Assembly: GCA_006218035.1 (NCBI GenBank)
Contig: VBWC01000006.1
Span: forward strand, 1 to 64,000
DNA: 64,000 bases
Direction: 5' to 3'
DNA from: Gammaproteobacteria bacterium
GTDB taxonomy: Bacteria; Pseudomonadota; Gammaproteobacteria; VBWC01
Positions 1 to 64,000 of the stretch are shown here, in pieces (positions within the stretch are counted from its first letter, which is position 1; every line of letters begins with the position of its first letter). A program made the translations under genes and the position numbers. Under the pieces are notes generated by a model. The model searched no databases and was not told the DNA's origin. It saw only the letters and a list, made by a program, of their open reading frames with translations.

Positions 1-17
1 CTGTTTGAAAAATGGCA

Positions 18-59
18 GTGCATCCATGCACCGCACGCAGGCTGTTTTTCAACAGCCTG
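18..59. repeat. Two adjacent small inverted repeats
   Basis: GTGCAT at 18-23 pairs with ATGCAC at 26-31. CAGGCTGTT at 38-46 pairs perfectly with AACAGCCTG at 51-59 around a TTTC loop. Neither stem is followed by a clear T tract on either strand, so a terminator for the gene left of the window or for the ada-like gene is only possible. Similar TTTTTCAACAGCCTG stretches are common intergenic repeats in proteobacteria, which is recalled and not checked here. Confidence 0.4.
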
Positions 60-89
60 TTAGCCGGTCGTTGAAAAACGCCCTTTCCC

Positions 90-986
90 TTAGCGTGCGC
101 CGCGAGTCTTACCGCGCCTGCCGTTTCCTGGTCGCGGCACCGGACCTGTCAGCGGCACAAGCGGCGCGCTTTCCCATGCCAGCATTGCCCGCTTGCGCAC
201 CGCTCCCCAGCGATAATCGCCGATCACGCCGGTTTGCCGGATCACACGATGACACGGCACCAGATAGGCAAGCGGATTCTGGCCCACCGCGGTGCCGACG
301 GCGCGGGCCGCCGCAGGCTTGCCGAGCGCGGCGGCCAGACCGCCGTAGCTGACCAGCGTGCCCGGTCGCACCTGCAATAACGCCCGCCACACCCGCAGTT
401 GAAACGGCGTGCCGCTCACATACGCGCGCAAGGCTGGCCGCGTGCCGGTGTGCGCCGGCCGTTCGAATATCCGACCGGCCAGCTGCGCGGCCCGGTTGTC
501 GTTTCTATGCAGCGCGGCATTCGGCCAATTCCTTTTTAGCGTGGCCCATTCCGGGGCCTCCTGTTGAGATTCGATGAAGGCGAGATGACAGATGCCCCGC
601 GGACCCTCGCCGATCAGACATCGGCCGAACGGGCTGTCGGCGTAACCGGCCGTAATCGTCCAGCCCTCGCCGCCCGATTTCAATTCGCCGGGCGATGCCG
701 CTTCGAGGCTCACACACAGATCATGCAGCCGGCCGGGGCCGGACAGTCCCGCCGTCAGCGCGACGTCCAGCACGCTTTCCCCCTGGGCCAGCAATGCCTT
801 TGCATGTGTCAGCGTCAGGCACCGCAGAAAATCCTTCGGCGTGACCGCCGCCCACGCCGAGAACAACCGATGGAACTGGTAGCGGCTCATGCCGGCGTAG
901 TGTGCCAGCGTCGCCAGGTCGGGTTGCGTCGTGTGGCTCGCGTCGAGATAGCGAATCACCCGCGCGACGCGTTCGTAATCGCTCAT
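90..986 (-). CDS. AraC-family HTH / methylated-DNA-protein cysteine methyltransferase fusion (Ada-like, lacks N-terminal sensor)
   Basis: This protein should repair O6-alkylguanine by irreversible transfer of the alkyl group to its own cysteine. Residues 1-100 resemble an AraC helix-turn-helix domain. Residues 195-290 form the methyltransferase domain, with the active-site motif PCHRVI at about 244-249 (Cys245). The N-terminal zinc domain of E. coli Ada, which senses methyl phosphotriesters, is absent, so the usual activating switch is missing. I chose the start at 986 (MSDYER...), because family homology begins there; an upstream start at 1022 would add 12 residues of low-complexity sequence. 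The C-terminus is Arg/Gly/Pro-rich. It stands alone, divergent from the ABC transporter operon. Confidence 0.9.
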   Translation of the reverse strand: MSDYERVARVIRYLDASHTTQPDLATLAHYAGMSRYQFHRLFSAWAAVTPKDFLRCLTLTHAKALLAQGESVLDVALTAGLSGPGRLHDLCVSLEAASPGELKSGGEGWTITAGYADSPFGRCLIGEGPRGICHLAFIESQQEAPEWATLKRNWPNAALHRNDNRAAQLAGRIFERPAHTGTRPALRAYVSGTPFQLRVWRALLQVRPGTLVSYGGLAAALGKPAAARAVGTAVGQNPLAYLVPCHRVIRQTGVIGDYRWGAVRKRAMLAWESAPLVPLTGPVPRPGNGRRGKTRGAR

Positions 987-1164
987 CGCCGGATAATGCC
1001 ATGAAGCCGCTGCCGCGCCCACCCGATTCTTGTGGGCGTGTATGGTTCACGCGCGAGGCTTAACCGCGGCGCGATTTACCGCAAGATTGTTCCGTGTTAT
1101 GTCCTATTTTATCCGGCCGCGATTATAATGGCGGCCATTCCAGGCCCGTTGTCGTGGAGTTTCG

Positions 1165-2091
1165 GTGCAGCCCATCATCACTATCAAGGGTATCAACAAG
1201 ACCTACACGTCGGGTTTTCAGGCACTGAAGGACATCAACCTGGAGATCCGCCGCGGCGAGATCTTCGCGCTGCTCGGTCCCAACGGCGCCGGCAAGACCA
1301 CGTTGATCAGTCTTATCTGCGGCATCGTCACGCCCAGCAGCGGCACCGTGCACGTTGCGGGTCATGACATCGTGTCGGATTATCGCGCGGCGCGCTCGAC
1401 CATAGGTCTGGTGCCGCAGGAAGTGGCGACCGCGGCGTTTGAAACCGTGGCGGCGACGATGCAGTTCAGCCGCGGCCTGTTCGGCAAGCCGCGCAATCCG
1501 GCCTATATCGAAGCGGTGTTGCGCGAGCTGTCGCTATGGGACAAAAGGCACGCGAAGATCGTCACGCTGTCGGGTGGCATGAAGCGCCGTTTGATGATTG
1601 CCAAGGCCCTGTCGCACGAGCCGCAGATTCTGTTCCTGGATGAGCCGACCGCCGGGGTCGATGTCGAACTGCGTCGCGACATGTGGGCGATGGTGCGGCG
1701 CCTGCGCGACAGCGGCGTGACGATTATTCTGACCACGCACTACATCGAAGAGGCCGAGGAGATGGCGGACCGCATCGGCGTGATCAACCAGGGCAGGATC
1801 ATTGTTATCGAGGACAAGGCGGTGCTGATGAACAAGCTCGGCAAGAAGCAGCTCGCCCTGACGCTGCAAAATCCGCTGCGGCGCTTGCCGGACGAACTCG
1901 CCGGCCACCGGCTGGAGCTGTCGGCGGACGGCAACGAGATTGTTTACACGTTCGACAGCCAGGCCGAACACACCGGCATCCCCGAGTTGTTGCGCCAGTT
2001 GGGCAAACATGGCATCGACTTCAAGGACCTCCATTCCAGCCAGAGCTCGCTTGAGGAGATCTTTGTCAACCTGGTGAGGCACCGGCCATGA
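1165..2091 (+). CDS. ABC transporter ATP-binding protein (ABC-2 exporter, YadG-like)
   Basis: This is the ATPase subunit of an ABC-2 type exporter; substrate unknown. The 308-residue protein has Walker [10 protein letters not shown] at 38-46, the signature LSGGMKRR at 135-142 and Walker [13 protein letters not shown] at 155-166, followed by the H-loop region ([10 protein letters not shown]). The C-terminal 80 residues match the extra domain of drug/polysaccharide-type ABC-2 ATPases. The start is GTG, supported by GGAG five bases upstream. A TATAAT element at 1124-1129 could be the -10 of its promoter. Its last codons overlap the next gene (ATGA), so the two are co-translated. Confidence 0.93.
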
Positions 2092-2849
2092 ACCTGTATG
2101 CGATCCGGGCCATCTATATCTTCGAAATGGCACGCACCTGGCGGACGCTGATGGAGAGCATCGCGTCGCCGATCCTGTCGACATCGCTCTACTTCGTGGT
2201 CTTCGGCACCGCGATCGGCTCGCGCATCGGTGCGATCGACGGCATCAGTTACGGCGCGTTCATCATCCCCGGCCTGCTGATGTTGTCGCTGCTCAGCGAA
2301 AGCATCTCCAACGCGTCGTTCGGCATCTATTTCCCTAAGTTCACCGGCACCATCTACGAGGTGCTTTCCGCGCCGATCTCGCCCGTCGAGATTATCCTGG
2401 GCTATGTCGGCGCGGCGGCCAGCAAATCACTGGTGATCGGCGTATTGATACTCGCCACCGCGCGGCTGTTTGTTGACTACGAGATCGCGCATCCACTGTG
2501 GATGATCGGCTTTTTGTTGCTGACGGCCGTGACGTTCAGCCTGTTCGGATTTGTCATCGGTATCTGGGCCGACGATTTTCAGAAACTGCAGATCATACCG
2601 ATGCTGGTGATCACGCCGCTGACCTTCCTCGGCGGTGCGTTCTATTCGATCGACATGCTGCCCGAGCCGTGGCGCACGATGACGCTGTTCAATCCGGTGG
2701 TCTATCTGATCAGCGGTTTCCGCTGGAGTTTCTATGGCGTGGCCGATGTCAGCATTGCGGTCAGCCTTGGCATGACACTGGTGTTCATGGCGCTGTGCGT
2801 CGCGACGATAGCGTGGATCTTCCGGACGGGGTACAGGCTCAAGACTTGA
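2088..2849 (+). CDS. ABC-2 type transporter permease (YadH-like)
   Basis: This is the membrane partner of the preceding ATPase. The 253-residue protein has about six hydrophobic segments and the typical ABC-2 layout: a charged N-terminus, then paired helices, with a conserved-looking [13 protein letters not shown] stretch in the second half before the last helices. The start codon overlaps the ATPase stop codon by four bases, which indicates a two-gene operon. The substrate cannot be told from sequence; YadGH-type exporters are generally annotated as drug or polysaccharide transporters. Confidence 0.92.
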
Positions 2850-2914
2850 GGCATTGATGGCATCACTGACTCCGAACCCGTTACTTTTTTGCATTGTGGG
2901 CCGAGCATCTCAAT

Positions 2915-3496
2915 ATGAATAAACCTCGCCATATGAATCCAGGTGAGTTTATAAAGACTGGATTAAAAGAAGTTCTTGAGAGAATTCCGTCCAGAAATGG
3001 TCCCCCGGCTCTAGGGGTAGACGAAGGATTAAATGACAAGAAATATGTCTGGCCGTTAGTAAAGAGCCTGCAATCTAATCGTATCGTCGACCATGGCGTT
3101 GCTCTTTGGCATAAACAACAGCAATTAAAAAAAGGAAAAATATATAAACCCGCTGACAGTTTTCGGCCTCCCTGGGCAATTCCAGAGTTATGGGAAGATG
3201 TAAGGGGCGCATCTTGTCATGACGAAAATATCGTCTCTTCGCTTGTTTATTATTTTACAGCCCATGACAGGCTATGTTTATTAACAACCAATACAAAGAA
3301 CGACAAGGGTGGGTTACGTTGGATCCTTGAAAGGGAAGTCCAGCCAGCGATAGCTGTGACCTTTCCCGACAGAATTGGGTTGTTGGTTCTTTTTCAAAAA
3401 CCCGGCTCTACCTTGGAGCAGTATTGTACGGCGGTGGAAAGTTACTTAACTCAAAAAGGCGTTGGGCCCGGGTACAATTCCCAGATTATTGGATAA
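2915..3496 (+). CDS. Hypothetical protein, AT-rich orphan
   Basis: I do not recognise this protein. It has about 193 residues and no signal peptide or membrane segment. It is Lys-rich near the front (QQQLKKGKIYK) and has a hydrophobic beta-like stretch near residue 165 (IGLLVLFQ). Codon use is strikingly unlike its neighbours, with many A/T-ending codons and AAA/TTA runs. That suggests recent transfer from a lower-GC source. There is no good ribosome binding site: starts at TTG 2894, ATG 2915 and ATG 2933 are all possible, and I took the middle one. It sits alone between the ABC operon and an outer-membrane protein gene. Confidence 0.65.
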   Translation: MNKPRHMNPGEFIKTGLKEVLERIPSRNGPPALGVDEGLNDKKYVWPLVKSLQSNRIVDHGVALWHKQQQLKKGKIYKPADSFRPPWAIPELWEDVRGASCHDENIVSSLVYYFTAHDRLCLLTTNTKNDKGGLRWILEREVQPAIAVTFPDRIGLLVLFQKPGSTLEQYCTAVESYLTQKGVGPGYNSQIIG

Positions 3497-3567
3497 CGAC
3501 TGACGCTACAATTGAAACTCAATTTACATCTTTATAAACATAAGAAATGTGCTCGGGGGTAAACACA

Positions 3568-4125
3568 ATGAGGTTAGTTTCGATTGCGGTCATCGTGGTG
3601 GCCATGGCGTCGTATGCGAACCACGCAGTTGCCAGTAATGTGAAGCCAACATTTCTCGTCGGCATATCCGGCGGCGGCGATGACCTGGTGACGACTTCGG
3701 ACGGTGATCTGCAGGCCGGCGGCCTGCTTTATTTTGGTGCCGGGTTGACCTACGAGCCGGAAAATAATCCGCTGATCTACCGCACGACCATCGGCTACAA
3801 ATTCAACTTTGTCGAGTTCGATACGCCGAGCGGCGAATCGACGCTGACTTCGTTGCCAATAGATGTTTTGGGTTTATACCGGACCGGCAGGACCATGTTC
3901 GGCGCCGGTCTGGTCTACGACGTCAATCCGGAGTGGGAGCTTTGTATCGGTGGTTGCGCAACCGTCAAATTCGATGACGCGGTCGGCTACGCGTTTGAGT
4001 TCGACTACGATCTGTCAGACACCGGCTTTTTCGGGCTGCGCTACACCGACATCGACTATGAGGCCAACGGCGCAAAACTCGATGCCAGCAACATCCGGCT
4101 GCATTTCGGCGCGAAGTTCAATTAA
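3568..4125 (+). CDS. Secreted outer-membrane beta-barrel-like protein
   Basis: The 185-residue protein starts with a clear signal peptide (MRLVSIAVIVVAMASYANHAVA, probable cleavage after Ala). The rest is alternating beta-type sequence, rich in Gly, Tyr and Asp. Its last strand ends in FGAKFN, as in small outer-membrane barrels of the OmpW/OMP_b-brl kind. Recurring pieces such as GAGLTYE and GAGLVYD fit successive strands. A Cys pair (CIGGC) lies in a predicted loop. The ATG at 3568 is preferred over an upstream in-frame start at 3547, because a purine-rich GGGGG lies upstream and the signal peptide begins there. The stop codon forms part of the target duplication of the adjacent MITE-like element. 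Confidence 0.75.
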   Translation: MRLVSIAVIVVAMASYANHAVASNVKPTFLVGISGGGDDLVTTSDGDLQAGGLLYFGAGLTYEPENNPLIYRTTIGYKFNFVEFDTPSGESTLTSLPIDVLGLYRTGRTMFGAGLVYDVNPEWELCIGGCATVKFDDAVGYAFEFDYDLSDTGFFGLRYTDIDYEANGAKLDASNIRLHFGAKFN

Positions 4126-4276
4126 GGAAGCTCTGATTAATTTCTTGTCCTTCATTCCCGCGTATGCGGGAATCCAGTAAACCGTTGAATTCGTGGCACT
4201 GGATTCCGGCTCTCCGCTGCGCGCAGCCTGCCCCTGTGAAAACAGGGGGCCGGAATGACGACACATCAGAGGTTCC
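4126..4276. mobile_element. MITE-like element, complete copy (151 bp)
   Basis: The terminal inverted repeats are GGAAGCTCTGAT (4126-4137) and ATCAGAGGTTCC (4265-4276), 11 of 12 matching. The element is flanked on both sides by TTAA (4122-4125 and 4277-4280), which reads as a 4-bp target-site duplication. Inside is an ATTCCC-8-GGGAAT core (4153-4172), the pattern also seen in Neisseria dRS3 repeats, and a subterminal repeat pair of the GTCATTCC/GGAATGAC type. It encodes nothing. Related copies lie at 13021 and 51331. Confidence 0.7.
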
Positions 4277-4345
4277 TTAACCGTCGATGCGCGCACGGCG
4301 TATTGGGCAAACGCCGTAATGCGGCGCACGGAGAGATAAATCACG

Positions 4346-4372
4346 CGGTGCAATCGCGGCGCGATTGCACCG
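4346..4372. repeat. Perfect 12-bp inverted repeat
   Basis: CGGTGCAATCGC (4346-4357) pairs with GCGATTGCACCG (4361-4372) across a GGC spacer. It lies 67 bases beyond the stop of the minus-strand envelope protein and has no T run on either side. It could be an operator or an RNA hairpin that ends or stabilises a transcript. The rest of the 4281-4438 gap shows nothing further. Confidence 0.5.
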
Positions 4373-4438
4373 ATTACCCTGCATTACTCGCCGGCGGCGG
4401 ACGCCTTCTGCCGGGTCTGCCGAATATTCGTCAGGCCG

Positions 4439-5596
4439 CTACCGCTGCAGCTTGCTCGTCAGTTCGTTGATCAACCGGTCGCAGACGGCCTCGGGGTCGT
4501 TGATATTGGTTTGCTTGTCGACCTTCACCCACAGGCTGTTTTCGGCGTCGTACTTGCAAGTGAGTGCGCTGGCGCCGCGGCCATCGCTCGATATGGTCAG
4601 CGTCTCGTTCTTCGGTGAATACTCTGCGTCCAGCAGGCCGCCGACAAAGAAGTTGTAGGTCTTGTCCTTGCTCTGCCACAGCGCAAGGTTGTGTTCGGTC
4701 ATGCGCGACTTGGCAATTTCGACCACCGTGGGTAACGGCGCGACCGGCGCCAGCTTTTCCGCCAACGGTTTGACCGTCGCCGGCGTGTGCGCGGCGGCAC
4801 TTGCCTGGGCTGCTTGCGCCGCTGCGGCTGCTTCCGCCGCCGCCGCGGCGGCGAGTTCTTCCGGGGTGGGCTTGGGCTGATGCACTGTGCCGAGTGCGGT
4901 GACGAGTTGCCGCGTCAGGCGATCACAGGTCTTGCTGGAATCTTTGACAGCGCCTTTCTGCGTATTAAACATGAGCTGGTTATCCATATCCCACGCACAG
5001 GTCAGCCCGCTTGCACCGGCGTCGTCAGGGCGTATCGCCAGCTTCTTGCCGGCTTCCTGGTACTCGGCGATCAGCGTACGGCCGATGAAATAGGTATAAC
5101 TGTTGCGGGTGCTGGACCATACGGAGAGCCGGCTGCCGACCAGCGAGTCGACGATCTCCGACGTGTATGGCAACGGGCCATCGTATAGCGGCTTCTCGAT
5201 GGCCACCACGGGTTCCGGAGCAGGTGCCGGGATCGGTTCTGCGACGACTGCCGTGGCGGTCGCTGGCGCATCGCCGACCGTGACCGTGACCACCTGATCC
5301 GCGGTACTCGCTATATCCTTTGCCGCCGGTTCACCGGTTGCCGGTGCCGGTTGCGCGACGTCTTCAGGCGAGGTGGTGATCGCGGCCGGTTTTTCTTCGC
5401 CGGAAACCGGCGACGATCCGTCAAAAAGCGCCAGTCCGTCTAGCGATATCGGCGAACTTGCAACGGCGACCCCGGGGTCTTTAGCCGCGGACAAGTCGTC
5501 GTCAGCCGACCGCGTCGCGCATCCCGGCGTAACCAGGAGCGCTGCGGTGATCAGAAAAAGATATGCGCGCCCGCTGTTCAAACTGCTGGTGGTCAT
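4439..5596 (-). CDS. Ala/Pro-rich envelope protein with two copies of one domain, possible lipoprotein
   Basis: The 385-residue protein has an N-terminal signal-like segment ending LLVTPGC (Cys26). This is a weak lipobox, because the -3 residue is Thr. Two homologous domains lie at roughly 150-245 and 290-385. Both contain (L/V)W-x-S-x-(T/K)-x-x-(Y)-(T/N)-(Y/F)-F-(I/V)-G, then (A)EY, a GAS-(G/A)-LTC motif, and a final CDRL near the end. Each therefore carries two Cys that could form a disulfide. The domains are separated by an Ala-rich linker (EELAAAAAAEAAAAAQAAQ), and a Pro/Ala/Val-rich linker precedes the first. Family and function not recognised. It is a single gene with no obvious operon partner. 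Confidence 0.75.
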   Translation of the reverse strand: MTTSSLNSGRAYLFLITAALLVTPGCATRSADDDLSAAKDPGVAVASSPISLDGLALFDGSSPVSGEEKPAAITTSPEDVAQPAPATGEPAAKDIASTADQVVTVTVGDAPATATAVVAEPIPAPAPEPVVAIEKPLYDGPLPYTSEIVDSLVGSRLSVWSSTRNSYTYFIGRTLIAEYQEAGKKLAIRPDDAGASGLTCAWDMDNQLMFNTQKGAVKDSSKTCDRLTRQLVTALGTVHQPKPTPEELAAAAAAEAAAAAQAAQASAAAHTPATVKPLAEKLAPVAPLPTVVEIAKSRMTEHNLALWQSKDKTYNFFVGGLLDAEYSPKNETLTISSDGRGASALTCKYDAENSLWVKVDKQTNINDPEAVCDRLINELTSKLQR

Positions 5597-5725
5597 ACGT
5601 CAACCTCCCTATGGTGACATTGCCCAAGCCTCTAATAGCGCCAATGACAGCACATTTAGGGCCGCCGTGGCAATGCGGACGGCCGAAAAAGCCGGGTTTG
5701 TGTCGATATATTTGACGATAAGGGC

Positions 5726-8700
5726 CTACAGCAACACGCTCTCGATTCCGCCGCTCCTGGTCTGGGCAACAAAACGCTGCTGCCAGTCATCGCCGAGCAT
5801 GCGGTTGGCGAGTTCGACGACGATGTAGTCGGTGTCCATGCCGGTGACATCGCTGTAGCGCGACAGGCCCTGCTGGCACGCCGGGCACGAGGTCAGCATC
5901 TTCACGTTGCCGTTTTTGGCGGTGTCCGCGCCGGTCAGGATGTTAATTCCCTTCTTCAGCTCTTCTTCCTTGCGGAAGCGCACCTGGGTGGCGATGTCGG
6001 GGCGCGATACGGCGAACGTGCCGGCCTCGCCGCAGCAGCGGTCGGACAAGGCGACGTCCTGTCCCATCAATGTCGCGGCGACCTTGATTGGGTTGTGTGT
6101 CTTCATCGGCGTGTGGCACGGATCGTGGTACATGTACTGCACGCCGCTGACGCCGTCGAGTTTGACGCCCTTCTCCATCAGGAATTCATGAATGTCGAGT
6201 AAACGGCAGCCAGGGAATATCTTCTCGAACTCGTATTTCAGCAGCTGGTCCATGCAGGTGCCGCACGAGACGATGACGGTCTTGATGTCGAGATAGTTCA
6301 GCGTGTTCGCGACGCGATGGAACAGTACGCGGTTGTCGGTGGTGATCTTCTGGCCGCGCACTTCATCGCCGCTCGACGTTTGCGGATAGCCGCAGCATAG
6401 ATAGCCGGGCGGCAGTACGGTCTGCACGCCGGTGTCGTAAAGCGTCGCGAGCGTCGCCATGCCGATCTGGCTGAATAATCTTTCCGAGCCGCAGCCGGGG
6501 AAATAGAACACCGCCTCGGACTCGACACTGGCCTTGGCCGGATCGCGCAGGATGTGCACGACCTTGTCGTCCTCGACGCCGAGCATCGCGCGCATGGTTT
6601 GCAATGGCACCTTGGGCGGCAGCGGCCGTTTGACGAAATGCACGATCTGGGCCACGACGGGCGTCTTGCCGGTGGTTGACGTCGGCCGCTTGCCGTCGCG
6701 CACCAGGCGCAGCTTTCTGGCGATGTTATACAGCGCACGCTGCCCGGCGAAGCCGCCCTCGATGAGCGTTTTACGCATGAGCTTGATCGTCGTCGGATCG
6801 GTCGCATTCAGAAACGCCATCGACAAACGTGTGCCGATGTTGGCGCGCTTGTGGCCGCGGGCGCGCAGGATGTTGCGCATGCGTACCGACACGTCGCCGA
6901 AGTCGATGTCGACCGGACACGGTGCCAGGCATTTGTGGCAGACCGTGCAATGGTCGGCGACGTCGTTCATCTCGTCGAAATGGCGGATCGAAATGCCGCG
7001 CCGCGTCTGTTCCTCGTACAAAAACGCCTCGATGATCAGCCCGGTCGCGAGGATCTTGTTGCGCGGCGAGTACAACAGGTTCGCGCGCGGGATATGGGTG
7101 TTGCAGACCGGTTTGCACTTGCCGCAGCGCAGGCAGTGGCGAATATCGTCGTTCAGCGCGCCGAGCTCGCTGGCCTCCAGAATGATTGCCTCTTGCTGGA
7201 CGAGGCGCAGCGACGGTGTATAGGCGCTTTCCAGAATACTGGCGTCGAGCAGCTTGCCGCGGTTGAAGTGCCCGTCGGGGTCGATGCGGTTCTTGTAAGT
7301 GGCGAAGGCCTCGACCGTACCCGGGGCCAGGTAACGAATCTTGGTGATGCCGATGCCATGCTCGCCGGAGATCACGCCGCCGAGCGCGGTGGCCAGCGCC
7401 ATGACGCGGTCAACGATGCGCTCCGCCTCATGCATCATGGTGTAATCGTTGGAGTTGACCGGGATATTGGTATGCACGTTGCCATCGCCGGCGTGCATGT
7501 GCGTCGCGACGAACAATCGTCCGGAACGGATCCGGGCGTGAATGTCATCAAGGCGCTTGTGCACCGGCGCAAAATTGTGACCGCCGAAGGTTTCCTTCAG
7601 CGGCCGTTCGACCTCGGCGCGATAGGAGACGCGCAGGTCGCGGCGCAACAGTACGTGCAACAGCGTGTCGCCAGGCTGTATCGACCGCCGTGATTTCTCG
7701 TCGAGCAGCCGGTCGATGTCGGCCACCGGTGCGTCGAGCTGCGCCAGCAGCTGTTCCCAGCGATCCTGTACCTGTTCGAGATGTGTGCACGCCGCCGCGC
7801 GCTTGGCGGCGATAATCGCCGCGTCCTCGTCGCTCGCCTCGTATTCCGGCGTGCGGTGTATCTCGGCCAGATCGCCGGATAAATAGCGCTGTACTTCCTC
7901 AATCATGCGCAGCTTGTTGCGGGTCGACTGTTCGATGTTGATGCGCTCGATGCCTTCGGCGTAGTCGGCGAGCCGATCGAGCGGAATCACGACGTCTTCG
8001 TTGATCTTGAACGCGTTGGTGTGCGCCGCAATCGCCGCGGTGCGGCCACGGTCCTGCCAGAAGCGGCGCCGCGCTTCGGGGCTGGCCGCGATGAAGCCTT
8101 CCGCCTCGCGCAGATTCGCCTTGCGCACCACCGTCGATGCCGCGGTCGCTACGGCGTTTTCGCTGTCGCCGGCGATGTCGATCAGCAACACCATCTTCGG
8201 CAGTCCCGGCCGCGGTGCCTTGGTGCTGTACTTGATCGCGCGCAGATAACGGTCATCGAGATGTTCCAGCCCGGCGAGCAGCGCGTCGGGCAACGCATCG
8301 AGATAGTCCTTGATTTCAACGATCGCCGATACCGCCGGCCGCAGGTCGTTACCGAAGAATTCCAGACAGACGGTACGCACCGCCGCCGACTGGCGATGCA
8401 GCACGAATACGCCGGAGGTGATCAGCCCGTCGCAGCCTTCCTTCTGAACGCCCGGCAGGCCGCCGAGAAATTTGTCCGTGACATCCTTGCCGAGGCCGGC
8501 CTTGCGCAGCGAGCGGCCCGGCATGGTCAGAATTTCGGGTTTGCCTTGCGGCGTTTTGCCATCGGCCTTGAAGCGGGTGATGCGGAATTCGACCGTTTCC
8601 TGTTCATGGATCTTGCCGAGATTGTGGTTGAGCCGTTCGACCTCGAGCCAGTCCGCCTGCGGCGTGACCATGCGCCACGACACCAGGTTATCGAGCGTCG

Positions 8701-9580
8701 TGCCCCACAGCACGGCTTTTTTGCCGCCGGCGTTCATCGCGATGTTGCCGCCAATCGTGCAGGCATCCTGCGAGGTTGGATCGACCGCGAATACATAACC
8801 GTTGGCATCGGCCAGTTCCGAGACGCGCCTGGTGACGACGCCGGCCTCGGCGCGCACGGTCGCGACCTCGCGATCGACGCCGTCGAGGCGGCGCATGACG
8901 ATCGCGCCCAGTCCTTCGAGTTTTTCGGTATTGATGACCGCGGTGTCATCGTGCAGCGGCACGGCGCTGCCGGTATAGCCGGTACCGCCGCCACGCGGAA
9001 TAATGGTCAGGCCGAGCTCGATACACGCCGCCACGACGCCGGCCATTTCCGTCTCGCTGTCGGGCGAGATGACGACATGGGGATAGGCGACGCGCCAGTC
9101 GGTCGCGTCGGTGACGTGCGACACGCGCGCCAGACCGCCGAAATCGATGTTGTCCGCGCGCGTCACTTTCATCAGCCGTTTGCGCACCTTTTTGCGCAGC
9201 CGGCCCTGTTCCGGCAGCCATGCGGCGAACGTGTCGACGGCCGCGCGCGCGCTATCCGCCAACCGCAGCGCCGCGTCGTTGTTGTCGGCCCGGGCGAGAA
9301 TCTGGTCCAGGCGATGGTGCAGCGCATGCGTCAGCGATCGCCAGCGCTTGGGATTCTCGATCAGATCGTCCTGGATGAACGGGTTGCGCGTGATGACCCA
9401 CATGTCGCCGAGCACCTCGAACAACATACGCGCCGATTGTCCGGTACGGCGGGTATCGCGCAGGCTGTCGAGCACGTCCCACATCTCGCGGCCGAGAAAG
9501 CGGATGACGATCTCGCGGTCCGAAAACGACGTGTAGTTATACGGGATCTCGCGGATGCGGGTCGGCGTGTCGGCGGTCAT
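5726..9580 (-). CDS. FAD-linked oxidase / Fe-S oxidoreductase fusion (DUF3683 family)
   Basis: This 1284-residue protein is probably a membrane-associated 2-hydroxyacid (D-lactate or glycolate type) dehydrogenase; the substrate is unproven. In order it has: an N-terminal DUF3683-type region (about 1-150); an FAD-binding domain with [13 protein letters not shown] at 197-209; the FAD-oxidase C-terminal domain with [12 protein letters not shown]; two 4Fe-4S motifs, [11 protein letters not shown] near 815 and [12 protein letters not shown] near 877; and two Cys-rich CCG domains (LCCGYPQ near 1062; DPCHTP near 1152 and CCGEAG near 1183). This fuses GlcD-like and GlpC/GlcF-like functions in one chain. 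A promoter-like element and an intrinsic terminator lie 115-185 bases upstream, suggesting controlled read-through. Confidence 0.9.
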
Positions 9581-9695
9581 GACGGTGCGGGTCGGGTAAT
9601 CTGCGGCTGGTATATCAAGACGCGACAGTCTACCACCGGCCCCGCCTGACGTTAAGTTGCCGCTGATCGATCAGGGCATTGCCCGGGGGCGAGAC

Positions 9696-9719
9696 AAAAA
9701 AAAGCGGCCGAAGCCGCTT
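9696..9719 (-). terminator. Intrinsic terminator with UUCG tetraloop in the leader of the FAD/Fe-S gene
   Basis: Read on the minus strand, AAGCGGC (9719-9713), loop TTCG, GCCGCTT (9708-9702) is followed by a T run down to 9696. The C(UUCG)G loop is exceptionally stable. No minus-strand gene lies immediately to the right. The hairpin therefore sits about 115 bases in front of the start codon at 9580, where it could act as an attenuator or end a very short RNA. Confidence 0.8.
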
Positions 9720-9734
9720 AGATACAGGATTGTC

Positions 9735-9763
9735 ATTATAGTTATCCTTGCTGTGCGTGTGCA
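9735..9763 (-). promoter_or_regulatory. Candidate sigma-70 promoter just upstream of the UUCG terminator
   Basis: On the minus strand a perfect -10 TATAAT occupies 9740-9735, with a weak -35 (TGCACA, 9763-9758) 17 bases away. Transcription would begin near 9728 and meet the terminator after only about 33 nt. AAGGATAAC just upstream of an ATG (ATGACAATCCTG) could alternatively be a short leader ORF that runs through the hairpin. Confidence 0.4.
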
Positions 9764-9943
9764 CAATTCGTCGATGGGTTCGACTGTATATGACCGGATG
9801 CGACGCCGTCAAGCACGAAGGGGCATGCGTTGTTTGCGCTGTTTTGGTTGTGACGGATCATGCCAGGTACGACGATGACCGACATGGTCTAAAATGTCGG
9901 GACCGCGCCAGGCGGCGGCAATAACCAATCAAGGGGTCGGGCA

Positions 9944-10369
9944 ATGCTTTGGGTCAAGGCGTTTCACATCATATTCATGGTGACGTGGTTTGCCGGCCTG
10001 TTCTATCTGCCGCGCCTGTTCGTCTACCACGCGATGGCCGATGACCGCGTCGGTGGTGAGCGCTTCAAGGTCATGGAACGCAAATTGTTCTACGGCATCA
10101 TGACGCCGGGCGCGGTACTGACGATTGCGTCCGGGCTGTGGATGATGATGGACTACGCGTGGGCGGCGTATGCGCACGCGGGGTGGTTTCAGTTGAAGCT
10201 GGTGTTGGTGTTGGTGTTGATCGCCTACCACGTCTACTGCGGCCGGCTGGTAGCCGTTTTTCGCGATGACAACAACCAGCGCGGACACATCTATTACCGC
10301 TGGTTCAATGAATTTCCGGTGCTGTTGCTGATCGCGATCGTCATACTGGTGGTAATTCGGCCGTTCTAG
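9944..10369 (+). CDS. hemJ: Protoporphyrinogen oxidase HemJ (CopD-like membrane protein)
   Basis: The 141-residue protein is a small multi-helix membrane protein that matches HemJ (UPF0093). HemJ oxidises protoporphyrinogen IX to protoporphyrin IX in haem synthesis. It has about four hydrophobic helices, with the N-terminal signature KAFHIIFMVTWFAGLFYLPR including the conserved His, a conserved KLVLVLVL helix and HVYCG. GTCGGG sits upstream of the ATG. An inverted repeat, CCGACAT (9879-9885) with ATGTCGG (9894-9900), surrounds a TAAAAT -10-like sequence just before the gene and may be an operator. Confidence 0.9.
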   Translation: MLWVKAFHIIFMVTWFAGLFYLPRLFVYHAMADDRVGGERFKVMERKLFYGIMTPGAVLTIASGLWMMMDYAWAAYAHAGWFQLKLVLVLVLIAYHVYCGRLVAVFRDDNNQRGHIYYRWFNEFPVLLLIAIVILVVIRPF

Positions 10370-10476
10370 CCGGTAGGCGACCCGGTGAACCGCGCGCGTC
10401 CGGGCCGCTGGCGCCGTCATTTTCGTCGCCGGACCGGCCGGTTTCCGGCCCTTGACAATCCGTATCAGGCATGAGC

Positions 10477-10686
10477 TTATGCACAAACTTCGGCTGATTT
10501 CCCGCCAGCGGTCCGGGGCGCACCAAATTTTTACGTTATTTCGTAAAACTTCGTAAGCTGTTGAATTATGAAGTTGTTAATCGGCGTCTACTTTGTAGTC
10601 AAATTGTCAAAATTCCAAAGATTATCGAGACTAGGCGCGCTTCGACCCATATCATCCACAGAGTTATCCACAGCTTTTGTGGATAA
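10477..10686. other. DnaA-box cluster next to AT-rich DNA (possible origin-like or DnaA-regulated element)
   Basis: Four sites match the DnaA box TTATNCACA or nearly so: TTATGCACA (10477-10485, +), TCATCCACA (10652-10660, +, one mismatch), TTATCCACA (10664-10672, +, perfect) and the inverted perfect copy TGTGGATAA (10678-10686). The three right-hand sites lie within 35 bases. Between 10525 and 10620 the DNA is unusually AT-rich for this genome, with repeated TTCGTAA motifs. There is no gene in 10370-10785. This resembles an origin or a DnaA-titration site, but it could also be DnaA control of priA. Confidence 0.55.
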
Positions 10687-10785
10687 GGGCGATTCCATCG
10701 GTCCGACAACGAGTTAGCCAGTATTCATGCTGAGTGCATCAAGAGTTGAAGCCAACCCCGTGTCGGGCAAGCCGGAGTCAAACGC

Positions 10786-13020
10786 ATGACCGGAATTTCT
10801 CGGGTTTTACGCGTGGCGGTTCCGTCGCCGCTGTGCCGGCTGTTTGATTACCTGCCGCCGCCGGGTTGCGATATCGACAAACTTGTGCCTGGTATTCGTC
10901 TGCGTGTGCCGTTCGGACCGCGTCACACGATAGGCATGTTGATCGAAGTCGCGTCGGCAAGCCAGATCGATCCGCAGCGCCTGAAGGCGGCGCTCGAGAT
11001 GATCGATGACGAACCGCTCGTTGGCCGGGATCTGCAACAGCTGCTGCACTGGGCGATCACCTATTACCATCACGCGCCCGGCGATGTGATGTTTACCGCA
11101 CTGCCGGCGCTGCTGCGTCAGGGCCGCGCGCCCGATGTTGCGCAGCAGATGCTATGGCGCGCGAGCGGTGCCGGTACGACTGTGCGACCGGAGCAGCTGG
11201 CGCGCGCGCCGCGCCAGGCAGCACTGCTCGCGTTATTGCAGGGACATCCGGCGGGACTGACCGCCGCCGATTTGGCCGAGCAACTCGATTTTGACTGGCG
11301 TGCGGCGCTGCGCACGCTGACGGCCAGGGGCTGGATCGAACGACATGCGGTAGCTGCCACGAGCGACGGCGCGGCGTCCGGTGGCGCCGCCGGGCTGACT
11401 GCGGAGCGCGGACCGGAGCTGAACGCCGCGCAACGCGTGGGCGCAGACCGGATCGTGGCGTCGCTCGGCGGCTACGCGGCGTTTTTGCTCGATGGCGTGA
11501 CCGGCAGCGGCAAGACCGAGGTCTACCTGCAGGCGCTCGCGCGCGTTGTCGCTGCTGGAGGCCAGGCGCTGGTGCTGGTGCCGGAGATCGGCCTGACGCC
11601 GCAACTGGTCGCACGCTTCGAGCAGCGCCTCGGCATCACGATGGCGCTGTATCACTCCGGTTTGACCGACCGCGAGCGCCTGCACACCTGGCTCGCGGCC
11701 CGCGCCGGCCAGGTGCCGGTGGTCATCGGCACGCGTTCGGCACTATTCGTGCCGCTCAAGCGTCCGGCGTTGCTGATTGTCGACGAGGAGCACGATCTGT
11801 CGTTCAAGCAGCAGGAGGGATTTCGCTATCACGCGCGCGATCTGGCGGTGGTGCGGGCGCGTAACGCGGGTGTGCCGATCGTGCTGGGGTCGGCGACGCC
11901 GTCGCTGGAGAGTCTGTACAACGTCGCCCAGGAGCGCTATCAGCACCTCACGTTGAAGGCGCGCGCCGGTGTCGCCGAACAACCGCCGGTGCATCTCATC
12001 GACGTGCGCCGCCAGCCGCTGCACGAAGGGTTGTCCGATAGTTTGTTGCAGGCGATTGCGCGGCATGTGGCACAGGGCAACCAGGTGCTGCTGTTTCTCA
12101 ACCGCCGCGGCTACGCGCCGACGCTGTTGTGCCACGATTGCGGCTGGATGAGCAAATGCGAGCGTTGCGACGCGCACATGACGTTTCATCTGCGGCAGCA
12201 GCGGCTGCGGTGTCATCACTGCGGCGCCGAACGTGCGGCGGTCGAGCAGTGTCCCGGCTGCGGCGGCCAGGATCTGCTGCCGGTCGGCGAGGGGACGGAG
12301 CGCATCGAGCGAGTGTTACACGAACGCTTTGGGGACACCCAAATCGTCCGCATCGACCGCGACACCACGCGCCGCAAGGGGGCAATGCAGGAGTTTCTGG
12401 ACAGCGCCGCCGCCGGCGGCGGCCGTATTCTGATCGGTACGCAGATGCTGGCGAAGGGCCATCATCTGCCCGGGGTGACGCTGGTTGGCATCGTCAACAC
12501 CGATCAGGGGCTGTTCGGCGCCGATTTCCGCGCGCTCGAGCGCATGGCCCAGTTGATCGTGCAGGTGTCCGGTCGTGCCGGACGCGCCGACAAGCCCGGC
12601 GAGGTATTAATACAGACGCATCATCCCGATCATCCGTTGTTGCGCACACTGGTCCACCACGGTTATGCGCACTTCGCGCGCGAGGCGCTGGCCGAGCGCG
12701 AGCAGGCCTGCCTGCCGCCGCACATGCATCTGGCGCTGCTGCGCGCCGAAGCGGTTGACCGCGATCTGCCGCCGAAATTTCTCAGCGCGGCCAAGTCGCT
12801 GGCGCAGGATCTGGCCGTCGCCGGTGTTGAACTGCTGGGACCGGTGCCGGCGCCGATGGAGCGTCGCGGCGGCCGCTACCGGGCACAATTGCTGGTGCAG
12901 GCCGGGCGGCGCGCCGATCTGCACCGGTTGTTGACGCCATGGGTGCCGCAGCTCGAAACCGTGCGGCTTGCCCGAAAGGTGCGCTGGTCGCTCGACGTCG
13001 ATCCGCAGGAAATGGTCTAG
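10786..13020 (+). CDS. priA: Primosomal replication restart helicase PriA
   Basis: PriA binds stalled or repaired forks and reloads the replicative helicase. At 744 residues it has the usual length. The N-terminal DNA-binding region is followed by Walker A GVTGSGKTEVYL (near 237), DEEHD (near 333), helicase motifs including GSATPSLESL, and the zinc-binding insert with paired Cys (CHDCGWMSKCERC, then CHHCG and CPGCG, about 449-495). GGAG lies nine bases before the ATG. It is followed by a truncated MITE-like repeat, argS and a SPOR-domain gene, the same order as priA-argS in Pseudomonas. A DnaA-box cluster occupies the upstream gap. Confidence 0.97.
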   Translation: MTGISRVLRVAVPSPLCRLFDYLPPPGCDIDKLVPGIRLRVPFGPRHTIGMLIEVASASQIDPQRLKAALEMIDDEPLVGRDLQQLLHWAITYYHHAPGDVMFTALPALLRQGRAPDVAQQMLWRASGAGTTVRPEQLARAPRQAALLALLQGHPAGLTAADLAEQLDFDWRAALRTLTARGWIERHAVAATSDGAASGGAAGLTAERGPELNAAQRVGADRIVASLGGYAAFLLDGVTGSGKTEVYLQALARVVAAGGQALVLVPEIGLTPQLVARFEQRLGITMALYHSGLTDRERLHTWLAARAGQVPVVIGTRSALFVPLKRPALLIVDEEHDLSFKQQEGFRYHARDLAVVRARNAGVPIVLGSATPSLESLYNVAQERYQHLTLKARAGVAEQPPVHLIDVRRQPLHEGLSDSLLQAIARHVAQGNQVLLFLNRRGYAPTLLCHDCGWMSKCERCDAHMTFHLRQQRLRCHHCGAERAAVEQCPGCGGQDLLPVGEGTERIERVLHERFGDTQIVRIDRDTTRRKGAMQEFLDSAAAGGGRILIGTQMLAKGHHLPGVTLVGIVNTDQGLFGADFRALERMAQLIVQVSGRAGRADKPGEVLIQTHHPDHPLLRTLVHHGYAHFAREALAEREQACLPPHMHLALLRAEAVDRDLPPKFLSAAKSLAQDLAVAGVELLGPVPAPMERRGGRYRAQLLVQAGRRADLHRLLTPWVPQLETVRLARKVRWSLDVDPQEMV

Positions 13021-13110
13021 GGAAGGTCTGATTAATTCTCTTGACGTCATTCCGGCGAAAGCCGGAATCCAGCAACTTGCTGAATCCAAGGCACTGGATT
13101 CAGGGTCTCG
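13021..13110. repeat. Partial copy of the MITE-like element
   Basis: It begins directly after the priA stop codon with GGAAGGTCTGATTAA, matching the left terminal repeat of the element at 4126. The following 75 bases match the left half of that copy, including CATTCC..GGAATCCAG and CACTGGATTC. No right terminal repeat or target duplication is visible, so the right part is lost or diverged. The rest of the gap to 13340 holds only the argS promoter. Confidence 0.6.
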
Positions 13111-13267
13111 ACCATTGGTTCCCGACATGGTCCCGGTCCTTGCTCACGGCAGGACTCCACCTCGCCCGTCCGTGGACTCGTACCTCGTCCGTCCATGGCC
13201 TAGTGCGTGCGCAGCAATGACAACCCGGACATTCTGGCGGAGTTTCCTGTCAGGATACCGGCCGTGG

Positions 13268-13295
13268 TTGATTCTCACCGTGGTAAAGCGATAAT
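13268..13295 (+). promoter_or_regulatory. Candidate sigma-70 promoter of argS
   Basis: TTGATT (13268-13273) and GATAAT (13290-13295) are separated by 16 bases. The predicted start near 13302 gives a short leader to the argS ATG at 13341. Confidence 0.45.
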
Positions 13296-13340
13296 AGTGC
13301 GCCTTTTCCCGACGCCATTCCGGCCATCAGCCGTGTACCC

Positions 13341-15110
13341 ATGAAACAACCGTTACAGGAACTTCTGACCGGCGCGTTCGAGCGTCTGCGCAGCCAGGGC
13401 AGCGTGCCACCGGATCTGGCGCTGGACATACACCTTGAGCGGACCCGAGACCGTCAGCACGGCGATTTCGCGACCAATGTCGCGCTGACGCTGACCAAGC
13501 CGCTGAAACGCAAACCGCGCGAGATCGCCGACATGATCATCGCCGCGTTGCCCGCGTCCGGCTACGTGACGAAGGTCGAAGTGGCCGGTCCCGGCTTTAT
13601 CAACTTCTTTCTGAGTCCCGCCGCGTACCTTGAGCAGGTCAGACAGGTGTTCGCCGCCGGCGAGGCGTATGGGCACAGTGACATTGGTGCTGGCCGGCGC
13701 GTGCAGGTCGAGTTCGTCTCGGCCAATCCAACCGGGCCGTTGCACGTCGGTCATGGCCGCGGCGCGGCCTATGGCGCGGCGGTCGCCGACCTGCTGGCCG
13801 CCGCCGGGTTTCAGGTGCACCGCGAATATTACGTCAACGACGCCGGCCGCCAGATGGATATCCTCGCGACCAGTGTCTGGCTGCGGTATCTGGAGATGTG
13901 TGGTGAAAAGATCCGCTTTCCGTCGGCGGGTTACAAGAGCGAAAACTACATCTTCGACATCGCCGGCGCGCTTTACAAAGAGAGTGGCGATGCGTGGCGC
14001 CATACGGCCGCCGAGGTGACCGAGGATCTGCCGCCGGATGGCGCCGCAGACGACAGCGGCGACAAGGAGGCGCATATCGATGCGCTGATCATGCGCGCCA
14101 AGCATCTGCTTGGCGAAAAACCCTACCGTCAGGTATTCGACCGCGCGCTGGATTCCATACTGGCGGATATCCGCGCTGACCTCGAGGAGTTCGGCGTTGT
14201 CTACGAGACGTGGTTTTCCGAACGGTCGCTGGTGGAGACCGGCGCGGTCGAGCGCGCGATCCAGCGCTTGCGCGACAGCGGTCATCTTTATGAAAAAGAC
14301 GCCGCGTGGTGGTTTCGATCCACCGACTTCGGCGACGAGAAGGACCGCGTCGTGGTCCGCGAGAATGGCCAGAGTACGTATTTCGCATCGGATATTGCTT
14401 ACCACATGGACAAGCTCGAGCGCGGCTTCGATCGCGTTATCGACGTTTGGGGCGCCGATCACCATGGCTATGTACCGCGGGTCAAGGCGGCGCTCGCGGC
14501 GATTGGCGACGATCCCGGCCGGCTCGACGTGCTGCTGGTGCAGTTCGCGATCCTCTATCGCGGCGGCCAGCGCGTGCAGATGTCGACCCGCAGCGGGGAG
14601 TTCGTCACGCTGCGCGAGCTGCGTAACGAGGTCGGCAACGACGCGGCGCGTTTTTTCTATGTGATGCGCAAGTGCGAGCAGCACATGGATTTCGATCTCG
14701 ATCTCGCCAAGTCGCAGTCCAACGACAACCCGGTCTATTACGTGCAATACGCGCACGCCCGCATCTGCAGCGTGTTGCGCCAGATGCACGACAAGGGTTA
14801 CACGCTCGATGAGTCGCTCGGTCTGGAACAGTTGACGCTGCTGCAAGAGGCGCATGAACAGGACCTGATGGTGGCGCTGGCGCGCTTTCCGGAGACAATC
14901 GAGGCAGCCGCGCTGGTCCACGAGCCGCACCAGATCGCCTATTATCTGCGCGAGCTGGCGACCGCGTTTCATACCTATTACAACGCGCACCAGTTTCTGG
15001 TGGATGACGCCCGGCTTCGCAACGCGCGTCTGTGCCTGATTGTCGCGACGCGTCAGGCGATACAGAACGGTCTGGCGTTACTCGGTGTCAGTGCGCCGGA
15101 GGCCATGTAG
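13341..15110 (+). CDS. argS: Arginyl-tRNA synthetase
   Basis: This class I synthetase charges tRNA-Arg. The 589 residues are typical for bacterial ArgS. The N-terminal Add-1 tRNA-recognition domain (about 1-90) is followed by the catalytic Rossmann domain with the HIGH-type motif HVGH (near 133) and, later, a degenerate KMSKS region (MSTRSGEF, near 413). ArgS commonly lacks a canonical KMSKS. The C-terminal alpha-helical DALR domain contains [16 protein letters not shown]-domain gene follows after two bases and is probably co-transcribed. Confidence 0.97.
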
Positions 15111-15112
15111 TC

Positions 15113-15721
15113 GTGGCGCAGCCGCGCGGTAAACGCATGGCCGGCAAGCGCTCATCGCGCAAGCGGCTGGCGACGCTGGGCACCTTCTGGGGCGGTCTCG
15201 CACTGGGTCTGGTGATGGCGACCGGCGTGTATGTCTATAGCTATATCAAAAGCTCGTCGCCAGGCGCCAAGGTCGAGGTTGCCGGACCGGCGCCGGTCGT
15301 GCCGGCCCGGCCGCCGGTAAGCACGGGCAAGATGCCGCCCGGGCCGGAGCCCGCGCGGCCGCAATTCGATTTCTACACAATATTGCCGGAACTCGAAGTT
15401 GTGGTGCCGGAGCCACGGGCCGCCGGGACACCGGATCGCGCGGTGCCCGGCACGCCGCCGCGTCAGGCAGCCAAGGTTGATGCGCCAGGTATCTACGTGC
15501 TGCAGATCGGCTCCTACAAAAACAGCAAGGACGCCGATCGCATGAAGGCCGAGCTGGCCTTGATCGGCGTCGAGGCCAATATCGAGACTGTGTCCGTCAA
15601 TCAAACGAAATGGCACCGTGTGCGTGTCGGGCCCTACAGCCAGCTCGCCAGACTAAACAACGCGCGTTCCGAACTGCTCGCCAATAATATTGAGTTCATG
15701 TTGCTCAAGGTCAAGGACTGA
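15113..15721 (+). CDS. SPOR-domain cell-division protein (FtsN-like)
   Basis: The 202-residue protein has a basic cytoplasmic N-terminus (about 1-20), one transmembrane helix (FWGGLALGLVMATGVYVYSY), a Pro/Ala/Gly-rich periplasmic linker, and a C-terminal SPOR domain (about 130-200) that binds denuded septal peptidoglycan. In that domain YVLQIGSYKNSKDADRMKAE and WHRVRVGPY are typical. The layout and the position after priA-argS match FtsN-like proteins of pseudomonads. The start is GTG at 15113, two bases after the argS stop; an overlapping upstream start would precede the charged N-terminus with no homology. Confidence 0.88.
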   Translation: MAQPRGKRMAGKRSSRKRLATLGTFWGGLALGLVMATGVYVYSYIKSSSPGAKVEVAGPAPVVPARPPVSTGKMPPGPEPARPQFDFYTILPELEVVVPEPRAAGTPDRAVPGTPPRQAAKVDAPGIYVLQIGSYKNSKDADRMKAELALIGVEANIETVSVNQTKWHRVRVGPYSQLARLNNARSELLANNIEFMLLKVKD

Positions 15722-15980
15722 TCGCCCCCGGGTCAGCGGTATAGGTGAGATACCTCCCCTGATCAGCCGCCAGGCGTGACGCGGTTGGTGTATTCCATGT
15801 GACCTGGCGCACAGAAATTCGCGGTTTTGCGATATCGGTCACACTTTTACCCTGCCCCCGGGCCGATCTTTTGGCCGTCGTCGTAGTAGAACTCGCCCGG
15901 ACGCAGTTTCGGTTCGCCGCCCGCGTTACGCGATGCCAGGTGATCCGTAAAGAGGGCATGAAGTGGTCAGGAGCAGTGTG

Positions 15981-17453
15981 ATGTACGCGCCCGTCCGAAG
16001 TCCGGTTCTGTGGTTGTCCGCCATGTTGTGCATCTCTTCCATGGCCCACGCCGGGTCGCTTGAACGAGTCGGTACCGGCAGTACCGTCATCGACGCCGAT
16101 GGCGCCAGCCGCGGGTCGGTGATGAGCGCCGATGGGCGTTATGTCGTGTTTCATTCGGAGGCGACGACACTCGATGCACGCGACCCCGACGTGACAGCGG
16201 ACGTATACGTGCGCGACCGCCTCACCGGCACGACCATTTTGCTCAGCATCAACAACGACGGCGACAAGGGTAATTTCGACAGTTTTTGGCCCGCGATCAG
16301 CGGCAACGGCCGCTTCGTCGTGTTTTCATCGTTCGCATCGAATCTGGTGCCGGGCGATACCAATAATACGTCCGACGTGTTTCTGGCTGACCGTGATGCG
16401 GACAGCAACGGCGTATTTGACGAGGCCGGCGGCGTGCTGCTCCAGCGTGTCAGCCGTGCCGGCGATGGTTCACAGGCCAACGCTTTCAGTGCCGAGGCGA
16501 CCATCAGCGCCGACGGTCGTTACGTGGCGTTTGCATCGGATGCGGACAATCTGGCGCCGGACGACACGAACCTCGTTTCCGACATCTTCCTCTATGAGGT
16601 TGCCACCGGCGCGGTCGAACGCGCATCGGTCGGCGGTAACGGCGCCCAGGCAAACGACATGTCATATGAGCCGTTCCTCAGCTCGGACGGTCGATATGCC
16701 ACCTTTCTTTCGAGCGCGGACAACATCGCACCGGGCGACAACAACGGGGTTTACTGGCGCGGTGCCGATATTTTCGTGCGCGATCGAATCGCACGTAGTA
16801 CCGTGCTAATCAGCATCAGCACAAGCGGCGCGGGCGGCAACGGCCGCAGTGAACAGGGCGCCATGAGTTCCGATGGCCGTTACGTCGTGTTCGTGTCGCG
16901 TGCGGATAATCTGGCCCCTGACGACATCAACGGCGCAGCGGACATTTTTCTGCATGACCGTGACACTGACGGAAATGGCGTCTTTGACGAAGCGGGCAGG
17001 TCGTCGACCGAGCTCATCAGCACGGCGTTTGATGGCCGTCGGGCGCTTGATGACAGCGAATGGCCGTCAATCAGCGATGACGGCCGATACGTCGCGTTTC
17101 AATCGCGCGCGACCAACCTCGCCACTGCATCCCAGGACGGATCGCCGGCGTGGCGCATATTCGTGCGTGATCGTGTCGCCCGATCGACGACGCTGGTCGG
17201 CACGGCCGGTGCCACCCGGACGGGTAATGACGACAGTATCTGGCCGTCGATCAATAGCAATGGCCGTTACGTCGCTTTTTCTGCTGACGCGGTCGAATCA
17301 TCTGGCGATGGCGCCGATCGCATGACCGGTATTTTCATTCATGACCTTGTCGGTGGTAATGCGCCGCCGGTTACCGGCGGCGGGCTCCGGTCTGCGCCCG
17401 CCGCTGATCTCGCTGTTACGGCAGGTACCGACCCGGGCATCGACGAGATATAA
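15981..17453 (+). CDS. Secreted TolB-like beta-propeller (PD40 repeats)
   Basis: The 490-residue protein has a signal peptide (MYAPVRSPVLWLSAMLCISS..AHA). It is followed by seven repeats of the form (S/N)-x-(D/N)-G-R-(Y/F)-(V/A)-x-F-x-S, such as SADGRYVAFASDADNLAP, with intervening DIF(V/L)-(R/H/Y)DR segments. Seven such units predict a seven-bladed propeller, probably periplasmic or exported. Several loops carry acidic DxDxNG runs (DRDADSNGVFDEAG, DRDTDGNGVFDEAG) that look like calcium-binding sites. AGGAG sits six bases before the ATG at 15981. Unlike true TolB it has no N-terminal TolB domain and no Tol-Pal neighbours. The 259 bases before it show no other feature. Confidence 0.85.
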   Translation: MYAPVRSPVLWLSAMLCISSMAHAGSLERVGTGSTVIDADGASRGSVMSADGRYVVFHSEATTLDARDPDVTADVYVRDRLTGTTILLSINNDGDKGNFDSFWPAISGNGRFVVFSSFASNLVPGDTNNTSDVFLADRDADSNGVFDEAGGVLLQRVSRAGDGSQANAFSAEATISADGRYVAFASDADNLAPDDTNLVSDIFLYEVATGAVERASVGGNGAQANDMSYEPFLSSDGRYATFLSSADNIAPGDNNGVYWRGADIFVRDRIARSTVLISISTSGAGGNGRSEQGAMSSDGRYVVFVSRADNLAPDDINGAADIFLHDRDTDGNGVFDEAGRSSTELISTAFDGRRALDDSEWPSISDDGRYVAFQSRATNLATASQDGSPAWRIFVRDRVARSTTLVGTAGATRTGNDDSIWPSINSNGRYVAFSADAVESSGDGADRMTGIFIHDLVGGNAPPVTGGGLRSAPAADLAVTAGTDPGIDEI

Positions 17454-17572
17454 GCGCGCGCTGGTGCTGCCGATATTCAACCGGTCACTAATCGACGACG
17501 CGGCCAGCCACACATAAATATGCCGCACGGTACGACGATTGCGTTTCCTGTTCGGTCGGTGGCGGCGTTCAG

Positions 17573-19462
17573 CTAGTCTTCGAGGTAGGTATATCCGGAC
17601 AGGCCTTCTTCCAGCGCGGCGATATAACTGCGGCGCTGCGTCTCGGTGATCGTGGCGTTGCGGATTTTCCGCCGTAACTCATCCAGCAGGTGATCGCTGT
17701 CATGATGCACGTAGTCGAGTACCGAGCGTACCGTATCGCCGTGCATCAGCTCGGTCAGCTCATAGCCGCCGTCATCGGTCATCGTGACGTGGACCGAGTC
17801 GGTGTCGCCGAACAGATTGTGCATGTCACCAAGAATCTCCTGATAGGCGCCAACCAGGAAGATGCCGATCAGATACGGGTCACCGTCCTTCAGGCTGTGC
17901 AAGGCGAGCGTCGATCCTATCCCGTCGCGATCGACGTACTGGTCGATGCGTCCGTCTGAATCGCAGGTCATGTCGACAACAACGCCGCGCCGGTCCGGCT
18001 GCTCGTCAAGGCGCTGCAGCGGCACTACCGGAAATACCTGATTGATCGCCCAGACATCCGGGATCGATTGGAATACCGACAGGTTGAAGAAGTACTTGTC
18101 GGCCAGTTTATTGGTCAGCTCGTCATGGATCTCGCGGTGCGCCTGCGCGCGCGGATCGAGCATGGCGCGGATTTTGATGCAGGTGGCGAAGTAAACCGCC
18201 TCGGCGTAGGCCCGTTGCGCGAGGCCGATCATCCCTGCCGTATACAGCGATTGTGCCTCGGCGAGCCAGTGCACGGCGTCGTGATACGCCTCGATGACCG
18301 AGCGTTGGGTCAGCCCGCTGTAGTTTCCCCACAAGTGAGCCAGCGCCGCTGGATCGTCCGCTCCCGGGGGCGATACCGATACTATCGCCGGCACCTGCTC
18401 GACGTCGATGACGTTGGTGATCAGCACGGCATGATGCGCCGTCATCGCGCGGCCGGCCTCGGTAATGATCATCGGATGCGGCAGGCCATGTTTGTCGCAG
18501 ACGTCGAGCCAGTTGCGCACGATATTGGTCGCGTACTCCTGCACCGTATAGTTTACCGAGCAGTAATTGCGCGAGCCCGAGCCCTCATAGTCGATACCCA
18601 GGCCGCCGCCGACATTGACCACGTCGATGCGGGCGCCGAGTTTGTGCAGTTCGGCGAAGTTGCGCACGGCCTCGTGGAGACCCTGCTGGATGTCGCGGAT
18701 ATTCGGAATCTGCGAGCCCATATGGAAATGCATCAGTTTCAGCGTTTCGAGCATGGCGGTCTCGCGCAGCCGCTCGACGGCGCGCAGCACCTGGGCGGCG
18801 GTGAGACCGAATTTCGACTTCTCGCCGCCGGTATTCTGCCAGTTGCCGGCGCCAAGCGAGCTCAAGCGGACACGCACGCCGAGCAGCGGTGTGATCGACA
18901 TCGCGCGCGCCTCCTCGATCACCAGTTCCAGCTCGGCGAGCCGCTCGATCACGATATAGACGCGATGGCCGAGTTGCTGGCCGATCAACGCCAGCCGGAT
19001 AAATTCGCGATCCTTGTAGCCGTTGCAGATAATGACGCCGCCGTCGGCATCGGAGAGCGACAGCACGGCCATCAGCTCCGGTTTGCTGCCGGCCTCGAGC
19101 CCGACGCGCCCCTTGCCATGACCGAGTATCTCGGCGACGACGCTGCGCTGCTGGTTGACCTTGATCGGGTATACCGGCGTGTACGGGGCTGCATACCCGG
19201 TCTCCTGCATCGCCTCGGCGAAGGCGTTGTATAACAGGTCAACCCGGTCGTGAAGAATGTCGGAAAACCTCACCAGTACCGGCAGGCGCAGATCCTTCCT
19301 GATCAGCTCCGCCGCCAGGTTTGGCAGGGACACACCGGGGTGCTCGACATGCTGGCCGGGGGTCGCGCGGAGCTTGCCATCGTTACCGACGTCAAAATAG
19401 CCGCCGCTCCAGCCCCTGATGTTGTACATGTCACGCGCCGTGTCTATCGTCCAGTTGCCCAT
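17573..19462 (-). CDS. speA: Biosynthetic arginine decarboxylase SpeA
   Basis: This PLP-dependent enzyme converts arginine to agmatine, the first step toward putrescine and spermidine. The 629 residues match the usual length. The cofactor lysine is Lys101 in YPIKVNQQ. The glycine-rich phosphate-binding segment is VNVGGGLGIDYEGS, and the late Cys-containing motif is DMTCDSDGRID. It is divergent from speE, which uses decarboxylated AdoMet and putrescine, so both halves of polyamine synthesis share one intergenic region. speB or agmatine deiminase genes are not in the window. Confidence 0.96.
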   Translation of the reverse strand: MGNWTIDTARDMYNIRGWSGGYFDVGNDGKLRATPGQHVEHPGVSLPNLAAELIRKDLRLPVLVRFSDILHDRVDLLYNAFAEAMQETGYAAPYTPVYPIKVNQQRSVVAEILGHGKGRVGLEAGSKPELMAVLSLSDADGGVIICNGYKDREFIRLALIGQQLGHRVYIVIERLAELELVIEEARAMSITPLLGVRVRLSSLGAGNWQNTGGEKSKFGLTAAQVLRAVERLRETAMLETLKLMHFHMGSQIPNIRDIQQGLHEAVRNFAELHKLGARIDVVNVGGGLGIDYEGSGSRNYCSVNYTVQEYATNIVRNWLDVCDKHGLPHPMIITEAGRAMTAHHAVLITNVIDVEQVPAIVSVSPPGADDPAALAHLWGNYSGLTQRSVIEAYHDAVHWLAEAQSLYTAGMIGLAQRAYAEAVYFATCIKIRAMLDPRAQAHREIHDELTNKLADKYFFNLSVFQSIPDVWAINQVFPVVPLQRLDEQPDRRGVVVDMTCDSDGRIDQYVDRDGIGSTLALHSLKDGDPYLIGIFLVGAYQEILGDMHNLFGDTDSVHVTMTDDGGYELTELMHGDTVRSVLDYVHHDSDHLLDELRRKIRNATITETQRRSYIAALEEGLSGYTYLED

Positions 19463-19609
19463 TACGTTGTGTCCGGGATTGTTATAATGAAGGCCCCTAT
19501 AATAAAGAAAGGCCCGGCCGGATTAACAGCAGAATTCGCCGGCAGTGGCAAATGACCCCGTCTTGCAGATAGACGGGCGGATTCCGCACAACGATAACGG
19601 ACGTAGACG

Positions 19610-20461
19610 ATGGCGCTTGGTGACGACTGGTATACCGAAATTTATCCGCAGGACGGCGCGGCGTTCTCGCTGAAGCTGACTGACAAAATCCACGAGGAGC
19701 AGACGCCGTTCCAGACGATCGCGATCTTCGAAACCGAGGGTTTCGGTACGCTGATGACGATCGACGGGCTGGTGATGCTGACCGATCGGGACAATTTCAT
19801 CTATCACGAAATGATGGCGCATACGGTGCTGTTCACGCATGCCCATCCGCAGGATGTTGTCATCATCGGCGGCGGCGACTGCGGCACGCTGCGCGAGGTG
19901 CTGAAGCACGCCAGCGTCCGGCACGCCTGTCAGGTCGATATCGACGAGCGTGTTACCCGGCTGGCAGAGCAGTATTTTCCCGAGTTATGCGATTCGAACC
20001 ACGATAAGCGCGCCACGCTGATGTTTGATGACGGTATCCGCTATATGGCCGATGCGAAGCCAGGGAGCGTCGATATCGTGATCGTCGACAGCACGGATCC
20101 GGTCGGTCCGGCCGAGGGTTTGTTCACCGAGAAGTTTTACCGCAACTGTCATCGGGCATTGCGGGACGGCGGCATCATCGTGCAGCAGAGCGAATCGCCG
20201 TTGTTTCATCTTAAACTGATACGGGCGATGCGCGATGCGATGCAGGCTGCCGGTTTCGCGGATCTGGCGACGGTCAACTTCCCGCAGTGCAGCTATCCGT
20301 CGGGGTGGTGGTCGGCGACCATGGCGGGAAAGAACATCAAGCTCAACAATTTCAGGAATGATGCGGCCAGGAAGCGGTCGTTTGCGACGCGTTATTACTC
20401 GGATGGCGTCCATGGCGCGGCGTTGAATCTGCCGCCGTTCATGATAACCGCGCTGGGATAA
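19610..20461 (+). CDS. speE: Spermidine synthase SpeE
   Basis: It transfers the aminopropyl group from decarboxylated S-adenosylmethionine to putrescine. At 283 residues it has normal length. The AdoMet-binding motif is VVIIGGGDCGTLREVLKH (GGGDCG at 87-92), and the catalytic-loop signature is IVDSTDPVGPAEGLF. Two TATAAT elements at 19483-19488 and 19498-19503 lie in the 147-base speA/speE gap and are candidate -10 boxes for this strand; no strong -35 is visible. Confidence 0.96.
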   Translation: MALGDDWYTEIYPQDGAAFSLKLTDKIHEEQTPFQTIAIFETEGFGTLMTIDGLVMLTDRDNFIYHEMMAHTVLFTHAHPQDVVIIGGGDCGTLREVLKHASVRHACQVDIDERVTRLAEQYFPELCDSNHDKRATLMFDDGIRYMADAKPGSVDIVIVDSTDPVGPAEGLFTEKFYRNCHRALRDGGIIVQQSESPLFHLKLIRAMRDAMQAAGFADLATVNFPQCSYPSGWWSATMAGKNIKLNNFRNDAARKRSFATRYYSDGVHGAALNLPPFMITALG

Positions 20462-20466
20462 CGGGG

Positions 20467-20919
20467 CTAGTTACACCATTTTTTGACGGCTTTGTGCGCT
20501 TCGTCGAGTTTCGCGACGCGTTCTTCGTCTGTAAACCAGTGCCGCTCGCCTTTTTCGTTTTCGGTAAAGAGGCGGCGCCCTTGCGAATCCTCGATGGATT
20601 TCACGACGCGGTGTGATTGCTCGCAATTTTTCTTGCGTAATGCGGGATCTTCGTTCGGGTTGGCGATACCAGCCGGTTTGCTGTCGTCTACGGCTTTGTC
20701 GCCGGCGGCATCGCTGTGCTTTTGTTCTGGCTGCGCGGGCGCCGGCCTGTCCGGTTTCGCTGGCGACACCACCATCGGCGTCGCTTGCGGGCCGGTGGGT
20801 GTGTCGCTGAAATGCACGGTGCCGTCCTTGTCCGTCCACGTGTAGACGCGTTCCTTGGCGATCGCGCTGCCACACAACAGCCCGCTGAGTACCAATATTA
20901 ATATCGTGTTCTTCATCAT
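20467..20919 (-). CDS. DUF4124 domain protein, exported
   Basis: The 150-residue protein has a signal peptide (MMKNTILILVLSGLLCGSAIA) followed by the DUF4124 motif (VYTWTDKDGTVHFSDTPT, about 25-45). A Pro/Lys/Asp-rich linker and a charged helical C-terminus with two Cys (CEQSH and the terminal KKWCN) complete it. DUF4124 proteins are small periplasmic or envelope proteins of unknown role, frequent in gammaproteobacteria. It converges on speE with five bases between the stops and does not form an operon with it. Confidence 0.85.
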   Translation of the reverse strand: MMKNTILILVLSGLLCGSAIAKERVYTWTDKDGTVHFSDTPTGPQATPMVVSPAKPDRPAPAQPEQKHSDAAGDKAVDDSKPAGIANPNEDPALRKKNCEQSHRVVKSIEDSQGRRLFTENEKGERHWFTDEERVAKLDEAHKAVKKWCN

Positions 20920-20992
20920 GAATTCCTGGTCAGTATCTGCAAAAGACCCAGTTTATTTCGACCTGCCCCGTTTGGTTAGCGGCAAGGCTAGC

Positions 20993-21143
20993 TCAGGATT
21001 TAGTGTCGCGTCCGCGGTTCTGGCGCAGGCGATCCAGCCGCAATCGCTGGCGTTCATCGAACAGGCGCCGCGACGCCGAGTTGCATGCGTATCGATACGG
21101 CGGCGAGTGCCAGATCCAGCGGCGACAGTTCGATGAGACTCAC
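20993..21143 (-). pseudogene. Remnant of fetB (iron-export ABC permease, YbbM-like)
   Basis: A GTG start at 21143 overlaps the fetA remnant's stop. It reads SLIELSPLDLALAAVSIRM.., which looks like the start of FetB/UPF0014 permeases, but stops after 29 codons at 21054. In another frame the next bases encode RRLFDERQRLRLDRLR and end at 20993, resembling the C-terminal tail of the same family. Nearly the whole membrane region is deleted. That the two ends belong to one gene is inference. Confidence 0.6.
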
Positions 21144-21598
21144 GCGCCGGCGTCCTCGACCAGGCAGCCGTCGGCCAGTCGGTATGCGTGCGCGCAGACG
21201 CGTGCGCCAGCAGGCGTGCCAAAGCGAGCTGTTGCCGCTCGCGCGATCTGCCAATGCAGCACGCCGGCGTCAAAGCCCAGTTCGGTCAGCCACGGCGTGT
21301 CGTTTGTCGTGAAATGGTCGCCGACGGTATCGGACCCTCACTGGCTTTCCGCCGGCAAGTACGCGCAGCGCCGGCGCCATTCCGGTGCATTCATCGAGCT
21401 GCAAGCGTTCTCGTCGAGAAAGACCCCCCCGGTATGCGGGTCGAGGTCGGCGATCGCGCGCAATATTAATGTCTTGCCGCTGCCCGATGGTCCTGACAGG
21501 CCGATGGCCTTGCCGCCGGGGATGGTCAGGTTGATGGGTCCAACATGGCGTGTCCGCAGGTCGTCAATGCGTAGCTCGTTCAGTGTGGTCTCCGGTGT
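21140..21598 (-). pseudogene. Decayed fetA (YbbL-like ABC ATPase of an iron exporter)
   Basis: The first frame encodes an ABC ATPase start with intact Walker A (LSGPSGSGKTLILRAIADL) and the Q-loop region (RRCAYLPAESQ), then meets an in-frame TGA where FetA-like proteins carry Trp. Further on, ERQQLALARLLAHA, which is the signature helix, is in a different frame. The end, YRLADGCLVEDAGA, is back in the first. Walker B and the switch region are deleted, and no start codon is left. It is clearly a pseudogene. It lies beside the intact CDGSH gene, divergently oriented. Confidence 0.75.
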
Positions 21599-21670
21599 GC
21601 GTGTTTTTTGGGCTACACTAACGTATCAGGATACGCCAGCTAACCGGTTTGTTTCACAAGGAGAGGAATT

Positions 21671-21907
21671 ATGGCAGATCCCGTGATCGCTCAAAAATCG
21701 CCGTATCTGAAAACGCTGGAGCCCGGTACCTATCATTGGTGCAGCTGCGGTCGTTCGAAGAACCAGCCGTTCTGCGACGGGTCGCACAAGGGCACGGAAT
21801 TCACGCCCAAGGAATTCAAGGTCGAAAAGAAAGGTGTGTTTGCATTATGCGGTTGTAAACATACCAAGGGTCCGCCGTTTTGCGATGGAACGCATGGCAG
21901 GCTCTAG
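21671..21907 (+). CDS. Double CDGSH iron-sulfur protein
   Basis: The 78-residue protein carries two CDGSH-type [2Fe-2S] sites in tandem. The first is C24-x-C26...C35-D-G-S-H39, the second C60-x-C62...C71-D-G-T-H75. Such mitoNEET-related small proteins bind redox-active clusters, but their role in bacteria is unclear. The ribosome binding site AAGGAGAGG is strong. It is followed by a 13-bp terminator-like hairpin shared with amt. It has no operon partner. Confidence 0.92.
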   Translation: MADPVIAQKSPYLKTLEPGTYHWCSCGRSKNQPFCDGSHKGTEFTPKEFKVEKKGVFALCGCKHTKGPPFCDGTHGRL

Positions 21908-21911
21908 GAAA

Positions 21912-21940
21912 ATGAAAGGGCGCCATCGGCGCCCTTTCAT
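21912..21940. terminator. Bidirectional terminator between the CDGSH gene and amt
   Basis: A perfect 13-bp stem, ATGAAAGGGCGCC (21912-21924) with GGCGCCCTTTCAT (21928-21940), encloses an ATC loop. On the minus strand, after amt, it runs into TTTTCC. The plus side has no strong T run. It lies between convergent genes. Confidence 0.75.
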
Positions 21941-21963
21941 GTCACACAGGTTGGAAACGGAAA

Positions 21964-23328
21964 TCAGAGGTTGTAGCCGCGCTCGTCGTGCAACGCGAGG
22001 TCCAGCCCCTCGGTCTCCTGTTCGTCACTAACGCGCAATCCCATGATAACGTCGATCACCTTGAGAATAATATAGGTGGCGATCGCACAGTAGGTTACGG
22101 TTGCCGCCACACCGACGACCTGTGTCCACACCTGACTGCCGATCACCAGATCGGTCTTCGATCCGCCCAGACTGCTTGCGGCGAATACGCCGGTGAGCAA
22201 CGCGCCCGCAATGCCGCCGACCGCATGCACGCCGAACACATCGAGTGAATCGTCGTAACCAAAGGCACGCTTGAGTTTGGTGGAGGCCAGGAAGCACACC
22301 ACGCCGGCGACAAAGCCGATCGCCAAAGCGCCCATCGGGCCGACGAACCCCGAGGCCGGTGTGATCGCGACCAGCCCGGCGACGGCACCCGAGGCGATGC
22401 CAAGCACGCTCGGTTTGCCGTGTAACAGCCATTCGCTGAACATCCACGCGAGCGCTGCGGCGGCCGTCGCGATCTGTGTTACCGCCATCGCCATACCGGC
22501 GGTGCCGTTGGCTGCAACCGCGCTGCCGGCATTGAATCCAAACCAGCCGACCCACAGCATCGATGCACCGATAAGTGTCAGTGCCAGGTTATGCGGTGGC
22601 ATGGCGGTGGTGGGCCAGCCCTTGCGCTTGCCGAGCACCAGGGCCGCAACCAGGCCGGCGATACCGGCGTTGATATGCACGACGGTGCCACCGGCAAAGT
22701 CCAGAACGCCCATGTCCCAGAGGAAGCCACCGTCACCGCTCCACACCATATGGGCGATCGGCGCGTATACCACCAGTGACCACACGCCCATGAACAACAG
22801 CATGGCGGAGAATTTCATGCGTTCGGCAAAGGCGCCGACGATGAGCGCCGGGGTGATGATGGCGAACGTCATCTGGAAGGTCATGAATACCGTTTCCGGA
22901 ATGGTGAGCGTGACGCTGTCGACGCCGACGCCATTCAGAAATGCCTTGCCCAGTCCGCCGATGAAGGAGTTGAGATTGGTTACACCCTTCTCCATGCCGG
23001 TGGTGTCGAAGGCGAGGCTGTAGCCGAACAACATCCACAAGACCGTTACCAGCGACGTGATGGCGAAACACTGCATCATCACCGACAGCACGTTTTTGGC
23101 GCGCACCATACCGGCATAAAACAACGCGAGTCCCGGGATGGTCATGAACAGCACCAACGCCGTGGAGGTGAGCATCCAGGCGGTATCGCCTGAGTTGATC
23201 GATGGCGCAGCCGCCGCTGCTTCCGTAGCGATAACGGCCGCTGCCGCAGTTTCTTCCTGGGCCATGGCCCACGGTGATATCAGGCACAGTATTAACAGAA
23301 GGCCGCTGAGTTTATAGTGCAATTTCAT
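21964..23328 (-). CDS. amt: Ammonium transporter Amt
   Basis: This membrane channel conducts ammonia or ammonium. The 454-residue protein starts with a signal peptide (MKLHYKLSGLLLILCLISPWAMA), then an Ala-rich stretch, then about eleven membrane helices. Family motifs are visible: GLALFYAGMVRAKNVLSV, DFAGGTVVHINAGIAGLVAAL with the first pore His, and FGVHAVGGIAGALLTG with the second. It is the second gene of the glnK-amt operon, with 18 bases between. AGGAG precedes the ATG. The P-II protein GlnK is expected to block the channel when nitrogen is plentiful. Confidence 0.95.
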   Translation of the reverse strand: MKLHYKLSGLLLILCLISPWAMAQEETAAAAVIATEAAAAAPSINSGDTAWMLTSTALVLFMTIPGLALFYAGMVRAKNVLSVMMQCFAITSLVTVLWMLFGYSLAFDTTGMEKGVTNLNSFIGGLGKAFLNGVGVDSVTLTIPETVFMTFQMTFAIITPALIVGAFAERMKFSAMLLFMGVWSLVVYAPIAHMVWSGDGGFLWDMGVLDFAGGTVVHINAGIAGLVAALVLGKRKGWPTTAMPPHNLALTLIGASMLWVGWFGFNAGSAVAANGTAGMAMAVTQIATAAAALAWMFSEWLLHGKPSVLGIASGAVAGLVAITPASGFVGPMGALAIGFVAGVVCFLASTKLKRAFGYDDSLDVFGVHAVGGIAGALLTGVFAASSLGGSKTDLVIGSQVWTQVVGVAATVTYCAIATYIILKVIDVIMGLRVSDEQETEGLDLALHDERGYNL

Positions 23329-23346
23329 AACGAGACTCCTCTGGCG

Positions 23347-23949
<603 letters not shown>

Positions 23950-23982
23950 CTATGCAGCTGGAAAACAGCGGTGGATAATACG

Positions 23983-24234
23983 ATGGATCCGAAAATTTTC
24001 GATGATCTGGCCCGACGACTGGTCGATGCGGTACCCGGTACGGTCACCGATCTCAAGCATGACCTCAAGCAGAACTTTACATCGTTGTTGCAAGGCACGT
24101 TTGCGCGACTCGACCTGGTCACGCGCGAAGAGTTTGAGGTGCAGTCGGCGGTACTGGGGCGTACCCGCGCCAAGGTTGACGCGTTGACCAGGCAGGTCGC
24201 GGAACTGGAGAAGGGCTTGCTGGAGAAATCCTGA
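23983..24234 (+). CDS. ubiK: Ubiquinone biosynthesis accessory factor UbiK (BMFP/YqiC family)
   Basis: The 83-residue protein matches UbiK: MDPKIFDDLARRL at the start, a middle amphipathic region, and the conserved LDLVTREEFEVQSAVLGRTR leading into a C-terminal coiled coil. It helps aerobic ubiquinone assembly and interacts with membrane lipids in E. coli. The ATG at 23983 aligns with the family start; a GTG four codons upstream is the alternative. It reads away from glnK and precedes comM. Confidence 0.85.
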   Translation: MDPKIFDDLARRLVDAVPGTVTDLKHDLKQNFTSLLQGTFARLDLVTREEFEVQSAVLGRTRAKVDALTRQVAELEKGLLEKS

Positions 24235-24367
24235 CCGGCGGCATGCCTCCCGCTGACCGGTCGGTAGCGGCGGTGACGCGGATACAGCTGGCCGTGCGCA
24301 GCAGCAATACTTCCAGCCTTCCTTATATACTGCACGTCTTCGATCGTTGTCACAGGGATAGTCAGAC

Positions 24368-25888
24368 GTGTCACTTGCTGTTCTGTATTCACGTGCGCAG
24401 GCCGGCATAAACGCACCGTTGGTCACGGTCGAGGTGCATTTGTCCAATGGATTGCCCGGGTTGTCGATCGTTGGCCTGCCGGAAACGGCCGTCAAGGAGA
24501 GCAAGGACCGGGTGCGCAGTGCGCTGCTGAACGCCAATTTCGATTTTCCCGTACGCCGCATCACGATCAATCTCGCACCGGCGGATCTGCCGAAGGAAGG
24601 TGGACGTTTCGATCTGGCGATCGCCATCGGCATACTCGCCGCTTCCGGACAGGTGCCGCGCGAACCGCTGGGCGATTACGAATTTGTCGCCGAGCTGGCG
24701 TTAACCGGTGAGTTGCGCGGTATCCGCGGTATTCTGCCCGCGGCGTTGCAGGCGCAGCGCGCCGGCCGGCAGTTGATGGTCGCCCGCGACAACGCGGCCG
24801 AGGCCGGCCTGGTGTCCGACATCGCGGTGTTTCCGGCAATGCATCTGCTCGATGTCTGTGCGCACCTGGCCGGCACGCGGCTGATCAGCGCGCATGTCAG
24901 TAGCGGCGACGCGCTGCCGGACCGTCCGGGTGATGATCTCGCCGACGTCCGCGCCCAGCATAACGCCAAACGCGCACTCGAGATCGCCGCCGCTGGCGGT
25001 CATAGTCTGTTGATGATCGGTCCGCCAGGAACTGGCAAAACGATGCTCGCCAGCCGCCTGCCGGGTATTCTGCCGCCGATGACGGAACAGGAAGCCCTTG
25101 AGACCGCGGCGGTGCATTCGATCAGCGATCTCGGTTTTTCCGCCAGCCAGTGGCGCCGTCGCGTGTTCCGCGCGCCGCACCATACGGCATCGGGCGTCGC
25201 GCTGGTCGGTGGCGGCAGCCAGCCGCGCCCCGGTGAGGTGTCGCTGGCGCACAACGGCGTGATGTTTCTCGATGAACTGCCCGAGTTCGATCGCCGCGTG
25301 CTGGAGGTATTACGTGAGCCGCTGGAATCGGGGCGCATCACGATTTCGCGCGCCGCGCATCAGGCCGAGTTTCCGGCGCGCTTTCAACTGGTCGCGGCGA
25401 TGAATCCCTGCCCGTGCGGTTATCTCGGCGATCCGGACGGGCGCTGCAGTTGCACATCGGATCAGGTGCAGCGTTACCGGGCGCGGGTGTCGGGGCCGCT
25501 GATGGATCGCATCGATATCCATGTCGAAGTGCCGCGCGTCACCAGCGAGTTGGTCAGAAGCGCGGCGGCTGACGGTACTGTGGAGCATAGCGCCGTGGTG
25601 CGGGCACGGGTGGTAAGGGCCAGATCACGCCAGCTGGCGCGCAGCGGCAAGGCCAATGTCGGCTTGTCGAGCAAGGAAGTGGACGTGCTGTGCCGATTGA
25701 GCGAGCGGGACAATCAGTTGCTGGAGCAGGCCGTTAACCGGCTCGGCCTTTCAGCGCGCGCGTACCATCGTATCCTGAAGGTCGCGCGCACCATCGCCGA
25801 TCTGTCGGGCAGTGATGCGATTGAAACGCCGCATTTGAGCGAGGCGATTTCCTACCGGCGTCTCGATCGCGCTGTGACGACGCACTAG
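24368..25888 (+). CDS. comM: Mg-chelatase-like AAA+ ATPase ComM (YifB)
   Basis: The 506-residue ComM/YifB protein is a hexameric helicase that promotes branch migration during natural transformation. The N-terminal Lon-protease-like domain (about 20-145) is followed by the AAA+ core with GPPGTGKTM near 217 and the Walker B region VMFLDELPEFDRRVLE. Then come the zinc-type loop CPCGYLGDPDGRCSC and the Mg-chelatase C-terminal domain. The start is GTG. It stands alone in a gap behind ubiK. No other competence gene is in the window. Confidence 0.95.
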   Translation: MSLAVLYSRAQAGINAPLVTVEVHLSNGLPGLSIVGLPETAVKESKDRVRSALLNANFDFPVRRITINLAPADLPKEGGRFDLAIAIGILAASGQVPREPLGDYEFVAELALTGELRGIRGILPAALQAQRAGRQLMVARDNAAEAGLVSDIAVFPAMHLLDVCAHLAGTRLISAHVSSGDALPDRPGDDLADVRAQHNAKRALEIAAAGGHSLLMIGPPGTGKTMLASRLPGILPPMTEQEALETAAVHSISDLGFSASQWRRRVFRAPHHTASGVALVGGGSQPRPGEVSLAHNGVMFLDELPEFDRRVLEVLREPLESGRITISRAAHQAEFPARFQLVAAMNPCPCGYLGDPDGRCSCTSDQVQRYRARVSGPLMDRIDIHVEVPRVTSELVRSAAADGTVEHSAVVRARVVRARSRQLARSGKANVGLSSKEVDVLCRLSERDNQLLEQAVNRLGLSARAYHRILKVARTIADLSGSDAIETPHLSEAISYRRLDRAVTTH

Positions 25889-26137
25889 CGGGCTGTTGGA
25901 CGGTCACCCGGTCAGAACCATTGGCGACCCGGCGTCGAGGATGCCGTTGACCGCGGCGGTACGGATCCGTTGAGTACCACTGCCGCCGTCACGAGTCATA
26001 CCGCCATCAGAGCGGTGAACCGCGGACGGCGGTGTCGAAGCTTTTCGCGCGTCCTCGAAAACTTTCCGCCCCTGGGCGCTCATCACCGCCAACGTGAACG
26101 CCGCAATATCGGCGTCATGATCTGCTAGAATTCCGCC

Positions 26138-28294
26138 ATGGATGTTTCCGCTATTCTTGATCCCCTGAACGATGCGCAGCGCGAGGCAGTGGCCGCGCCG
26201 GCCGATAGCATGCTGGTGCTCGCCGGCGCCGGCAGCGGCAAGACGCGCGTGCTGGTGCATCGAATCGCCTGGCTGATCCAGACCGAAGGCCTGTCGCCGT
26301 ACGGCATACTGGCGGTGACGTTCACCAACAAGGCGGCGGCGGAAATGCGCGCGCGCATCGAGCAGCTGCTTGGCGCGCCGCTCGGCGGCATGTGGGTCGG
26401 CACCTTTCACGGCATGGCCCACCGCCTGCTGCGCGCGCACTGGCGCGAGGCGCGTCTGCCGCAGACCTTCCAGATACTCGATTCCGAGGACCAGTATCGT
26501 GTCATCCGGCGCGTGTTGAAGGCGCTGTCGCTTGATGAGGGCCAGTGGGCACCGAAAAAGATCCAGGGTTACATCAACGGGCGCAAGGACGAGGGGCTGC
26601 GCGCGGCGCACATCGATGACCAGAACGATCCCTATCTGCAGCAGATGGTGCGCATCTACCGCGCCTATCAGGAATCCTGCGAGCGCTCCGGTCTGGTCGA
26701 CTTCGCCGAGTTATTGCTGCGCGTGCATGAACTGTGGCGCGAGTGCCCGGACGTGCTCCAGTCCTACCAGCAGCGTTTCCACCACATCCTCGTCGACGAG
26801 TTTCAGGACACCAACACGCTGCAGTACGCCTGGCTGCGTCGCCTCGCCGGCGATAGCGGCAGGATGTTTGTCGTTGGCGATGACGACCAGTCGATCTACG
26901 GCTGGCGTGGCGCGCGTATCGAGAATATACACCGTTTCAACAAGGATTATGCCGGCGCGCGCGTCGTGCGTCTCGAACAGAATTATCGCTCGACCGCGAC
27001 GATACTGCAGGCGGCCAACGCGCTGATCGCCCATAACACCGGCCGGTTGGGCAAGAAGCTGTGGACCAGTGGCGAAGAGGGCGAGCCGCTGTCACTCTAT
27101 CGTGCCTATAACGAGATGGATGAGGCGCGCTATGTGGTGGACCGCATCGACGACTGGGTGTCCCGCGGCAACCGGCGCAGCGAAGTGGCGATACTGTATC
27201 GATCCAATGCGCAGTCGCGCGTCTTCGAAGAGGCGCTGCTCGCCAAGCGGATGCCATACCGCGTCTATGGCGGCCTGCGATTCTTCGAGCGCGCCGAGAT
27301 CAAGAATGCGCTGGCCTATCTGCGCCTGATTGCCAACCGTGACGACGACGCCTCGTTCGAACGTATCGTCAACACGCCGACGCGCGGCATCGGCGAGCGC
27401 AGCCTGCAATCGGTGCGCGATCACGCGCGCGCGCAGCAGCTGTCGTTGTGGCGAGCGACACTGGCGCTGTGCGACGGCGGGGCACTGGCGAGCCGCGTGA
27501 CGAGTGCGCTGCGGGTATTCATCGATCTGATCGATACCATGACGCATGACACCGACAGTTTCGAACTCGCCGAACGGGTCGATCACGTGATCCGCCGCAG
27601 CGGCCTGCTCGACGATTACCGGAACGAGCGCAGTGAAAAATCGCAGGCGCGTGTCGAGAATCTGGAAGAACTCGTGACCGCCGCGCGGCAATTTGCCTTT
27701 GACGCCGAAATCGGCATGCAGCCGCTGGACGCGTTCCTCGCCCACGCCGCGCTGGAGGCGGGCGACACCGAGGCCGAGGCCTGGGAAGACTGTGTGCAGT
27801 TGATGACACTGCACACCGCCAAGGGCCTGGAGTTTCCGGTGGTGTTTCTGTGCGGGGCGGAGGAAGGCCTGTTTCCGCATCAGATGTCGGTCAACGAACC
27901 CGGCCGTCTCGAGGAAGAACGCCGCCTGTGTTATGTCGGTATGACGCGCGCGATGCGGCATCTCTATATCAGTCACGCCGAGAGCCGGCGTATCCATGGC
28001 CAGGATACCTATCCGTCACCGTCGCGTTTTCTCGGCGAGATTCCCGCCGAACTGATGCAGGAGGTGCGCGCGCGGCCGCAGATCACACGGCCGGTATACG
28101 TGACACGCAAGAAGCCCGTTGACGACGCACCCACCGGGTTGCGTCTCGGTCAGCGGGTTCAGCATACGAAGTTCGGCGAGGGCGTCATCCTCAATTATGA
28201 AGGGCAAGGCAGTCACGCGCGTGTGCAGGTAAATTTCCAGGCGGCCGGCGCGAAGTGGCTGGTGGTGGCCTATGCGAATCTGCAGGCAATATAG
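26138..28294 (+). CDS. uvrD: DNA helicase II UvrD
   Basis: This superfamily 1A 3'-5' helicase serves nucleotide excision and mismatch repair. The 718 residues cover the full family length. Walker A AGAGSGKTRVL lies near 30, Walker B is LVDEFQDTN, motif III is GDDDQSIYGWRG, and late motifs include LMTLHTAKGLEFPVVF and EERRLCYVGMTRA. The C-terminal 50 residues (GQRVQHTKFGEGVI...) form the UvrD-type Tudor-like tail that contacts RNA polymerase. No LexA box is visible upstream. The 249 bases before it show no other feature. Confidence 0.97.
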   Translation: MDVSAILDPLNDAQREAVAAPADSMLVLAGAGSGKTRVLVHRIAWLIQTEGLSPYGILAVTFTNKAAAEMRARIEQLLGAPLGGMWVGTFHGMAHRLLRAHWREARLPQTFQILDSEDQYRVIRRVLKALSLDEGQWAPKKIQGYINGRKDEGLRAAHIDDQNDPYLQQMVRIYRAYQESCERSGLVDFAELLLRVHELWRECPDVLQSYQQRFHHILVDEFQDTNTLQYAWLRRLAGDSGRMFVVGDDDQSIYGWRGARIENIHRFNKDYAGARVVRLEQNYRSTATILQAANALIAHNTGRLGKKLWTSGEEGEPLSLYRAYNEMDEARYVVDRIDDWVSRGNRRSEVAILYRSNAQSRVFEEALLAKRMPYRVYGGLRFFERAEIKNALAYLRLIANRDDDASFERIVNTPTRGIGERSLQSVRDHARAQQLSLWRATLALCDGGALASRVTSALRVFIDLIDTMTHDTDSFELAERVDHVIRRSGLLDDYRNERSEKSQARVENLEELVTAARQFAFDAEIGMQPLDAFLAHAALEAGDTEAEAWEDCVQLMTLHTAKGLEFPVVFLCGAEEGLFPHQMSVNEPGRLEEERRLCYVGMTRAMRHLYISHAESRRIHGQDTYPSPSRFLGEIPAELMQEVRARPQITRPVYVTRKKPVDDAPTGLRLGQRVQHTKFGEGVILNYEGQGSHARVQVNFQAAGAKWLVVAYANLQAI

Positions 28295-28329
28295 TTGACA
28301 GGCACATCGACAGGGACGGGGGCCGTATC

Positions 28330-29442
28330 ATGCAGCGGAACAAAATGAAACGGCGGCAGTTCGTCAAGACGCTGGGCGCGGGCACGCTGCTGGGTGGCAG
28401 CGTATTCTCAGGCGCCGGCGCCGCTGCCGAACAACGATTCAACTGGAAACTGGTTACCACCTGGCCGCCGAATTTCCCGGTGTTCCAGGACGGTGTCGAG
28501 CGTTTCGCCAAAGACGTCCGGCGCATGAGCGACGGCCGGCTGAACATCCAGGTATTTGCCGGCGGTGAACTGGTGCCGCCGCTGCAATCGTTCGAGGCGG
28601 TGTCGCAAGGCACCGTCGAGATGGGGCACGGTGCCGCGTATTACTGGGCCGGCAAGATACCCGCCGCACAGTTTTTTACCGCAGTGCCGTTTGGCCTGAA
28701 TGCGCAGGGCATGAACGCGTGGCTATACAGTGGCGGCGGGCTCAAGCTGTGGCGCGAGGTTTATGAACCGTTTGGTCTGACGCCGTTCCCGATGGGCAAC
28801 ACCGGCGTACAGATGGGCGGCTGGTTTCGCAAGCCGATCAAATCGCTCGCCGACCTGAAGGGTCTGAAGATGCGCATACCCGGCCTCGGCGGTAAGGTCA
28901 TGGCCAAGGCCGGCGTGAATCCGGTGTTGCTCGCCGGCGGCGAGATTTTTACCGCGCTGGATCGTGGCACGATCGACGCGACCGAGTGGGTCGGGCCCTA
29001 TCATGATCTGCGCCTCGGGCTGTATCGCGCGGCGAAACATTACTACTATCCAGGTTGGCACGAACCGGGCCCGGTGCTGGAATTGATTATTAACAGCAAG
29101 GCATGGGAAGGCCTGCCCCGCGAACTGCAACTGACGATAGAGACCGCGACCGCCGCAAGCAATCTGTGGATGCTCTCGGAATTCGAGGCGCGCAACCTCG
29201 AGGCCTTACGAACGTTGCAAGAGAAGTACCATGTTGAGGTTCTGGAATTTCCGTCGGATGTCCTGGCCGCGTTGCGCGAGTTTGCCGACGTCGTTCTCGA
29301 CGAACAGGCCGCCAAGGACGAGGTGTTCAGGCGAGTGCGTGACGCCTATCGTGCGTTTCAGGCCGACAATGCCGCGTGGAATGCGGTTTCCGAAACCGCT
29401 TATGCAAGATCACTGCGCAAGATAAAAGCAGGAATGCTGTAG
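28330..29442 (+). CDS. TRAP transporter solute-binding protein DctP family, Tat-exported, orphan
   Basis: The 370-residue periplasmic binding protein resembles the DctP/TakP-like family that recognises 2-oxo or organic acids. It begins with a twin-Arg signal (MKRRQFVKTLGAGTLLGGS). The DctP fold signature is seen in LADLKGLKMRIPGLGGKVMAKAG and GGEIFTALDRGTIDATEWVGPYHD. The start at 28330 is chosen so that the twin-Arg motif is N-terminal. No TRAP membrane subunits (DctQ/DctM) lie near it, so its partners are elsewhere or it works otherwise. Confidence 0.88.
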   Translation: MQRNKMKRRQFVKTLGAGTLLGGSVFSGAGAAAEQRFNWKLVTTWPPNFPVFQDGVERFAKDVRRMSDGRLNIQVFAGGELVPPLQSFEAVSQGTVEMGHGAAYYWAGKIPAAQFFTAVPFGLNAQGMNAWLYSGGGLKLWREVYEPFGLTPFPMGNTGVQMGGWFRKPIKSLADLKGLKMRIPGLGGKVMAKAGVNPVLLAGGEIFTALDRGTIDATEWVGPYHDLRLGLYRAAKHYYYPGWHEPGPVLELIINSKAWEGLPRELQLTIETATAASNLWMLSEFEARNLEALRTLQEKYHVEVLEFPSDVLAALREFADVVLDEQAAKDEVFRRVRDAYRAFQADNAAWNAVSETAYARSLRKIKAGML

Positions 29443-29515
29443 TCCGCCGACCGTTACGGCGGCTGTAGCGCGGGGTGCACCACGACGGATTTTGCGCCGG
29501 GTCAAAAAATGCCGC

Positions 29516-30455
29516 TCAGTTGACCAGTGCGTCCGGGTTCATGCCCACGGTCGGCGCCGCTGCCGGACCATCGGCGTAATAGGTCCAGGTGCCGCGAGAC
29601 TGGCCGGGCCCCGCTCCCGCGCTCCATGTATGGGCGCCCGCCGTGATGCGCGATGTCTGCGAGTCGGTGTGAATATCGAAATCGCCATCGCCGCCTACCG
29701 GGCCGGGTGTGGCGGCAATCGGGGCGTCCGGTCCCAGTAGCGTCAACGTGTTGTTGTTATTGGCCGGGTCGATCGCGGTCTTGTCGGTAAACGTCTTGTT
29801 GCTCATGTCGTTCATGAAGGTCAGTGACATCTCGTTCGCCACGTTATAGCGCTGCTCGATTTTCGGCTTCCGATCCAGTTCTGTCTTGTAAAACTGTTCG
29901 CAGCCGGCCGCGTTGACGGCGCAATCGCCATTTGCGGCCAGATCGCCGTGTGCCTGGTGCATGACCACGCGCTCGATGTTGGCGGTGCCGTTGCCGGAGA
30001 TGGCGGGATCACTGTTCAACGGGTCGGAACGCGCATTGAGCGCGCCCGCGCTTGCGGTACCCTGCCCGCCCTGCCATACCGCGCCGCCCTGCCAGATATA
30101 CATGTCGAGCACGAACCCGGAGCCGGGCGAGCCGACGATCTGATGGTAATAGGTCAGCGTGCCGTCGCTGACGATCTCGCTGAAGAACGGCGTGACGTTG
30201 TCGGTCTGGCCGCCCGCCTGATTGCCGCATATTGATATTGGCGTAACCGCTGATATTGCAGCGGGCCTCGAGGTTGCCGGCGACGTTGTCGATGTCGTCC
30301 GGCACGAAATCGAGGGCGAACGGTCCGGCCACAGCTCGGCCGGGAAGGTATAGGGCTGCGCCCGCCACCATCAACGCCAGTGCCACCTTATTGAATAGTG
30401 TCAGCACGTCAAACCGCTGGTTCGCGGCGGCGCCCGAACGGGGGTCGCGGGGCAC
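29516..30455 (-). pseudogene. Secreted protein of unknown family, frameshifted paralogue of the 30592-31536 gene
   Basis: The N-terminal half starts at GTG 30455 with a signal peptide (VALALMVAGAALYLPGRAVAG). It reads to ..CNISGYANIN, then is out of frame. Deleting one base near 30230 restores CGNQAGGQTDNVTP, which aligns with CANQSGGQADTVTP in the upstream paralogue, and the rest reads through to 29516. Shared blocks include WQGG(Q/L)GTASAG, DPLNSDP, (L/I)SGNGTAN and GGDGDFDIH. One extra A on the minus strand therefore breaks an otherwise intact gene. Real decay, sequencing error and phase variation are all possible. Confidence 0.75.
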
Positions 30456-30591
30456 TTGATGTCCATACGTTTTGTAGCGACGGACAGGGAACGGCTGTTA
30501 GGTACCGTTGAAACGCGGGCTTTTGTTCGAGAAAACAACAGGGTTCGGCGGGTAGCCGATGGCGCCCGGCCGTCGCGACGGGCGGAAACGG

Positions 30592-31536
30592 TTATTGAGG
30601 CTGGTTTTCGGGATAGCCCCAGGCGGGGTTCTGCGTGGGGTCGTAGAACGATTCCCAGTCGATATCATGGATGACCGGGTCAAAGCCGAAGGTCGGCGCG
30701 GCCGACGGGCCGTCGGCATAGTACGTCCATATGCCGTTGGCTCCGTTATTGAAGGAGCCCGGCGTAAATGTGTAGGCGCCGGCGGTTACGCGCACTTTCT
30801 GCCCGTTGACGTGTATATCGAAGTCACCATCGCCGCCGAGCGGACCGGACGGCGCCTCATTGCCCGGTGCGTCGGGTCCTTTGAGTTCCAGTATATTGGT
30901 ATTGCGGCTGGGATCGATCGCGGTCCGGTCGGTCAGCGATTTGTTACGCATGTCGTTCATGAAGACCAGCAGCATCTCGTTCGGCATGTTGTACCGCTGG
31001 TCGATCAGCGGCTTCATCGTGAACTCGTCTTTGATAAATTGCTGACAAACTGCGGCCGCGGCGATACACGAGCCGCTACTATCCATGTCGCCGATCACCT
31101 GACGCACCAGGGTTAACGTGACGTTCGCGGTGCCGTTACCGGAGAGGCTCGGGTCACTGTTGAGCGGGTCGCGGTTCGCGGTGAGTTCGCCCGCACTGGC
31201 TGTTCCGAGGCCGCCCTGCCAGTTACGCGGGCCGAGCCCGATAAAGGTTTCCTGGACGAACTCTTCTCCGGGCAGGCCGATGATCGAGTGGTAGAACGCA
31301 CCTATGTCGGTGCTGAGTACTTCATTGAAAAACGGTGTGACGGTATCAGCCTGCCCGCCGGATTGATTGGCACAATTGATTTGCTGTCCCGGGCGATTGC
31401 AGTTGGATTCCAGCACGCCGCCGCGGAACTCGACAGGATTGACAGGCTGAAAGTTGAGTTCAAACGTGGCCGCGCCGGCTGATGACACCGACACGATCAA
31501 CAGCAATGAAACAACATGCCCGCCAAACGGCAACAT
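30592..31536 (-). CDS. Secreted protein of unknown family (intact paralogue)
   Basis: The 314-residue protein has a signal peptide (MLPFGGHVVSLLLIVSVSSAGAA). The mature part has Cys pairs (CNRPGQQINC, CIAAAAVC), a repeated-looking GNGTANV segment, a helical ERY/FMNDM region and a late GGDGDFDIH block followed by YYADGPSAAP. I do not recognise the family; there is no PEP-CTERM or LPXTG sorting tail. The ATG at 31536 follows GAGGGGA and is preferred over a GTG at 31554. It lies upstream of its frameshifted copy in the same direction, 136 bases apart, so the pair arose by tandem duplication. Confidence 0.8.
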   Translation of the reverse strand: MLPFGGHVVSLLLIVSVSSAGAATFELNFQPVNPVEFRGGVLESNCNRPGQQINCANQSGGQADTVTPFFNEVLSTDIGAFYHSIIGLPGEEFVQETFIGLGPRNWQGGLGTASAGELTANRDPLNSDPSLSGNGTANVTLTLVRQVIGDMDSSGSCIAAAAVCQQFIKDEFTMKPLIDQRYNMPNEMLLVFMNDMRNKSLTDRTAIDPSRNTNILELKGPDAPGNEAPSGPLGGDGDFDIHVNGQKVRVTAGAYTFTPGSFNNGANGIWTYYADGPSAAPTFGFDPVIHDIDWESFYDPTQNPAWGYPENQPQ

Positions 31537-31715
31537 TGATGTTTGTCCCCTCACCGTAAGTGTGTAACATTACCCGGGCAGAAAGTCAACAATTCATTGA
31601 AAGCAAACAACTATTCGTTCTCTTGGGGATTCTGTCGAATTTGGCCGGCGCCTTCACGATCTGCCGCCGCTTGTCCCGGCAGGGTCAGTTTTCTTAAGAT
31701 CACATAACACAACGG

Positions 31716-31967
31716 CTAACGGTGCCGTTCGCGTGCCTCGTTAACTCTCAGGTTGCGGCCGCCGAACTCCTTGCCATTGAGCGCATCGATTGCGGCAAAG
31801 GCCCCATGATTCTCCATTTCAACGAAACAGTATCCGCGGGGTTTGCCTGTATCGGGATCGGTAATCATTTTCACCGTTCGTACCGCGCCGTGTTTCGTAA
31901 ATAGTTCGCGAATGTCGTCCTCGGTCGCGCTAAAGGGCAGGTTCCCGACATATACGGATTTAAACAT
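31716..31967 (-). CDS. Small RRM-type RNA-binding protein
   Basis: The 83-residue protein is a single RNA-recognition motif with RNP2 VYVGNL at 5-10 and RNP1 RGYCFVEM at 44-51, plus LFTKHGAV and DALNGKEFGGR. Bacterial single-RRM proteins are often cold-induced and bind structured mRNA. The ATG at 31967 is the start of the RRM fold; a longer N-terminal extension has no homology. Just upstream on its strand a strong hairpin (32003-32030) lies in the probable 5' leader. Confidence 0.88.
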   Translation of the reverse strand: MFKSVYVGNLPFSATEDDIRELFTKHGAVRTVKMITDPDTGKPRGYCFVEMENHGAFAAIDALNGKEFGGRNLRVNEARERHR

Positions 31968-32307
31968 GCTTATCTGTCCACCATGGTTAACAATAACAAG
32001 TTCCGACTTGCCGCCTGGCGACAAGTCCGGAGGCCTGTGTGGTTCATCCGCTGAGCCAGGTCGTGAGTTTGATCAGGTATGTATCAGGCTAAACCAGCTT
32101 TTTATAACCGTGTGATTGGGCTGTCAAGTCGAAAATGGCGTATTCACTGGCTGTGCGGAGGGGCGGTCATATAAATTAACCCGGTCGGCACGTTCTGGTA
32201 TATGGTTATCGTTACCGACGGTCGTTGAAAGCCGCAGATCAATTGCGGTCTGGATACTCGGGGATCAGCAGATTGCTTGTCATTCCGGATCAATCGAAAG
32301 GCATGAG
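31968..32307. other. Intergenic region with a leader hairpin of the RRM gene
   Basis: No gene is apparent in this 340-base gap between divergent genes. At 32003-32030 an imperfect stem (CCGACTTG with CAAGTCCGG, plus GCC/GGC inside) would fold in the RRM leader, 36 bases before its ATG. CATATAAATTAAC near 32169 is AT-rich and might hold a promoter of the diguanylate cyclase gene. Confidence 0.35.
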
Positions 32308-33432
32308 ATGACCAGAGATCCGCTTGCCGAAAACCGGGTGTTGCGCCATCGTCTGGAAGAGCTGATGACCCAGGCGCGACACAACGAGCGCAAGATGCGT
32401 CGCTTCCAGGCGCAGGAACTCAAGCTCATCGGTCTCAATTCGCTCTTCGAGTTGATCGAGACGATTCTCTATCCGGACCGCAGCGCATTCGATTGGGATC
32501 TCGTGACGCTGTGGTTGCTGGATACGGAATATGAAATCCGGCGCGCGCTTGAGGAAGAAGGTGTCGACCTGAAAGCACATCCGTCGTTGATGTTTGCGCG
32601 CGATCGCGATGACCTCGACTCACTGTATCCGATATCCCTGTTTCCGACGCTCGGGGCATACAAGGGGAAAATCCACGAGGCGCTTTTTCCAAAGTCCCTC
32701 GGCACGCCGGGGAGCGTTGCGCTGTTACCGCTGGTACGCCACGGCAAGCTGTTCGGCAGCCTGAACGTCGGCAGTTTTTATTCGGAGCGATTTGTCCGGG
32801 GTTTCCGCACGGATTTTCTCGAGCACCTGGCGGCGGTGGTGTCTATCTGCCTGGAGAATGCGGTCAACCTGGAGCGCATCAAGCGTCTCGGCCTGACGGA
32901 CACGCTTACGGCGATCAATAACCGGCGTTACTTCGATCAGCGTCTGACGGAAGAGGTCGGTCATTCGATGCGCAATGCACAGCCGCTCTCGTGTCTGTTA
33001 CTCGATATTGATCACTTTAAGAACGTCAACGACTCCTACGGCCATCAGACCGGCGATGAAGTGCTGCGCGAGGTAGCCGCGCTGAGTCGCGCACAGTTGC
33101 GCAGCAGTGATGTTTTGTCACGCTACGGCGGTGAGGAGTTCGCGGCACTACTGGTCCACACGAACACCGAAAAAGCGCTGGAGGTGGCGGAACGTGTCCG
33201 TGAAACCATCGAGGGCTATCGCTTTTGTGGGCCGGGCGGCGCCGGTTTCCGTGTCACGTTGTCGATAGGCACCGCGACATTTGATCCCGGGTCCGACCGG
33301 GCGGGACTGGGTATACGCGGCGAGCATTTGCTCGGGTATGCCGACAAGGCGCTCTATGAAGCCAAGGCGGGCGGCAGGAACTGCGTGGTATGCGCCGGCA
33401 ATATTTCGGTCGCGGCGGAGGAATGCATGTAG
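32308..33432 (+). CDS. Diguanylate cyclase with DUF484-like sensory domain
   Basis: The 374-residue protein makes cyclic di-GMP. A coiled-coil start ([13 protein letters not shown]) leads to a GAF-like DUF484 domain (about 20-180) and then a GGDEF domain (about 210-360). The active motif is YGGEEF (GGEEF 274-278), and the product-inhibition I-site RSSD sits at 265-268, so it should be active and feedback-controlled. There is no transmembrane segment, so it senses a cytoplasmic signal. I chose the ATG at 32308, because the upstream in-frame extension has no coding character. Confidence 0.9.
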
Positions 33433-33509
33433 CGGCGAAACCGCTGGTTTCGCAATCTGTGGAACCTTTCCTGCAAAAGAAATGTTACACTTTCGCCGGG
33501 GTTAAAATA

Positions 33510-34055
33510 ATGTCGGCAATGCGAGCGACCAATCTGAAATTCAGTCATAAAAACAGCTTCACCCGCGAAGAACTGTTGGCGTGTGGCCGTGGCGAACTTT
33601 TCGGGCCGGGAAACGCGTTGTTGCCGCAACCACCGATGCTGATGTTTGATCGCATCGTCGATATATCGCTGGACGGTGGCGCCTATGGTAAGGGGCAGGC
33701 GGTGGCCGAACTCGGTATTGATCCCGACCTGTGGTTTTTCAAATGCCATTTCCAGGGTGATCCGGTGATGCCGGGTTGTCTCGGTGTGGACGCGCTGTGG
33801 CAACTGGTCGGGTTCTATCTCGGCTGGCTCGGCAGTCCCGGCCGCGGCCGGGCACTGGGCACCGGCGAGGTCAAGTTCAGTGGCCAGGTGACGCCGAAAA
33901 ACCGTTTGGTTACCTACCGAATCGATCTGAAACGCGTGATTACCCGAAAGGTGTGCATGGGTATCGCCGACGGTGCCGTGGAAGTCGACGGGCGTGCGAT
34001 CTACGCCGCCAAGGATCTGCGTGTGGGGCTTTTTACGTCAACCGAAAATTTCTAG
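33510..34055 (+). CDS. fabA: 3-hydroxydecanoyl-ACP dehydratase/isomerase FabA
   Basis: FabA dehydrates 3-hydroxydecanoyl-ACP and isomerises the product to the cis-3 form, starting unsaturated fatty-acid synthesis. The 181-residue protein has the hot-dog catalytic signature [20 protein letters not shown] with active-site His and Asp, followed by [13 protein letters not shown] and [11 protein letters not shown]. The ATG at 33510 is favoured; the next ATG, three codons later, is possible. fabB follows after ten bases, the usual FabA-FabB operon, so the cell uses the classic anaerobic pathway for unsaturated lipids. Confidence 0.96.
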
Positions 34056-34065
34056 GGTTACATCC

Positions 34066-35283
34066 GTGAGACGTGTCGTCATCACCGGCCTCGGAATCGT
34101 ATCCAGTATAGGCAATAACAAACAGGAAGTGCTGGCGTCTCTGCAACAGGGTCGCTCCGGCATCGAGTTTACCCAGGAGTACACGGAGCTTGGTTTCCGC
34201 TCGCACGTCTGCGGGCCGATGCGCATCAATACGGATGAACTGATCGACCGCAAAATCCGGCGTTTCATGGGCGACGGAGCGGCATTCAATTATCTGGCGA
34301 TGCAACAGGCGATCGCCGATTCCGGTCTTGGTGACGGCGATATTTCGAACCGGCGCACGGGCTTGATCATGGGTTCCGGCGGGCCATCGACGGAAAACAT
34401 CGTGCAGGCGGCGGATCTGTTGCGCAGCAAGGGGCTACGCAAGGTGGGTCCATACATGGTGCCGCGTACGATGTCGAGTACGACCTCGGCGTGTCTGGCG
34501 ACACCGTTCAAAATCAAGGGCGTCAATTATTCGATCAGTTCCGCCTGCGCAACCAGCTCGCACTGCATAGGCAATGGCAGCGAACTGATCCAGTACGGCA
34601 AGCAAGACATCGTATTCGCCGGCGGCGGCGAAGAAGTTCACTGGTCGTTATCGGTGATGTTCGATGCGATGGGTGCGCTGTCGTCCAAATACAATGACGC
34701 GCCGACGACGGCGTCGCGTCCGTATGATGCGACCCGCGACGGATTTGTGATTTCCGGCGGAGGCGGTGTCGTAGTGCTCGAAGAACTCGAACATGCCCGG
34801 CGGCGTGGAGCCCGGATCTATGCGGAACTGGTTGGCTACGGCGCAACGTCGGACGGTTATGACATGGTCCAGCCGTCGGGTGAAGGCGCGGTGCGCTGCA
34901 TGCAGCAAGCGCTGGAGACCGTCGATACGCCGATTGATTATATCAATGCCCACGGCACCAGCACGCCGGCGGGCGATATCACCGAGTTGCGCGCCGTCAG
35001 CGAGGTATTCGGGGCAGCTCGGCCGCCGCTCTCGTCGACAAAATCGCTGACCGGTCACGCGCTCGGCGCCGCGGGTGTGCATGAAGCCATCTACAGTTTG
35101 CTGATGATGGAAAACAGTTTTATCGCGGCGTCCGCCAATATCACTGAACTCGATCCGGCTGCCGACGGCTATCCGATCGTCACCAAACGGCGCGATGGCG
35201 TCGCACTGACCACCGTGATGAGCAACAGCTTCGGTTTTGGCGGAACAAACGCTACGCTGGTGTTCCGCAAGGTCACGCGCTAG
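34066..35283 (+). CDS. fabB: 3-oxoacyl-ACP synthase I FabB
   Basis: This condensing enzyme elongates cis-3-decenoyl-ACP. The 405-residue protein has the catalytic triad in order: Cys in [12 protein letters not shown], His in [11 protein letters not shown] and His in [12 protein letters not shown], ending with [13 protein letters not shown]. The GTG start at 34066 aligns with the family start ([13 protein letters not shown]). It is in an operon with fabA. Its stop overlaps by four bases the stop region of the convergent pentapeptide-repeat gene. Confidence 0.97.
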
Positions 35284-35645
35284 TCGCCGGCTGCGCGCTG
35301 GGCGCTGTCCAGATTCACACCGCTTAAATCCGCCGCCGCGCCGATATCGGTGCCGAAAAGCCTCGTTCCCAGCACGATTGCATCACGCATAACCGCGCCG
35401 GTGAGCCGCGCTCCCGAGAGGTCGGCGAACGCGAGATTCGCCCGGCTCAGATTCGCGCCGCTTAAATCAGCAAGGCGCAGATCGGCGTTGGCGAGATCGG
35501 CGCCGGACAGGTCCGCATTGCGCAGGTCGATCTGGATCAGATTCGCCTCCTTCAGATCGAGGCCCGCCAGACAGGCGCCGGACAAGGTTTCAGCGTCTAC
35601 TCTCGCCAGTGCCGTAAAGCCCTTTCTATCGTAGATCGTGATCAT
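35280..35645 (-). CDS. Pentapeptide-repeat protein
   Basis: The 121-residue protein is mostly A(D/N)Lxx repeats ([20 protein letters not shown]..), about a dozen of them, forming a right-handed quadrilateral beta-helix. It resembles small pentapeptide proteins such as DNA-gyrase mimics, but no specific family is recognised. The ATG at 35645 overlaps the stop codon of the upstream sugar kinase gene (ATGA), so translation is coupled. No resistance function can be inferred. Confidence 0.85.
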
Positions 35646-36517
35646 TGTTTGTGTGACCGCAGATCGAATCCTGTCTGGCCGCATTTTTTCCCCGCCAGTT
35701 GGCAGCCTTGTTCCAGCGCAGCAGCCATATCCAGACCGCGTACGCGCGCATCGATATATCCGGCGATGAACGTATCGCCGGCACCGACGGTGTCGACCAT
35801 CTGCAGCGGCGGACAGGCGGGCCGGTGGATCAGGTCGCCGGTTTCGTCGATGCCGTACGCGCCCTGCACGCCCCAGGTACAAACCAGTTCCGTGACCGGC
35901 CGCCGCTGGTGCGCGGTCGCCAGAAATTCCTCCGGGCCGCCGGCCCCCGCCGCGGTAACGTACGGCGTTGAGAAGAACAATACCGCGGGACCGTCGAACA
36001 ACGATTCAATGCCGTTGCGGTGTTTCTCGATTTCCACGGATATCGGCGGCGGGTCCGCCAGCCGTCGCACATGGTCGAGCATTTGCCTAGCTTCAGGCAC
36101 ATTGCGTCCCTCAAAATGCAGCCAGTCGAACGCGGACAGGTCGATTTTTGCGAAGTCCCCGAAACTGAATTCAATCAGGTCACGGTAGTGAACAATCGTG
36201 CGCGTACCGTTGCGGCGATTCAGCGTGATATACGAGGTTGGCACCTTGCCGGTCGATGCCAGCCGCACGGTATCCATTTCGATGCCGAAACCGGCCAAGT
36301 CATCCCGTATCACCCGGGCCTCAGGTCCATCGGTCAGCACGCCACCCCAGCAACACCGGTGCCCAAGCTGGCTGAGTACGACCAGCGTGTTGGTGACGTT
36401 GCCGCCCCGCGCGATGCGCTGTTCCAGCGCGCGCACTTCATCATCTTCCCGCGGATAATCCGCGACCGTATTGATGATATCGAGCGCTGCGATACCAATG
36501 CCGAGTATGCGTGCCAT
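35642..36517 (-). CDS. PfkB-family sugar kinase (ketohexokinase/ribokinase-like)
   Basis: The 291-residue protein is a PfkB carbohydrate or nucleoside kinase. The N-terminal signature (GIAALDIINTVADYP, RGGNVTNTLVVLSQLG) and the C-terminal motif DTVGAGDTFIAGYI carry the anion hole and the catalytic Asp. The sequence seems nearest to ketohexokinase-like members, but the substrate is not certain. It is the first gene of a two-gene unit with the pentapeptide-repeat gene. Confidence 0.9.
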   Translation of the reverse strand: MARILGIGIAALDIINTVADYPREDDEVRALEQRIARGGNVTNTLVVLSQLGHRCCWGGVLTDGPEARVIRDDLAGFGIEMDTVRLASTGKVPTSYITLNRRNGTRTIVHYRDLIEFSFGDFAKIDLSAFDWLHFEGRNVPEARQMLDHVRRLADPPPISVEIEKHRNGIESLFDGPAVLFFSTPYVTAAGAGGPEEFLATAHQRRPVTELVCTWGVQGAYGIDETGDLIHRPACPPLQMVDTVGAGDTFIAGYIDARVRGLDMAAALEQGCQLAGKKCGQTGFDLRSHKQ

Positions 36518-36545
36518 GGTGGGCCGATTTGAACGCGGCCGGCCG

Positions 36546-36845
36546 TCAGCCCGGTTTCTTCTTCAGGCAGCACATTGGAACGTAATTCAGGCTGATCAGC
36601 TCGATCACCAGCCAGCATGGGAACAAATAAATCAGGTTCCAGTAGTTGCCGGTGAAATGGGCGATCGAGGGCCACCAGATCACATTCCAGATATGGAAAA
36701 AGTACACTACAACCATTAGATAGGGGTTCGCGCACAAACGCGTGCCGCAACTGGAGCAATGTGTCGTGAGCCAGAGATCCAGCCGGAATTTGTCACGCAG
36801 TAAAACGGTCTCTTTCTGGCAGCGTGGACACGCAAAACCGGGCAT
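36546..36845 (-). CDS. Small zinc-ribbon membrane protein, unknown
   Basis: The 99-residue protein has two Cys pairs, CPRC at 6-9 and CSSCG near 31, which form a likely zinc ribbon. Two hydrophobic, aromatic-rich segments follow (YLMVVVYFFHIWNVIWWP and YWNLIYLFPCWLVIELISL), and the tail is basic (CCLKKKPG). It looks like an inner-membrane protein with a cytoplasmic zinc finger. Not recognised further. It lies just upstream of the sugar kinase on the same strand, 29 bases apart, and may be part of that unit. Confidence 0.75.
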   Translation of the reverse strand: MPGFACPRCQKETVLLRDKFRLDLWLTTHCSSCGTRLCANPYLMVVVYFFHIWNVIWWPSIAHFTGNYWNLIYLFPCWLVIELISLNYVPMCCLKKKPG

Positions 36846-36970
36846 GTACCGTTTCTCCGCGAGTGATTAACCTTTACGGTGGCAGCGTGGCGCAAAGTCC
36901 CCCGCTGCTCCCGCTGCCGGAATTGGTACAATTATAGCGGCTTTCATTAATAAGGCGACAGGCAAAAACG

Positions 36971-37513
36971 ATGATACGAATCGTGCAATGGATGACCAGT
37001 ATGCTGCTGTTGGGGGCGCTGTATGGTTGCGACGGCAATACGCCGTTAATGAAGGACGTGGTTGGCGGCGATGCCGAGCAGGTAGCGGCCGCCATGCGCG
37101 CCGGTGCCGACGTCAACGCACAGAACAACTATGGCTGGACGGCGTTGATGCACGCGGCGCGTGCCGGGAACACGCCGCTGGTACTATTGTTGCTGGCCAA
37201 TGGCGCGGCCGTCGACGCCCGCGACAATGACGGCTGGACAGCGCTGATGCGCGCCGCCGAGAAAGGCCGTGTCGCCGCCGTCGCGACGTTGCTTGAGCAT
37301 GGCGCCGATGTCAACGCGCGTAACAAGGCGGACTGGACACCGTTGCATTGGGCGGCAGTACAAGGACATGAACAGGTGGTACGTGTATTGCTGGATGCCG
37401 GTGCCGACGTGAAGATCAAAAACAGCAGTGGCTGGACCGCGTGGATGGGAGCAATACGTGAAGAGCATGCCGGCATCATCGCCATGCTGGAGCAGGCCGG
37501 CGCGCGTGAATGA
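36971..37513 (+). CDS. Ankyrin-repeat lipoprotein
   Basis: The 180-residue protein has a signal peptide ending LLLGALYGC, with the lipobox Cys directly before DGNTPLMKD. Four to five ankyrin repeats follow, of the form GWTALMHAARAGNTPLVLLLLANGA and DWTPLHWAAVQGHEQVVRVLLDAGADV. It would be a periplasmic, membrane-anchored protein for protein-protein contact. Partner unknown; catalase-linked AnkB-type proteins are a distant analogy only. Confidence 0.88.
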   Translation: MIRIVQWMTSMLLLGALYGCDGNTPLMKDVVGGDAEQVAAAMRAGADVNAQNNYGWTALMHAARAGNTPLVLLLLANGAAVDARDNDGWTALMRAAEKGRVAAVATLLEHGADVNARNKADWTPLHWAAVQGHEQVVRVLLDAGADVKIKNSSGWTAWMGAIREEHAGIIAMLEQAGARE

Positions 37514-37539
37514 CGAGGCGTTGGTTCGATATCAGCGGC

Positions 37540-37947
37540 TCAGTTGCTGATATGCAGGACGATTTCCCGTTGTGCTCCGGTGTGACGATGCTCCCACAGG
37601 TAGATACCTTGCCAGATGCCAAGGGCGAGCCGTCCGCCCACTATCGGAATCGACAGGCTCGTGGCGGTTAACGCCGACTTGATATGAGACGGCATGTCGT
37701 CGGGCCCCTCGCTGGTGTGGGTATAAAGCGGGTCATTTTCCCTGGCCAACCGGTTGAACCACCTTTCCAGATCGTGTTGTGCCGACGGATCCGCGTTCTC
37801 CTGTATGGTCAGGCTTGCCGACGTATGCCGGATAAACACCGTGCACAAACCATCGTCGATACCGAACGGGCCTATCGCCACGTCGATACTTCCGGTGATG
37901 TCGTGCAGCCCCTGTCGGTTGGTCTGAACCACGAACTGCTTGATCAC
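37540..37947 (-). CDS. YjbQ-family protein (UPF0047)
   Basis: The 135-residue protein matches YjbQ/UPF0047, a conserved metal-binding family with weak thiamine-phosphate synthase activity reported for E. coli YjbQ. Motifs are CTVFIRHTSASLTIQENADP, HIKSALTATSLSIPI and LGIWQGIYLWEHR. It converges on the ankyrin gene with 27 bases between. The physiological role of the family is unsettled. Confidence 0.92.
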   Translation of the reverse strand: MIKQFVVQTNRQGLHDITGSIDVAIGPFGIDDGLCTVFIRHTSASLTIQENADPSAQHDLERWFNRLARENDPLYTHTSEGPDDMPSHIKSALTATSLSIPIVGGRLALGIWQGIYLWEHRHTGAQREIVLHISN

Positions 37948-38059
37948 GTATAGTCCTCACGCCTGCCCTGGATGGCGGGTATATTTATTTCCGCAGGTTA
38001 ATATCCGGGGATTCGTGCGCCTATAATATCTGCATTTGGAATAGACCGGGGTCGCAGGT

Positions 38060-39130
38060 ATGAATAGCAAGACGGGTAAAAAACTGCTCTTGTCCGGCAC
38101 GGTGATCGTCGCCGGAGTCATCGCGCTAGCCGCCGTTGGGTCAAGCGCCGCGGTTACCCCGTCTGCGGCCGATAGCGATATTCATCACGAGGCACGGCGA
38201 AACTGCGTTTCATGTCACGAAAGCGGGGTTGCCGATGCGGCGCTTCAGGATAACAGCGGCAAATGCGCCGCCTGCCATCCGGCATCGTTTATCAAGGCGT
38301 CCACGGCCAGGGCAATAAAGGAGCAGACTGCCACGAAGGTCATGCCGGCGCCCAGTGACGATCTGCTGCCGGGCATGTCGGTACCGATGTATTACCCGCA
38401 GACGCGTATTGGCGCGGATCCCAATCCGATGGTCCGGATTCAGGCCGGAGAATTCACCATGGGCAGCGACAATCGGCTGCCGGACGAAGGGCCGGCCCAT
38501 ATCGTCAATCTGAAAGCATTCATGATCGATCGATACGAAGTGACCAATCTGCAATACAAGCAATTCATCGACGCGACCAGCCACCGTTCACCTTCGCATT
38601 TTCGCAATCGCACGTTTCCGCCGGGCAAGGCCGATCATCCGGTCACCTTCGTTTCCTGGTATGACGCGACAGATTACTGCGCCTGGGCCGGCAAGCGGTT
38701 GCCGACGGATGCCGAATGGGAAAAGGCGGCGCGTGGCACTGACCGGCGCACCTTCGCCTGGGGGAATGAATTCGATACCAACAACGCCAATACGCCAGTG
38801 CGTTGGGAACGTTTGAAACTCGAGGGCGATACCACGCCGGTCGGCGCATTCGCGGCAGGTGCGAGTTCCTACGGTGTTTATGATATGTCGGGCAACGTCT
38901 GGGAATGGACGTCGTCATGGTATCTCGCCTATCCGGGGAATACGCGGGCAACGGAAAATTACGGTGAGAAATACAAGACCCTGAAAGGCGGCTCGTGGTG
39001 GGATTGCTCTTTCTATCAGTGCGGCATATCGGCGCCGGTGTTCAATCGCAGTTTTTTCAACGCCAATGTGAAGAACTCCAGTTTCGGCTTCCGCTGCGCC
39101 CAGGACGTTACGGACAACGTGGCATCGTGA
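38060..39130 (+). CDS. Di-haem cytochrome c segment fused to a formylglycine-generating-enzyme (FGE)-like domain
   Basis: The 356-residue protein has an N-terminal signal or anchor helix (about 8-30), then two c-type haem motifs, CVSCH at 49-53 and CAACH at 69-73. The rest (about 125-345) is a sulfatase-modifying-factor/FGE domain (VRIQAGEFTMGSDN, YEVTNLQYKQFI, AGKRLPTDAEWEKAARG, YDMSGNVWEWT, GFRC). Cys316 and Cys321 (WWDCSFYQC) have the same four-residue spacing as the FGE active-site pair, so the catalytic dithiol may be kept. The stop overlaps the start of the next gene, another FGE-like protein. No sulfatase is nearby. Function unknown; haem attachment implies an electron-transfer link in the periplasm. 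Confidence 0.88.
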   Translation: MNSKTGKKLLLSGTVIVAGVIALAAVGSSAAVTPSAADSDIHHEARRNCVSCHESGVADAALQDNSGKCAACHPASFIKASTARAIKEQTATKVMPAPSDDLLPGMSVPMYYPQTRIGADPNPMVRIQAGEFTMGSDNRLPDEGPAHIVNLKAFMIDRYEVTNLQYKQFIDATSHRSPSHFRNRTFPPGKADHPVTFVSWYDATDYCAWAGKRLPTDAEWEKAARGTDRRTFAWGNEFDTNNANTPVRWERLKLEGDTTPVGAFAAGASSYGVYDMSGNVWEWTSSWYLAYPGNTRATENYGEKYKTLKGGSWWDCSFYQCGISAPVFNRSFFNANVKNSSFGFRCAQDVTDNVAS

Positions 39131-40110
39131 CTGTGAGCGGACGCGATATATTACGAATTGCCGTTCTGGTCTTGGCTGTCGTCACGGTCGAAGGCGCTGT
39201 CGCCGCTTCGGCTGCGCCCGCCATGCCGAAGGATGTCGGCGAGATGGTGGTAATTCCCGCCGGCCACTTCATCATGGGCAGCGACAAGACCGATGTGGAC
39301 AAGAAGGCGCAGGAGGTCGGTTCGGTCAAGCCATGGCACGTCGATGAACGGCCGCAGCGCAAGCTTCGTCTCGAGGACTTTCGCATCGACAGGCACGAGG
39401 TCGCCAACGCCGGTTATCGAACCTTTGTCATCAAGGCCAACTACTGGGTGCCGCCGGCGTGGGCGCGTAGCGGTTACCTGTTGACGCGCAGCATTCTCGA
39501 CATCGCCGATGTCGACCAGTTACGTCATCTGGCCACGGAGGTATTCCAGCTTGATATGGATACGCGGGTCATGAGCCGCGAGCAGTTGCTCGATGCGATT
39601 GTGCAGCATCAGCAGGAAATGGACCAACTGCCGGTCACGGGTGTTACCTGGGAAAACGCACGCGAGTACTGCCGCTGGGCCGGCAAGCGTTTGCCTACCG
39701 AGGCGGAATGGGAGAAGGCGGCACGCGGGCCGGATGGCCGCGAGTACCCGTGGGGAGACCAGTGGGATGCGACACGGCTCAACGCCGGCGACGATCGGCT
39801 GTGGCCGAATCACGTCGCGCCGGTAACGGCATATGAATCCGGCAAGTCGTTTTATGGTGTTTACCAGATGGCCGGTAACGTCATGGAATGGGTGGAAGAC
39901 TCCTATGGCCCGTATGCCGGATCGGATTATCGGAGCGTCGCATTCGTGCCCGGTAACAAGGTCGTGCGCGGGGGCGGCTGGGGCGGTGTCGGTCACTACG
40001 CGATCAGTCATCTGTATCGCGGCGCGTACCGTTTTTACCTGCCGGAGAATTCGATGTTCAATGATTTGGGGTTTCGCTGCGCTGCGGACGGCATGCAGGC
40101 CGCGCCGTAA
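39127..40110 (+). CDS. FGE/SUMF1-like protein, exported, second of a coupled pair
   Basis: The 327-residue protein begins at GTG 39127, overlapping the previous stop codon (GTGA), so it is translationally coupled. A signal peptide (ILRIAVLVLAVVTVEGAVAASAA) precedes an FGE-type domain: MVVIPAGHFIMGSDK, RHEVANAGYRTF, AGKRLPTEAEWEKAARG, YQMAGNVMEWVEDSYG, GFRC. An insert of about 40 residues separates the first third from the core. The Cys pair of catalytic FGE is replaced (GGGWGGVGHYAISHLYRG), so it probably lacks the oxidase reaction and may bind or support the first protein. Confidence 0.9.
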   Translation: MTVSGRDILRIAVLVLAVVTVEGAVAASAAPAMPKDVGEMVVIPAGHFIMGSDKTDVDKKAQEVGSVKPWHVDERPQRKLRLEDFRIDRHEVANAGYRTFVIKANYWVPPAWARSGYLLTRSILDIADVDQLRHLATEVFQLDMDTRVMSREQLLDAIVQHQQEMDQLPVTGVTWENAREYCRWAGKRLPTEAEWEKAARGPDGREYPWGDQWDATRLNAGDDRLWPNHVAPVTAYESGKSFYGVYQMAGNVMEWVEDSYGPYAGSDYRSVAFVPGNKVVRGGGWGGVGHYAISHLYRGAYRFYLPENSMFNDLGFRCAADGMQAAP

Positions 40111-40123
40111 TCAGCACCGCCCC

Positions 40124-40480
40124 CTACCTGCCGGCGCCAACGATCGGAGTTTGTTGCTGGGCGCAGGAATAGAATACGTTAACGGCGTAGTCGTGTGGCG
40201 ACCCTTCCCACAGATAGGCATCCAGAATCACCGTCAGCAGCGGGGTTGATAACCTGTTTCCGGCGGCCGCGCCGGTCCCCGCGCTTAGCGCCGCCATATC
40301 AAGCGCATGCTCCGCCGGCACGCCGAGGCGGGAATTGATCACGGAATCGAAGCCAACCATCGCCGAACCAAAACACCCGCTTGCCCCTCCACCGACAACG
40401 TGAATATCAAGACCGGCCGGTACCGGTGCCGACAGACCCAGCATTACCGCCACCCACATTGTCCTGATAATCCGTTTCAT
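40124..40480 (-). CDS. Small exported protein, unknown
   Basis: The 118-residue protein has a signal peptide (MKRIIRTMWVAVMLGLSAPVPAG) and a short mature part, Gly/Ala-rich, with two Cys (SGCFGS and YSCAQQQ). LTVILDAYLWEGSPHDYAVNVF is the most structured stretch. It converges on the FGE pair with 13 bases between. A distant resemblance to the LDMYIWQGG segment of the 29516-30455 protein is too weak to use. Family not recognised. Confidence 0.6.
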   Translation of the reverse strand: MKRIIRTMWVAVMLGLSAPVPAGLDIHVVGGGASGCFGSAMVGFDSVINSRLGVPAEHALDMAALSAGTGAAAGNRLSTPLLTVILDAYLWEGSPHDYAVNVFYSCAQQQTPIVGAGR

Positions 40481-40710
40481 GAATCACCTCCATCGGGTGC
40501 CCATACTAGTTAGAGATATCTGTCAGCTCCTTGGTTCCTGGTTGACGTGCATTCAATGCTCAGCATTTCATCCGGTCTGTTATTACTATTGTCGGCACAG
40601 AAAACGTGGGTTTAAGGCTGGCGTGGCAGAGGGAATCAGCATGTGACTGAAATTTAGAGAGAAACAAATCGTACGCGTACCGCCGGCGAGTACAGGCGGC
40701 GCGGTAGTCG

Positions 40711-41106
40711 CTAGCGCTCTGGCGGTATCGTGCGCTTGTTGAAGTTTTCGTCGATGGCGACGTAGGTGAGTGTGGCGTCGGCGACCTTGTTGGAACGGTC
40801 GGTTGGCGAGACGTGACTGGCAAAGATGGTTATTTCGACCGTAACGGATGTGGTGCCAACATGGGTGACGGAACCATAGATGGTGACAATGTCACCCACC
40901 AGCACCGGTTTATAAAACTGAAACGTATTAACGGCGACGGTAACGACGCGCCCGCTGGCACGCTGCATTGCGACGACGCTGCCGGCCAGATCGGCCTGCG
41001 ACATCAGCCAGCCGCCGAAAATATTGCCGGCCGCGTTGGTGTCGCTCGGCATCGGTATCACGCGCAGCACCGGCTGCGGAATTTCTCCTGGTAACTCTTC
41101 GCTCAT
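40711..41106 (-). CDS. Acyl-CoA thioesterase (YciA-like hot-dog)
   Basis: The 131-residue hot-dog protein carries MPSDTNAAGNIFGGWLMSQADLAG, with the catalytic Asp and the N-terminal NxxG region, then VNTFQFYKPVLVGDIV. It hydrolyses acyl-CoA to free acid and CoA. It is the last gene of the fatty-acid degradation operon, four bases after the acyl-CoA synthetase stop. That placement suggests control of acyl-CoA load or CoA recycling. Confidence 0.9.
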   Translation of the reverse strand: MSEELPGEIPQPVLRVIPMPSDTNAAGNIFGGWLMSQADLAGSVVAMQRASGRVVTVAVNTFQFYKPVLVGDIVTIYGSVTHVGTTSVTVEITIFASHVSPTDRSNKVADATLTYVAIDENFNKRTIPPER

Positions 41107-41110
41107 CTCT

Positions 41111-42925
41111 TTAGTGACCTTCGTAAAGTTTCTCGATGATTTTCTGGTAACGCGCCAATATGGCAGGTCGGCGCTGTTTCATAGAGGGCGTTATCAAACC
41201 GTTCTCTATCGTCCAGGACTCGCGCAACACCGCAGCACGCCGGATCTGCGCATACCCCGGGAAGTGGCGCGTCGCGTCGCCGATACGTTTCAATACCGCA
41301 TCGACTACCGGCGGGCTGCTCAGCGATGCCTCGGCATCGGCATCGACACTCAGCCCGCTGGCAAACCGTTGCCACTGGTCGTTATCGACTACCACCAGTG
41401 CGGCGAGATATGGCCGCGCCTCGCCGATCACCATGACCTGTTCGAACAGCGGATCGTTGCTGATTGCCATTTCCATGTCGGCTGGCGGCACCTTCTCGCC
41501 GTTCGCCAGCACAATGATTTCTTTTAAGCGCCCGGTTATGTAGATGTGATGGCGCTCGATCCGCGCCTGGTCGCCGGTACGCAGCCAGCCGTCGGCGTCG
41601 ACGGCGTCGCGCGTGGCATCGGGCAGGTTCCAGTAGCCGAGCATGATGCCGGGGCTACGCACCAGCAGTTCATCATTTTCACCGGTACGCACTTCAACGT
41701 CCGGCAATGGTGCGCCGACACTGGCGGGATCGTTACTATCCTGACGATTCACGCTGATCACCGGGCCGGCCTCGGTCATGCCATAACCCTGCACGAGCGT
41801 GATGCCCAGCCCGATAAACAGTCGCGCCACGTCGGGTGACAGTGCGGCGCCGCCGCACACCGCGAGCCGCACGCGACCACCGAGGCGCTCGTGGATCTTG
41901 CCAGCGACCAGGCGTTCGAGCACCGGCCAGAGCAACAGCGACAAATGCCAGGACGCGCGGTTTTGCAGATAAAGAAAGCGCCGCCAGCCGATATTTTCCG
42001 CCGCCGCAAACAAGGCGCGTGCGAACGCAGGCTTCTCGGCAAGTTGCGCCTGTATGCGGCTTTGTACTCTCTCGAAGATGCGCGGCACCGAGATGATGAT
42101 CGTTGGACGGACGGTCAGCAGGTCGTCGGCCAGCTGCGGGATCGAGCGCGAGAACGCAACCGTGGCGCCGGCCATGATCGGTGCGTAGTACCCGACCGTG
42201 CGCTCGAGGGTGTGCGACAGCGGCAGAAACGATAAAAAAAGATCCTCGCGAAAGATATCAAAACTGCGCAGACAACTGGCGGCGTTCCACAGCAGGTTGC
42301 CGTGACTGAGCATGACCCCCTTTGGCCGCCCGGTGGTGCCGGAGGTGTAGACAATGGTGGCGAGCGTTGCGGGGTCGATGTCTGCAACGTGCAAATCGCC
42401 GCCTCGTTCCGGTAGCCACACGGCGGACACGATCAGCCGCGAGTCCGCCGGCAGCCCGTCAATGACATTCAGCGAAACAACACGTCGACAGCAATCCAGG
42501 TCATCCAGCACGGGCACGAGCGCCTGCCATTGATCGGCACCTTCGATCAGCAGCAGTTGCACCGCCGCATCCTTGATAATGTAGGCGATATTTTCGGGGC
42601 GGTCGTTGGTATACAGCGGGACCACGACCAGGCCCAGGCCCAGCGCCGCCTGATCGAACATCACCCATTCCCGGCTGTTGCGCGTCATCACGGCGACGCG
42701 GTCGCCGGCGTGCAAATTCTCCTGACGCATCGCTGCCTGCCAGCGCGCCACCTGCTGTTCCATCGAACGCCAGGTGCAATCACGCCACTGCCCGCCAGGG
42801 CTGTCAAAGTAGCGGTAAGCAATATGCTCCGGTGTGCGCCGCGCGCGCTCGGAAAACAGGCCGCACAGCGTTACGGCGGTATCGGCGGGAATAACGTCGA
42901 GGGTATTCGCTGGTGTGCTGGTCAC
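41111..42925 (-). CDS. Long-chain acyl-CoA synthetase (AMP-binding, FadD-like)
   Basis: This enzyme activates fatty acids to acyl-CoA through an acyl-AMP. About 604 residues; the family motif TIVYTSGTTGRPKGVMLSH is intact, with GYGMTEAGPVI and the late hinge YITGRLKEIIVLANGEKVPP. The start is uncertain: GTG 42925 just after the fadJ stop, ATG 42955 or ATG 42994 would overlap fadJ. I used the first, because homology begins after it. It is the fourth gene of the fadE-fadI-fadJ operon. Confidence 0.9.
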   Translation of the reverse strand: MTSTPANTLDVIPADTAVTLCGLFSERARRTPEHIAYRYFDSPGGQWRDCTWRSMEQQVARWQAAMRQENLHAGDRVAVMTRNSREWVMFDQAALGLGLVVVPLYTNDRPENIAYIIKDAAVQLLLIEGADQWQALVPVLDDLDCCRRVVSLNVIDGLPADSRLIVSAVWLPERGGDLHVADIDPATLATIVYTSGTTGRPKGVMLSHGNLLWNAASCLRSFDIFREDLFLSFLPLSHTLERTVGYYAPIMAGATVAFSRSIPQLADDLLTVRPTIIISVPRIFERVQSRIQAQLAEKPAFARALFAAAENIGWRRFLYLQNRASWHLSLLLWPVLERLVAGKIHERLGGRVRLAVCGGAALSPDVARLFIGLGITLVQGYGMTEAGPVISVNRQDSNDPASVGAPLPDVEVRTGENDELLVRSPGIMLGYWNLPDATRDAVDADGWLRTGDQARIERHHIYITGRLKEIIVLANGEKVPPADMEMAISNDPLFEQVMVIGEARPYLAALVVVDNDQWQRFASGLSVDADAEASLSSPPVVDAVLKRIGDATRHFPGYAQIRRAAVLRESWTIENGLITPSMKQRRPAILARYQKIIEKLYEGH

Positions 42926-42929
42926 GATG

Positions 42930-44975
42930 TCAGACGAGTTGCGTCCATCCGGCATCCGGCGCGAAACGCTTGCCGTGACGCTGTTCCAGTTCACGCAACG
43001 TGGCCAGCAACTGATTGGCGCCCGCCTGATCGAGGTAGTGCAGCGGTCCGCCGCGGAATGGCGCGAAACCGGTACCGAAAATCACGCCGGCATCGAGAGC
43101 GTCGCTATTGTCGACGACGTTCTCGCGCAGGCAGGCGACCGCTTCGTTGAGCAGCCGCAGCATCAGCCGGTTAGCGACATCGCGGGATGGTTCGCGATCC
43201 TTGGGCAGTCGCGCCTTTACCGGTTTGCCCTTCTTGTAACGATAAAAGCCCTGCCCCGACTTCCGTCCCAGATGTTGGGCGGCGACCAGATTCTTCAACC
43301 GCTCCGGGATCGTTGTGGTGAAGTTGTTGCCGCCGAGGCCCTTCGACAGGATGTCCGCGACCGACAGGCAGATATCCAGCCCGACGGTATCGGCGAGTTC
43401 TATCGGGCCCATCGGCATGCCGAAATCCGTCGCGGCGCGGTCGATCTCGGTCGCCGGCACGCCCTCGCTTTCGAGCACTACCGCCTCCATCAGATAGGGC
43501 ATCAATATCCGGTTGACGAGAAATCCGGGGGTGCTGGTGACCTGCAGCGGCAGACGGTCGATTTGACGGGCAAACGCGCTGGCCCGGTTAACAACGCCGG
43601 CGTCGGTGTCCGGTCCTGCCACGACCTCGATCAGCGGCATCTTGGACACCGGGTTGAAGAAGTGCAGGCCGACCAGGCGCGCCGGTGCCGCCAGCGAATT
43701 GCCGATGACCTCGAGCGGAATGCTCGAGGTGTTGGTGGCGAGTATCGCGCTGCCCTTTACCTTGCGCTCAATGTCGCGAAACAGTGCCTGCTTGGCGTCG
43801 GCGTTTTCAAAGATGGCTTCGATGATCACGTCGGCCCGCGTCAGCCCGTCGCCATTAACGTCCGGCATGAGCCGGTCCATCGCCGCCTGAACGAGATTTG
43901 GCAGTTTCAGGCGCTCCGTAAAAAGCTTGTGCGCCCGGGACAGAACCGCGCCCAGCGCCTCGATACGTTGATCCTGGATGGTGACGCGCAATCCCTGCAG
44001 CGCACACCAGGCGGCGATGTCGCCGCCCATGACGCCGCCACCGATGACGTGCACATGTTTCGCCTTGAAGTCGGTACCGCGCCCGTGTGTTTTCAGCTGG
44101 TTCTGCAACTGGAACACGCGTACCAGATTACGCGCGGTATCACCGATGATCAGCCTGGCGACCGAATTGGCTTCCTCGGTCAGCATGCGCTCGGGCCGAT
44201 CACCGTACTGCGCCCACAGATCGATTAACGCGTATGGCGCCGGATAGTGTTTCCGATCGGCCTTTTTCGCCACATTGTATTTCAGAAAGCGGGCCAGCCC
44301 CGGCCGCAGCCAGCGGCGATCGAGCCACTGCTGCCAGCGACGTGCGCGGCGCGGCGGCGGCGGTTTGTGTATCATTGACCGGGCGCCGTTTTTCAGGTGA
44401 CGCAGCGGTACCGCGTGATCGACCAGGCCGATCTTCTTCGCGGCGCGCGCACTGACCGTGCGTCCGGTCAGCATCAGGTCCATCGCCGCGGGCGCACCCA
44501 GCAACCGGATCGATCTGACCGTACCACCGAAACCGGGATGAATGCCGAGGCGGACTTCCGGCAGGCCGAGGCGCGTGTTGGCTTCATCGGCGGCGATGCG
44601 ATACCGGCAGGCAAGGGCCAGTTCAAGGCCGCCGCCGAGACAGTAACCGTGGATCAGTGCGACGGTTGGAAACGCGAGTCGTTCGATATGATCCATGATG
44701 CCCTGGCCGCGCTGAATCAGCTCCAGCGCCCGGTTCGGCGTATCAATCGCCGTGAATTCGCTGACATCGGCGCCGGCGATAAAACCGGATGTTTTCGCCG
44801 ATAGAATAACCAGTCCGCGTGGCCGTTCACCGGCCAGTTGTTCCAGGATAGCGTCGAGTTCCTCAAGAACCTCCCTGGAAAGCACGTTGGCGCCCGCGTC
44901 GGCCTTGTCGAAATACAGCCACGCGATATTGTCGTCGTCGGTCTCCAGTCGCCAGTGACGCGCGTTGTAGTTCAT
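42930..44975 (-). CDS. fadJ: Bifunctional enoyl-CoA hydratase / 3-hydroxyacyl-CoA dehydrogenase (FadJ-like)
   Basis: The 681-residue protein performs two central steps of beta-oxidation. The N-terminal crotonase domain (about 1-190) has SGFIAGADVSEF and HGYCLGGGLELALACRYRI. After a basic linker, the NAD-binding domain carries VHVIGGGVMGGDIAAWCALQG. The C-terminal dehydrogenase domain has LVGLHFFNPVSKMPLIEVV and, later, GTGFAPFRGGPLHYLD. Its ATG overlaps the thiolase stop (ATGA). It is the third gene of the operon. Confidence 0.95.
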   Translation of the reverse strand: MNYNARHWRLETDDDNIAWLYFDKADAGANVLSREVLEELDAILEQLAGERPRGLVILSAKTSGFIAGADVSEFTAIDTPNRALELIQRGQGIMDHIERLAFPTVALIHGYCLGGGLELALACRYRIAADEANTRLGLPEVRLGIHPGFGGTVRSIRLLGAPAAMDLMLTGRTVSARAAKKIGLVDHAVPLRHLKNGARSMIHKPPPPRRARRWQQWLDRRWLRPGLARFLKYNVAKKADRKHYPAPYALIDLWAQYGDRPERMLTEEANSVARLIIGDTARNLVRVFQLQNQLKTHGRGTDFKAKHVHVIGGGVMGGDIAAWCALQGLRVTIQDQRIEALGAVLSRAHKLFTERLKLPNLVQAAMDRLMPDVNGDGLTRADVIIEAIFENADAKQALFRDIERKVKGSAILATNTSSIPLEVIGNSLAAPARLVGLHFFNPVSKMPLIEVVAGPDTDAGVVNRASAFARQIDRLPLQVTSTPGFLVNRILMPYLMEAVVLESEGVPATEIDRAATDFGMPMGPIELADTVGLDICLSVADILSKGLGGNNFTTTIPERLKNLVAAQHLGRKSGQGFYRYKKGKPVKARLPKDREPSRDVANRLMLRLLNEAVACLRENVVDNSDALDAGVIFGTGFAPFRGGPLHYLDQAGANQLLATLRELEQRHGKRFAPDAGWTQLV

Positions 44976-46279
44976 GATCCCGCCCCGGTGTCGTGTTCGA
45001 CCAGCATGGCGCCGCCCTGGCCGCCGCCGATGCACAGGCTCGCGATGCCGCGTTTCGCCCGCTGTCGCGCCAGCACGTGCAACAAATGCAGGACGATACG
45101 CGCACCGCTGGCACCCACCGGATGACCGATGCTGACGCCGCCGCCGTCGACATTGAGCCGCCCGTGATCGATATGCCCGATAGCACCTGACAGGCCGAGC
45201 TCGGCCCGGCAATAGCCGTCGTCCGCCAATGCCGCCAGGCAAGCGATCACCTGCGCCGCGAACGCCTCGTTGATTTCCCAGTAATCGACTTCGCCGAGTT
45301 TGAGCTTGTTGCGCGTCATCAGCGGCGCAATGGAATGTACCGGACCCAGGCCCATCTGTGCCGGATCGACGCCAGCCCACTGGCTGTCAACGATGCGGCC
45401 GATCACCGGCAATTTATGCTTATACACGGCGTTCTCGCTGGCGAGAACCAGCAGGCTCGCGCCATCGGTAATCTGCGCGCTGTTACCGGCCGTGACATTG
45501 CCGAAGGGTTTGTCGAATACCGGCCGGAGTTTCGCCAGACCGTCAACGCTGGAGTCGCGGCGCAGGCCGTCGTCGTGTTGATACACATTGCCGCGCGTAT
45601 CATAAATCGTTTCAATCTCGCCGAGTCCGTTGTTGTCCTGCCCGGCCGCCAGCCGTCGGTGACTTTCCACGCTGAACGCGTCCATTTCGTTGCGGCTGAT
45701 GCCGAAACGGTAAGCGAGATTTTCAGCGGTTTGACCCATCGTCAGCCCGACGACCGGATCCGTCAGGCCGCGCAGCAGACCGATCACCGGTTTAAAATGT
45801 TTTGGCCGCAGCCGGGCAAATTGTTTCAGGCGCGCGCCTGCTGATCGTGCTGCACTCAGGCCGCCGAGCCACGCGACCATCGCGTTGTTGTACAGCACTG
45901 GCGCGTGGCTCATCGATTCGGTGCCGCCGGCCAGCACCAGCTCTGATCGTCCGCTGGCGATATTGTGGAACGCGCAGTCCAGGGCCTGCATGCCCGAGGC
46001 GCAGTTGCGCTGCACCGTCCAGGCGGGAACGCCATGCCCGCAACCGAGGCGCAGCGCCACGACACGGCCGATGTTTGCCTCGTCGGGTCCCGGCATGACG
46101 CAACCGAGTATCACCTCGTCGAGATCGGCCGGTTCGAATGACTGGCGTGCCAGCAACGGCCGGCCACACGCGATGGCAAGGTCGGATGCGGTGAACGGAC
46201 CGGGCGTGCCGCGTGTTTTCAAAAACGGTGTACGGCTACCGTCGACAACGTAGACTATCCGTCCCGAGATGGCGCTCAT
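44972..46279 (-). CDS. fadI: Acetyl-CoA C-acyltransferase (thiolase, FadI-like)
   Basis: This enzyme cleaves 3-ketoacyl-CoA with CoA at the last step of beta-oxidation. The 435-residue protein has active-site Cys93 in QRNCASGMQALDCA and the late motif VSIGHPVGASGARIV with the catalytic His. NEAFAAQ is also present. The start is ATG 46279 by homology; AAGGAG lies rather far (15 bases) upstream. Partner of the overlapping fadJ gene; together they form the FadIJ complex. Confidence 0.95.
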   Translation of the reverse strand: MSAISGRIVYVVDGSRTPFLKTRGTPGPFTASDLAIACGRPLLARQSFEPADLDEVILGCVMPGPDEANIGRVVALRLGCGHGVPAWTVQRNCASGMQALDCAFHNIASGRSELVLAGGTESMSHAPVLYNNAMVAWLGGLSAARSAGARLKQFARLRPKHFKPVIGLLRGLTDPVVGLTMGQTAENLAYRFGISRNEMDAFSVESHRRLAAGQDNNGLGEIETIYDTRGNVYQHDDGLRRDSSVDGLAKLRPVFDKPFGNVTAGNSAQITDGASLLVLASENAVYKHKLPVIGRIVDSQWAGVDPAQMGLGPVHSIAPLMTRNKLKLGEVDYWEINEAFAAQVIACLAALADDGYCRAELGLSGAIGHIDHGRLNVDGGGVSIGHPVGASGARIVLHLLHVLARQRAKRGIASLCIGGGQGGAMLVEHDTGAGS

Positions 46280-46391
46280 GATGGGGGTGATACGCTCCTT
46301 GTCGCCGCTTCCGTTATGTCCGCTCGTCCGGTGTTCCGGACCCATTGTAAAACTTTTTCCAGCATCGTGTATTTCACAGGAGGTGCGCAGG

Positions 46392-48815
46392 TCACTTGAA
46401 ATCTGCGGTGAAATCGTCGACCCGGATCACGTCCTTGCGCGCCAGTTCAGCCGCATGCAGTGTGCCTGCCTCGCTGGCATCAATGACACCCTTGTCGAGC
46501 CCGTCCGCCGCCAGCGCCTCGATATCGCGACCCGCGAGCCGGCCGCTTGCGGCAGCCGCGCGCAGTTTCTTCTCGATCGCTTCGGCTGCCACGATTTTTG
46601 TCAGCGCGTCCTCGATCCGACCGAGGGCCTCGTTGGGGTCTTGCGAGACAAAAATACCCGCCGTCAGTCGGTCGCGCACCGCGGAGGGTTGCAGCAAGAG
46701 GTCGGCGATGCGATGCCCCAGTTCATCCGACGGAGCACGAAACGGCATGCCGGTCGGAAACGCGATCAACCGCAGCAGCCACGCCACAGGACGGCTGGGA
46801 AGGTTTCTGAAGACACCGTTGAATGCGGTTTGCATCGCATGCAACGCGTCCTGGCACGCCCATTCCACGAGCGGCAGATCCTCGGCCGGCCGGCCCTGAT
46901 TTTCAAAATGCTTCAGTACACTGGACATCAGATACATCTGCGCCAGTACATCGCCCAGCCGCCCTGACAACTTTTCGCGACGTTTCAGTGCGCCGCCCAG
47001 CAACAGCATCGTCACATCCGCGGTGATTGCAAATGCCGCGCTCATCCAGGTCAACCGCTGGTAATAGCGCCGGGTTGGGCCGGAAAACGGTGTCGGTGAG
47101 AGCCGCGCGCGGGTCAGGCCGAGGAACAGCGAACGCGCCGCGTTGCTGATCGCGAATCCGATATGGCCGGCCAGCGCGGTGTCGAAGTCGCGCGCCGAGC
47201 GGACCGGGTCCGCGTCCATCGCCGCTTCCATTTCCTCAAAGACGTAGGGATGACAGCGGATCGCTCCCTGGCCGAAGATGATCAGGCTGCGGGTCAGGAT
47301 ATTCGCGCCCTCGACTGTGATACTGATCGGGATCGATTGATAGACACGCGCCATGATGTTGCGTGGCCCCATGCAAATGCCGGCACCGCCCTGGACATCC
47401 ATGGCGTCGTTGACAACCTTGCGCATATATTCAGTCAGGTGATATTTGACAATGGCCGACGGCACCGAGGGTTTCTCGCCGAGATCGACGGCACCGGCGG
47501 TCATCGTGCGCGCCGCATCCATGACGTAGGTGTACCCGGCCATACGCGCCAGCGCTTCCTCGACGCCCTCGAACTTGCCGATCGGCAAGCGGAACTGGCG
47601 CCGGATGCGCGCATAGCCGCCGACGCCACGGCAAGCCAGTTTGCCGGCCCCGGTGCTGAGTGCCGGTAAAGAGATGCTGCGCCCTGCGGCCAATGATTCC
47701 ATCAGCATCCGCCAGCCCTGGCCGACGCGTTTCTGTCCACCGATGATCCAGTCCATCGGAATGAACACATCCTTGCCGCTGTTCGGCCCGTTCTGGAACG
47801 CCATGTTCAATGGCAGATGGCGGCGGCCGATGGTAATCCCCGGAGTCTGGGTCGGTATCAGCGCCAGCGTAATGCCGATGTCTTCCCGGTCACCCAGCAG
47901 ATGATCCGGGTCATAGAGCTTGAACGCCAGGCCCAGCACGGTGGCGACCGGACCGAGCGTGATGTAGCGCTTGTCCCAGTTCAGGCGAATGCCGAGCACC
48001 TCCTTGCCGTCGAATCTGTCTCGGCAGACGATGCCGGTATCCGGTATGCCGCTCGCGTCACTGCCGGCCTCAGGACTCGTCAGCGCGAAACACGGTACCT
48101 CTTCACCACGGGCGAGCCGCGGCAGATAGTGCTTTTTCTGTTCGTCTGTGCCGTAGTGCAGCAACAGCTCGGCCGGACCGAGCGAGTTAGGCACCATGAC
48201 GGTCACCGCTGCGGTGACGCTGCGGCTGGCGACCTTCATAACAACGCTCGAATGCGCCAGCGCGGAAAACTCCAGCCCGCCGTAGCGCTTCGGAATGATC
48301 ATGCCGAAGAAGCCGTGCTGCTTGATGAAGGTCCATATTTCCGGCGGCAGGTCGTGGTCGGTATGCGTGATGCGCCAGTCGTCCAGCAGGCGGCAAAGTT
48401 CGTCGACCGGGCCGTCCAGAAAGGCCTTCTCTTCCGATGTTAGTGTCGGGGAGGCAAAGCGTACGAACTGCTTCCAGTCCGGTCGGCCGCTGAACAGCTG
48501 GCTTTCCCACCATACCGAGCCGGCCTCAAGCGCCTCGCGCTCGGTTTGGGACATCGACGGCATGATCTTGCGGAAGACACCCAGTAGCGGATCGCTCAGC
48601 CAGCGGCGGCGTATGCCGGCAACACCCAGGCACGCGACCAGCGTGATAAACGTCGACCAGAGTACGAAGGTGGCGAGATAGCCGGAATCGCTGGTGATCG
48701 TGATGAAGCCGAGCACCGCGCCGATCGCAATGATCCAGCCCGCAAGCGGGGCCCGGATATAGGCCAGCAACCACGATAGCCCCAGTATGACCGCAAGCCA
48801 CAGGGTCCAGCACAT
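46392..48815 (-). CDS. fadE: Acyl-CoA dehydrogenase FadE
   Basis: FadE carries out the first oxidation of acyl-CoA. The 807-residue protein matches E. coli FadE in size and layout. Two to three N-terminal membrane helices (about 2-65) precede the acyl-CoA dehydrogenase domains (CFALTSPEAGSDASG, VQGGAGICMGPRN), and a large C-terminal FadE-specific region follows. The ATG at 48815, eight bases after AAGGAG, is the likely start. It is the first gene of the fad operon; its stop is 113 bases from the thiolase start. Confidence 0.95.
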   Translation of the reverse strand: MCWTLWLAVILGLSWLLAYIRAPLAGWIIAIGAVLGFITITSDSGYLATFVLWSTFITLVACLGVAGIRRRWLSDPLLGVFRKIMPSMSQTEREALEAGSVWWESQLFSGRPDWKQFVRFASPTLTSEEKAFLDGPVDELCRLLDDWRITHTDHDLPPEIWTFIKQHGFFGMIIPKRYGGLEFSALAHSSVVMKVASRSVTAAVTVMVPNSLGPAELLLHYGTDEQKKHYLPRLARGEEVPCFALTSPEAGSDASGIPDTGIVCRDRFDGKEVLGIRLNWDKRYITLGPVATVLGLAFKLYDPDHLLGDREDIGITLALIPTQTPGITIGRRHLPLNMAFQNGPNSGKDVFIPMDWIIGGQKRVGQGWRMLMESLAAGRSISLPALSTGAGKLACRGVGGYARIRRQFRLPIGKFEGVEEALARMAGYTYVMDAARTMTAGAVDLGEKPSVPSAIVKYHLTEYMRKVVNDAMDVQGGAGICMGPRNIMARVYQSIPISITVEGANILTRSLIIFGQGAIRCHPYVFEEMEAAMDADPVRSARDFDTALAGHIGFAISNAARSLFLGLTRARLSPTPFSGPTRRYYQRLTWMSAAFAITADVTMLLLGGALKRREKLSGRLGDVLAQMYLMSSVLKHFENQGRPAEDLPLVEWACQDALHAMQTAFNGVFRNLPSRPVAWLLRLIAFPTGMPFRAPSDELGHRIADLLLQPSAVRDRLTAGIFVSQDPNEALGRIEDALTKIVAAEAIEKKLRAAAASGRLAGRDIEALAADGLDKGVIDASEAGTLHAAELARKDVIRVDDFTADFK

Positions 48816-49095
48816 AGGCAACGCTCCTTCGTTGTTTTCAGTCTACCAGTTCGGCGCGGTTCCGCCGCATCTGGCCCGCCTGGTTGTCGCCGGCTTCACG
48901 TTCGTGGTCGTTGGCGATATCCACCGCCGATTAGAACCGCCTCGCAACACGCCGTCAAACAAGCTATCCCGTTGTAATATCGGCAAGAATACCGGATTCT
49001 GTAGGCGTGGAATGTTGCGGCGACTATCGTTTGGTAGTCCGGAAACCGGTATTCAGACGGGCGACAAACCGGGCGCTTCGTGCGGTCGGCCGTGA

Positions 49096-49686
49096 TCAAA
49101 TATGCAGTATCAGCAGTATTTCGTAGGCAATCAGCAGGACATACAGGGAAAACACCCCGTACAGGAGATGCAGCACGCGGAAGCCGCCCCAAAGGTGGAA
49201 CGTATAGTGCGTCACGAGAAAGATCAGGCCGAGTGATGTTAAGGCAAACTTGGTGGTGACGAATAACGCGATGTCTTTCTGGATCAGAAAGTCCATCATC
49301 CCGTTCGCTTCAATGGCGCCACGCTGCAACAGTTCCAGCGTCAGGAACGCGTCCAACGAACTCAGACACAGCGTCGCGATAATCGGCAGCCAAAGCGAGG
49401 GTTCATAGCGATCGACATAATGGCCGGCGACACGTCCACCGGCCAGCGTCACACGATCGGTTTCGCGGCGCAGCTGGCCGCGCCTGCCCCACAGGCGCTG
49501 GAAATTCATCAGCAGTTTCCAGCGTGACCGCGAGCGACGATCGACGGTATTTCGGCGTTCTGATTGCACAGCGTATTCTTCCCCCAATGACGCGCGATGT
49601 TCAAGCAGATTTCGTGCCACGAAAATTTGCGTCGCAGGATCAGGTGGATAACCCATACAGGCCGGCGGATAGCCAAAAAGTGGCAA
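49096..49686 (-). CDS. DUF5658-like membrane protein, unknown
   Basis: Up to 196 residues. The C-terminal half has about four hydrophobic helices starting SLWLPIIATLCLSSLDAFLTLELLQRGAIEANGMMDFL, with the DAFLTLEL-GAIEANGMM pattern seen in DUF5658-type proteins. The N-terminal half is soluble, basic and Arg-rich. A GTG at 49569 (before QSERRNTVDRR) is a plausible alternative start and would remove 39 residues without homology. The role is unknown. Confidence 0.7.
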   Translation of the reverse strand: MPLFGYPPACMGYPPDPATQIFVARNLLEHRASLGEEYAVQSERRNTVDRRSRSRWKLLMNFQRLWGRRGQLRRETDRVTLAGGRVAGHYVDRYEPSLWLPIIATLCLSSLDAFLTLELLQRGAIEANGMMDFLIQKDIALFVTTKFALTSLGLIFLVTHYTFHLWGGFRVLHLLYGVFSLYVLLIAYEILLILHI

Positions 49687-49719
49687 GAAATCCGACAGCG
49701 TGAAGCAGCCGCGTACGGG

Positions 49720-51288
49720 TCAGCCTGGCACGACACCCGGCAGGTAGGTCAATGGGCCGGCCGGGCCCAGGGCAATTCCCAGCCCGATCCACAGCAGCAG
49801 CAGGGCGCTCCAGAGCAACGTAAAAACGATCGTGTACGGCAACATCAGGGCGACCAGCGTGCCGATGCCGCCGGTCGGCAGATATCGCTGCATGAATGCC
49901 AGTACGATGATGATGTAGGGATTAAGCGGTGTGATGACATTGCTGACGGAATCCCCGATGCGGTAGGCCGCCTGCGTCAGTTCCGGGCTGATACCGACCT
50001 GCATGAACATCGGCACGAATACGGGCGCGAACAGCGCGTACTTGGCCGATGACGAACCGATGAACAGATTGCCGGTCAAGGTCACCAGAATGAAAGCGCC
50101 GATCAGCGGCATTATCCCGAGATCGGCGCTGGAGAGCATCTGTCCGCCGGTAATCGCGAGCATTTCGCCAAGACGCGAAACCTTGAACAGCTCGATGAAC
50201 TGCGCGGCGAAGAATGCCAGCACGATATAGGAACCGAGGCCGGCGACCGTCTGGCCCATCATTCTGGCGATATCCCTGTCGTTGCGTATGGTCCCCGCGC
50301 CGACACCATATGCCACGCCCGGAATCAGGAACACCAGAAACAGTAACGGCACCACCGCCTCGATCCAGCGGGAAAAGCGCTGACCTTCGCCCTGTAACGG
50401 CGCGCCGGGGACGAGAACCAGAACCGCGACGACGAGCAGCGTGACGCCGCCGGCGGCGATGCCGGCGATCAGGCCGCGGCGTTCGTTCCCGGCAGCGGGG
50501 TCATGGATGCTGGCGATGGGCGATGCGGTGGTGGCGGGGGAGTGGTCCCGCAGCAAACGCGGCTCGACGATCCGCGACGTGACAAACCATCCCGCCAACG
50601 TCAGTAACAGCGTCGAGGCAATCATGAACCACCAGTTAGCGGTGACGGCCACGCGATAGCCGGTGTCGACGAGTTGCGCAGCGGCCTCGGTCAGTCCCGC
50701 CAGCAACGGATCGAGAGCGGTGATAAACAGATTCGCCCCGAAGCCGGCAGACACGCCGGCAAACGCCGCCGCAAGCCCGGCCAGCGGCGGACGTCCGACC
50801 GCGTAATACAACGCCGCCGCCAGTGGTGGCAGCACCACATAGCCGGCATCCAAGGTCAATGACGATATGATGCCGATAAACACGATCGCGGGCGTCATTA
50901 GTACCCGCGGTGTCGAGCGCATGCCGCGCTTGATCAATGCGTTGATAAAACCGCTATGCTCAGCGATACCGATGCCCAGCATGCCAACCAGCACAATACC
51001 CAATGGCGGAAACGCCATGAAATTGCTGACCATGTGGCTTAACAGCCACCATAGTCCGTCACTGTTCAACATGCCGACCGCTGTCACGGTCTGGACCACT
51101 TGCAGGCGCTTTCCGTCGACGTCCTGGACGACGATCTTGTCGACGGCCCAGCCGAGATCCATCGCCAGCTGTGATAGCACCATGATCAACGTGGCACCAA
51201 TGAAGAACAGCGTCGCCGGCGCAGGCAGACGGTTGCCGGTGTGTTCGATCCAGTCGAGGATGCGTGTTCGGTTCATGCCGCTGGTCAT
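49720..51288 (-). CDS. AbgT-family transporter
   Basis: The 522-residue protein is a member of the AbgT family (p-aminobenzoyl-glutamate importer or, in some members, sulfonamide exporter). About twelve helices with family motifs: MVSNFMAFPPLGIVLVGMLGIGIAE, SLTLDAGYVVLPPLAAALYY, FIGSSSAKYALFAPVFVPMF and YRIGDSVSNVITPLNPYI. A second ATG four codons in (MNRTRI) is a possible start. No folate-cleaving AbgA/AbgB peptidase genes are nearby. Confidence 0.92.
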   Translation of the reverse strand: MTSGMNRTRILDWIEHTGNRLPAPATLFFIGATLIMVLSQLAMDLGWAVDKIVVQDVDGKRLQVVQTVTAVGMLNSDGLWWLLSHMVSNFMAFPPLGIVLVGMLGIGIAEHSGFINALIKRGMRSTPRVLMTPAIVFIGIISSLTLDAGYVVLPPLAAALYYAVGRPPLAGLAAAFAGVSAGFGANLFITALDPLLAGLTEAAAQLVDTGYRVAVTANWWFMIASTLLLTLAGWFVTSRIVEPRLLRDHSPATTASPIASIHDPAAGNERRGLIAGIAAGGVTLLVVAVLVLVPGAPLQGEGQRFSRWIEAVVPLLFLVFLIPGVAYGVGAGTIRNDRDIARMMGQTVAGLGSYIVLAFFAAQFIELFKVSRLGEMLAITGGQMLSSADLGIMPLIGAFILVTLTGNLFIGSSSAKYALFAPVFVPMFMQVGISPELTQAAYRIGDSVSNVITPLNPYIIIVLAFMQRYLPTGGIGTLVALMLPYTIVFTLLWSALLLLWIGLGIALGPAGPLTYLPGVVPG

Positions 51289-51330
51289 GTTACCGGGCGC
51301 GGTAGCGGCCTTGCTACCGATTTATTCTAT

Positions 51331-51533
51331 GGAAGCGCTGATCAAGCGGCTTCTTGTCATTTCGACCGCAGGCGACCGCCATGGATGGCGGAAGATAGAG
51401 CAACGCAGGAGCAGTTGCCGGGAGAAATCGTGATGTGGTGGAATCGCCTCGAAGTTTTCACCACCAGGATTTCTCGCCAGCTCCCTCGCGACGCTCGGGA
51501 CAGGGCTAGAAATGACAATTAATCAGAGATTCC
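51331..51533. mobile_element. MITE-like element, complete copy (203 bp)
   Basis: The ends GGAAGCGCTGATCAA (51331-51345) and TTAATCAGAGATTCC (51519-51533) are inverted repeats with 12 of 15 matching. The element is flanked by CTAT on each side (51327-51330 and 51534-51537), a 4-bp duplication. Subterminal CTTGTCATTTC pairs with GAAATGACAA. It shares its ends with the copy at 4126, but the interior differs, as expected for a non-autonomous family. It lies between abgT and mgtC. Confidence 0.7.
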
Positions 51534-51584
51534 CTATAGAAAATCGGGCGCAGCGTGCAGGTCAGTGGTGGTGCGGTGTATGGC

Positions 51585-52277
51585 CTAATCGCCAGTCGGG
51601 GTGATTTCGAATTCGAAAACGCGATCCATGTTATTGAACGTTTCCGCCAGGTTATGAAAGTTTATGGCTTCCTTGGTCTTGATCGTGGTGCTGTACCGGA
51701 AATAACGACCCTCACTTTCCAGCTGATAACTGGGATGGGTCAGGGTCGCGTTGTGATCCTTGAGTATCTGCCGCAGCTCTTCCTCCGGCATATGCTCGCG
51801 GCGCGCAAAGCGCACGGTGAGGCGCGCATAGCGCAACGTCGGCATGCGGTTTTCGAGCCAGCGAAAGAACGCGAGTACGCCGATCGATAAAACGCAGGTG
51901 AATGCTGCCGCGAAATAGAGACCCATGCCGATGACGATGCCGATGGATGCAGTTATCCAGATCGATGCCGCCGTCGTCAGGCCGCGTACCGTGAGGCCAT
52001 CTTTAATGATAACGCCGGCGCCAAGGAAACCGATGCCGGTCATGATGCCCTGGCCCATGCGCGTCGGATCGACCCGTATCGTTTCAATGGGCGCACCCGC
52101 GAGCAGCTTCCACTGGAAGACGGTAAACAACATCAGCAGGCTTGCGGACATGCAGACCAGTGTATGCGTGCGGAATCCGGCAGGCCGCCCGTGATACGAG
52201 CGCTCAAGGCCGATCAGACCGCCGGCCAGCGCTGACAGTAACATCCGTGTCACCGTGGTGACGTACTCGTGTTCCAT
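51585..52277 (-). CDS. MgtC/SapB family membrane protein
   Basis: The 230-residue protein has the MgtC membrane domain: RMLLSALAGGLIGLERS, RPAGFRTHTLVCMSASLLML, the signature GQGIMTGIGFLGAGVIIK and GLTTAASIWITASIGIVIG. A soluble C-terminal domain follows (about 145-230). MgtC proteins help survival in low magnesium and inhibit F-ATPase in pathogens; for a non-pathogen the role is unclear. The ATG at 52277 is preferred over a TTG upstream. Confidence 0.92.
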   Translation of the reverse strand: MEHEYVTTVTRMLLSALAGGLIGLERSYHGRPAGFRTHTLVCMSASLLMLFTVFQWKLLAGAPIETIRVDPTRMGQGIMTGIGFLGAGVIIKDGLTVRGLTTAASIWITASIGIVIGMGLYFAAAFTCVLSIGVLAFFRWLENRMPTLRYARLTVRFARREHMPEEELRQILKDHNATLTHPSYQLESEGRYFRYSTTIKTKEAINFHNLAETFNNMDRVFEFEITPTGD

Positions 52278-52366
52278 GAATATCAATGCTCCGTTATGTG
52301 GCAGCCGTTTTGCGCCAGGCTCGTTCCATAAAAAAACGATATCGACTGAACATAGTGCCCGGTATC

Positions 52367-53545
52367 CTAGGCCGGCGTTTCCCCGCCGTTCACCCCGAGA
52401 AAAGTCAGTACCTCGGCTTTTCTGTCCATCGTATCCTTGTAGCCGAGCGCCATCAGCTCCTCGCAGTACTCCTTTTCGAACAGCAGATAGCTTAGCAGGT
52501 TCGATCCGCCGCGATTCGGCGCCCCGACGCCCCGCAGCAGATACCGTACCGGCAGCGGCAACCGATGGGCGTGTCGTTGGGCGATCTTGCCGATGTCTTC
52601 ACTTGGCGAAATCATCAGTACCTCGACTGGCCGCAATGTCAGGTCGCTGTCGTCGATATGGCGCGATGGAATCATCGCTACCGCCTTGTTGATGAGATCA
52701 CGCCGCTCCATGTCGATCGCGATGTTATCCAGGAAAATACTGTTCAGCACGTGGCCGGCGATCAGCGCCATGGACGGGTAATTCATTACCCGCTCACGCG
52801 GCGCGACATCATCGGTTTCCTGGCGCACGCCGATCACGAATACCCGGTCAGCGCCGAGCTGCAGCGCGGTGCCGATCGGTTCGATATGGCGCATCGATCC
52901 ATCGCCGAAAAATTCACGGTTCACCTTGATCGCGCGAAATACGAACGGGATTGCCGAAGACGCCAGCAGGTGATCGAGAGTGATTCTCGATCGTACGCCG
53001 CATCGTCGCACACGCTGCCAGGGCCGCAGGGCATCGACGCCCTGAAAGAATGTGACCGACTGGCCGGAGTTGTAGCCCGAGGCAGTGATACTCAGTGCGT
53101 GCAGCGCCCCCGCGTCGATGGAGTTCTGGATCTCGTCGAATGACAGGAGTTCGGTCAGCAGTTTGCGCAGCGGCGCGCGATCGAGCAGCGCATGAGGATT
53201 ATGTTCGCCGAGTCCGCCGAGCATCATTGCCGACAGCCAGTGTAGTCCGCTCAGCGCGATACCCCGGGCATCCGAACGGAATACGTGTTGAGACTGGAAA
53301 TTGCTCCAGACGCGGTGGATCTGGAATACCCCTTCGCGAAAACGCGTCGCATAAACCGCCAGCGCCGCGGCATTAATCGCTCCCGCCGACGCACCGCATA
53401 CAATCGGAAAAGGATTCGGCGAGTTACGCGGCAGTAGTTTTGCGACGGCGCGCAGCACCCCTACCTGATACGCAGCACGCGCGCCACCACCGCCGAGTAC
53501 AAGGCCGGTTTTTGGCGCTGGTGTGTCCTTTGATCCCCAAAACAC
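52367..53545 (-). CDS. Patatin-like phospholipase
   Basis: The 392-residue protein has a patatin domain with the oxyanion Gly-rich loop LVLGGGGARAAYQVGVL (18-30) and the nucleophile elbow GASAG (Ser53). The catalytic Asp is in FFGDGSMRH near 215. It should be a cytosolic or membrane-bound lipid acyl hydrolase. The start is GTG at 53545. The C-terminal 120 residues have no recognised domain. Confidence 0.9.
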   Translation of the reverse strand: MFWGSKDTPAPKTGLVLGGGGARAAYQVGVLRAVAKLLPRNSPNPFPIVCGASAGAINAAALAVYATRFREGVFQIHRVWSNFQSQHVFRSDARGIALSGLHWLSAMMLGGLGEHNPHALLDRAPLRKLLTELLSFDEIQNSIDAGALHALSITASGYNSGQSVTFFQGVDALRPWQRVRRCGVRSRITLDHLLASSAIPFVFRAIKVNREFFGDGSMRHIEPIGTALQLGADRVFVIGVRQETDDVAPRERVMNYPSMALIAGHVLNSIFLDNIAIDMERRDLINKAVAMIPSRHIDDSDLTLRPVEVLMISPSEDIGKIAQRHAHRLPLPVRYLLRGVGAPNRGGSNLLSYLLFEKEYCEELMALGYKDTMDRKAEVLTFLGVNGGETPA

Positions 53546-53823
53546 TGCCGAATGTCCCGTACGCGGTTCCGTCCGAAGTCCGTTTTGGCGGGCTGGCCCA
53601 GGATACGACTAACGCTACTCCGGCTACGTTACATCAGTATCGACAAGCCCGAAATTAGTTGTTTTACCGGTAACTTATCGGCAGCGCACCGCCGCTCTGT
53701 AGCGGTGACGCTGGTAACGACTGTACAACAGTTCGGCAGTTTTTCAACATCACGACGAGTTTTCCCACGCGTCCGGGGGGTCCGGATTCGGACACGCCGT
53801 CGGAGTCGTCGTGATTGCCGTTC

Positions 53824-54192
53824 ATGCTTTCCCTGGATTTTCAGCGGGCCCGCCATGTTGAACGCCGCATGGCGCGATCAACCGGAGTAACGCTGTTTCG
53901 GGCCACACCGACGGTTATCGGTGTGTCGATCGACAATGTCGCATTTTGCCTTGAAGCGGGAGCGCACTACCCAGTGTACGAGTGTTTGACCGACGGCGAT
54001 CCGGGCCAAGTCACTAGCGTTCATCGGCAAGCCTTTCAGCGCTGGAACGGCGGCGCTGCCTCACGATATATTTTCCGTAGTGCGGTAGTGAGCGCCGAAC
54101 ACGGCAAGGCCGACGGCGCGCCGGCGCGGGTACGGGTCACCGCGCTGTCCTGGGTGGCCGGCATCGTTGAGGTCGCCGCGCGTGGAGGTTAA
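53824..54192 (+). CDS. Possible small protein, unknown
   Basis: An open frame of 122 codons with ordinary high-GC third positions in its second half. No signal peptide, membrane helix or recognised motif was seen (VIGVSIDNVAFCLEAGAHYP is the most structured stretch). There is no good ribosome binding site. It lies in a 788-base gap otherwise without genes: 53546-53823 and 54193-54333 show nothing but weak AT-poor sequence. It may be spurious. Confidence 0.35.
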   Translation: MLSLDFQRARHVERRMARSTGVTLFRATPTVIGVSIDNVAFCLEAGAHYPVYECLTDGDPGQVTSVHRQAFQRWNGGAASRYIFRSAVVSAEHGKADGAPARVRVTALSWVAGIVEVAARGG

Positions 54193-54333
54193 CGATAACC
54201 ATCATCCGGTATCGGCGCCGAACCCGGCCAATAGGGTATATCCCCCCGATGCCGTCCGATGTGGCGCCGTATCGAGATCAGGACGCAATTGTGATTTATA
54301 ATCCTGATTCATCCATCCGGGAACAGTACCTCC

Positions 54334-54696
54334 GTGGGCGATCCAGAGGCACCGACATTTGATTTTGACGAGTGGCAGCGGCTGGCTCAGACCGATCCGG
54401 CGGCCTTCGAGGACTGGCGCGCCAGCGTAATCCGTCAGTTTATCGAACAGGCCCCGCCGGACAGGCGTCGCCGTCTGGAGGGTTTGCAGTGGCGTATCGA
54501 TATGGAGCGGCGCAAATACCGTGATCCGCTCGTGTCATCCCAGCGGTTGTACGGGCTGATGCTGGATTCATATGTCGGAGAAGGCGGTTTGCTGGCCGCC
54601 GTAGGACAACTGACGGCATCGGGCACGGCGACGACCGGCCGCGCCGCTTCGCCAGCGAAGATATTGCCATTCAGAAATCTTGCTGCGACGGACTGA
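54334..54696 (+). CDS. DUF3135-family protein
   Basis: The 120-residue protein matches the DUF3135 pattern: FDEWQRLAQTDPAAFEDWRAS, then QAPPDRRRRLEGLQWRIDMERR and later LMLDSYVGEGGLL. It is a small soluble helical protein of unknown role, common in gammaproteobacteria. It converges on the AlgH-like gene with nine bases between the stops. Confidence 0.8.
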   Translation: MGDPEAPTFDFDEWQRLAQTDPAAFEDWRASVIRQFIEQAPPDRRRRLEGLQWRIDMERRKYRDPLVSSQRLYGLMLDSYVGEGGLLAAVGQLTASGTATTGRAASPAKILPFRNLAATD

Positions 54697-54705
54697 CCCG
54701 CCGGC

Positions 54706-55353
54706 TCATGTCCACTGCCCTGACCATCGTTTGATCAGGTCTACCCAGAGTTTGCGCGGTGCCGCAGCAAATATGATCGCGGTATCCGCCTGTATCGCCA
54801 GCCAGTCGCCGCGGGATATTTCAACCTCGAGTTGCCCGGGCACCCAGGCCGAATAGCCGGAATATGCCCGCACGGAATCGTCCGGGCTCGCGTTGCTGAG
54901 TATATGGATCAGGGCGGTCCTTCCTGCAGCGAGCGATACGTCGGCGATAATGCGATGTTCGGTGCCATGTTCGCGCGGAGTGCGGGTCAACAAAAACACG
55001 GCCTGGGGGACGACCGGGCCACCGAAATGCAGCATGGCGGCGTTATCGGCAACGCTCGCCAGTTCCGGCAGCCGCCGCCCCAACTCGAAAGTGGTCGGTC
55101 GGTTGATGATTAACCCGATCGCGCCGCCGTCATCGTAGTCCGTCATGACTACGACAGTCCGCTCAAACATCGATCCGGTCAGTTGCTGCGTCGCGACAAG
55201 AAAGACCCCTTTTTTCAGCTGGCGGGCATCCGTCGGGTCTGCCGACACTGGCTCGTACGGTATGACACCGGCAAAAAACATCCCGACAGCAAAGCAGATC
55301 ATCCGGGCGAGATACGGCCTGGTTTCCGCTTTGCAGGCGATGGCGACGGTCAT
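54706..55353 (-). CDS. YqgE/AlgH-family protein with an unusual N-terminal export-like segment
   Basis: The 215-residue protein contains the DUF179/AlgH domain (about 45-205): KKGVFLVATQQLTGSMFERTVVVMTDYDDGGAIGLIINRPT, HFGGPV and later AYSGYSAWVPGQLEVEI. Typical AlgH proteins are about 185-190 residues and cytosolic. Here the first 40 residues include a hydrophobic stretch (MICFAVGMFFAGVIPYEPVSA) with an Ala-x-Ala-like end, so it may be exported. The start could be 55353 or the internal Met at 55302. Confidence 0.88.
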   Translation of the reverse strand: MTVAIACKAETRPYLARMICFAVGMFFAGVIPYEPVSADPTDARQLKKGVFLVATQQLTGSMFERTVVVMTDYDDGGAIGLIINRPTTFELGRRLPELASVADNAAMLHFGGPVVPQAVFLLTRTPREHGTEHRIIADVSLAAGRTALIHILSNASPDDSVRAYSGYSAWVPGQLEVEISRGDWLAIQADTAIIFAAAPRKLWVDLIKRWSGQWT

Positions 55354-55631
55354 TGACGAGCGAAATCCGACATTGTCCCCGCCACGGGGCTATACCACCG
55401 ATCTTCTCGATGATCGCCTGCCGCGATTAACGGCGTTTGGCGGCCGTGTCGATAGAGGTACTGCGGAGAGCCGGTTTTCAGGTATTGATGCCCTACGGTC
55501 CACATTGTCGTAACGATATGAAAATCAGCCGATTGATTTTCGCTACATTAACCTCGAAATCGGAACGGCGTCTCATATTTTTGCTGTTTCAGGTCGATAT
55601 CTAATTAGAAGAGTCGCGAGGAAATCCCGAA

Positions 55632-57050
55632 ATGTCAGTTGCAGCGACAATTGTAAAGATGCTTGATAGCAGTCGGGTCACCTATGACGTGCTCGAACTG
55701 AAGCCGTTCACGTCTCCTCGCGAAGCAGCGGTTGCCGCCGGCATCGCGCCGGCATCGCTGATGAAGGCCGTTGTGGTTCATGATGGCGCGGGATTCGTCA
55801 TGGCATCCATGCCGGCGAACCACGAACTCGATCTTCAGGTCTTCGGCGAACTGATCAACCGTCCGGTGGAGCACGCCTCCGAGCTGACTCTCCAGAAGAG
55901 CTTCCATGATTGCAGCCCGAAGTATCTGCCGCCGCTCGGCATCGCCTATGGCATCGCGACCGTGGTTCACAATGGCTTCTCAACACTCGACACCGTGTAT
56001 TTCCTCGGTGGTGACCGGCGTACGGTCGTACGTATCGATCGACGAAACTTCCAACGACTTTTCAAGAAACAGAGTGGCGTGATATTCGCGGACCGGTATT
56101 CGCGGCCGGTATCAGTCAAGTTGGCGGTGTCAGCGCCGGGAGCGCGCACGCCGGCGACGCCGTCCATCAGCGACGCGCGACTCGGATCGTCGCGACTGAA
56201 TATCAAGGAGCGCATCCGTAGTCTGGGTAAATTGCCGGCGATGCCGGAGATGGCCCAGCGGATACTGGCGCTGCGTGCCGCCAACGAACCCGAGCTCAAG
56301 AAACTTGCCGACATTGTCGAGGTCGACCCCAGCCTGGCAGCTCAGGTGATGCGCTACGCGCGTTCGCCGTTTTTCGGTTATCGCGGCGCCGTCGATTCGG
56401 TGCGGGTGGCAATGTCACGTGTGCTCGGCTACGACATGGTGATGAATCTGGCGCTGGGCCTTGCCACAGCGCGGCCATTCCGGACGCCAAAGACCGGTCC
56501 GCTGGGTCTCGACGCGTTCTGGCGCCACGCGGTGTACAGCGCGGCCCTGGCGCAAGCGTTGAGCGGCATGGTGCCGCCTGAAATCAGGCCGCCTTCCGGA
56601 ATGGCGTATCTGGCGGGGCTGTCACACAATTTCGGACATCTCCTGGTCGGGCATCTGTTCAAGGAAGAATTCGTTATGTTGAACAAACTGGTCGAGGAGC
56701 ACCCCGAACGGTCTGTTACATCCATTGAATTAGCGGCACTCGGTATCGACCATACCGAAGTGGGTAGCATGCTGATGGAATACTGGAAACTGCCGGAAGA
56801 GATCGTTGTGGCGATCAGGGAACACCATAACGAAAACTACCACGGCCCGCACGCGGTCTACGCGCAACTTGTGCTTATCGCCGACCGGATGCTGAAGCGT
56901 CACGATCTGGGTGACGCGTCAAGCACTCAGCTACCGGGCGGGATACTTGGATTTCTTGAACTCAGCGAATATCAGCTCGAGGCGGCTACCAAGCGCATCA
57001 TGGAAGGGCACGAAGGACTCGAGATGATGGCACAGCAACTCGCCGCCTGA
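55632..57050 (+). CDS. YbaK-like aminoacyl-tRNA deacylase domain fused to an HDOD domain
   Basis: The 472-residue protein has an N-terminal YbaK/ProX-type editing domain (about 10-155), seen in VTYDVLELKPFTSPREAAVAAGI, LMKAVVVHDG and YGIATVVHNG. After a short linker comes an HDOD domain (about 195-400), with LPAMPEMAQRILALRA, EVDPSLAAQVMRYARSPFFG and AYLAGLSHNFGHLLVGHL. HDOD proteins regulate signalling; the editing domain may instead bind a small ligand. GAGGAAATC precedes the ATG. The fusion is recorded in some pseudomonads from memory. Confidence 0.88.
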   Translation: MSVAATIVKMLDSSRVTYDVLELKPFTSPREAAVAAGIAPASLMKAVVVHDGAGFVMASMPANHELDLQVFGELINRPVEHASELTLQKSFHDCSPKYLPPLGIAYGIATVVHNGFSTLDTVYFLGGDRRTVVRIDRRNFQRLFKKQSGVIFADRYSRPVSVKLAVSAPGARTPATPSISDARLGSSRLNIKERIRSLGKLPAMPEMAQRILALRAANEPELKKLADIVEVDPSLAAQVMRYARSPFFGYRGAVDSVRVAMSRVLGYDMVMNLALGLATARPFRTPKTGPLGLDAFWRHAVYSAALAQALSGMVPPEIRPPSGMAYLAGLSHNFGHLLVGHLFKEEFVMLNKLVEEHPERSVTSIELAALGIDHTEVGSMLMEYWKLPEEIVVAIREHHNENYHGPHAVYAQLVLIADRMLKRHDLGDASSTQLPGGILGFLELSEYQLEAATKRIMEGHEGLEMMAQQLAA

Positions 57051-57073
57051 GCATACCCCGACCGTCCGGTCGA

Positions 57074-57358
57074 TTACTCGCCGATCCAGTTTTGCAGCGC
57101 CTCGATGATTTTCTGCGCCTGATCCTTGCTGGAAATATTGAATTTCGACTTGGTCATATATTCGTTATTACGCTTCTGGTAGCGACGAATCGTGTATTTT
57201 TCGGGGCCGAACTCGCCCTTGGTCCGGTCCAGATCCTGATACTTGAAAATCACCGTCGCCCACGCGCCCTTGGACAGAATCACCTTGTCCAGTTCCTTGA
57301 CGGTCTGCACGCCGGCATCCGTATAATTTACGGTCAGATCTTCAACACTTGCGGCCAT
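57074..57358 (-). CDS. Small conserved protein, unknown
   Basis: The 94-residue protein is soluble and charged, without signal or membrane segment. The core WATVIFKYQDLDRTKGEFGPEKYTIRRYQKRN looks like a beta-hairpin with a basic strand, followed by a helical C-terminus (DQAQKIIEALQNWI). Not recognised. The AGAACGAG upstream of the ATG is a good ribosome binding site, and codon use is normal. It converges on the HDOD gene. Confidence 0.75.
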   Translation of the reverse strand: MAASVEDLTVNYTDAGVQTVKELDKVILSKGAWATVIFKYQDLDRTKGEFGPEKYTIRRYQKRNNEYMTKSKFNISSKDQAQKIIEALQNWIGE

Positions 57359-57490
57359 CTCGTTCTCCAGAAATAGTGGTTCATACCGGCCAGTTTAGGT
57401 TTTACCTCAGCCTGGCATAAGTCTGGCGCATCATACATGAATCCCGAACAGCCCCGTCAGTCGATGGGGAGCGATATGAGGTTCTCGCGT

Positions 57491-57959
57491 TTACAACGAC
57501 GCAGCGGGGATATTCCACGTGCCCTCGAACAGCATCTCGCGCAGCGGCTTGCGCGGCCGGCGGGTCTGATCGCGAGACCGGTATACACATCAAAGTCGCC
57601 AGGTACCTGATAGATTTGCCTGGCTCTGTCCGGTTCGATGCCGATCATTTGGTGCACGCTCAGGCCGCGCGCGGTTGCTTCCAGCGACAAATTTGCGGAG
57701 GCCAGGCCGAGATCATGCAGTGCGGCGCGGTTCGGTTGCCCTCGGTCAGGCACGAAAGCATGGTGGAAAATGCGCCGGCATCGTTTCGCGTAGCGAGCAG
57801 AAAGCGCCATGGTTGCTCGTTAAAAGAAGACGGCGCCCAACGAGCGGCCTCGAAAATCGCGTGCAAATCGTCGACGCTGACCGGACGGCGATCAAAAGAA
57901 TAGGGGCTCCAGCGCCGCGCAATCAACTCATGCACCGGATAATCGGTTTTCGCTTGCAA
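57491..57959 (-). pseudogene. Decayed nitroreductase-family gene
   Basis: The N-terminal frame (57959 leftward) reads HELIARRWSPYSFDRRPVSV and WAPSSFNEQPWRFLLATR, the FMN-binding start of nitroreductases, to MLSCLTEGN. It then jumps, after an internal deletion, into another frame (LHDLGLASANLSLEATARGLSVHQMIG). The tail RKPLREMLFEGTWNIPAA is in a third frame and ends at 57491. At least two frameshifts with deletions make a functional enzyme impossible. Confidence 0.8.
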
Positions 57960-57994
57960 GATTGGTATTCCCCCCGTTTGAATTGCGCTTTACG

Positions 57995-58025
57995 AAAAAA
58001 CAAAGGCAGCCGCAGCTGCCTTTGC
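57995..58025 (-). terminator. Intrinsic terminator after nrdJb
   Basis: On the minus strand a perfect 10-bp stem (CAAAGGCAGC with GCTGCCTTTG, 58025-58002) and a TGCG loop run into six T. It lies 21 bases past the nrdJb stop codon. Confidence 0.88.
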
Positions 58026-58045
58026 GCGGTTTTGTCAGTAGACCT

Positions 58046-58741
58046 TCATCCGCATTTGGACTCGCCGCAATTGAGGCATGTCAGGCAGTTATCCATGATG
58101 ATCATTGCCTTGGTCATGCACTTGCTGCATAGTTGTGAGCCTTCTGGAAAACCACCGCTGTTGCCGGCATTCGCTCTTCTCGCCTCGAACTGCGCGCGCT
58201 TTTCGTCGATGAGCAGTTGCTGGCCCTCGCTCAACGCCTCGTCCTTGATCAGACCGATGACGCGCAGGTGATGCTCGATCACGTCGCCGATCTCGGCCAC
58301 CAGTGACGGCATGAATTTACCACCCTTCTTGAAATAGCCGCCGCGCGGATCGAAAACCGAGCGCAGTTCCTCGACCAGGAAGGTGACGTCACCACCCTTG
58401 CGGAACACCGCCGAGACAATCCGTGTCAGCGCGACGATCCACTGAAAGTGGTCCATGTTCTTGGAGTTGATGAAAATTTCAAACGGCCGCCGCAGCTCGT
58501 GTTCGGTGCCTGGATTGAGCACCATGTCGTTGATGGTGACATACAGCGAATGTTCGGACAGCGGCGTTTTAAGCTTGTAGGTCGAGCCGAGCAGCGTATC
58601 AGGCCGCTCTACCTTCTCGTGCATTTGAATAACGTTGGATTCCGCCTTGGCCGGCGCCTCGATCTGCGCGGTTTCAGCCGGCACCGCCGCCGGTTTTATT
58701 ACGCTGTATTTGGCGATCTTTTTATCGATTTTGATAGTCAT
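58046..58741 (-). CDS. nrdJb: Vitamin B12-dependent ribonucleotide reductase, small chain NrdJb
   Basis: This is the C-terminal fragment of a class II (adenosylcobalamin) reductase. The 231-residue protein has a TSCPD domain (about 60-160; YVTINDMVLNPGTEHELRRPFEIFI) and a Cys-rich tail (CSKCMTKAMIIMDNCLTCLNCGESKCG) that probably carries the redox Cys needed to re-reduce the active site. Translation likely starts at ATG 58741 behind AAGGGAA. It follows nrdJa by 57 bases and ends at an intrinsic terminator. Confidence 0.92.
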   Translation of the reverse strand: MTIKIDKKIAKYSVIKPAAVPAETAQIEAPAKAESNVIQMHEKVERPDTLLGSTYKLKTPLSEHSLYVTINDMVLNPGTEHELRRPFEIFINSKNMDHFQWIVALTRIVSAVFRKGGDVTFLVEELRSVFDPRGGYFKKGGKFMPSLVAEIGDVIEHHLRVIGLIKDEALSEGQQLLIDEKRAQFEARRANAGNSGGFPEGSQLCSKCMTKAMIIMDNCLTCLNCGESKCG

Positions 58742-58798
58742 GAACACGTTCCCTTCAAGCTGCTGTCTCGTTAGACGTTAATCTGCGCATTCTTGCCG

Positions 58799-60952
58799 CT
58801 AAAACTTGCCGTAGTAGCCTTCCTTGAGCGCATCGTAGAGATTCGCCGCCGAGTGCGTTTCACCGTCATATTCGATCTCCTCGTTACCGCGAGCCTCGAC
58901 TACCGTGCCGTCCTCGAGCGTGAACTGGTAAACCGTGTTCTCCAGGTCGGCCTCCTTGACGAGCACGCCCTGGAACGCCTCCGGATTGAAGCGAAACGTC
59001 GTGCATCCCTTCAGGCCTTCTTCATAGGCATACATGTAAATGCCTTTGAAATCCTCGTAGGGATAATGGGTGGGTACATTGGCAGTCTTCGATATGGATG
59101 AATCGATCCACTTTTGCGCCGCGGCCTGTATATCGACATGCGCCTTGGGCGTGATGTCGTCGGCGGTGATGAAGTAGTCCGGCAGCAACTCGCCGTCTTT
59201 CTCCGAGCCGGGTATCGCGTTCGGATTGATCTGGCGACGGTAGGCGAGCAGTTCGTACGAATAGACATCGACCTTTTCCTTGGTCTTGCGACCCTCGCGG
59301 ATCACATTGCGGAAATAATGATGCGCGAAGCTTGGTTCGATGCCGTTACTGGCGTTGTTGGCGAGTGACAGCGATATCGTGCCGGTCGGCGCGATCGAGC
59401 TGTGATGCGTGAAGCGTGCGCCGACCTCGGCCAGCTCCGCGACCAGCTCCGGTTCGACGTCGGCGATCCGCTGCATGTAGCGACTGTATCTCGCGTGCAG
59501 TACCTTGCCCGGGATCCGGTCGCCGACCTTCCAGCCGTCACGTTCCATCTCCGGACGTTTACGCAGCATCGCCGCTGTCACCTCGAACTCCTTCAGCAGT
59601 ATCGGCGCGGGACCTTTCTCGCGGGCCAGATCAAGCGCCGCCTTCCAGCCGGTGACGGCGAGTTCGCGTGTCACGCTGTCGGTAAATTCCAGCGACGGTG
59701 GTGAACCATACTTCATGCCGAGCATGGTCAGCGTCGAGCCGAGGCCGAGGTATCCCATCCCGTGGCGCCGCTTGCCGAGGATCTCCTCGCGCTGCCGTTC
59801 AAGCGGCAGACCGTTGATCTCGACCACATTGTCGAGCATGCGTGTGAAAGTGGCGACGACCCGGCGGTACTCGTCCCAGTCGAACCAGGCGTGTTCGGTG
59901 AACGGATCGCGCACGAACTTGGTCAGGTTCACTGAGCCGAGCAGGCACGAACCGTACTCCGGCAGCGGCTGTTCGCCGCACGGGTTGGTGGCGCGTATCG
60001 TCTCGTTGAACCAGTTGTTGTTCATCTCGTTGACCTTGTCGATCAGGATGAAACCCGGCTCGGCGTAGTCATAGGTCGACGACATGATCACGTCCCACAG
60101 ACGACGCGCGCGTATGGTTTTGTAGACCTTGCAGGCCACCAGGCCGGCTTCGTTGGACACGTAACGACCCGTGACCGGCCACTCGCGCCAGATCACCTGC
60201 TCCGGGTTGTCAACATCCAGCTGCTCTTCGGCAACTTCGTCCGCCGTGATCGGAAACACCAGTTTCCATGGCGCGTCGTTACGGACCGCCTCCATGAAAT
60301 CCCGGGTCACCAGCAGCGACAGGTTGAACTGCCGCAGCCGGCCGTGTTCGCGCTTGGCCTTGATGAAGTCGAGTACGTCGGGGTGCTGCACGTCGAACGT
60401 CGCCATCTGGGCGCCGCGCCGGCCGCCGGCCGACATGATTGTGAAGCACATCTTGTCGTAGATATCCATGAACGACAGCGGACCGGAGGTATATGCGCCG
60501 GCGCCCGACACATACGCGCCTCTCGGGCGCAGCGTCGAGAACTCGTAGCCGATGCCGCAGCCGGCCTTCAGCGTCAGGCCGGCCTCTCTGACCTTGGTCA
60601 GAATGCCGTCCATCGAGTCCTCGACCGTGCCGGAGACGGTGCAGTTGATCGTCGACGTCGCCGGTTTGTGTGCCCAGGCGCCGGCATTGGAAATAATGCG
60701 CCCGGCCGGAATCGCGCCGTGGCGTAATGCCCAGAGGAATTCTTCGTACCAGAGTTCACGTTTGTCTTCGGCTTCGACATCGGCGAGCGCCCTGGCCACG
60801 CGCTTGAAGGTATCGTCCAGGGTATCGTCGATGACCGCGCCGTTTTTGCTCTTGAGACGATACTTCTTGTCCCAGATATCCAGCGAGGCTTCCTGAAATG
60901 GCGTGTCTTGTTGGCCGCTTTTCACTACCTTCAACTGCGTAGTTTTTTTCAT
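58799..60952 (-). CDS. nrdJa: Vitamin B12-dependent ribonucleotide reductase, catalytic chain NrdJa
   Basis: This 717-residue protein is the catalytic subunit of a split class II reductase that makes deoxyribonucleotides with or without oxygen. The adenosylcobalamin-type core is seen in STINCTVSGTVEDSMDGI, TLKAGCGIGYEFS, the active-site loop RATNPCGEQPLPEYGSCLLGSVNL and SIAPTGTISLSLANNASNGIEPSF. The ATG at 60952 follows GGAAGGGG; an upstream extension would cross the NrdR box. It is transcribed with nrdJb, as in Pseudomonas aeruginosa NrdJab. Confidence 0.96.
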   Translation of the reverse strand: MKKTTQLKVVKSGQQDTPFQEASLDIWDKKYRLKSKNGAVIDDTLDDTFKRVARALADVEAEDKRELWYEEFLWALRHGAIPAGRIISNAGAWAHKPATSTINCTVSGTVEDSMDGILTKVREAGLTLKAGCGIGYEFSTLRPRGAYVSGAGAYTSGPLSFMDIYDKMCFTIMSAGGRRGAQMATFDVQHPDVLDFIKAKREHGRLRQFNLSLLVTRDFMEAVRNDAPWKLVFPITADEVAEEQLDVDNPEQVIWREWPVTGRYVSNEAGLVACKVYKTIRARRLWDVIMSSTYDYAEPGFILIDKVNEMNNNWFNETIRATNPCGEQPLPEYGSCLLGSVNLTKFVRDPFTEHAWFDWDEYRRVVATFTRMLDNVVEINGLPLERQREEILGKRRHGMGYLGLGSTLTMLGMKYGSPPSLEFTDSVTRELAVTGWKAALDLAREKGPAPILLKEFEVTAAMLRKRPEMERDGWKVGDRIPGKVLHARYSRYMQRIADVEPELVAELAEVGARFTHHSSIAPTGTISLSLANNASNGIEPSFAHHYFRNVIREGRKTKEKVDVYSYELLAYRRQINPNAIPGSEKDGELLPDYFITADDITPKAHVDIQAAAQKWIDSSISKTANVPTHYPYEDFKGIYMYAYEEGLKGCTTFRFNPEAFQGVLVKEADLENTVYQFTLEDGTVVEARGNEEIEYDGETHSAANLYDALKEGYYGKF

Positions 60953-61028
60953 GATTGACTTGCCCCTTCCTTGCTTACTGCCGGTTATTATTATTCCTGC
61001 ACGATCAGGCTGACCTTCACAGGCCCGG

Positions 61029-61044
61029 ACACAATATATTGTGA
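61029..61044. promoter_or_regulatory. NrdR box 1
   Basis: ACACAATATATTGTGA matches the NrdR palindrome acaCwATATwGtgt. It lies 77 bases upstream of the nrdJa ATG, overlapping the likely leader or promoter. NrdR represses ribonucleotide reductase operons. Confidence 0.8.
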
Positions 61045-61204
61045 AGAACGAGCAGGGTATGATGATCAATCTATCCTGTCAAACGCTTTTACGCACGACG
61101 CCCGGTGAATATTTATTCTATATAAAACATAATATTAATTGCTGAGTTCCGTATTGACGCAGGATTATCGCCCTGTTCTCCAAGAGAAACCTGTCGTTGG
61201 CCAT

Positions 61205-61222
61205 ACCACAACATATTGTGGT
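61205..61222. promoter_or_regulatory. NrdR box 2
   Basis: ACCACAACATATTGTGGT is a near-perfect palindrome with the NrdR core. It is about 176 bases from box 1, whereas NrdR pairs are usually about 31 bases apart, and it also sits 41 bases upstream of the hsp20 sigma-32 promoter. Confidence 0.65.
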
Positions 61223-61262
61223 AGCGGATTTTCAAAAAATGTCGCCTGATCGGCGCGGATTC

Positions 61263-61292
61263 CTTGAAATGTCATACGCCCGCGCCCATATA
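61263..61292 (+). promoter_or_regulatory. Sigma-32 heat-shock promoter of hsp20
   Basis: CTTGAAA (61263-61269) and CCCATATA (61285-61292) are separated by 15 bases, as in sigma-32 promoters. The expected start lies about 30 bases before the hsp20 ATG. Confidence 0.7.
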
Positions 61293-61329
61293 CCGAGCAA
61301 CTGCAACGTTATCTCAGGAGACCAGAATC

Positions 61330-61764
61330 ATGAACTATAGCCACTACCGATCACCGTTTGACGAACTGCGCCATGAGATCACCAGCGCATTCGGTTTCAA
61401 CGGCCGCCATGGCCGCCGAACCGCGGCTGCCGCAGTGTCCGGCTGGGCGCCGCCGGTGGATATCAAGGAAGAGGCGGACCGGTTTGTCATTTATGCCGAT
61501 CTGCCGGGATTCGACCCCAGGCAGATCGATATCACGTTCGATAAGGGCGTGCTGATCATTAAAGGCGAGCGCGCCGCGCCTGTCCGCGAGGAACTGGAAA
61601 AGTACTCCCATCTGGAACGCCCGAAGCAATCCTTCGAACGCCGTTTCCGGTTGCCGGATACCGCCAATCCCGACGCGATCACCGCGCGCGGTGAATACGG
61701 AGTCCTGGAGGTAGTGATCGGCAAAAAACCGGTGGACGCCGCCCGCAAGATTGCCATTAAATAA
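61330..61764 (+). CDS. Small heat-shock protein Hsp20
   Basis: The 144-residue alpha-crystallin family chaperone holds unfolding proteins. The alpha-crystallin domain spans about 40-140: PPVDIKEEADRFVIYADLPGFD, KGVLIIKGERAAP, FERRFRLPD and ARGEYGVLEVVI. The N-terminal region is short with an Ala/Arg-rich stretch. It uses the ATG at 61330, with GGAG upstream, and reads from a sigma-32-like promoter. It ends at a strong intrinsic terminator, so it is monocistronic. Confidence 0.95.
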   Translation: MNYSHYRSPFDELRHEITSAFGFNGRHGRRTAAAAVSGWAPPVDIKEEADRFVIYADLPGFDPRQIDITFDKGVLIIKGERAAPVREELEKYSHLERPKQSFERRFRLPDTANPDAITARGEYGVLEVVIGKKPVDAARKIAIK

Positions 61765-61781
61765 CCTGATCAGGCGGACAG

Positions 61782-61811
61782 CAAGGCGGCCAACCGGCCG
61801 CCTTGTTTTTT
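61782..61811 (+). terminator. Intrinsic terminator after hsp20
   Basis: A perfect 10-bp stem, CAAGGCGGCC (61782-61791) with GGCCGCCTTG (61796-61805), encloses the AACC loop and is followed directly by TTTTTT. Confidence 0.92.
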
Positions 61812-61895
61812 GGTGGCCGGTGGAGGTACTCCACACACCAGTGTCCGTAGTGGTTCCGGAGTTGTTACACTACGCGGGAAAACCGGAGGTAGTAA

Positions 61896-62396
61896 GTGAA
61901 AAGCATCGAACACGCGCTGGAGAGATTAATGTTCGGCAGCCGTTGGCTGCTGGCGCCGTTTTATCTCGGTCTGGTGTTCTGTATCGTGCTGCTGCTGGTC
62001 AAGTTCTCGAAAGAAGTAGCCGCGCTGGTGCCGGTGGTGTTCACCGGCGAGGGCAGCCAGGTCATCATCGGGATTCTCTCGTTGATCGATATCACGCTGG
62101 TAGCGAACCTGCTCATTATCATTATCTTTGCCGGTTACGAAAATTTCGTTTCGAAAATTCATACGGATAATCATGAAGACCGTCCGGACTGGATGGGTCA
62201 CGTGAATTTTTCCGATCTCAAAATGAAAGTGATCGGGTCCATCGTGGCGATATCCGCTATCGAACTGCTCAAATCATTCGTCAATGTTCATGAATTGTCG
62301 AGTGAACAACTGGCCTGGAAGGTGGGGATCCATCTGACGTTTATCGTCTCTGGTGTGATGTTTGCCTTGATGGACTGGCTGACCAGTAAAGAATAA
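61896..62396 (+). CDS. YqhA-family membrane protein (UPF0114)
   Basis: The 166-residue protein matches YqhA: MKSIEHALERLMFGSRWLLAPFYLGLV, then several helices, SLIDITLVANLLIIIIFAGYENFVSK, and HVNFSDLKMKVIGSIVAISAI. It is an inner-membrane protein of unknown role. The start is GTG at 61896 behind GGAGGT. It lies alone after the hsp20 terminator. Confidence 0.92.
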   Translation: MKSIEHALERLMFGSRWLLAPFYLGLVFCIVLLLVKFSKEVAALVPVVFTGEGSQVIIGILSLIDITLVANLLIIIIFAGYENFVSKIHTDNHEDRPDWMGHVNFSDLKMKVIGSIVAISAIELLKSFVNVHELSSEQLAWKVGIHLTFIVSGVMFALMDWLTSKE

Positions 62397-62425
62397 TCCC
62401 GGGTTCCGGAGTAACGAAACCGCGC

Positions 62426-62445
62426 TCGTTCCGGCGCCGGAACGA
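62426..62445. repeat. Perfect 20-bp palindrome between yqhA and the antiporter gene
   Basis: TCGTTCCGGC (62426-62435) is followed immediately by its exact inverse (62436-62445). There is no T run. It may be a transcription-factor operator or a fold-back after yqhA. Confidence 0.5.
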
Positions 62446-62498
62446 CAGGTATTCTTGCCGGCAATCGCCGGCGTACTGCGAGCAGGAGCGATACCGTC

Positions 62499-63716
62499 GT
62501 GGCCGTTCATGCATTCTTCCTGAACCTGTTGATCATCCTGCTGACGGCGCGCGTGTTCGCCGAACTTGCCGTGCGCATGAAGACGCCGGCGGTGATCGGC
62601 GAGTTGCTCGCAGGTGTCGTGCTCGGGCCCAGTCTGCTCGGCTGGATCACCCCCGGCGAAGTGATCAAGCTGCTTGCCGAGATAGGCATCATCCTGTTGC
62701 TGTTTGAGGTCGGGCTGGACACCGATGTCAGGCGGCTGATGCATACCGGCACGAAGTCGTTCGTCGTCGCCGTCCTTGGCTTTGGTCTGCCGCTGGTGCT
62801 TGGCTTTTCACTCGGCTACTGGATGCTCGATTTACCGTTGCTGGTATCCCTCTTTATTGGCGGTACGCTGACCGCCACCAGCATCGGGATAACGGTGCGG
62901 GTGCTGACCGATCTGAAGCGCCAGCACGCGCTCGAAAGCCAGGTCGTGCTCGGCGCGGCGGTGATCGACGATGTCCTGGGGGTGGTCCTGCTCGCCACGC
63001 TCTACGAATTCTCCGTCAGCGGTGGTGTCAGTATTGCCAATATCGGCAAGGTACTGACCTTTGTCGGCGCGTTTTTCGTACTCGCGCCGGCGGCCGCGAA
63101 ACTGATGTCCGTGGTCATCCAGCGGTTTGACGCGACGAGCGACATCCCCGGGCTGATACCGACCACGCTGGTGTCTATGGTGCTGTTCTTTGCCTGGGCG
63201 GCCCATGCGATCGGCGCGCCGGAGTTGCTCGGCGGCTTTGCCGCAGGGCTGGCGCTGTCGCGCCGCTTTTTCCTGCCGTTCGGCATGGCGCTGCACAACG
63301 ACGAGCGTTTTGCCCAGCGCGTCGAGGAACAGATGAAGCCGATTATTCATTTGTTTACACCGATCTTTTTCGTGATGGTCGGTCTGTCGCTGCATCTGCG
63401 CGACATCGACTGGGGGTCGCCGTTCATCTGGGGATTCTCGGCCACCATGTTTCTGGTGGCGATCGGTGGCAAGCTGATTGGCGCATTCGTCATCCGCGAA
63501 CCGTGGCCGATCCGCGTGGCCATCGGTGTCGCGATGATTCCACGCGGTGAAGTAGGCCTCGTGTTCGCCGAGTTGGGCCGCGCCAGCGGCATATTCAATA
63601 ACGAGATCTATGCCGGAATGATCATCGTCATAGCACTGACGACGCTCGTGCCGCCATTCGTGTTGAAGTGGATCTACGGCCGCTATGGCCAGCGTTTTGA
63701 GGTGATCTCGCCCTGA
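62499..63716 (+). CDS. Cation:proton antiporter, CPA2 family (KefB/KefC-like membrane part)
   Basis: The 405-residue protein is a CPA2 monovalent cation/proton exchanger. It has about twelve helices with KTPAVIGELLAGVVLGPSLLGW, LLAEIGIILLLFEVGLDTD, TLTATSIGITVRVLTDL, and GAAVIDDVLGVVLLA. It lacks the C-terminal TrkA-N domain of KefB/KefC and so has no obvious nucleotide control. The start is GTG at 62499. It converges on sat. Confidence 0.9.
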   Translation: MAVHAFFLNLLIILLTARVFAELAVRMKTPAVIGELLAGVVLGPSLLGWITPGEVIKLLAEIGIILLLFEVGLDTDVRRLMHTGTKSFVVAVLGFGLPLVLGFSLGYWMLDLPLLVSLFIGGTLTATSIGITVRVLTDLKRQHALESQVVLGAAVIDDVLGVVLLATLYEFSVSGGVSIANIGKVLTFVGAFFVLAPAAAKLMSVVIQRFDATSDIPGLIPTTLVSMVLFFAWAAHAIGAPELLGGFAAGLALSRRFFLPFGMALHNDERFAQRVEEQMKPIIHLFTPIFFVMVGLSLHLRDIDWGSPFIWGFSATMFLVAIGGKLIGAFVIREPWPIRVAIGVAMIPRGEVGLVFAELGRASGIFNNEIYAGMIIVIALTTLVPPFVLKWIYGRYGQRFEVISP

Positions 63717-63758
63717 TACCGGCGGCACGGGCGTGCGCACGGCGCCGGTGAACCCGGA

Positions 63759-63795
63759 GCAACGACAAGAACGGCCGGGCCGCTCCTGTCGTTGC
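63759..63795. repeat. Imperfect hairpin between convergent antiporter and sat genes
   Basis: GCAACGACAAGAACGGCC pairs with GGCCGCTCCTGTCGTTGC with two mismatches. It sits between two stop codons and may act as a bidirectional terminator, though it has no T run on either side. Confidence 0.5.
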
Positions 63796-63806
63796 TATCG
63801 GCGGGA

Positions 63807-64000
63807 CTACTTCGCCGAATGTCCGGTCAGCTTGACCTCGACACGGTCCTCGTCAGCCAGTCCCGCGTAGTATTTACGCAGGATGTCGAGCACTTCCGGG
63901 CGGCTGAAATGCGGCGATACCTCTTCACCTTCCGACAAGGACTTGCGCAGCTTGGAGCCTGACAGCATCAGCCGGTCGGCTGCTTCGTGCGGGCAGGTCT
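63807..64000 (-). CDS. sat: Sulfate adenylyltransferase (ATP sulfurylase) Sat, C-terminal part, cut by the window edge
   Basis: The last 64 residues read [40 protein letters not shown] and [20 protein letters not shown], in order. They match the C-terminus of homo-oligomeric ATP sulfurylase, whose family pattern is CPHE..DR...SG..LR..L..GE..P..F.RPEV. Sat makes APS in assimilation or, in sulfur oxidisers, works in reverse to yield ATP from APS. The rest of the gene lies beyond 64000. Confidence 0.85.

Follow-up and report, generated by a model that had tools for sequence, protein, structure and literature searches.

The intergenic sequence that precedes priA in the gammaproteobacterial DNA studied here is probably a DARS-type element (DnaA-reactivating sequence), a reading to which our analysis gives a probability of about 0.72. 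The analysed stretch of 64,000 nucleotides, hereafter called the window, makes up the first 64 kb of an 85-kb contig (C49) in a 3.01-Mb genome of 62 contigs. From its distal DnaA box to its core, the putative module occupies about 219 bases (positions 10471 to 10689, plus strand) and reads toward priA. Judged by its predicted sites, the architecture is that of DARS, and function is assigned to it by homology.

The cores of Escherichia coli DARS1 and DARS2 bind ADP-DnaA and release ADP; DARS2 additionally requires IHF and Fis and governs the binding of Fis through DnaA box V, a consensus box (PMC5742627, PMC4245941, PMC8682772). Protein binding, nucleotide exchange and timing at the module are all transferred from E. 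coli in the following scheme. ADP-DnaA, left after initiation by Hda-stimulated hydrolysis, would bind core boxes III, II and I, the head-to-head pair II/I would promote ADP release, and the freed DnaA would take up ATP again in time for another initiation. IHF, bound at -98, and Fis, bound at -66, would give the regulatory arm its shape. The distal box at -175, a consensus box, may act as a sensor of ADP/ATP-DnaA, a role that has been proposed for box V of DARS2. An additional effect of the element on priA transcription is possible.

The box cluster and its setting

Three DnaA boxes, two of them exact, lie within 35 bases, as a preliminary description of this DNA had stated. Box III (TCATCCACA, 10652 to 10660, plus strand, offset 0) carries one mismatch; boxes II (10664 to 10672, plus strand, offset +12) and I (10678 to 10686, minus strand, offset +26 and inverted, so that it faces box II) are exact copies of TTATCCACA, and their offsets are those of E. 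coli DARS1. The fourth, distal box (TTATGCACA, 10477 to 10485, plus strand) is also an exact match and lies 166 bases away, or 175 start to start. Two further sites are predicted on the plus strand: an IHF-type site at -98 (TAAGCTGTTGAAT, 10554 to 10566) with eight of nine consensus bases and a Fis-type site at -66 (GTCTACTTTGTAGTC, 10586 to 10600) that matches the full consensus GnnYAnnnnnTRnnC.

The flanking genes and the base composition are likewise as first described. A UPF0093 (HemJ-type) gene (9944 to 10369, plus strand, Pfam PF03653), which stands outside the conserved arrangement, ends before the gap, and priA, encoding primosomal helicase N' (ORF at 10786 to 13020, plus strand, with the Pfam domains PriA_3primeBD, PriA_C and Zn_ribbon_PriA), starts 99 bases past box I. 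According to the list of open reading frames, the core boxes (10652 to 10686) are intergenic. The DNA separating the distal box from the core is 66-68% AT (two 50-bp steps), compared with about 60% GC for the contig. Neither an Rfam match nor a tRNA was found in the window by a check for RNA elements, and no terminator was found in the gap between the HemJ-type gene and priA.

The DnaA boxes are real and far beyond chance. Exact TTATNCACA occurs 36 times in the 3.01-Mb genome, three times within 210 bp here, and 6 Mb of simulated DNA contained no instance of the inverted box pair alone. When up to one mismatch is allowed, the core pattern has a single occurrence in the genome and its reversed control has none. 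In another genome of the same genus, whose PriA is 96% identical, the gap is kept almost letter for letter; boxes and spacing are preserved, and the single box change falls at a base left free by the consensus.

A conserved four-part module

PriA was found in 112 of 114 genomes, nearly all of different families, and priA positions were tabulated for 88 of them. In 39 of these 88 genomes the core pattern CAnnnnnTTATCCACAGnnnnTGTGGA, with one mismatch allowed, precedes priA by 13-425 bp and shares its strand. A hemJ homologue is present at just 6 of 110 priA loci, and the upstream neighbour varies. Among the named genomes that carry the module at priA are those of Methylococcaceae, Sedimenticola, Cycloclasticus and symbionts of tubeworms and mussels; none of 27 Pseudomonas priA loci carries it. 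Tandem pairs of modules stand upstream of priA in a few genomes (L032 860-1354, L238 1517-2436, L267 666-1217 and L268 1852-2405).

Alignment on the core revealed four fixed parts within otherwise diverged DNA. TTATRCACA stands near -177, the IHF consensus follows at -98/-99 and the Fis consensus at -66; the fourth part is the 0/+12/+26 triple with its last box inverted. The aligned set comprised 62 modules picked by their core, with omission of 7 of 31 copies away from priA, most of which have no distal box or no IHF site. A distal box on the same strand occurs at -188 to -159 in 60 of the 62 modules and is exact in 47; in the 23 further offset windows tested in these modules, not a single exact box turned up. 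An IHF site matching at least 8 of 9 bases falls at -101 to -96 in 42 of 62, where other windows average 0.5; for the full Fis consensus at -68 to -64 the count is 38 of 62, where they average 0.19. The positions of IHF site, Fis site and distal box are fixed across families.

A sequence-only model of the module, R1, was trained without any E. coli sequence; its E-values are rough, and training sequences match it by construction. R1 matches the window at 10471-10689 with 104.9 bits (E=5.1e-30), the window sequence being among its 62 training sequences; the nhmmer score of the window module is 113 bits.

Relation to E. coli DARS1 and DARS2

DARS1 and DARS2 each contain three boxes with equal spacing, box I being opposite to boxes II and III (PMC5742627), and the 0/+12/+26 inverted core of the module has this composition, orientation and spacing. 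The similarity extends beyond the boxes, covering R1 model positions 48-223 in DARS1 and 59-221 in DARS2. E. coli DARS1 (bioD-uvrB gap, about 813.1 kb in NC_000913, from which its sequence was taken) matches R1 with 37.2 bits (E=2.3e-11); spacing and orientation of its three core boxes are identical to those of the module, and the match includes an IHF-like sequence, TAACCAGTTAAAA, at -99. In two enterobacterial genomes the sole genome-wide match of R1 is the bioD-uvrB gap, that is, the DARS1 locus. DARS1 differs from the module in that its IHF-like site is degenerate, the aligned stretch has no full Fis consensus, the model match includes no distal box and the gene neighbourhood is another one.

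For DARS2 (rppH-mutH, about 2.969 Mb) the match reaches 19.5 bits (E=6.8e-6) and takes in the IHF site at -87. The reported regulators of DARS2 are IHF, Fis and DnaA box V (PMC4245941, PMC8682772), Fis being an activator (PMC4245941). In common with the module, DARS2 has the core triple, Fis sites and, about 90 bases ahead of the triple, an IHF site; a DnaA box of consensus sequence, by that sequence probably box V, lies at a distance of about 180 bases. The choice of the DARS2 core triple also rests on sequence: within the DARS2 region (L107), the model match and the IHF spacing favour the triple at 3135-3170 over one at 3448-3482.

The regulatory arm of the module thus has predicted consensus sites for both IHF (10554-10566) and Fis (10586-10600), as DARS2 does, but their order departs from the DARS2 series of core, IHF, Fis and box V. 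The E. coli Fis sites lie beyond the IHF site, whereas that of the module stands between IHF site and core; the distal box is on the opposite strand; the E. coli core boxes are weaker and the locus is different. Because Fis is predicted on the core side of IHF and the distal box points the other way, the module is best described as a modified DARS2 layout rather than a replica. DARS1 and DARS2 furthermore lie between oriC and the terminus in E. coli, whereas the module lies close to dnaA, at a distance of 67 kb in the sister genome. The order of Fis and IHF sites, the orientation of the distal box and the position near dnaA are all points against the DARS reading.

Alternative explanations

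At a datA-like or titration site, IHF-assisted DnaA oligomers would hydrolyse ATP or soak up DnaA, thereby lowering initiation. E. coli datA (boxes 7 and 2, IHF, box 3) does resemble the module in that distal boxes, IHF site and proximal boxes follow at similar distances; its IHF site precedes box 3 by 97 bases, and at -174 there is a box-like sequence, compared with -98 and -177 in the module. This shared geometry of distal box and IHF site counts against the DARS reading, though the match of R1 to datA is weak (14.7 bits, core part only, against 37.2 for DARS1), and a location near dnaA is what titration models favour. The core arrangements, however, differ: the inverted 0/+12/+26 triple is that of DARS, whereas datA has no such triple and its +12 box is itself inverted. 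The conserved Fis site of the module also argues against datA, Fis being an activator of DARS2 (PMC4245941), and datA inactivates DnaA. We consider a datA-like role unlikely.

The cluster might instead be a DnaA-controlled priA promoter region, coupling the restart helicase to the DnaA cycle. The same-strand core upstream of priA in 39 of 88 genomes is consistent with this, as is the link to priA that stays when the upstream neighbour varies. Yet equally complete copies of the four-part module occur beside rimO-type and hemN-type genes, rpmE, proS, lon and others, in either orientation and with neighbours on either strand, so that the module can stand without priA. Positions 10350-10850 gave no match to a sigma-70-type promoter, and a promoter role as the primary one is improbable.

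The preliminary description had seen in the cluster the architecture of a replication origin or a DnaA reservoir, though in an atypical gene context for an origin. Its origin half fails on GC skew, which had been proposed as the check; what stands is a DnaA-binding regulatory site outside the origin, now narrowed to the DARS type. DnaA boxes, IHF site and AT-rich DNA are all present, as expected of oriC, and in the fragmented genome of the window (62 contigs) the skew is itself uninformative, with the contig extending just 10 kb to the left of the element. Three relatives supply the answer. In the same-genus genome, a single contig carries both dnaA (14.7-16.1 kb) and priA. Cumulative skew along it is lowest at 15-25 kb, beside dnaA, and climbs steadily across the priA element at 82.6 kb, 67 kb from dnaA. 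In a relative assembled as a single contig (G034), the sign of the skew switches at 560-580 kb, where dnaA lies (575 kb), and the skew is +0.07 to +0.09 on both flanks of the priA element at 828 kb. Another single contig (G020) has a contiguous skew minimum at 1.48-1.49 Mb, dnaA at 1.51 Mb and the priA element at 1.26 Mb. The skew minimum is thus 67-250 kb from the priA element and at or near dnaA, so that the element, intergenic in the window, lies away from oriC in these relatives, as a DARS does. Because the skew switches at dnaA in all three, the origin reading is refuted and the priA box cluster is ruled out as oriC, with scarcely any probability left to it; genomes often carry two or more copies of the module, which also argues against an origin.

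The genes dnaA, dnaN and rpmH, which the preliminary description had proposed to locate, lie elsewhere in the genome of the window, in a canonical rpmH-dnaA-dnaN-recF-gyrB cluster on another contig (neighbour gene names taken from translations). The gap between rpmH and dnaA is a common place for oriC. Here it has one exact DnaA box only (G000:C15:4491-4740, outside the window), and a richer cluster beside dnaA, which the preliminary description had named as part of the evidence that would refute an origin, was not seen. The skew of the sister genome puts oriC no more than about 10 kb from dnaA.

Chance clustering of short motifs, of negligible probability even though single one-mismatch boxes occur near background level in the window, is ruled out by the position-fixed four-part arrangement, which recurs in hundreds of genomes despite diverged intervening sequence.

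Copy number, spread and partner proteins

R1 matches 334 of 369 gammaproteobacterial genomes (E<=1e-4), mostly twice each, and, more weakly, many genomes of other classes of the phylum. E. coli has two DARS copies per genome. Genes of rimO and hemN type recur beside second copies, though not universally, and the genes that neighbour DARS and datA in E. coli were not found beside them. The second copies of G034 and G020 lie about 1 Mb from dnaA.

The distribution of the module follows that of Fis: it occurs in 98 of 102 Fis-positive genomes and in 4 of 12 Fis-negative ones (Fisher p=4e-7, not corrected for kinship). The four genomes that match although no Fis was detected in them speak against the DARS reading. 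IhfA, Fis and Hda are all encoded in the genome of the window.

To our knowledge, DnaA recharging has been studied almost solely in E. coli. The open-access papers searched describe conservation of DARS2 only for E. coli-proximal species up to Vibrio and Shewanella. A DARS linked to priA is reported in none of them, which is weak evidence of novelty. With slightly less than even odds, DARS would be a module of ancient standing, present as a rule in two copies, in nearly all Gammaproteobacteria and in some other Pseudomonadota; its ancestral copy would have become fixed upstream of priA, where it may couple DnaA recharging to replication restart, and E. coli DARS1 and DARS2 would be its diverged, relocated descendants. 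Presence of the four-part module in about 90% of the sampled gammaproteobacterial genomes would make control of initiation by DnaA nucleotide exchange testable class-wide. In the consensus that the module supplies, the positions of DnaA, IHF and Fis are defined, and the location of the module links the DnaA cycle to the replication-restart helicase PriA.

The genome of the window has a second, partial copy (C31:25970-26162, E=4.8e-9) in which box I is not at the right distance. Both genomes of the genus carry such a partial module (G000:C31:25970-26162; L111, G001:C14:55892-56083), with distal TTATACACA, boxes III and II and a displaced box I; in the sister genome it lies 40 kb from dnaA, between kinase-type and gspC-like genes (names read from sequence). 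Some relatives, such as G041, G029 and G075, have three to six module copies, and one much-sampled family outside the class (f200) has one to seven per genome.
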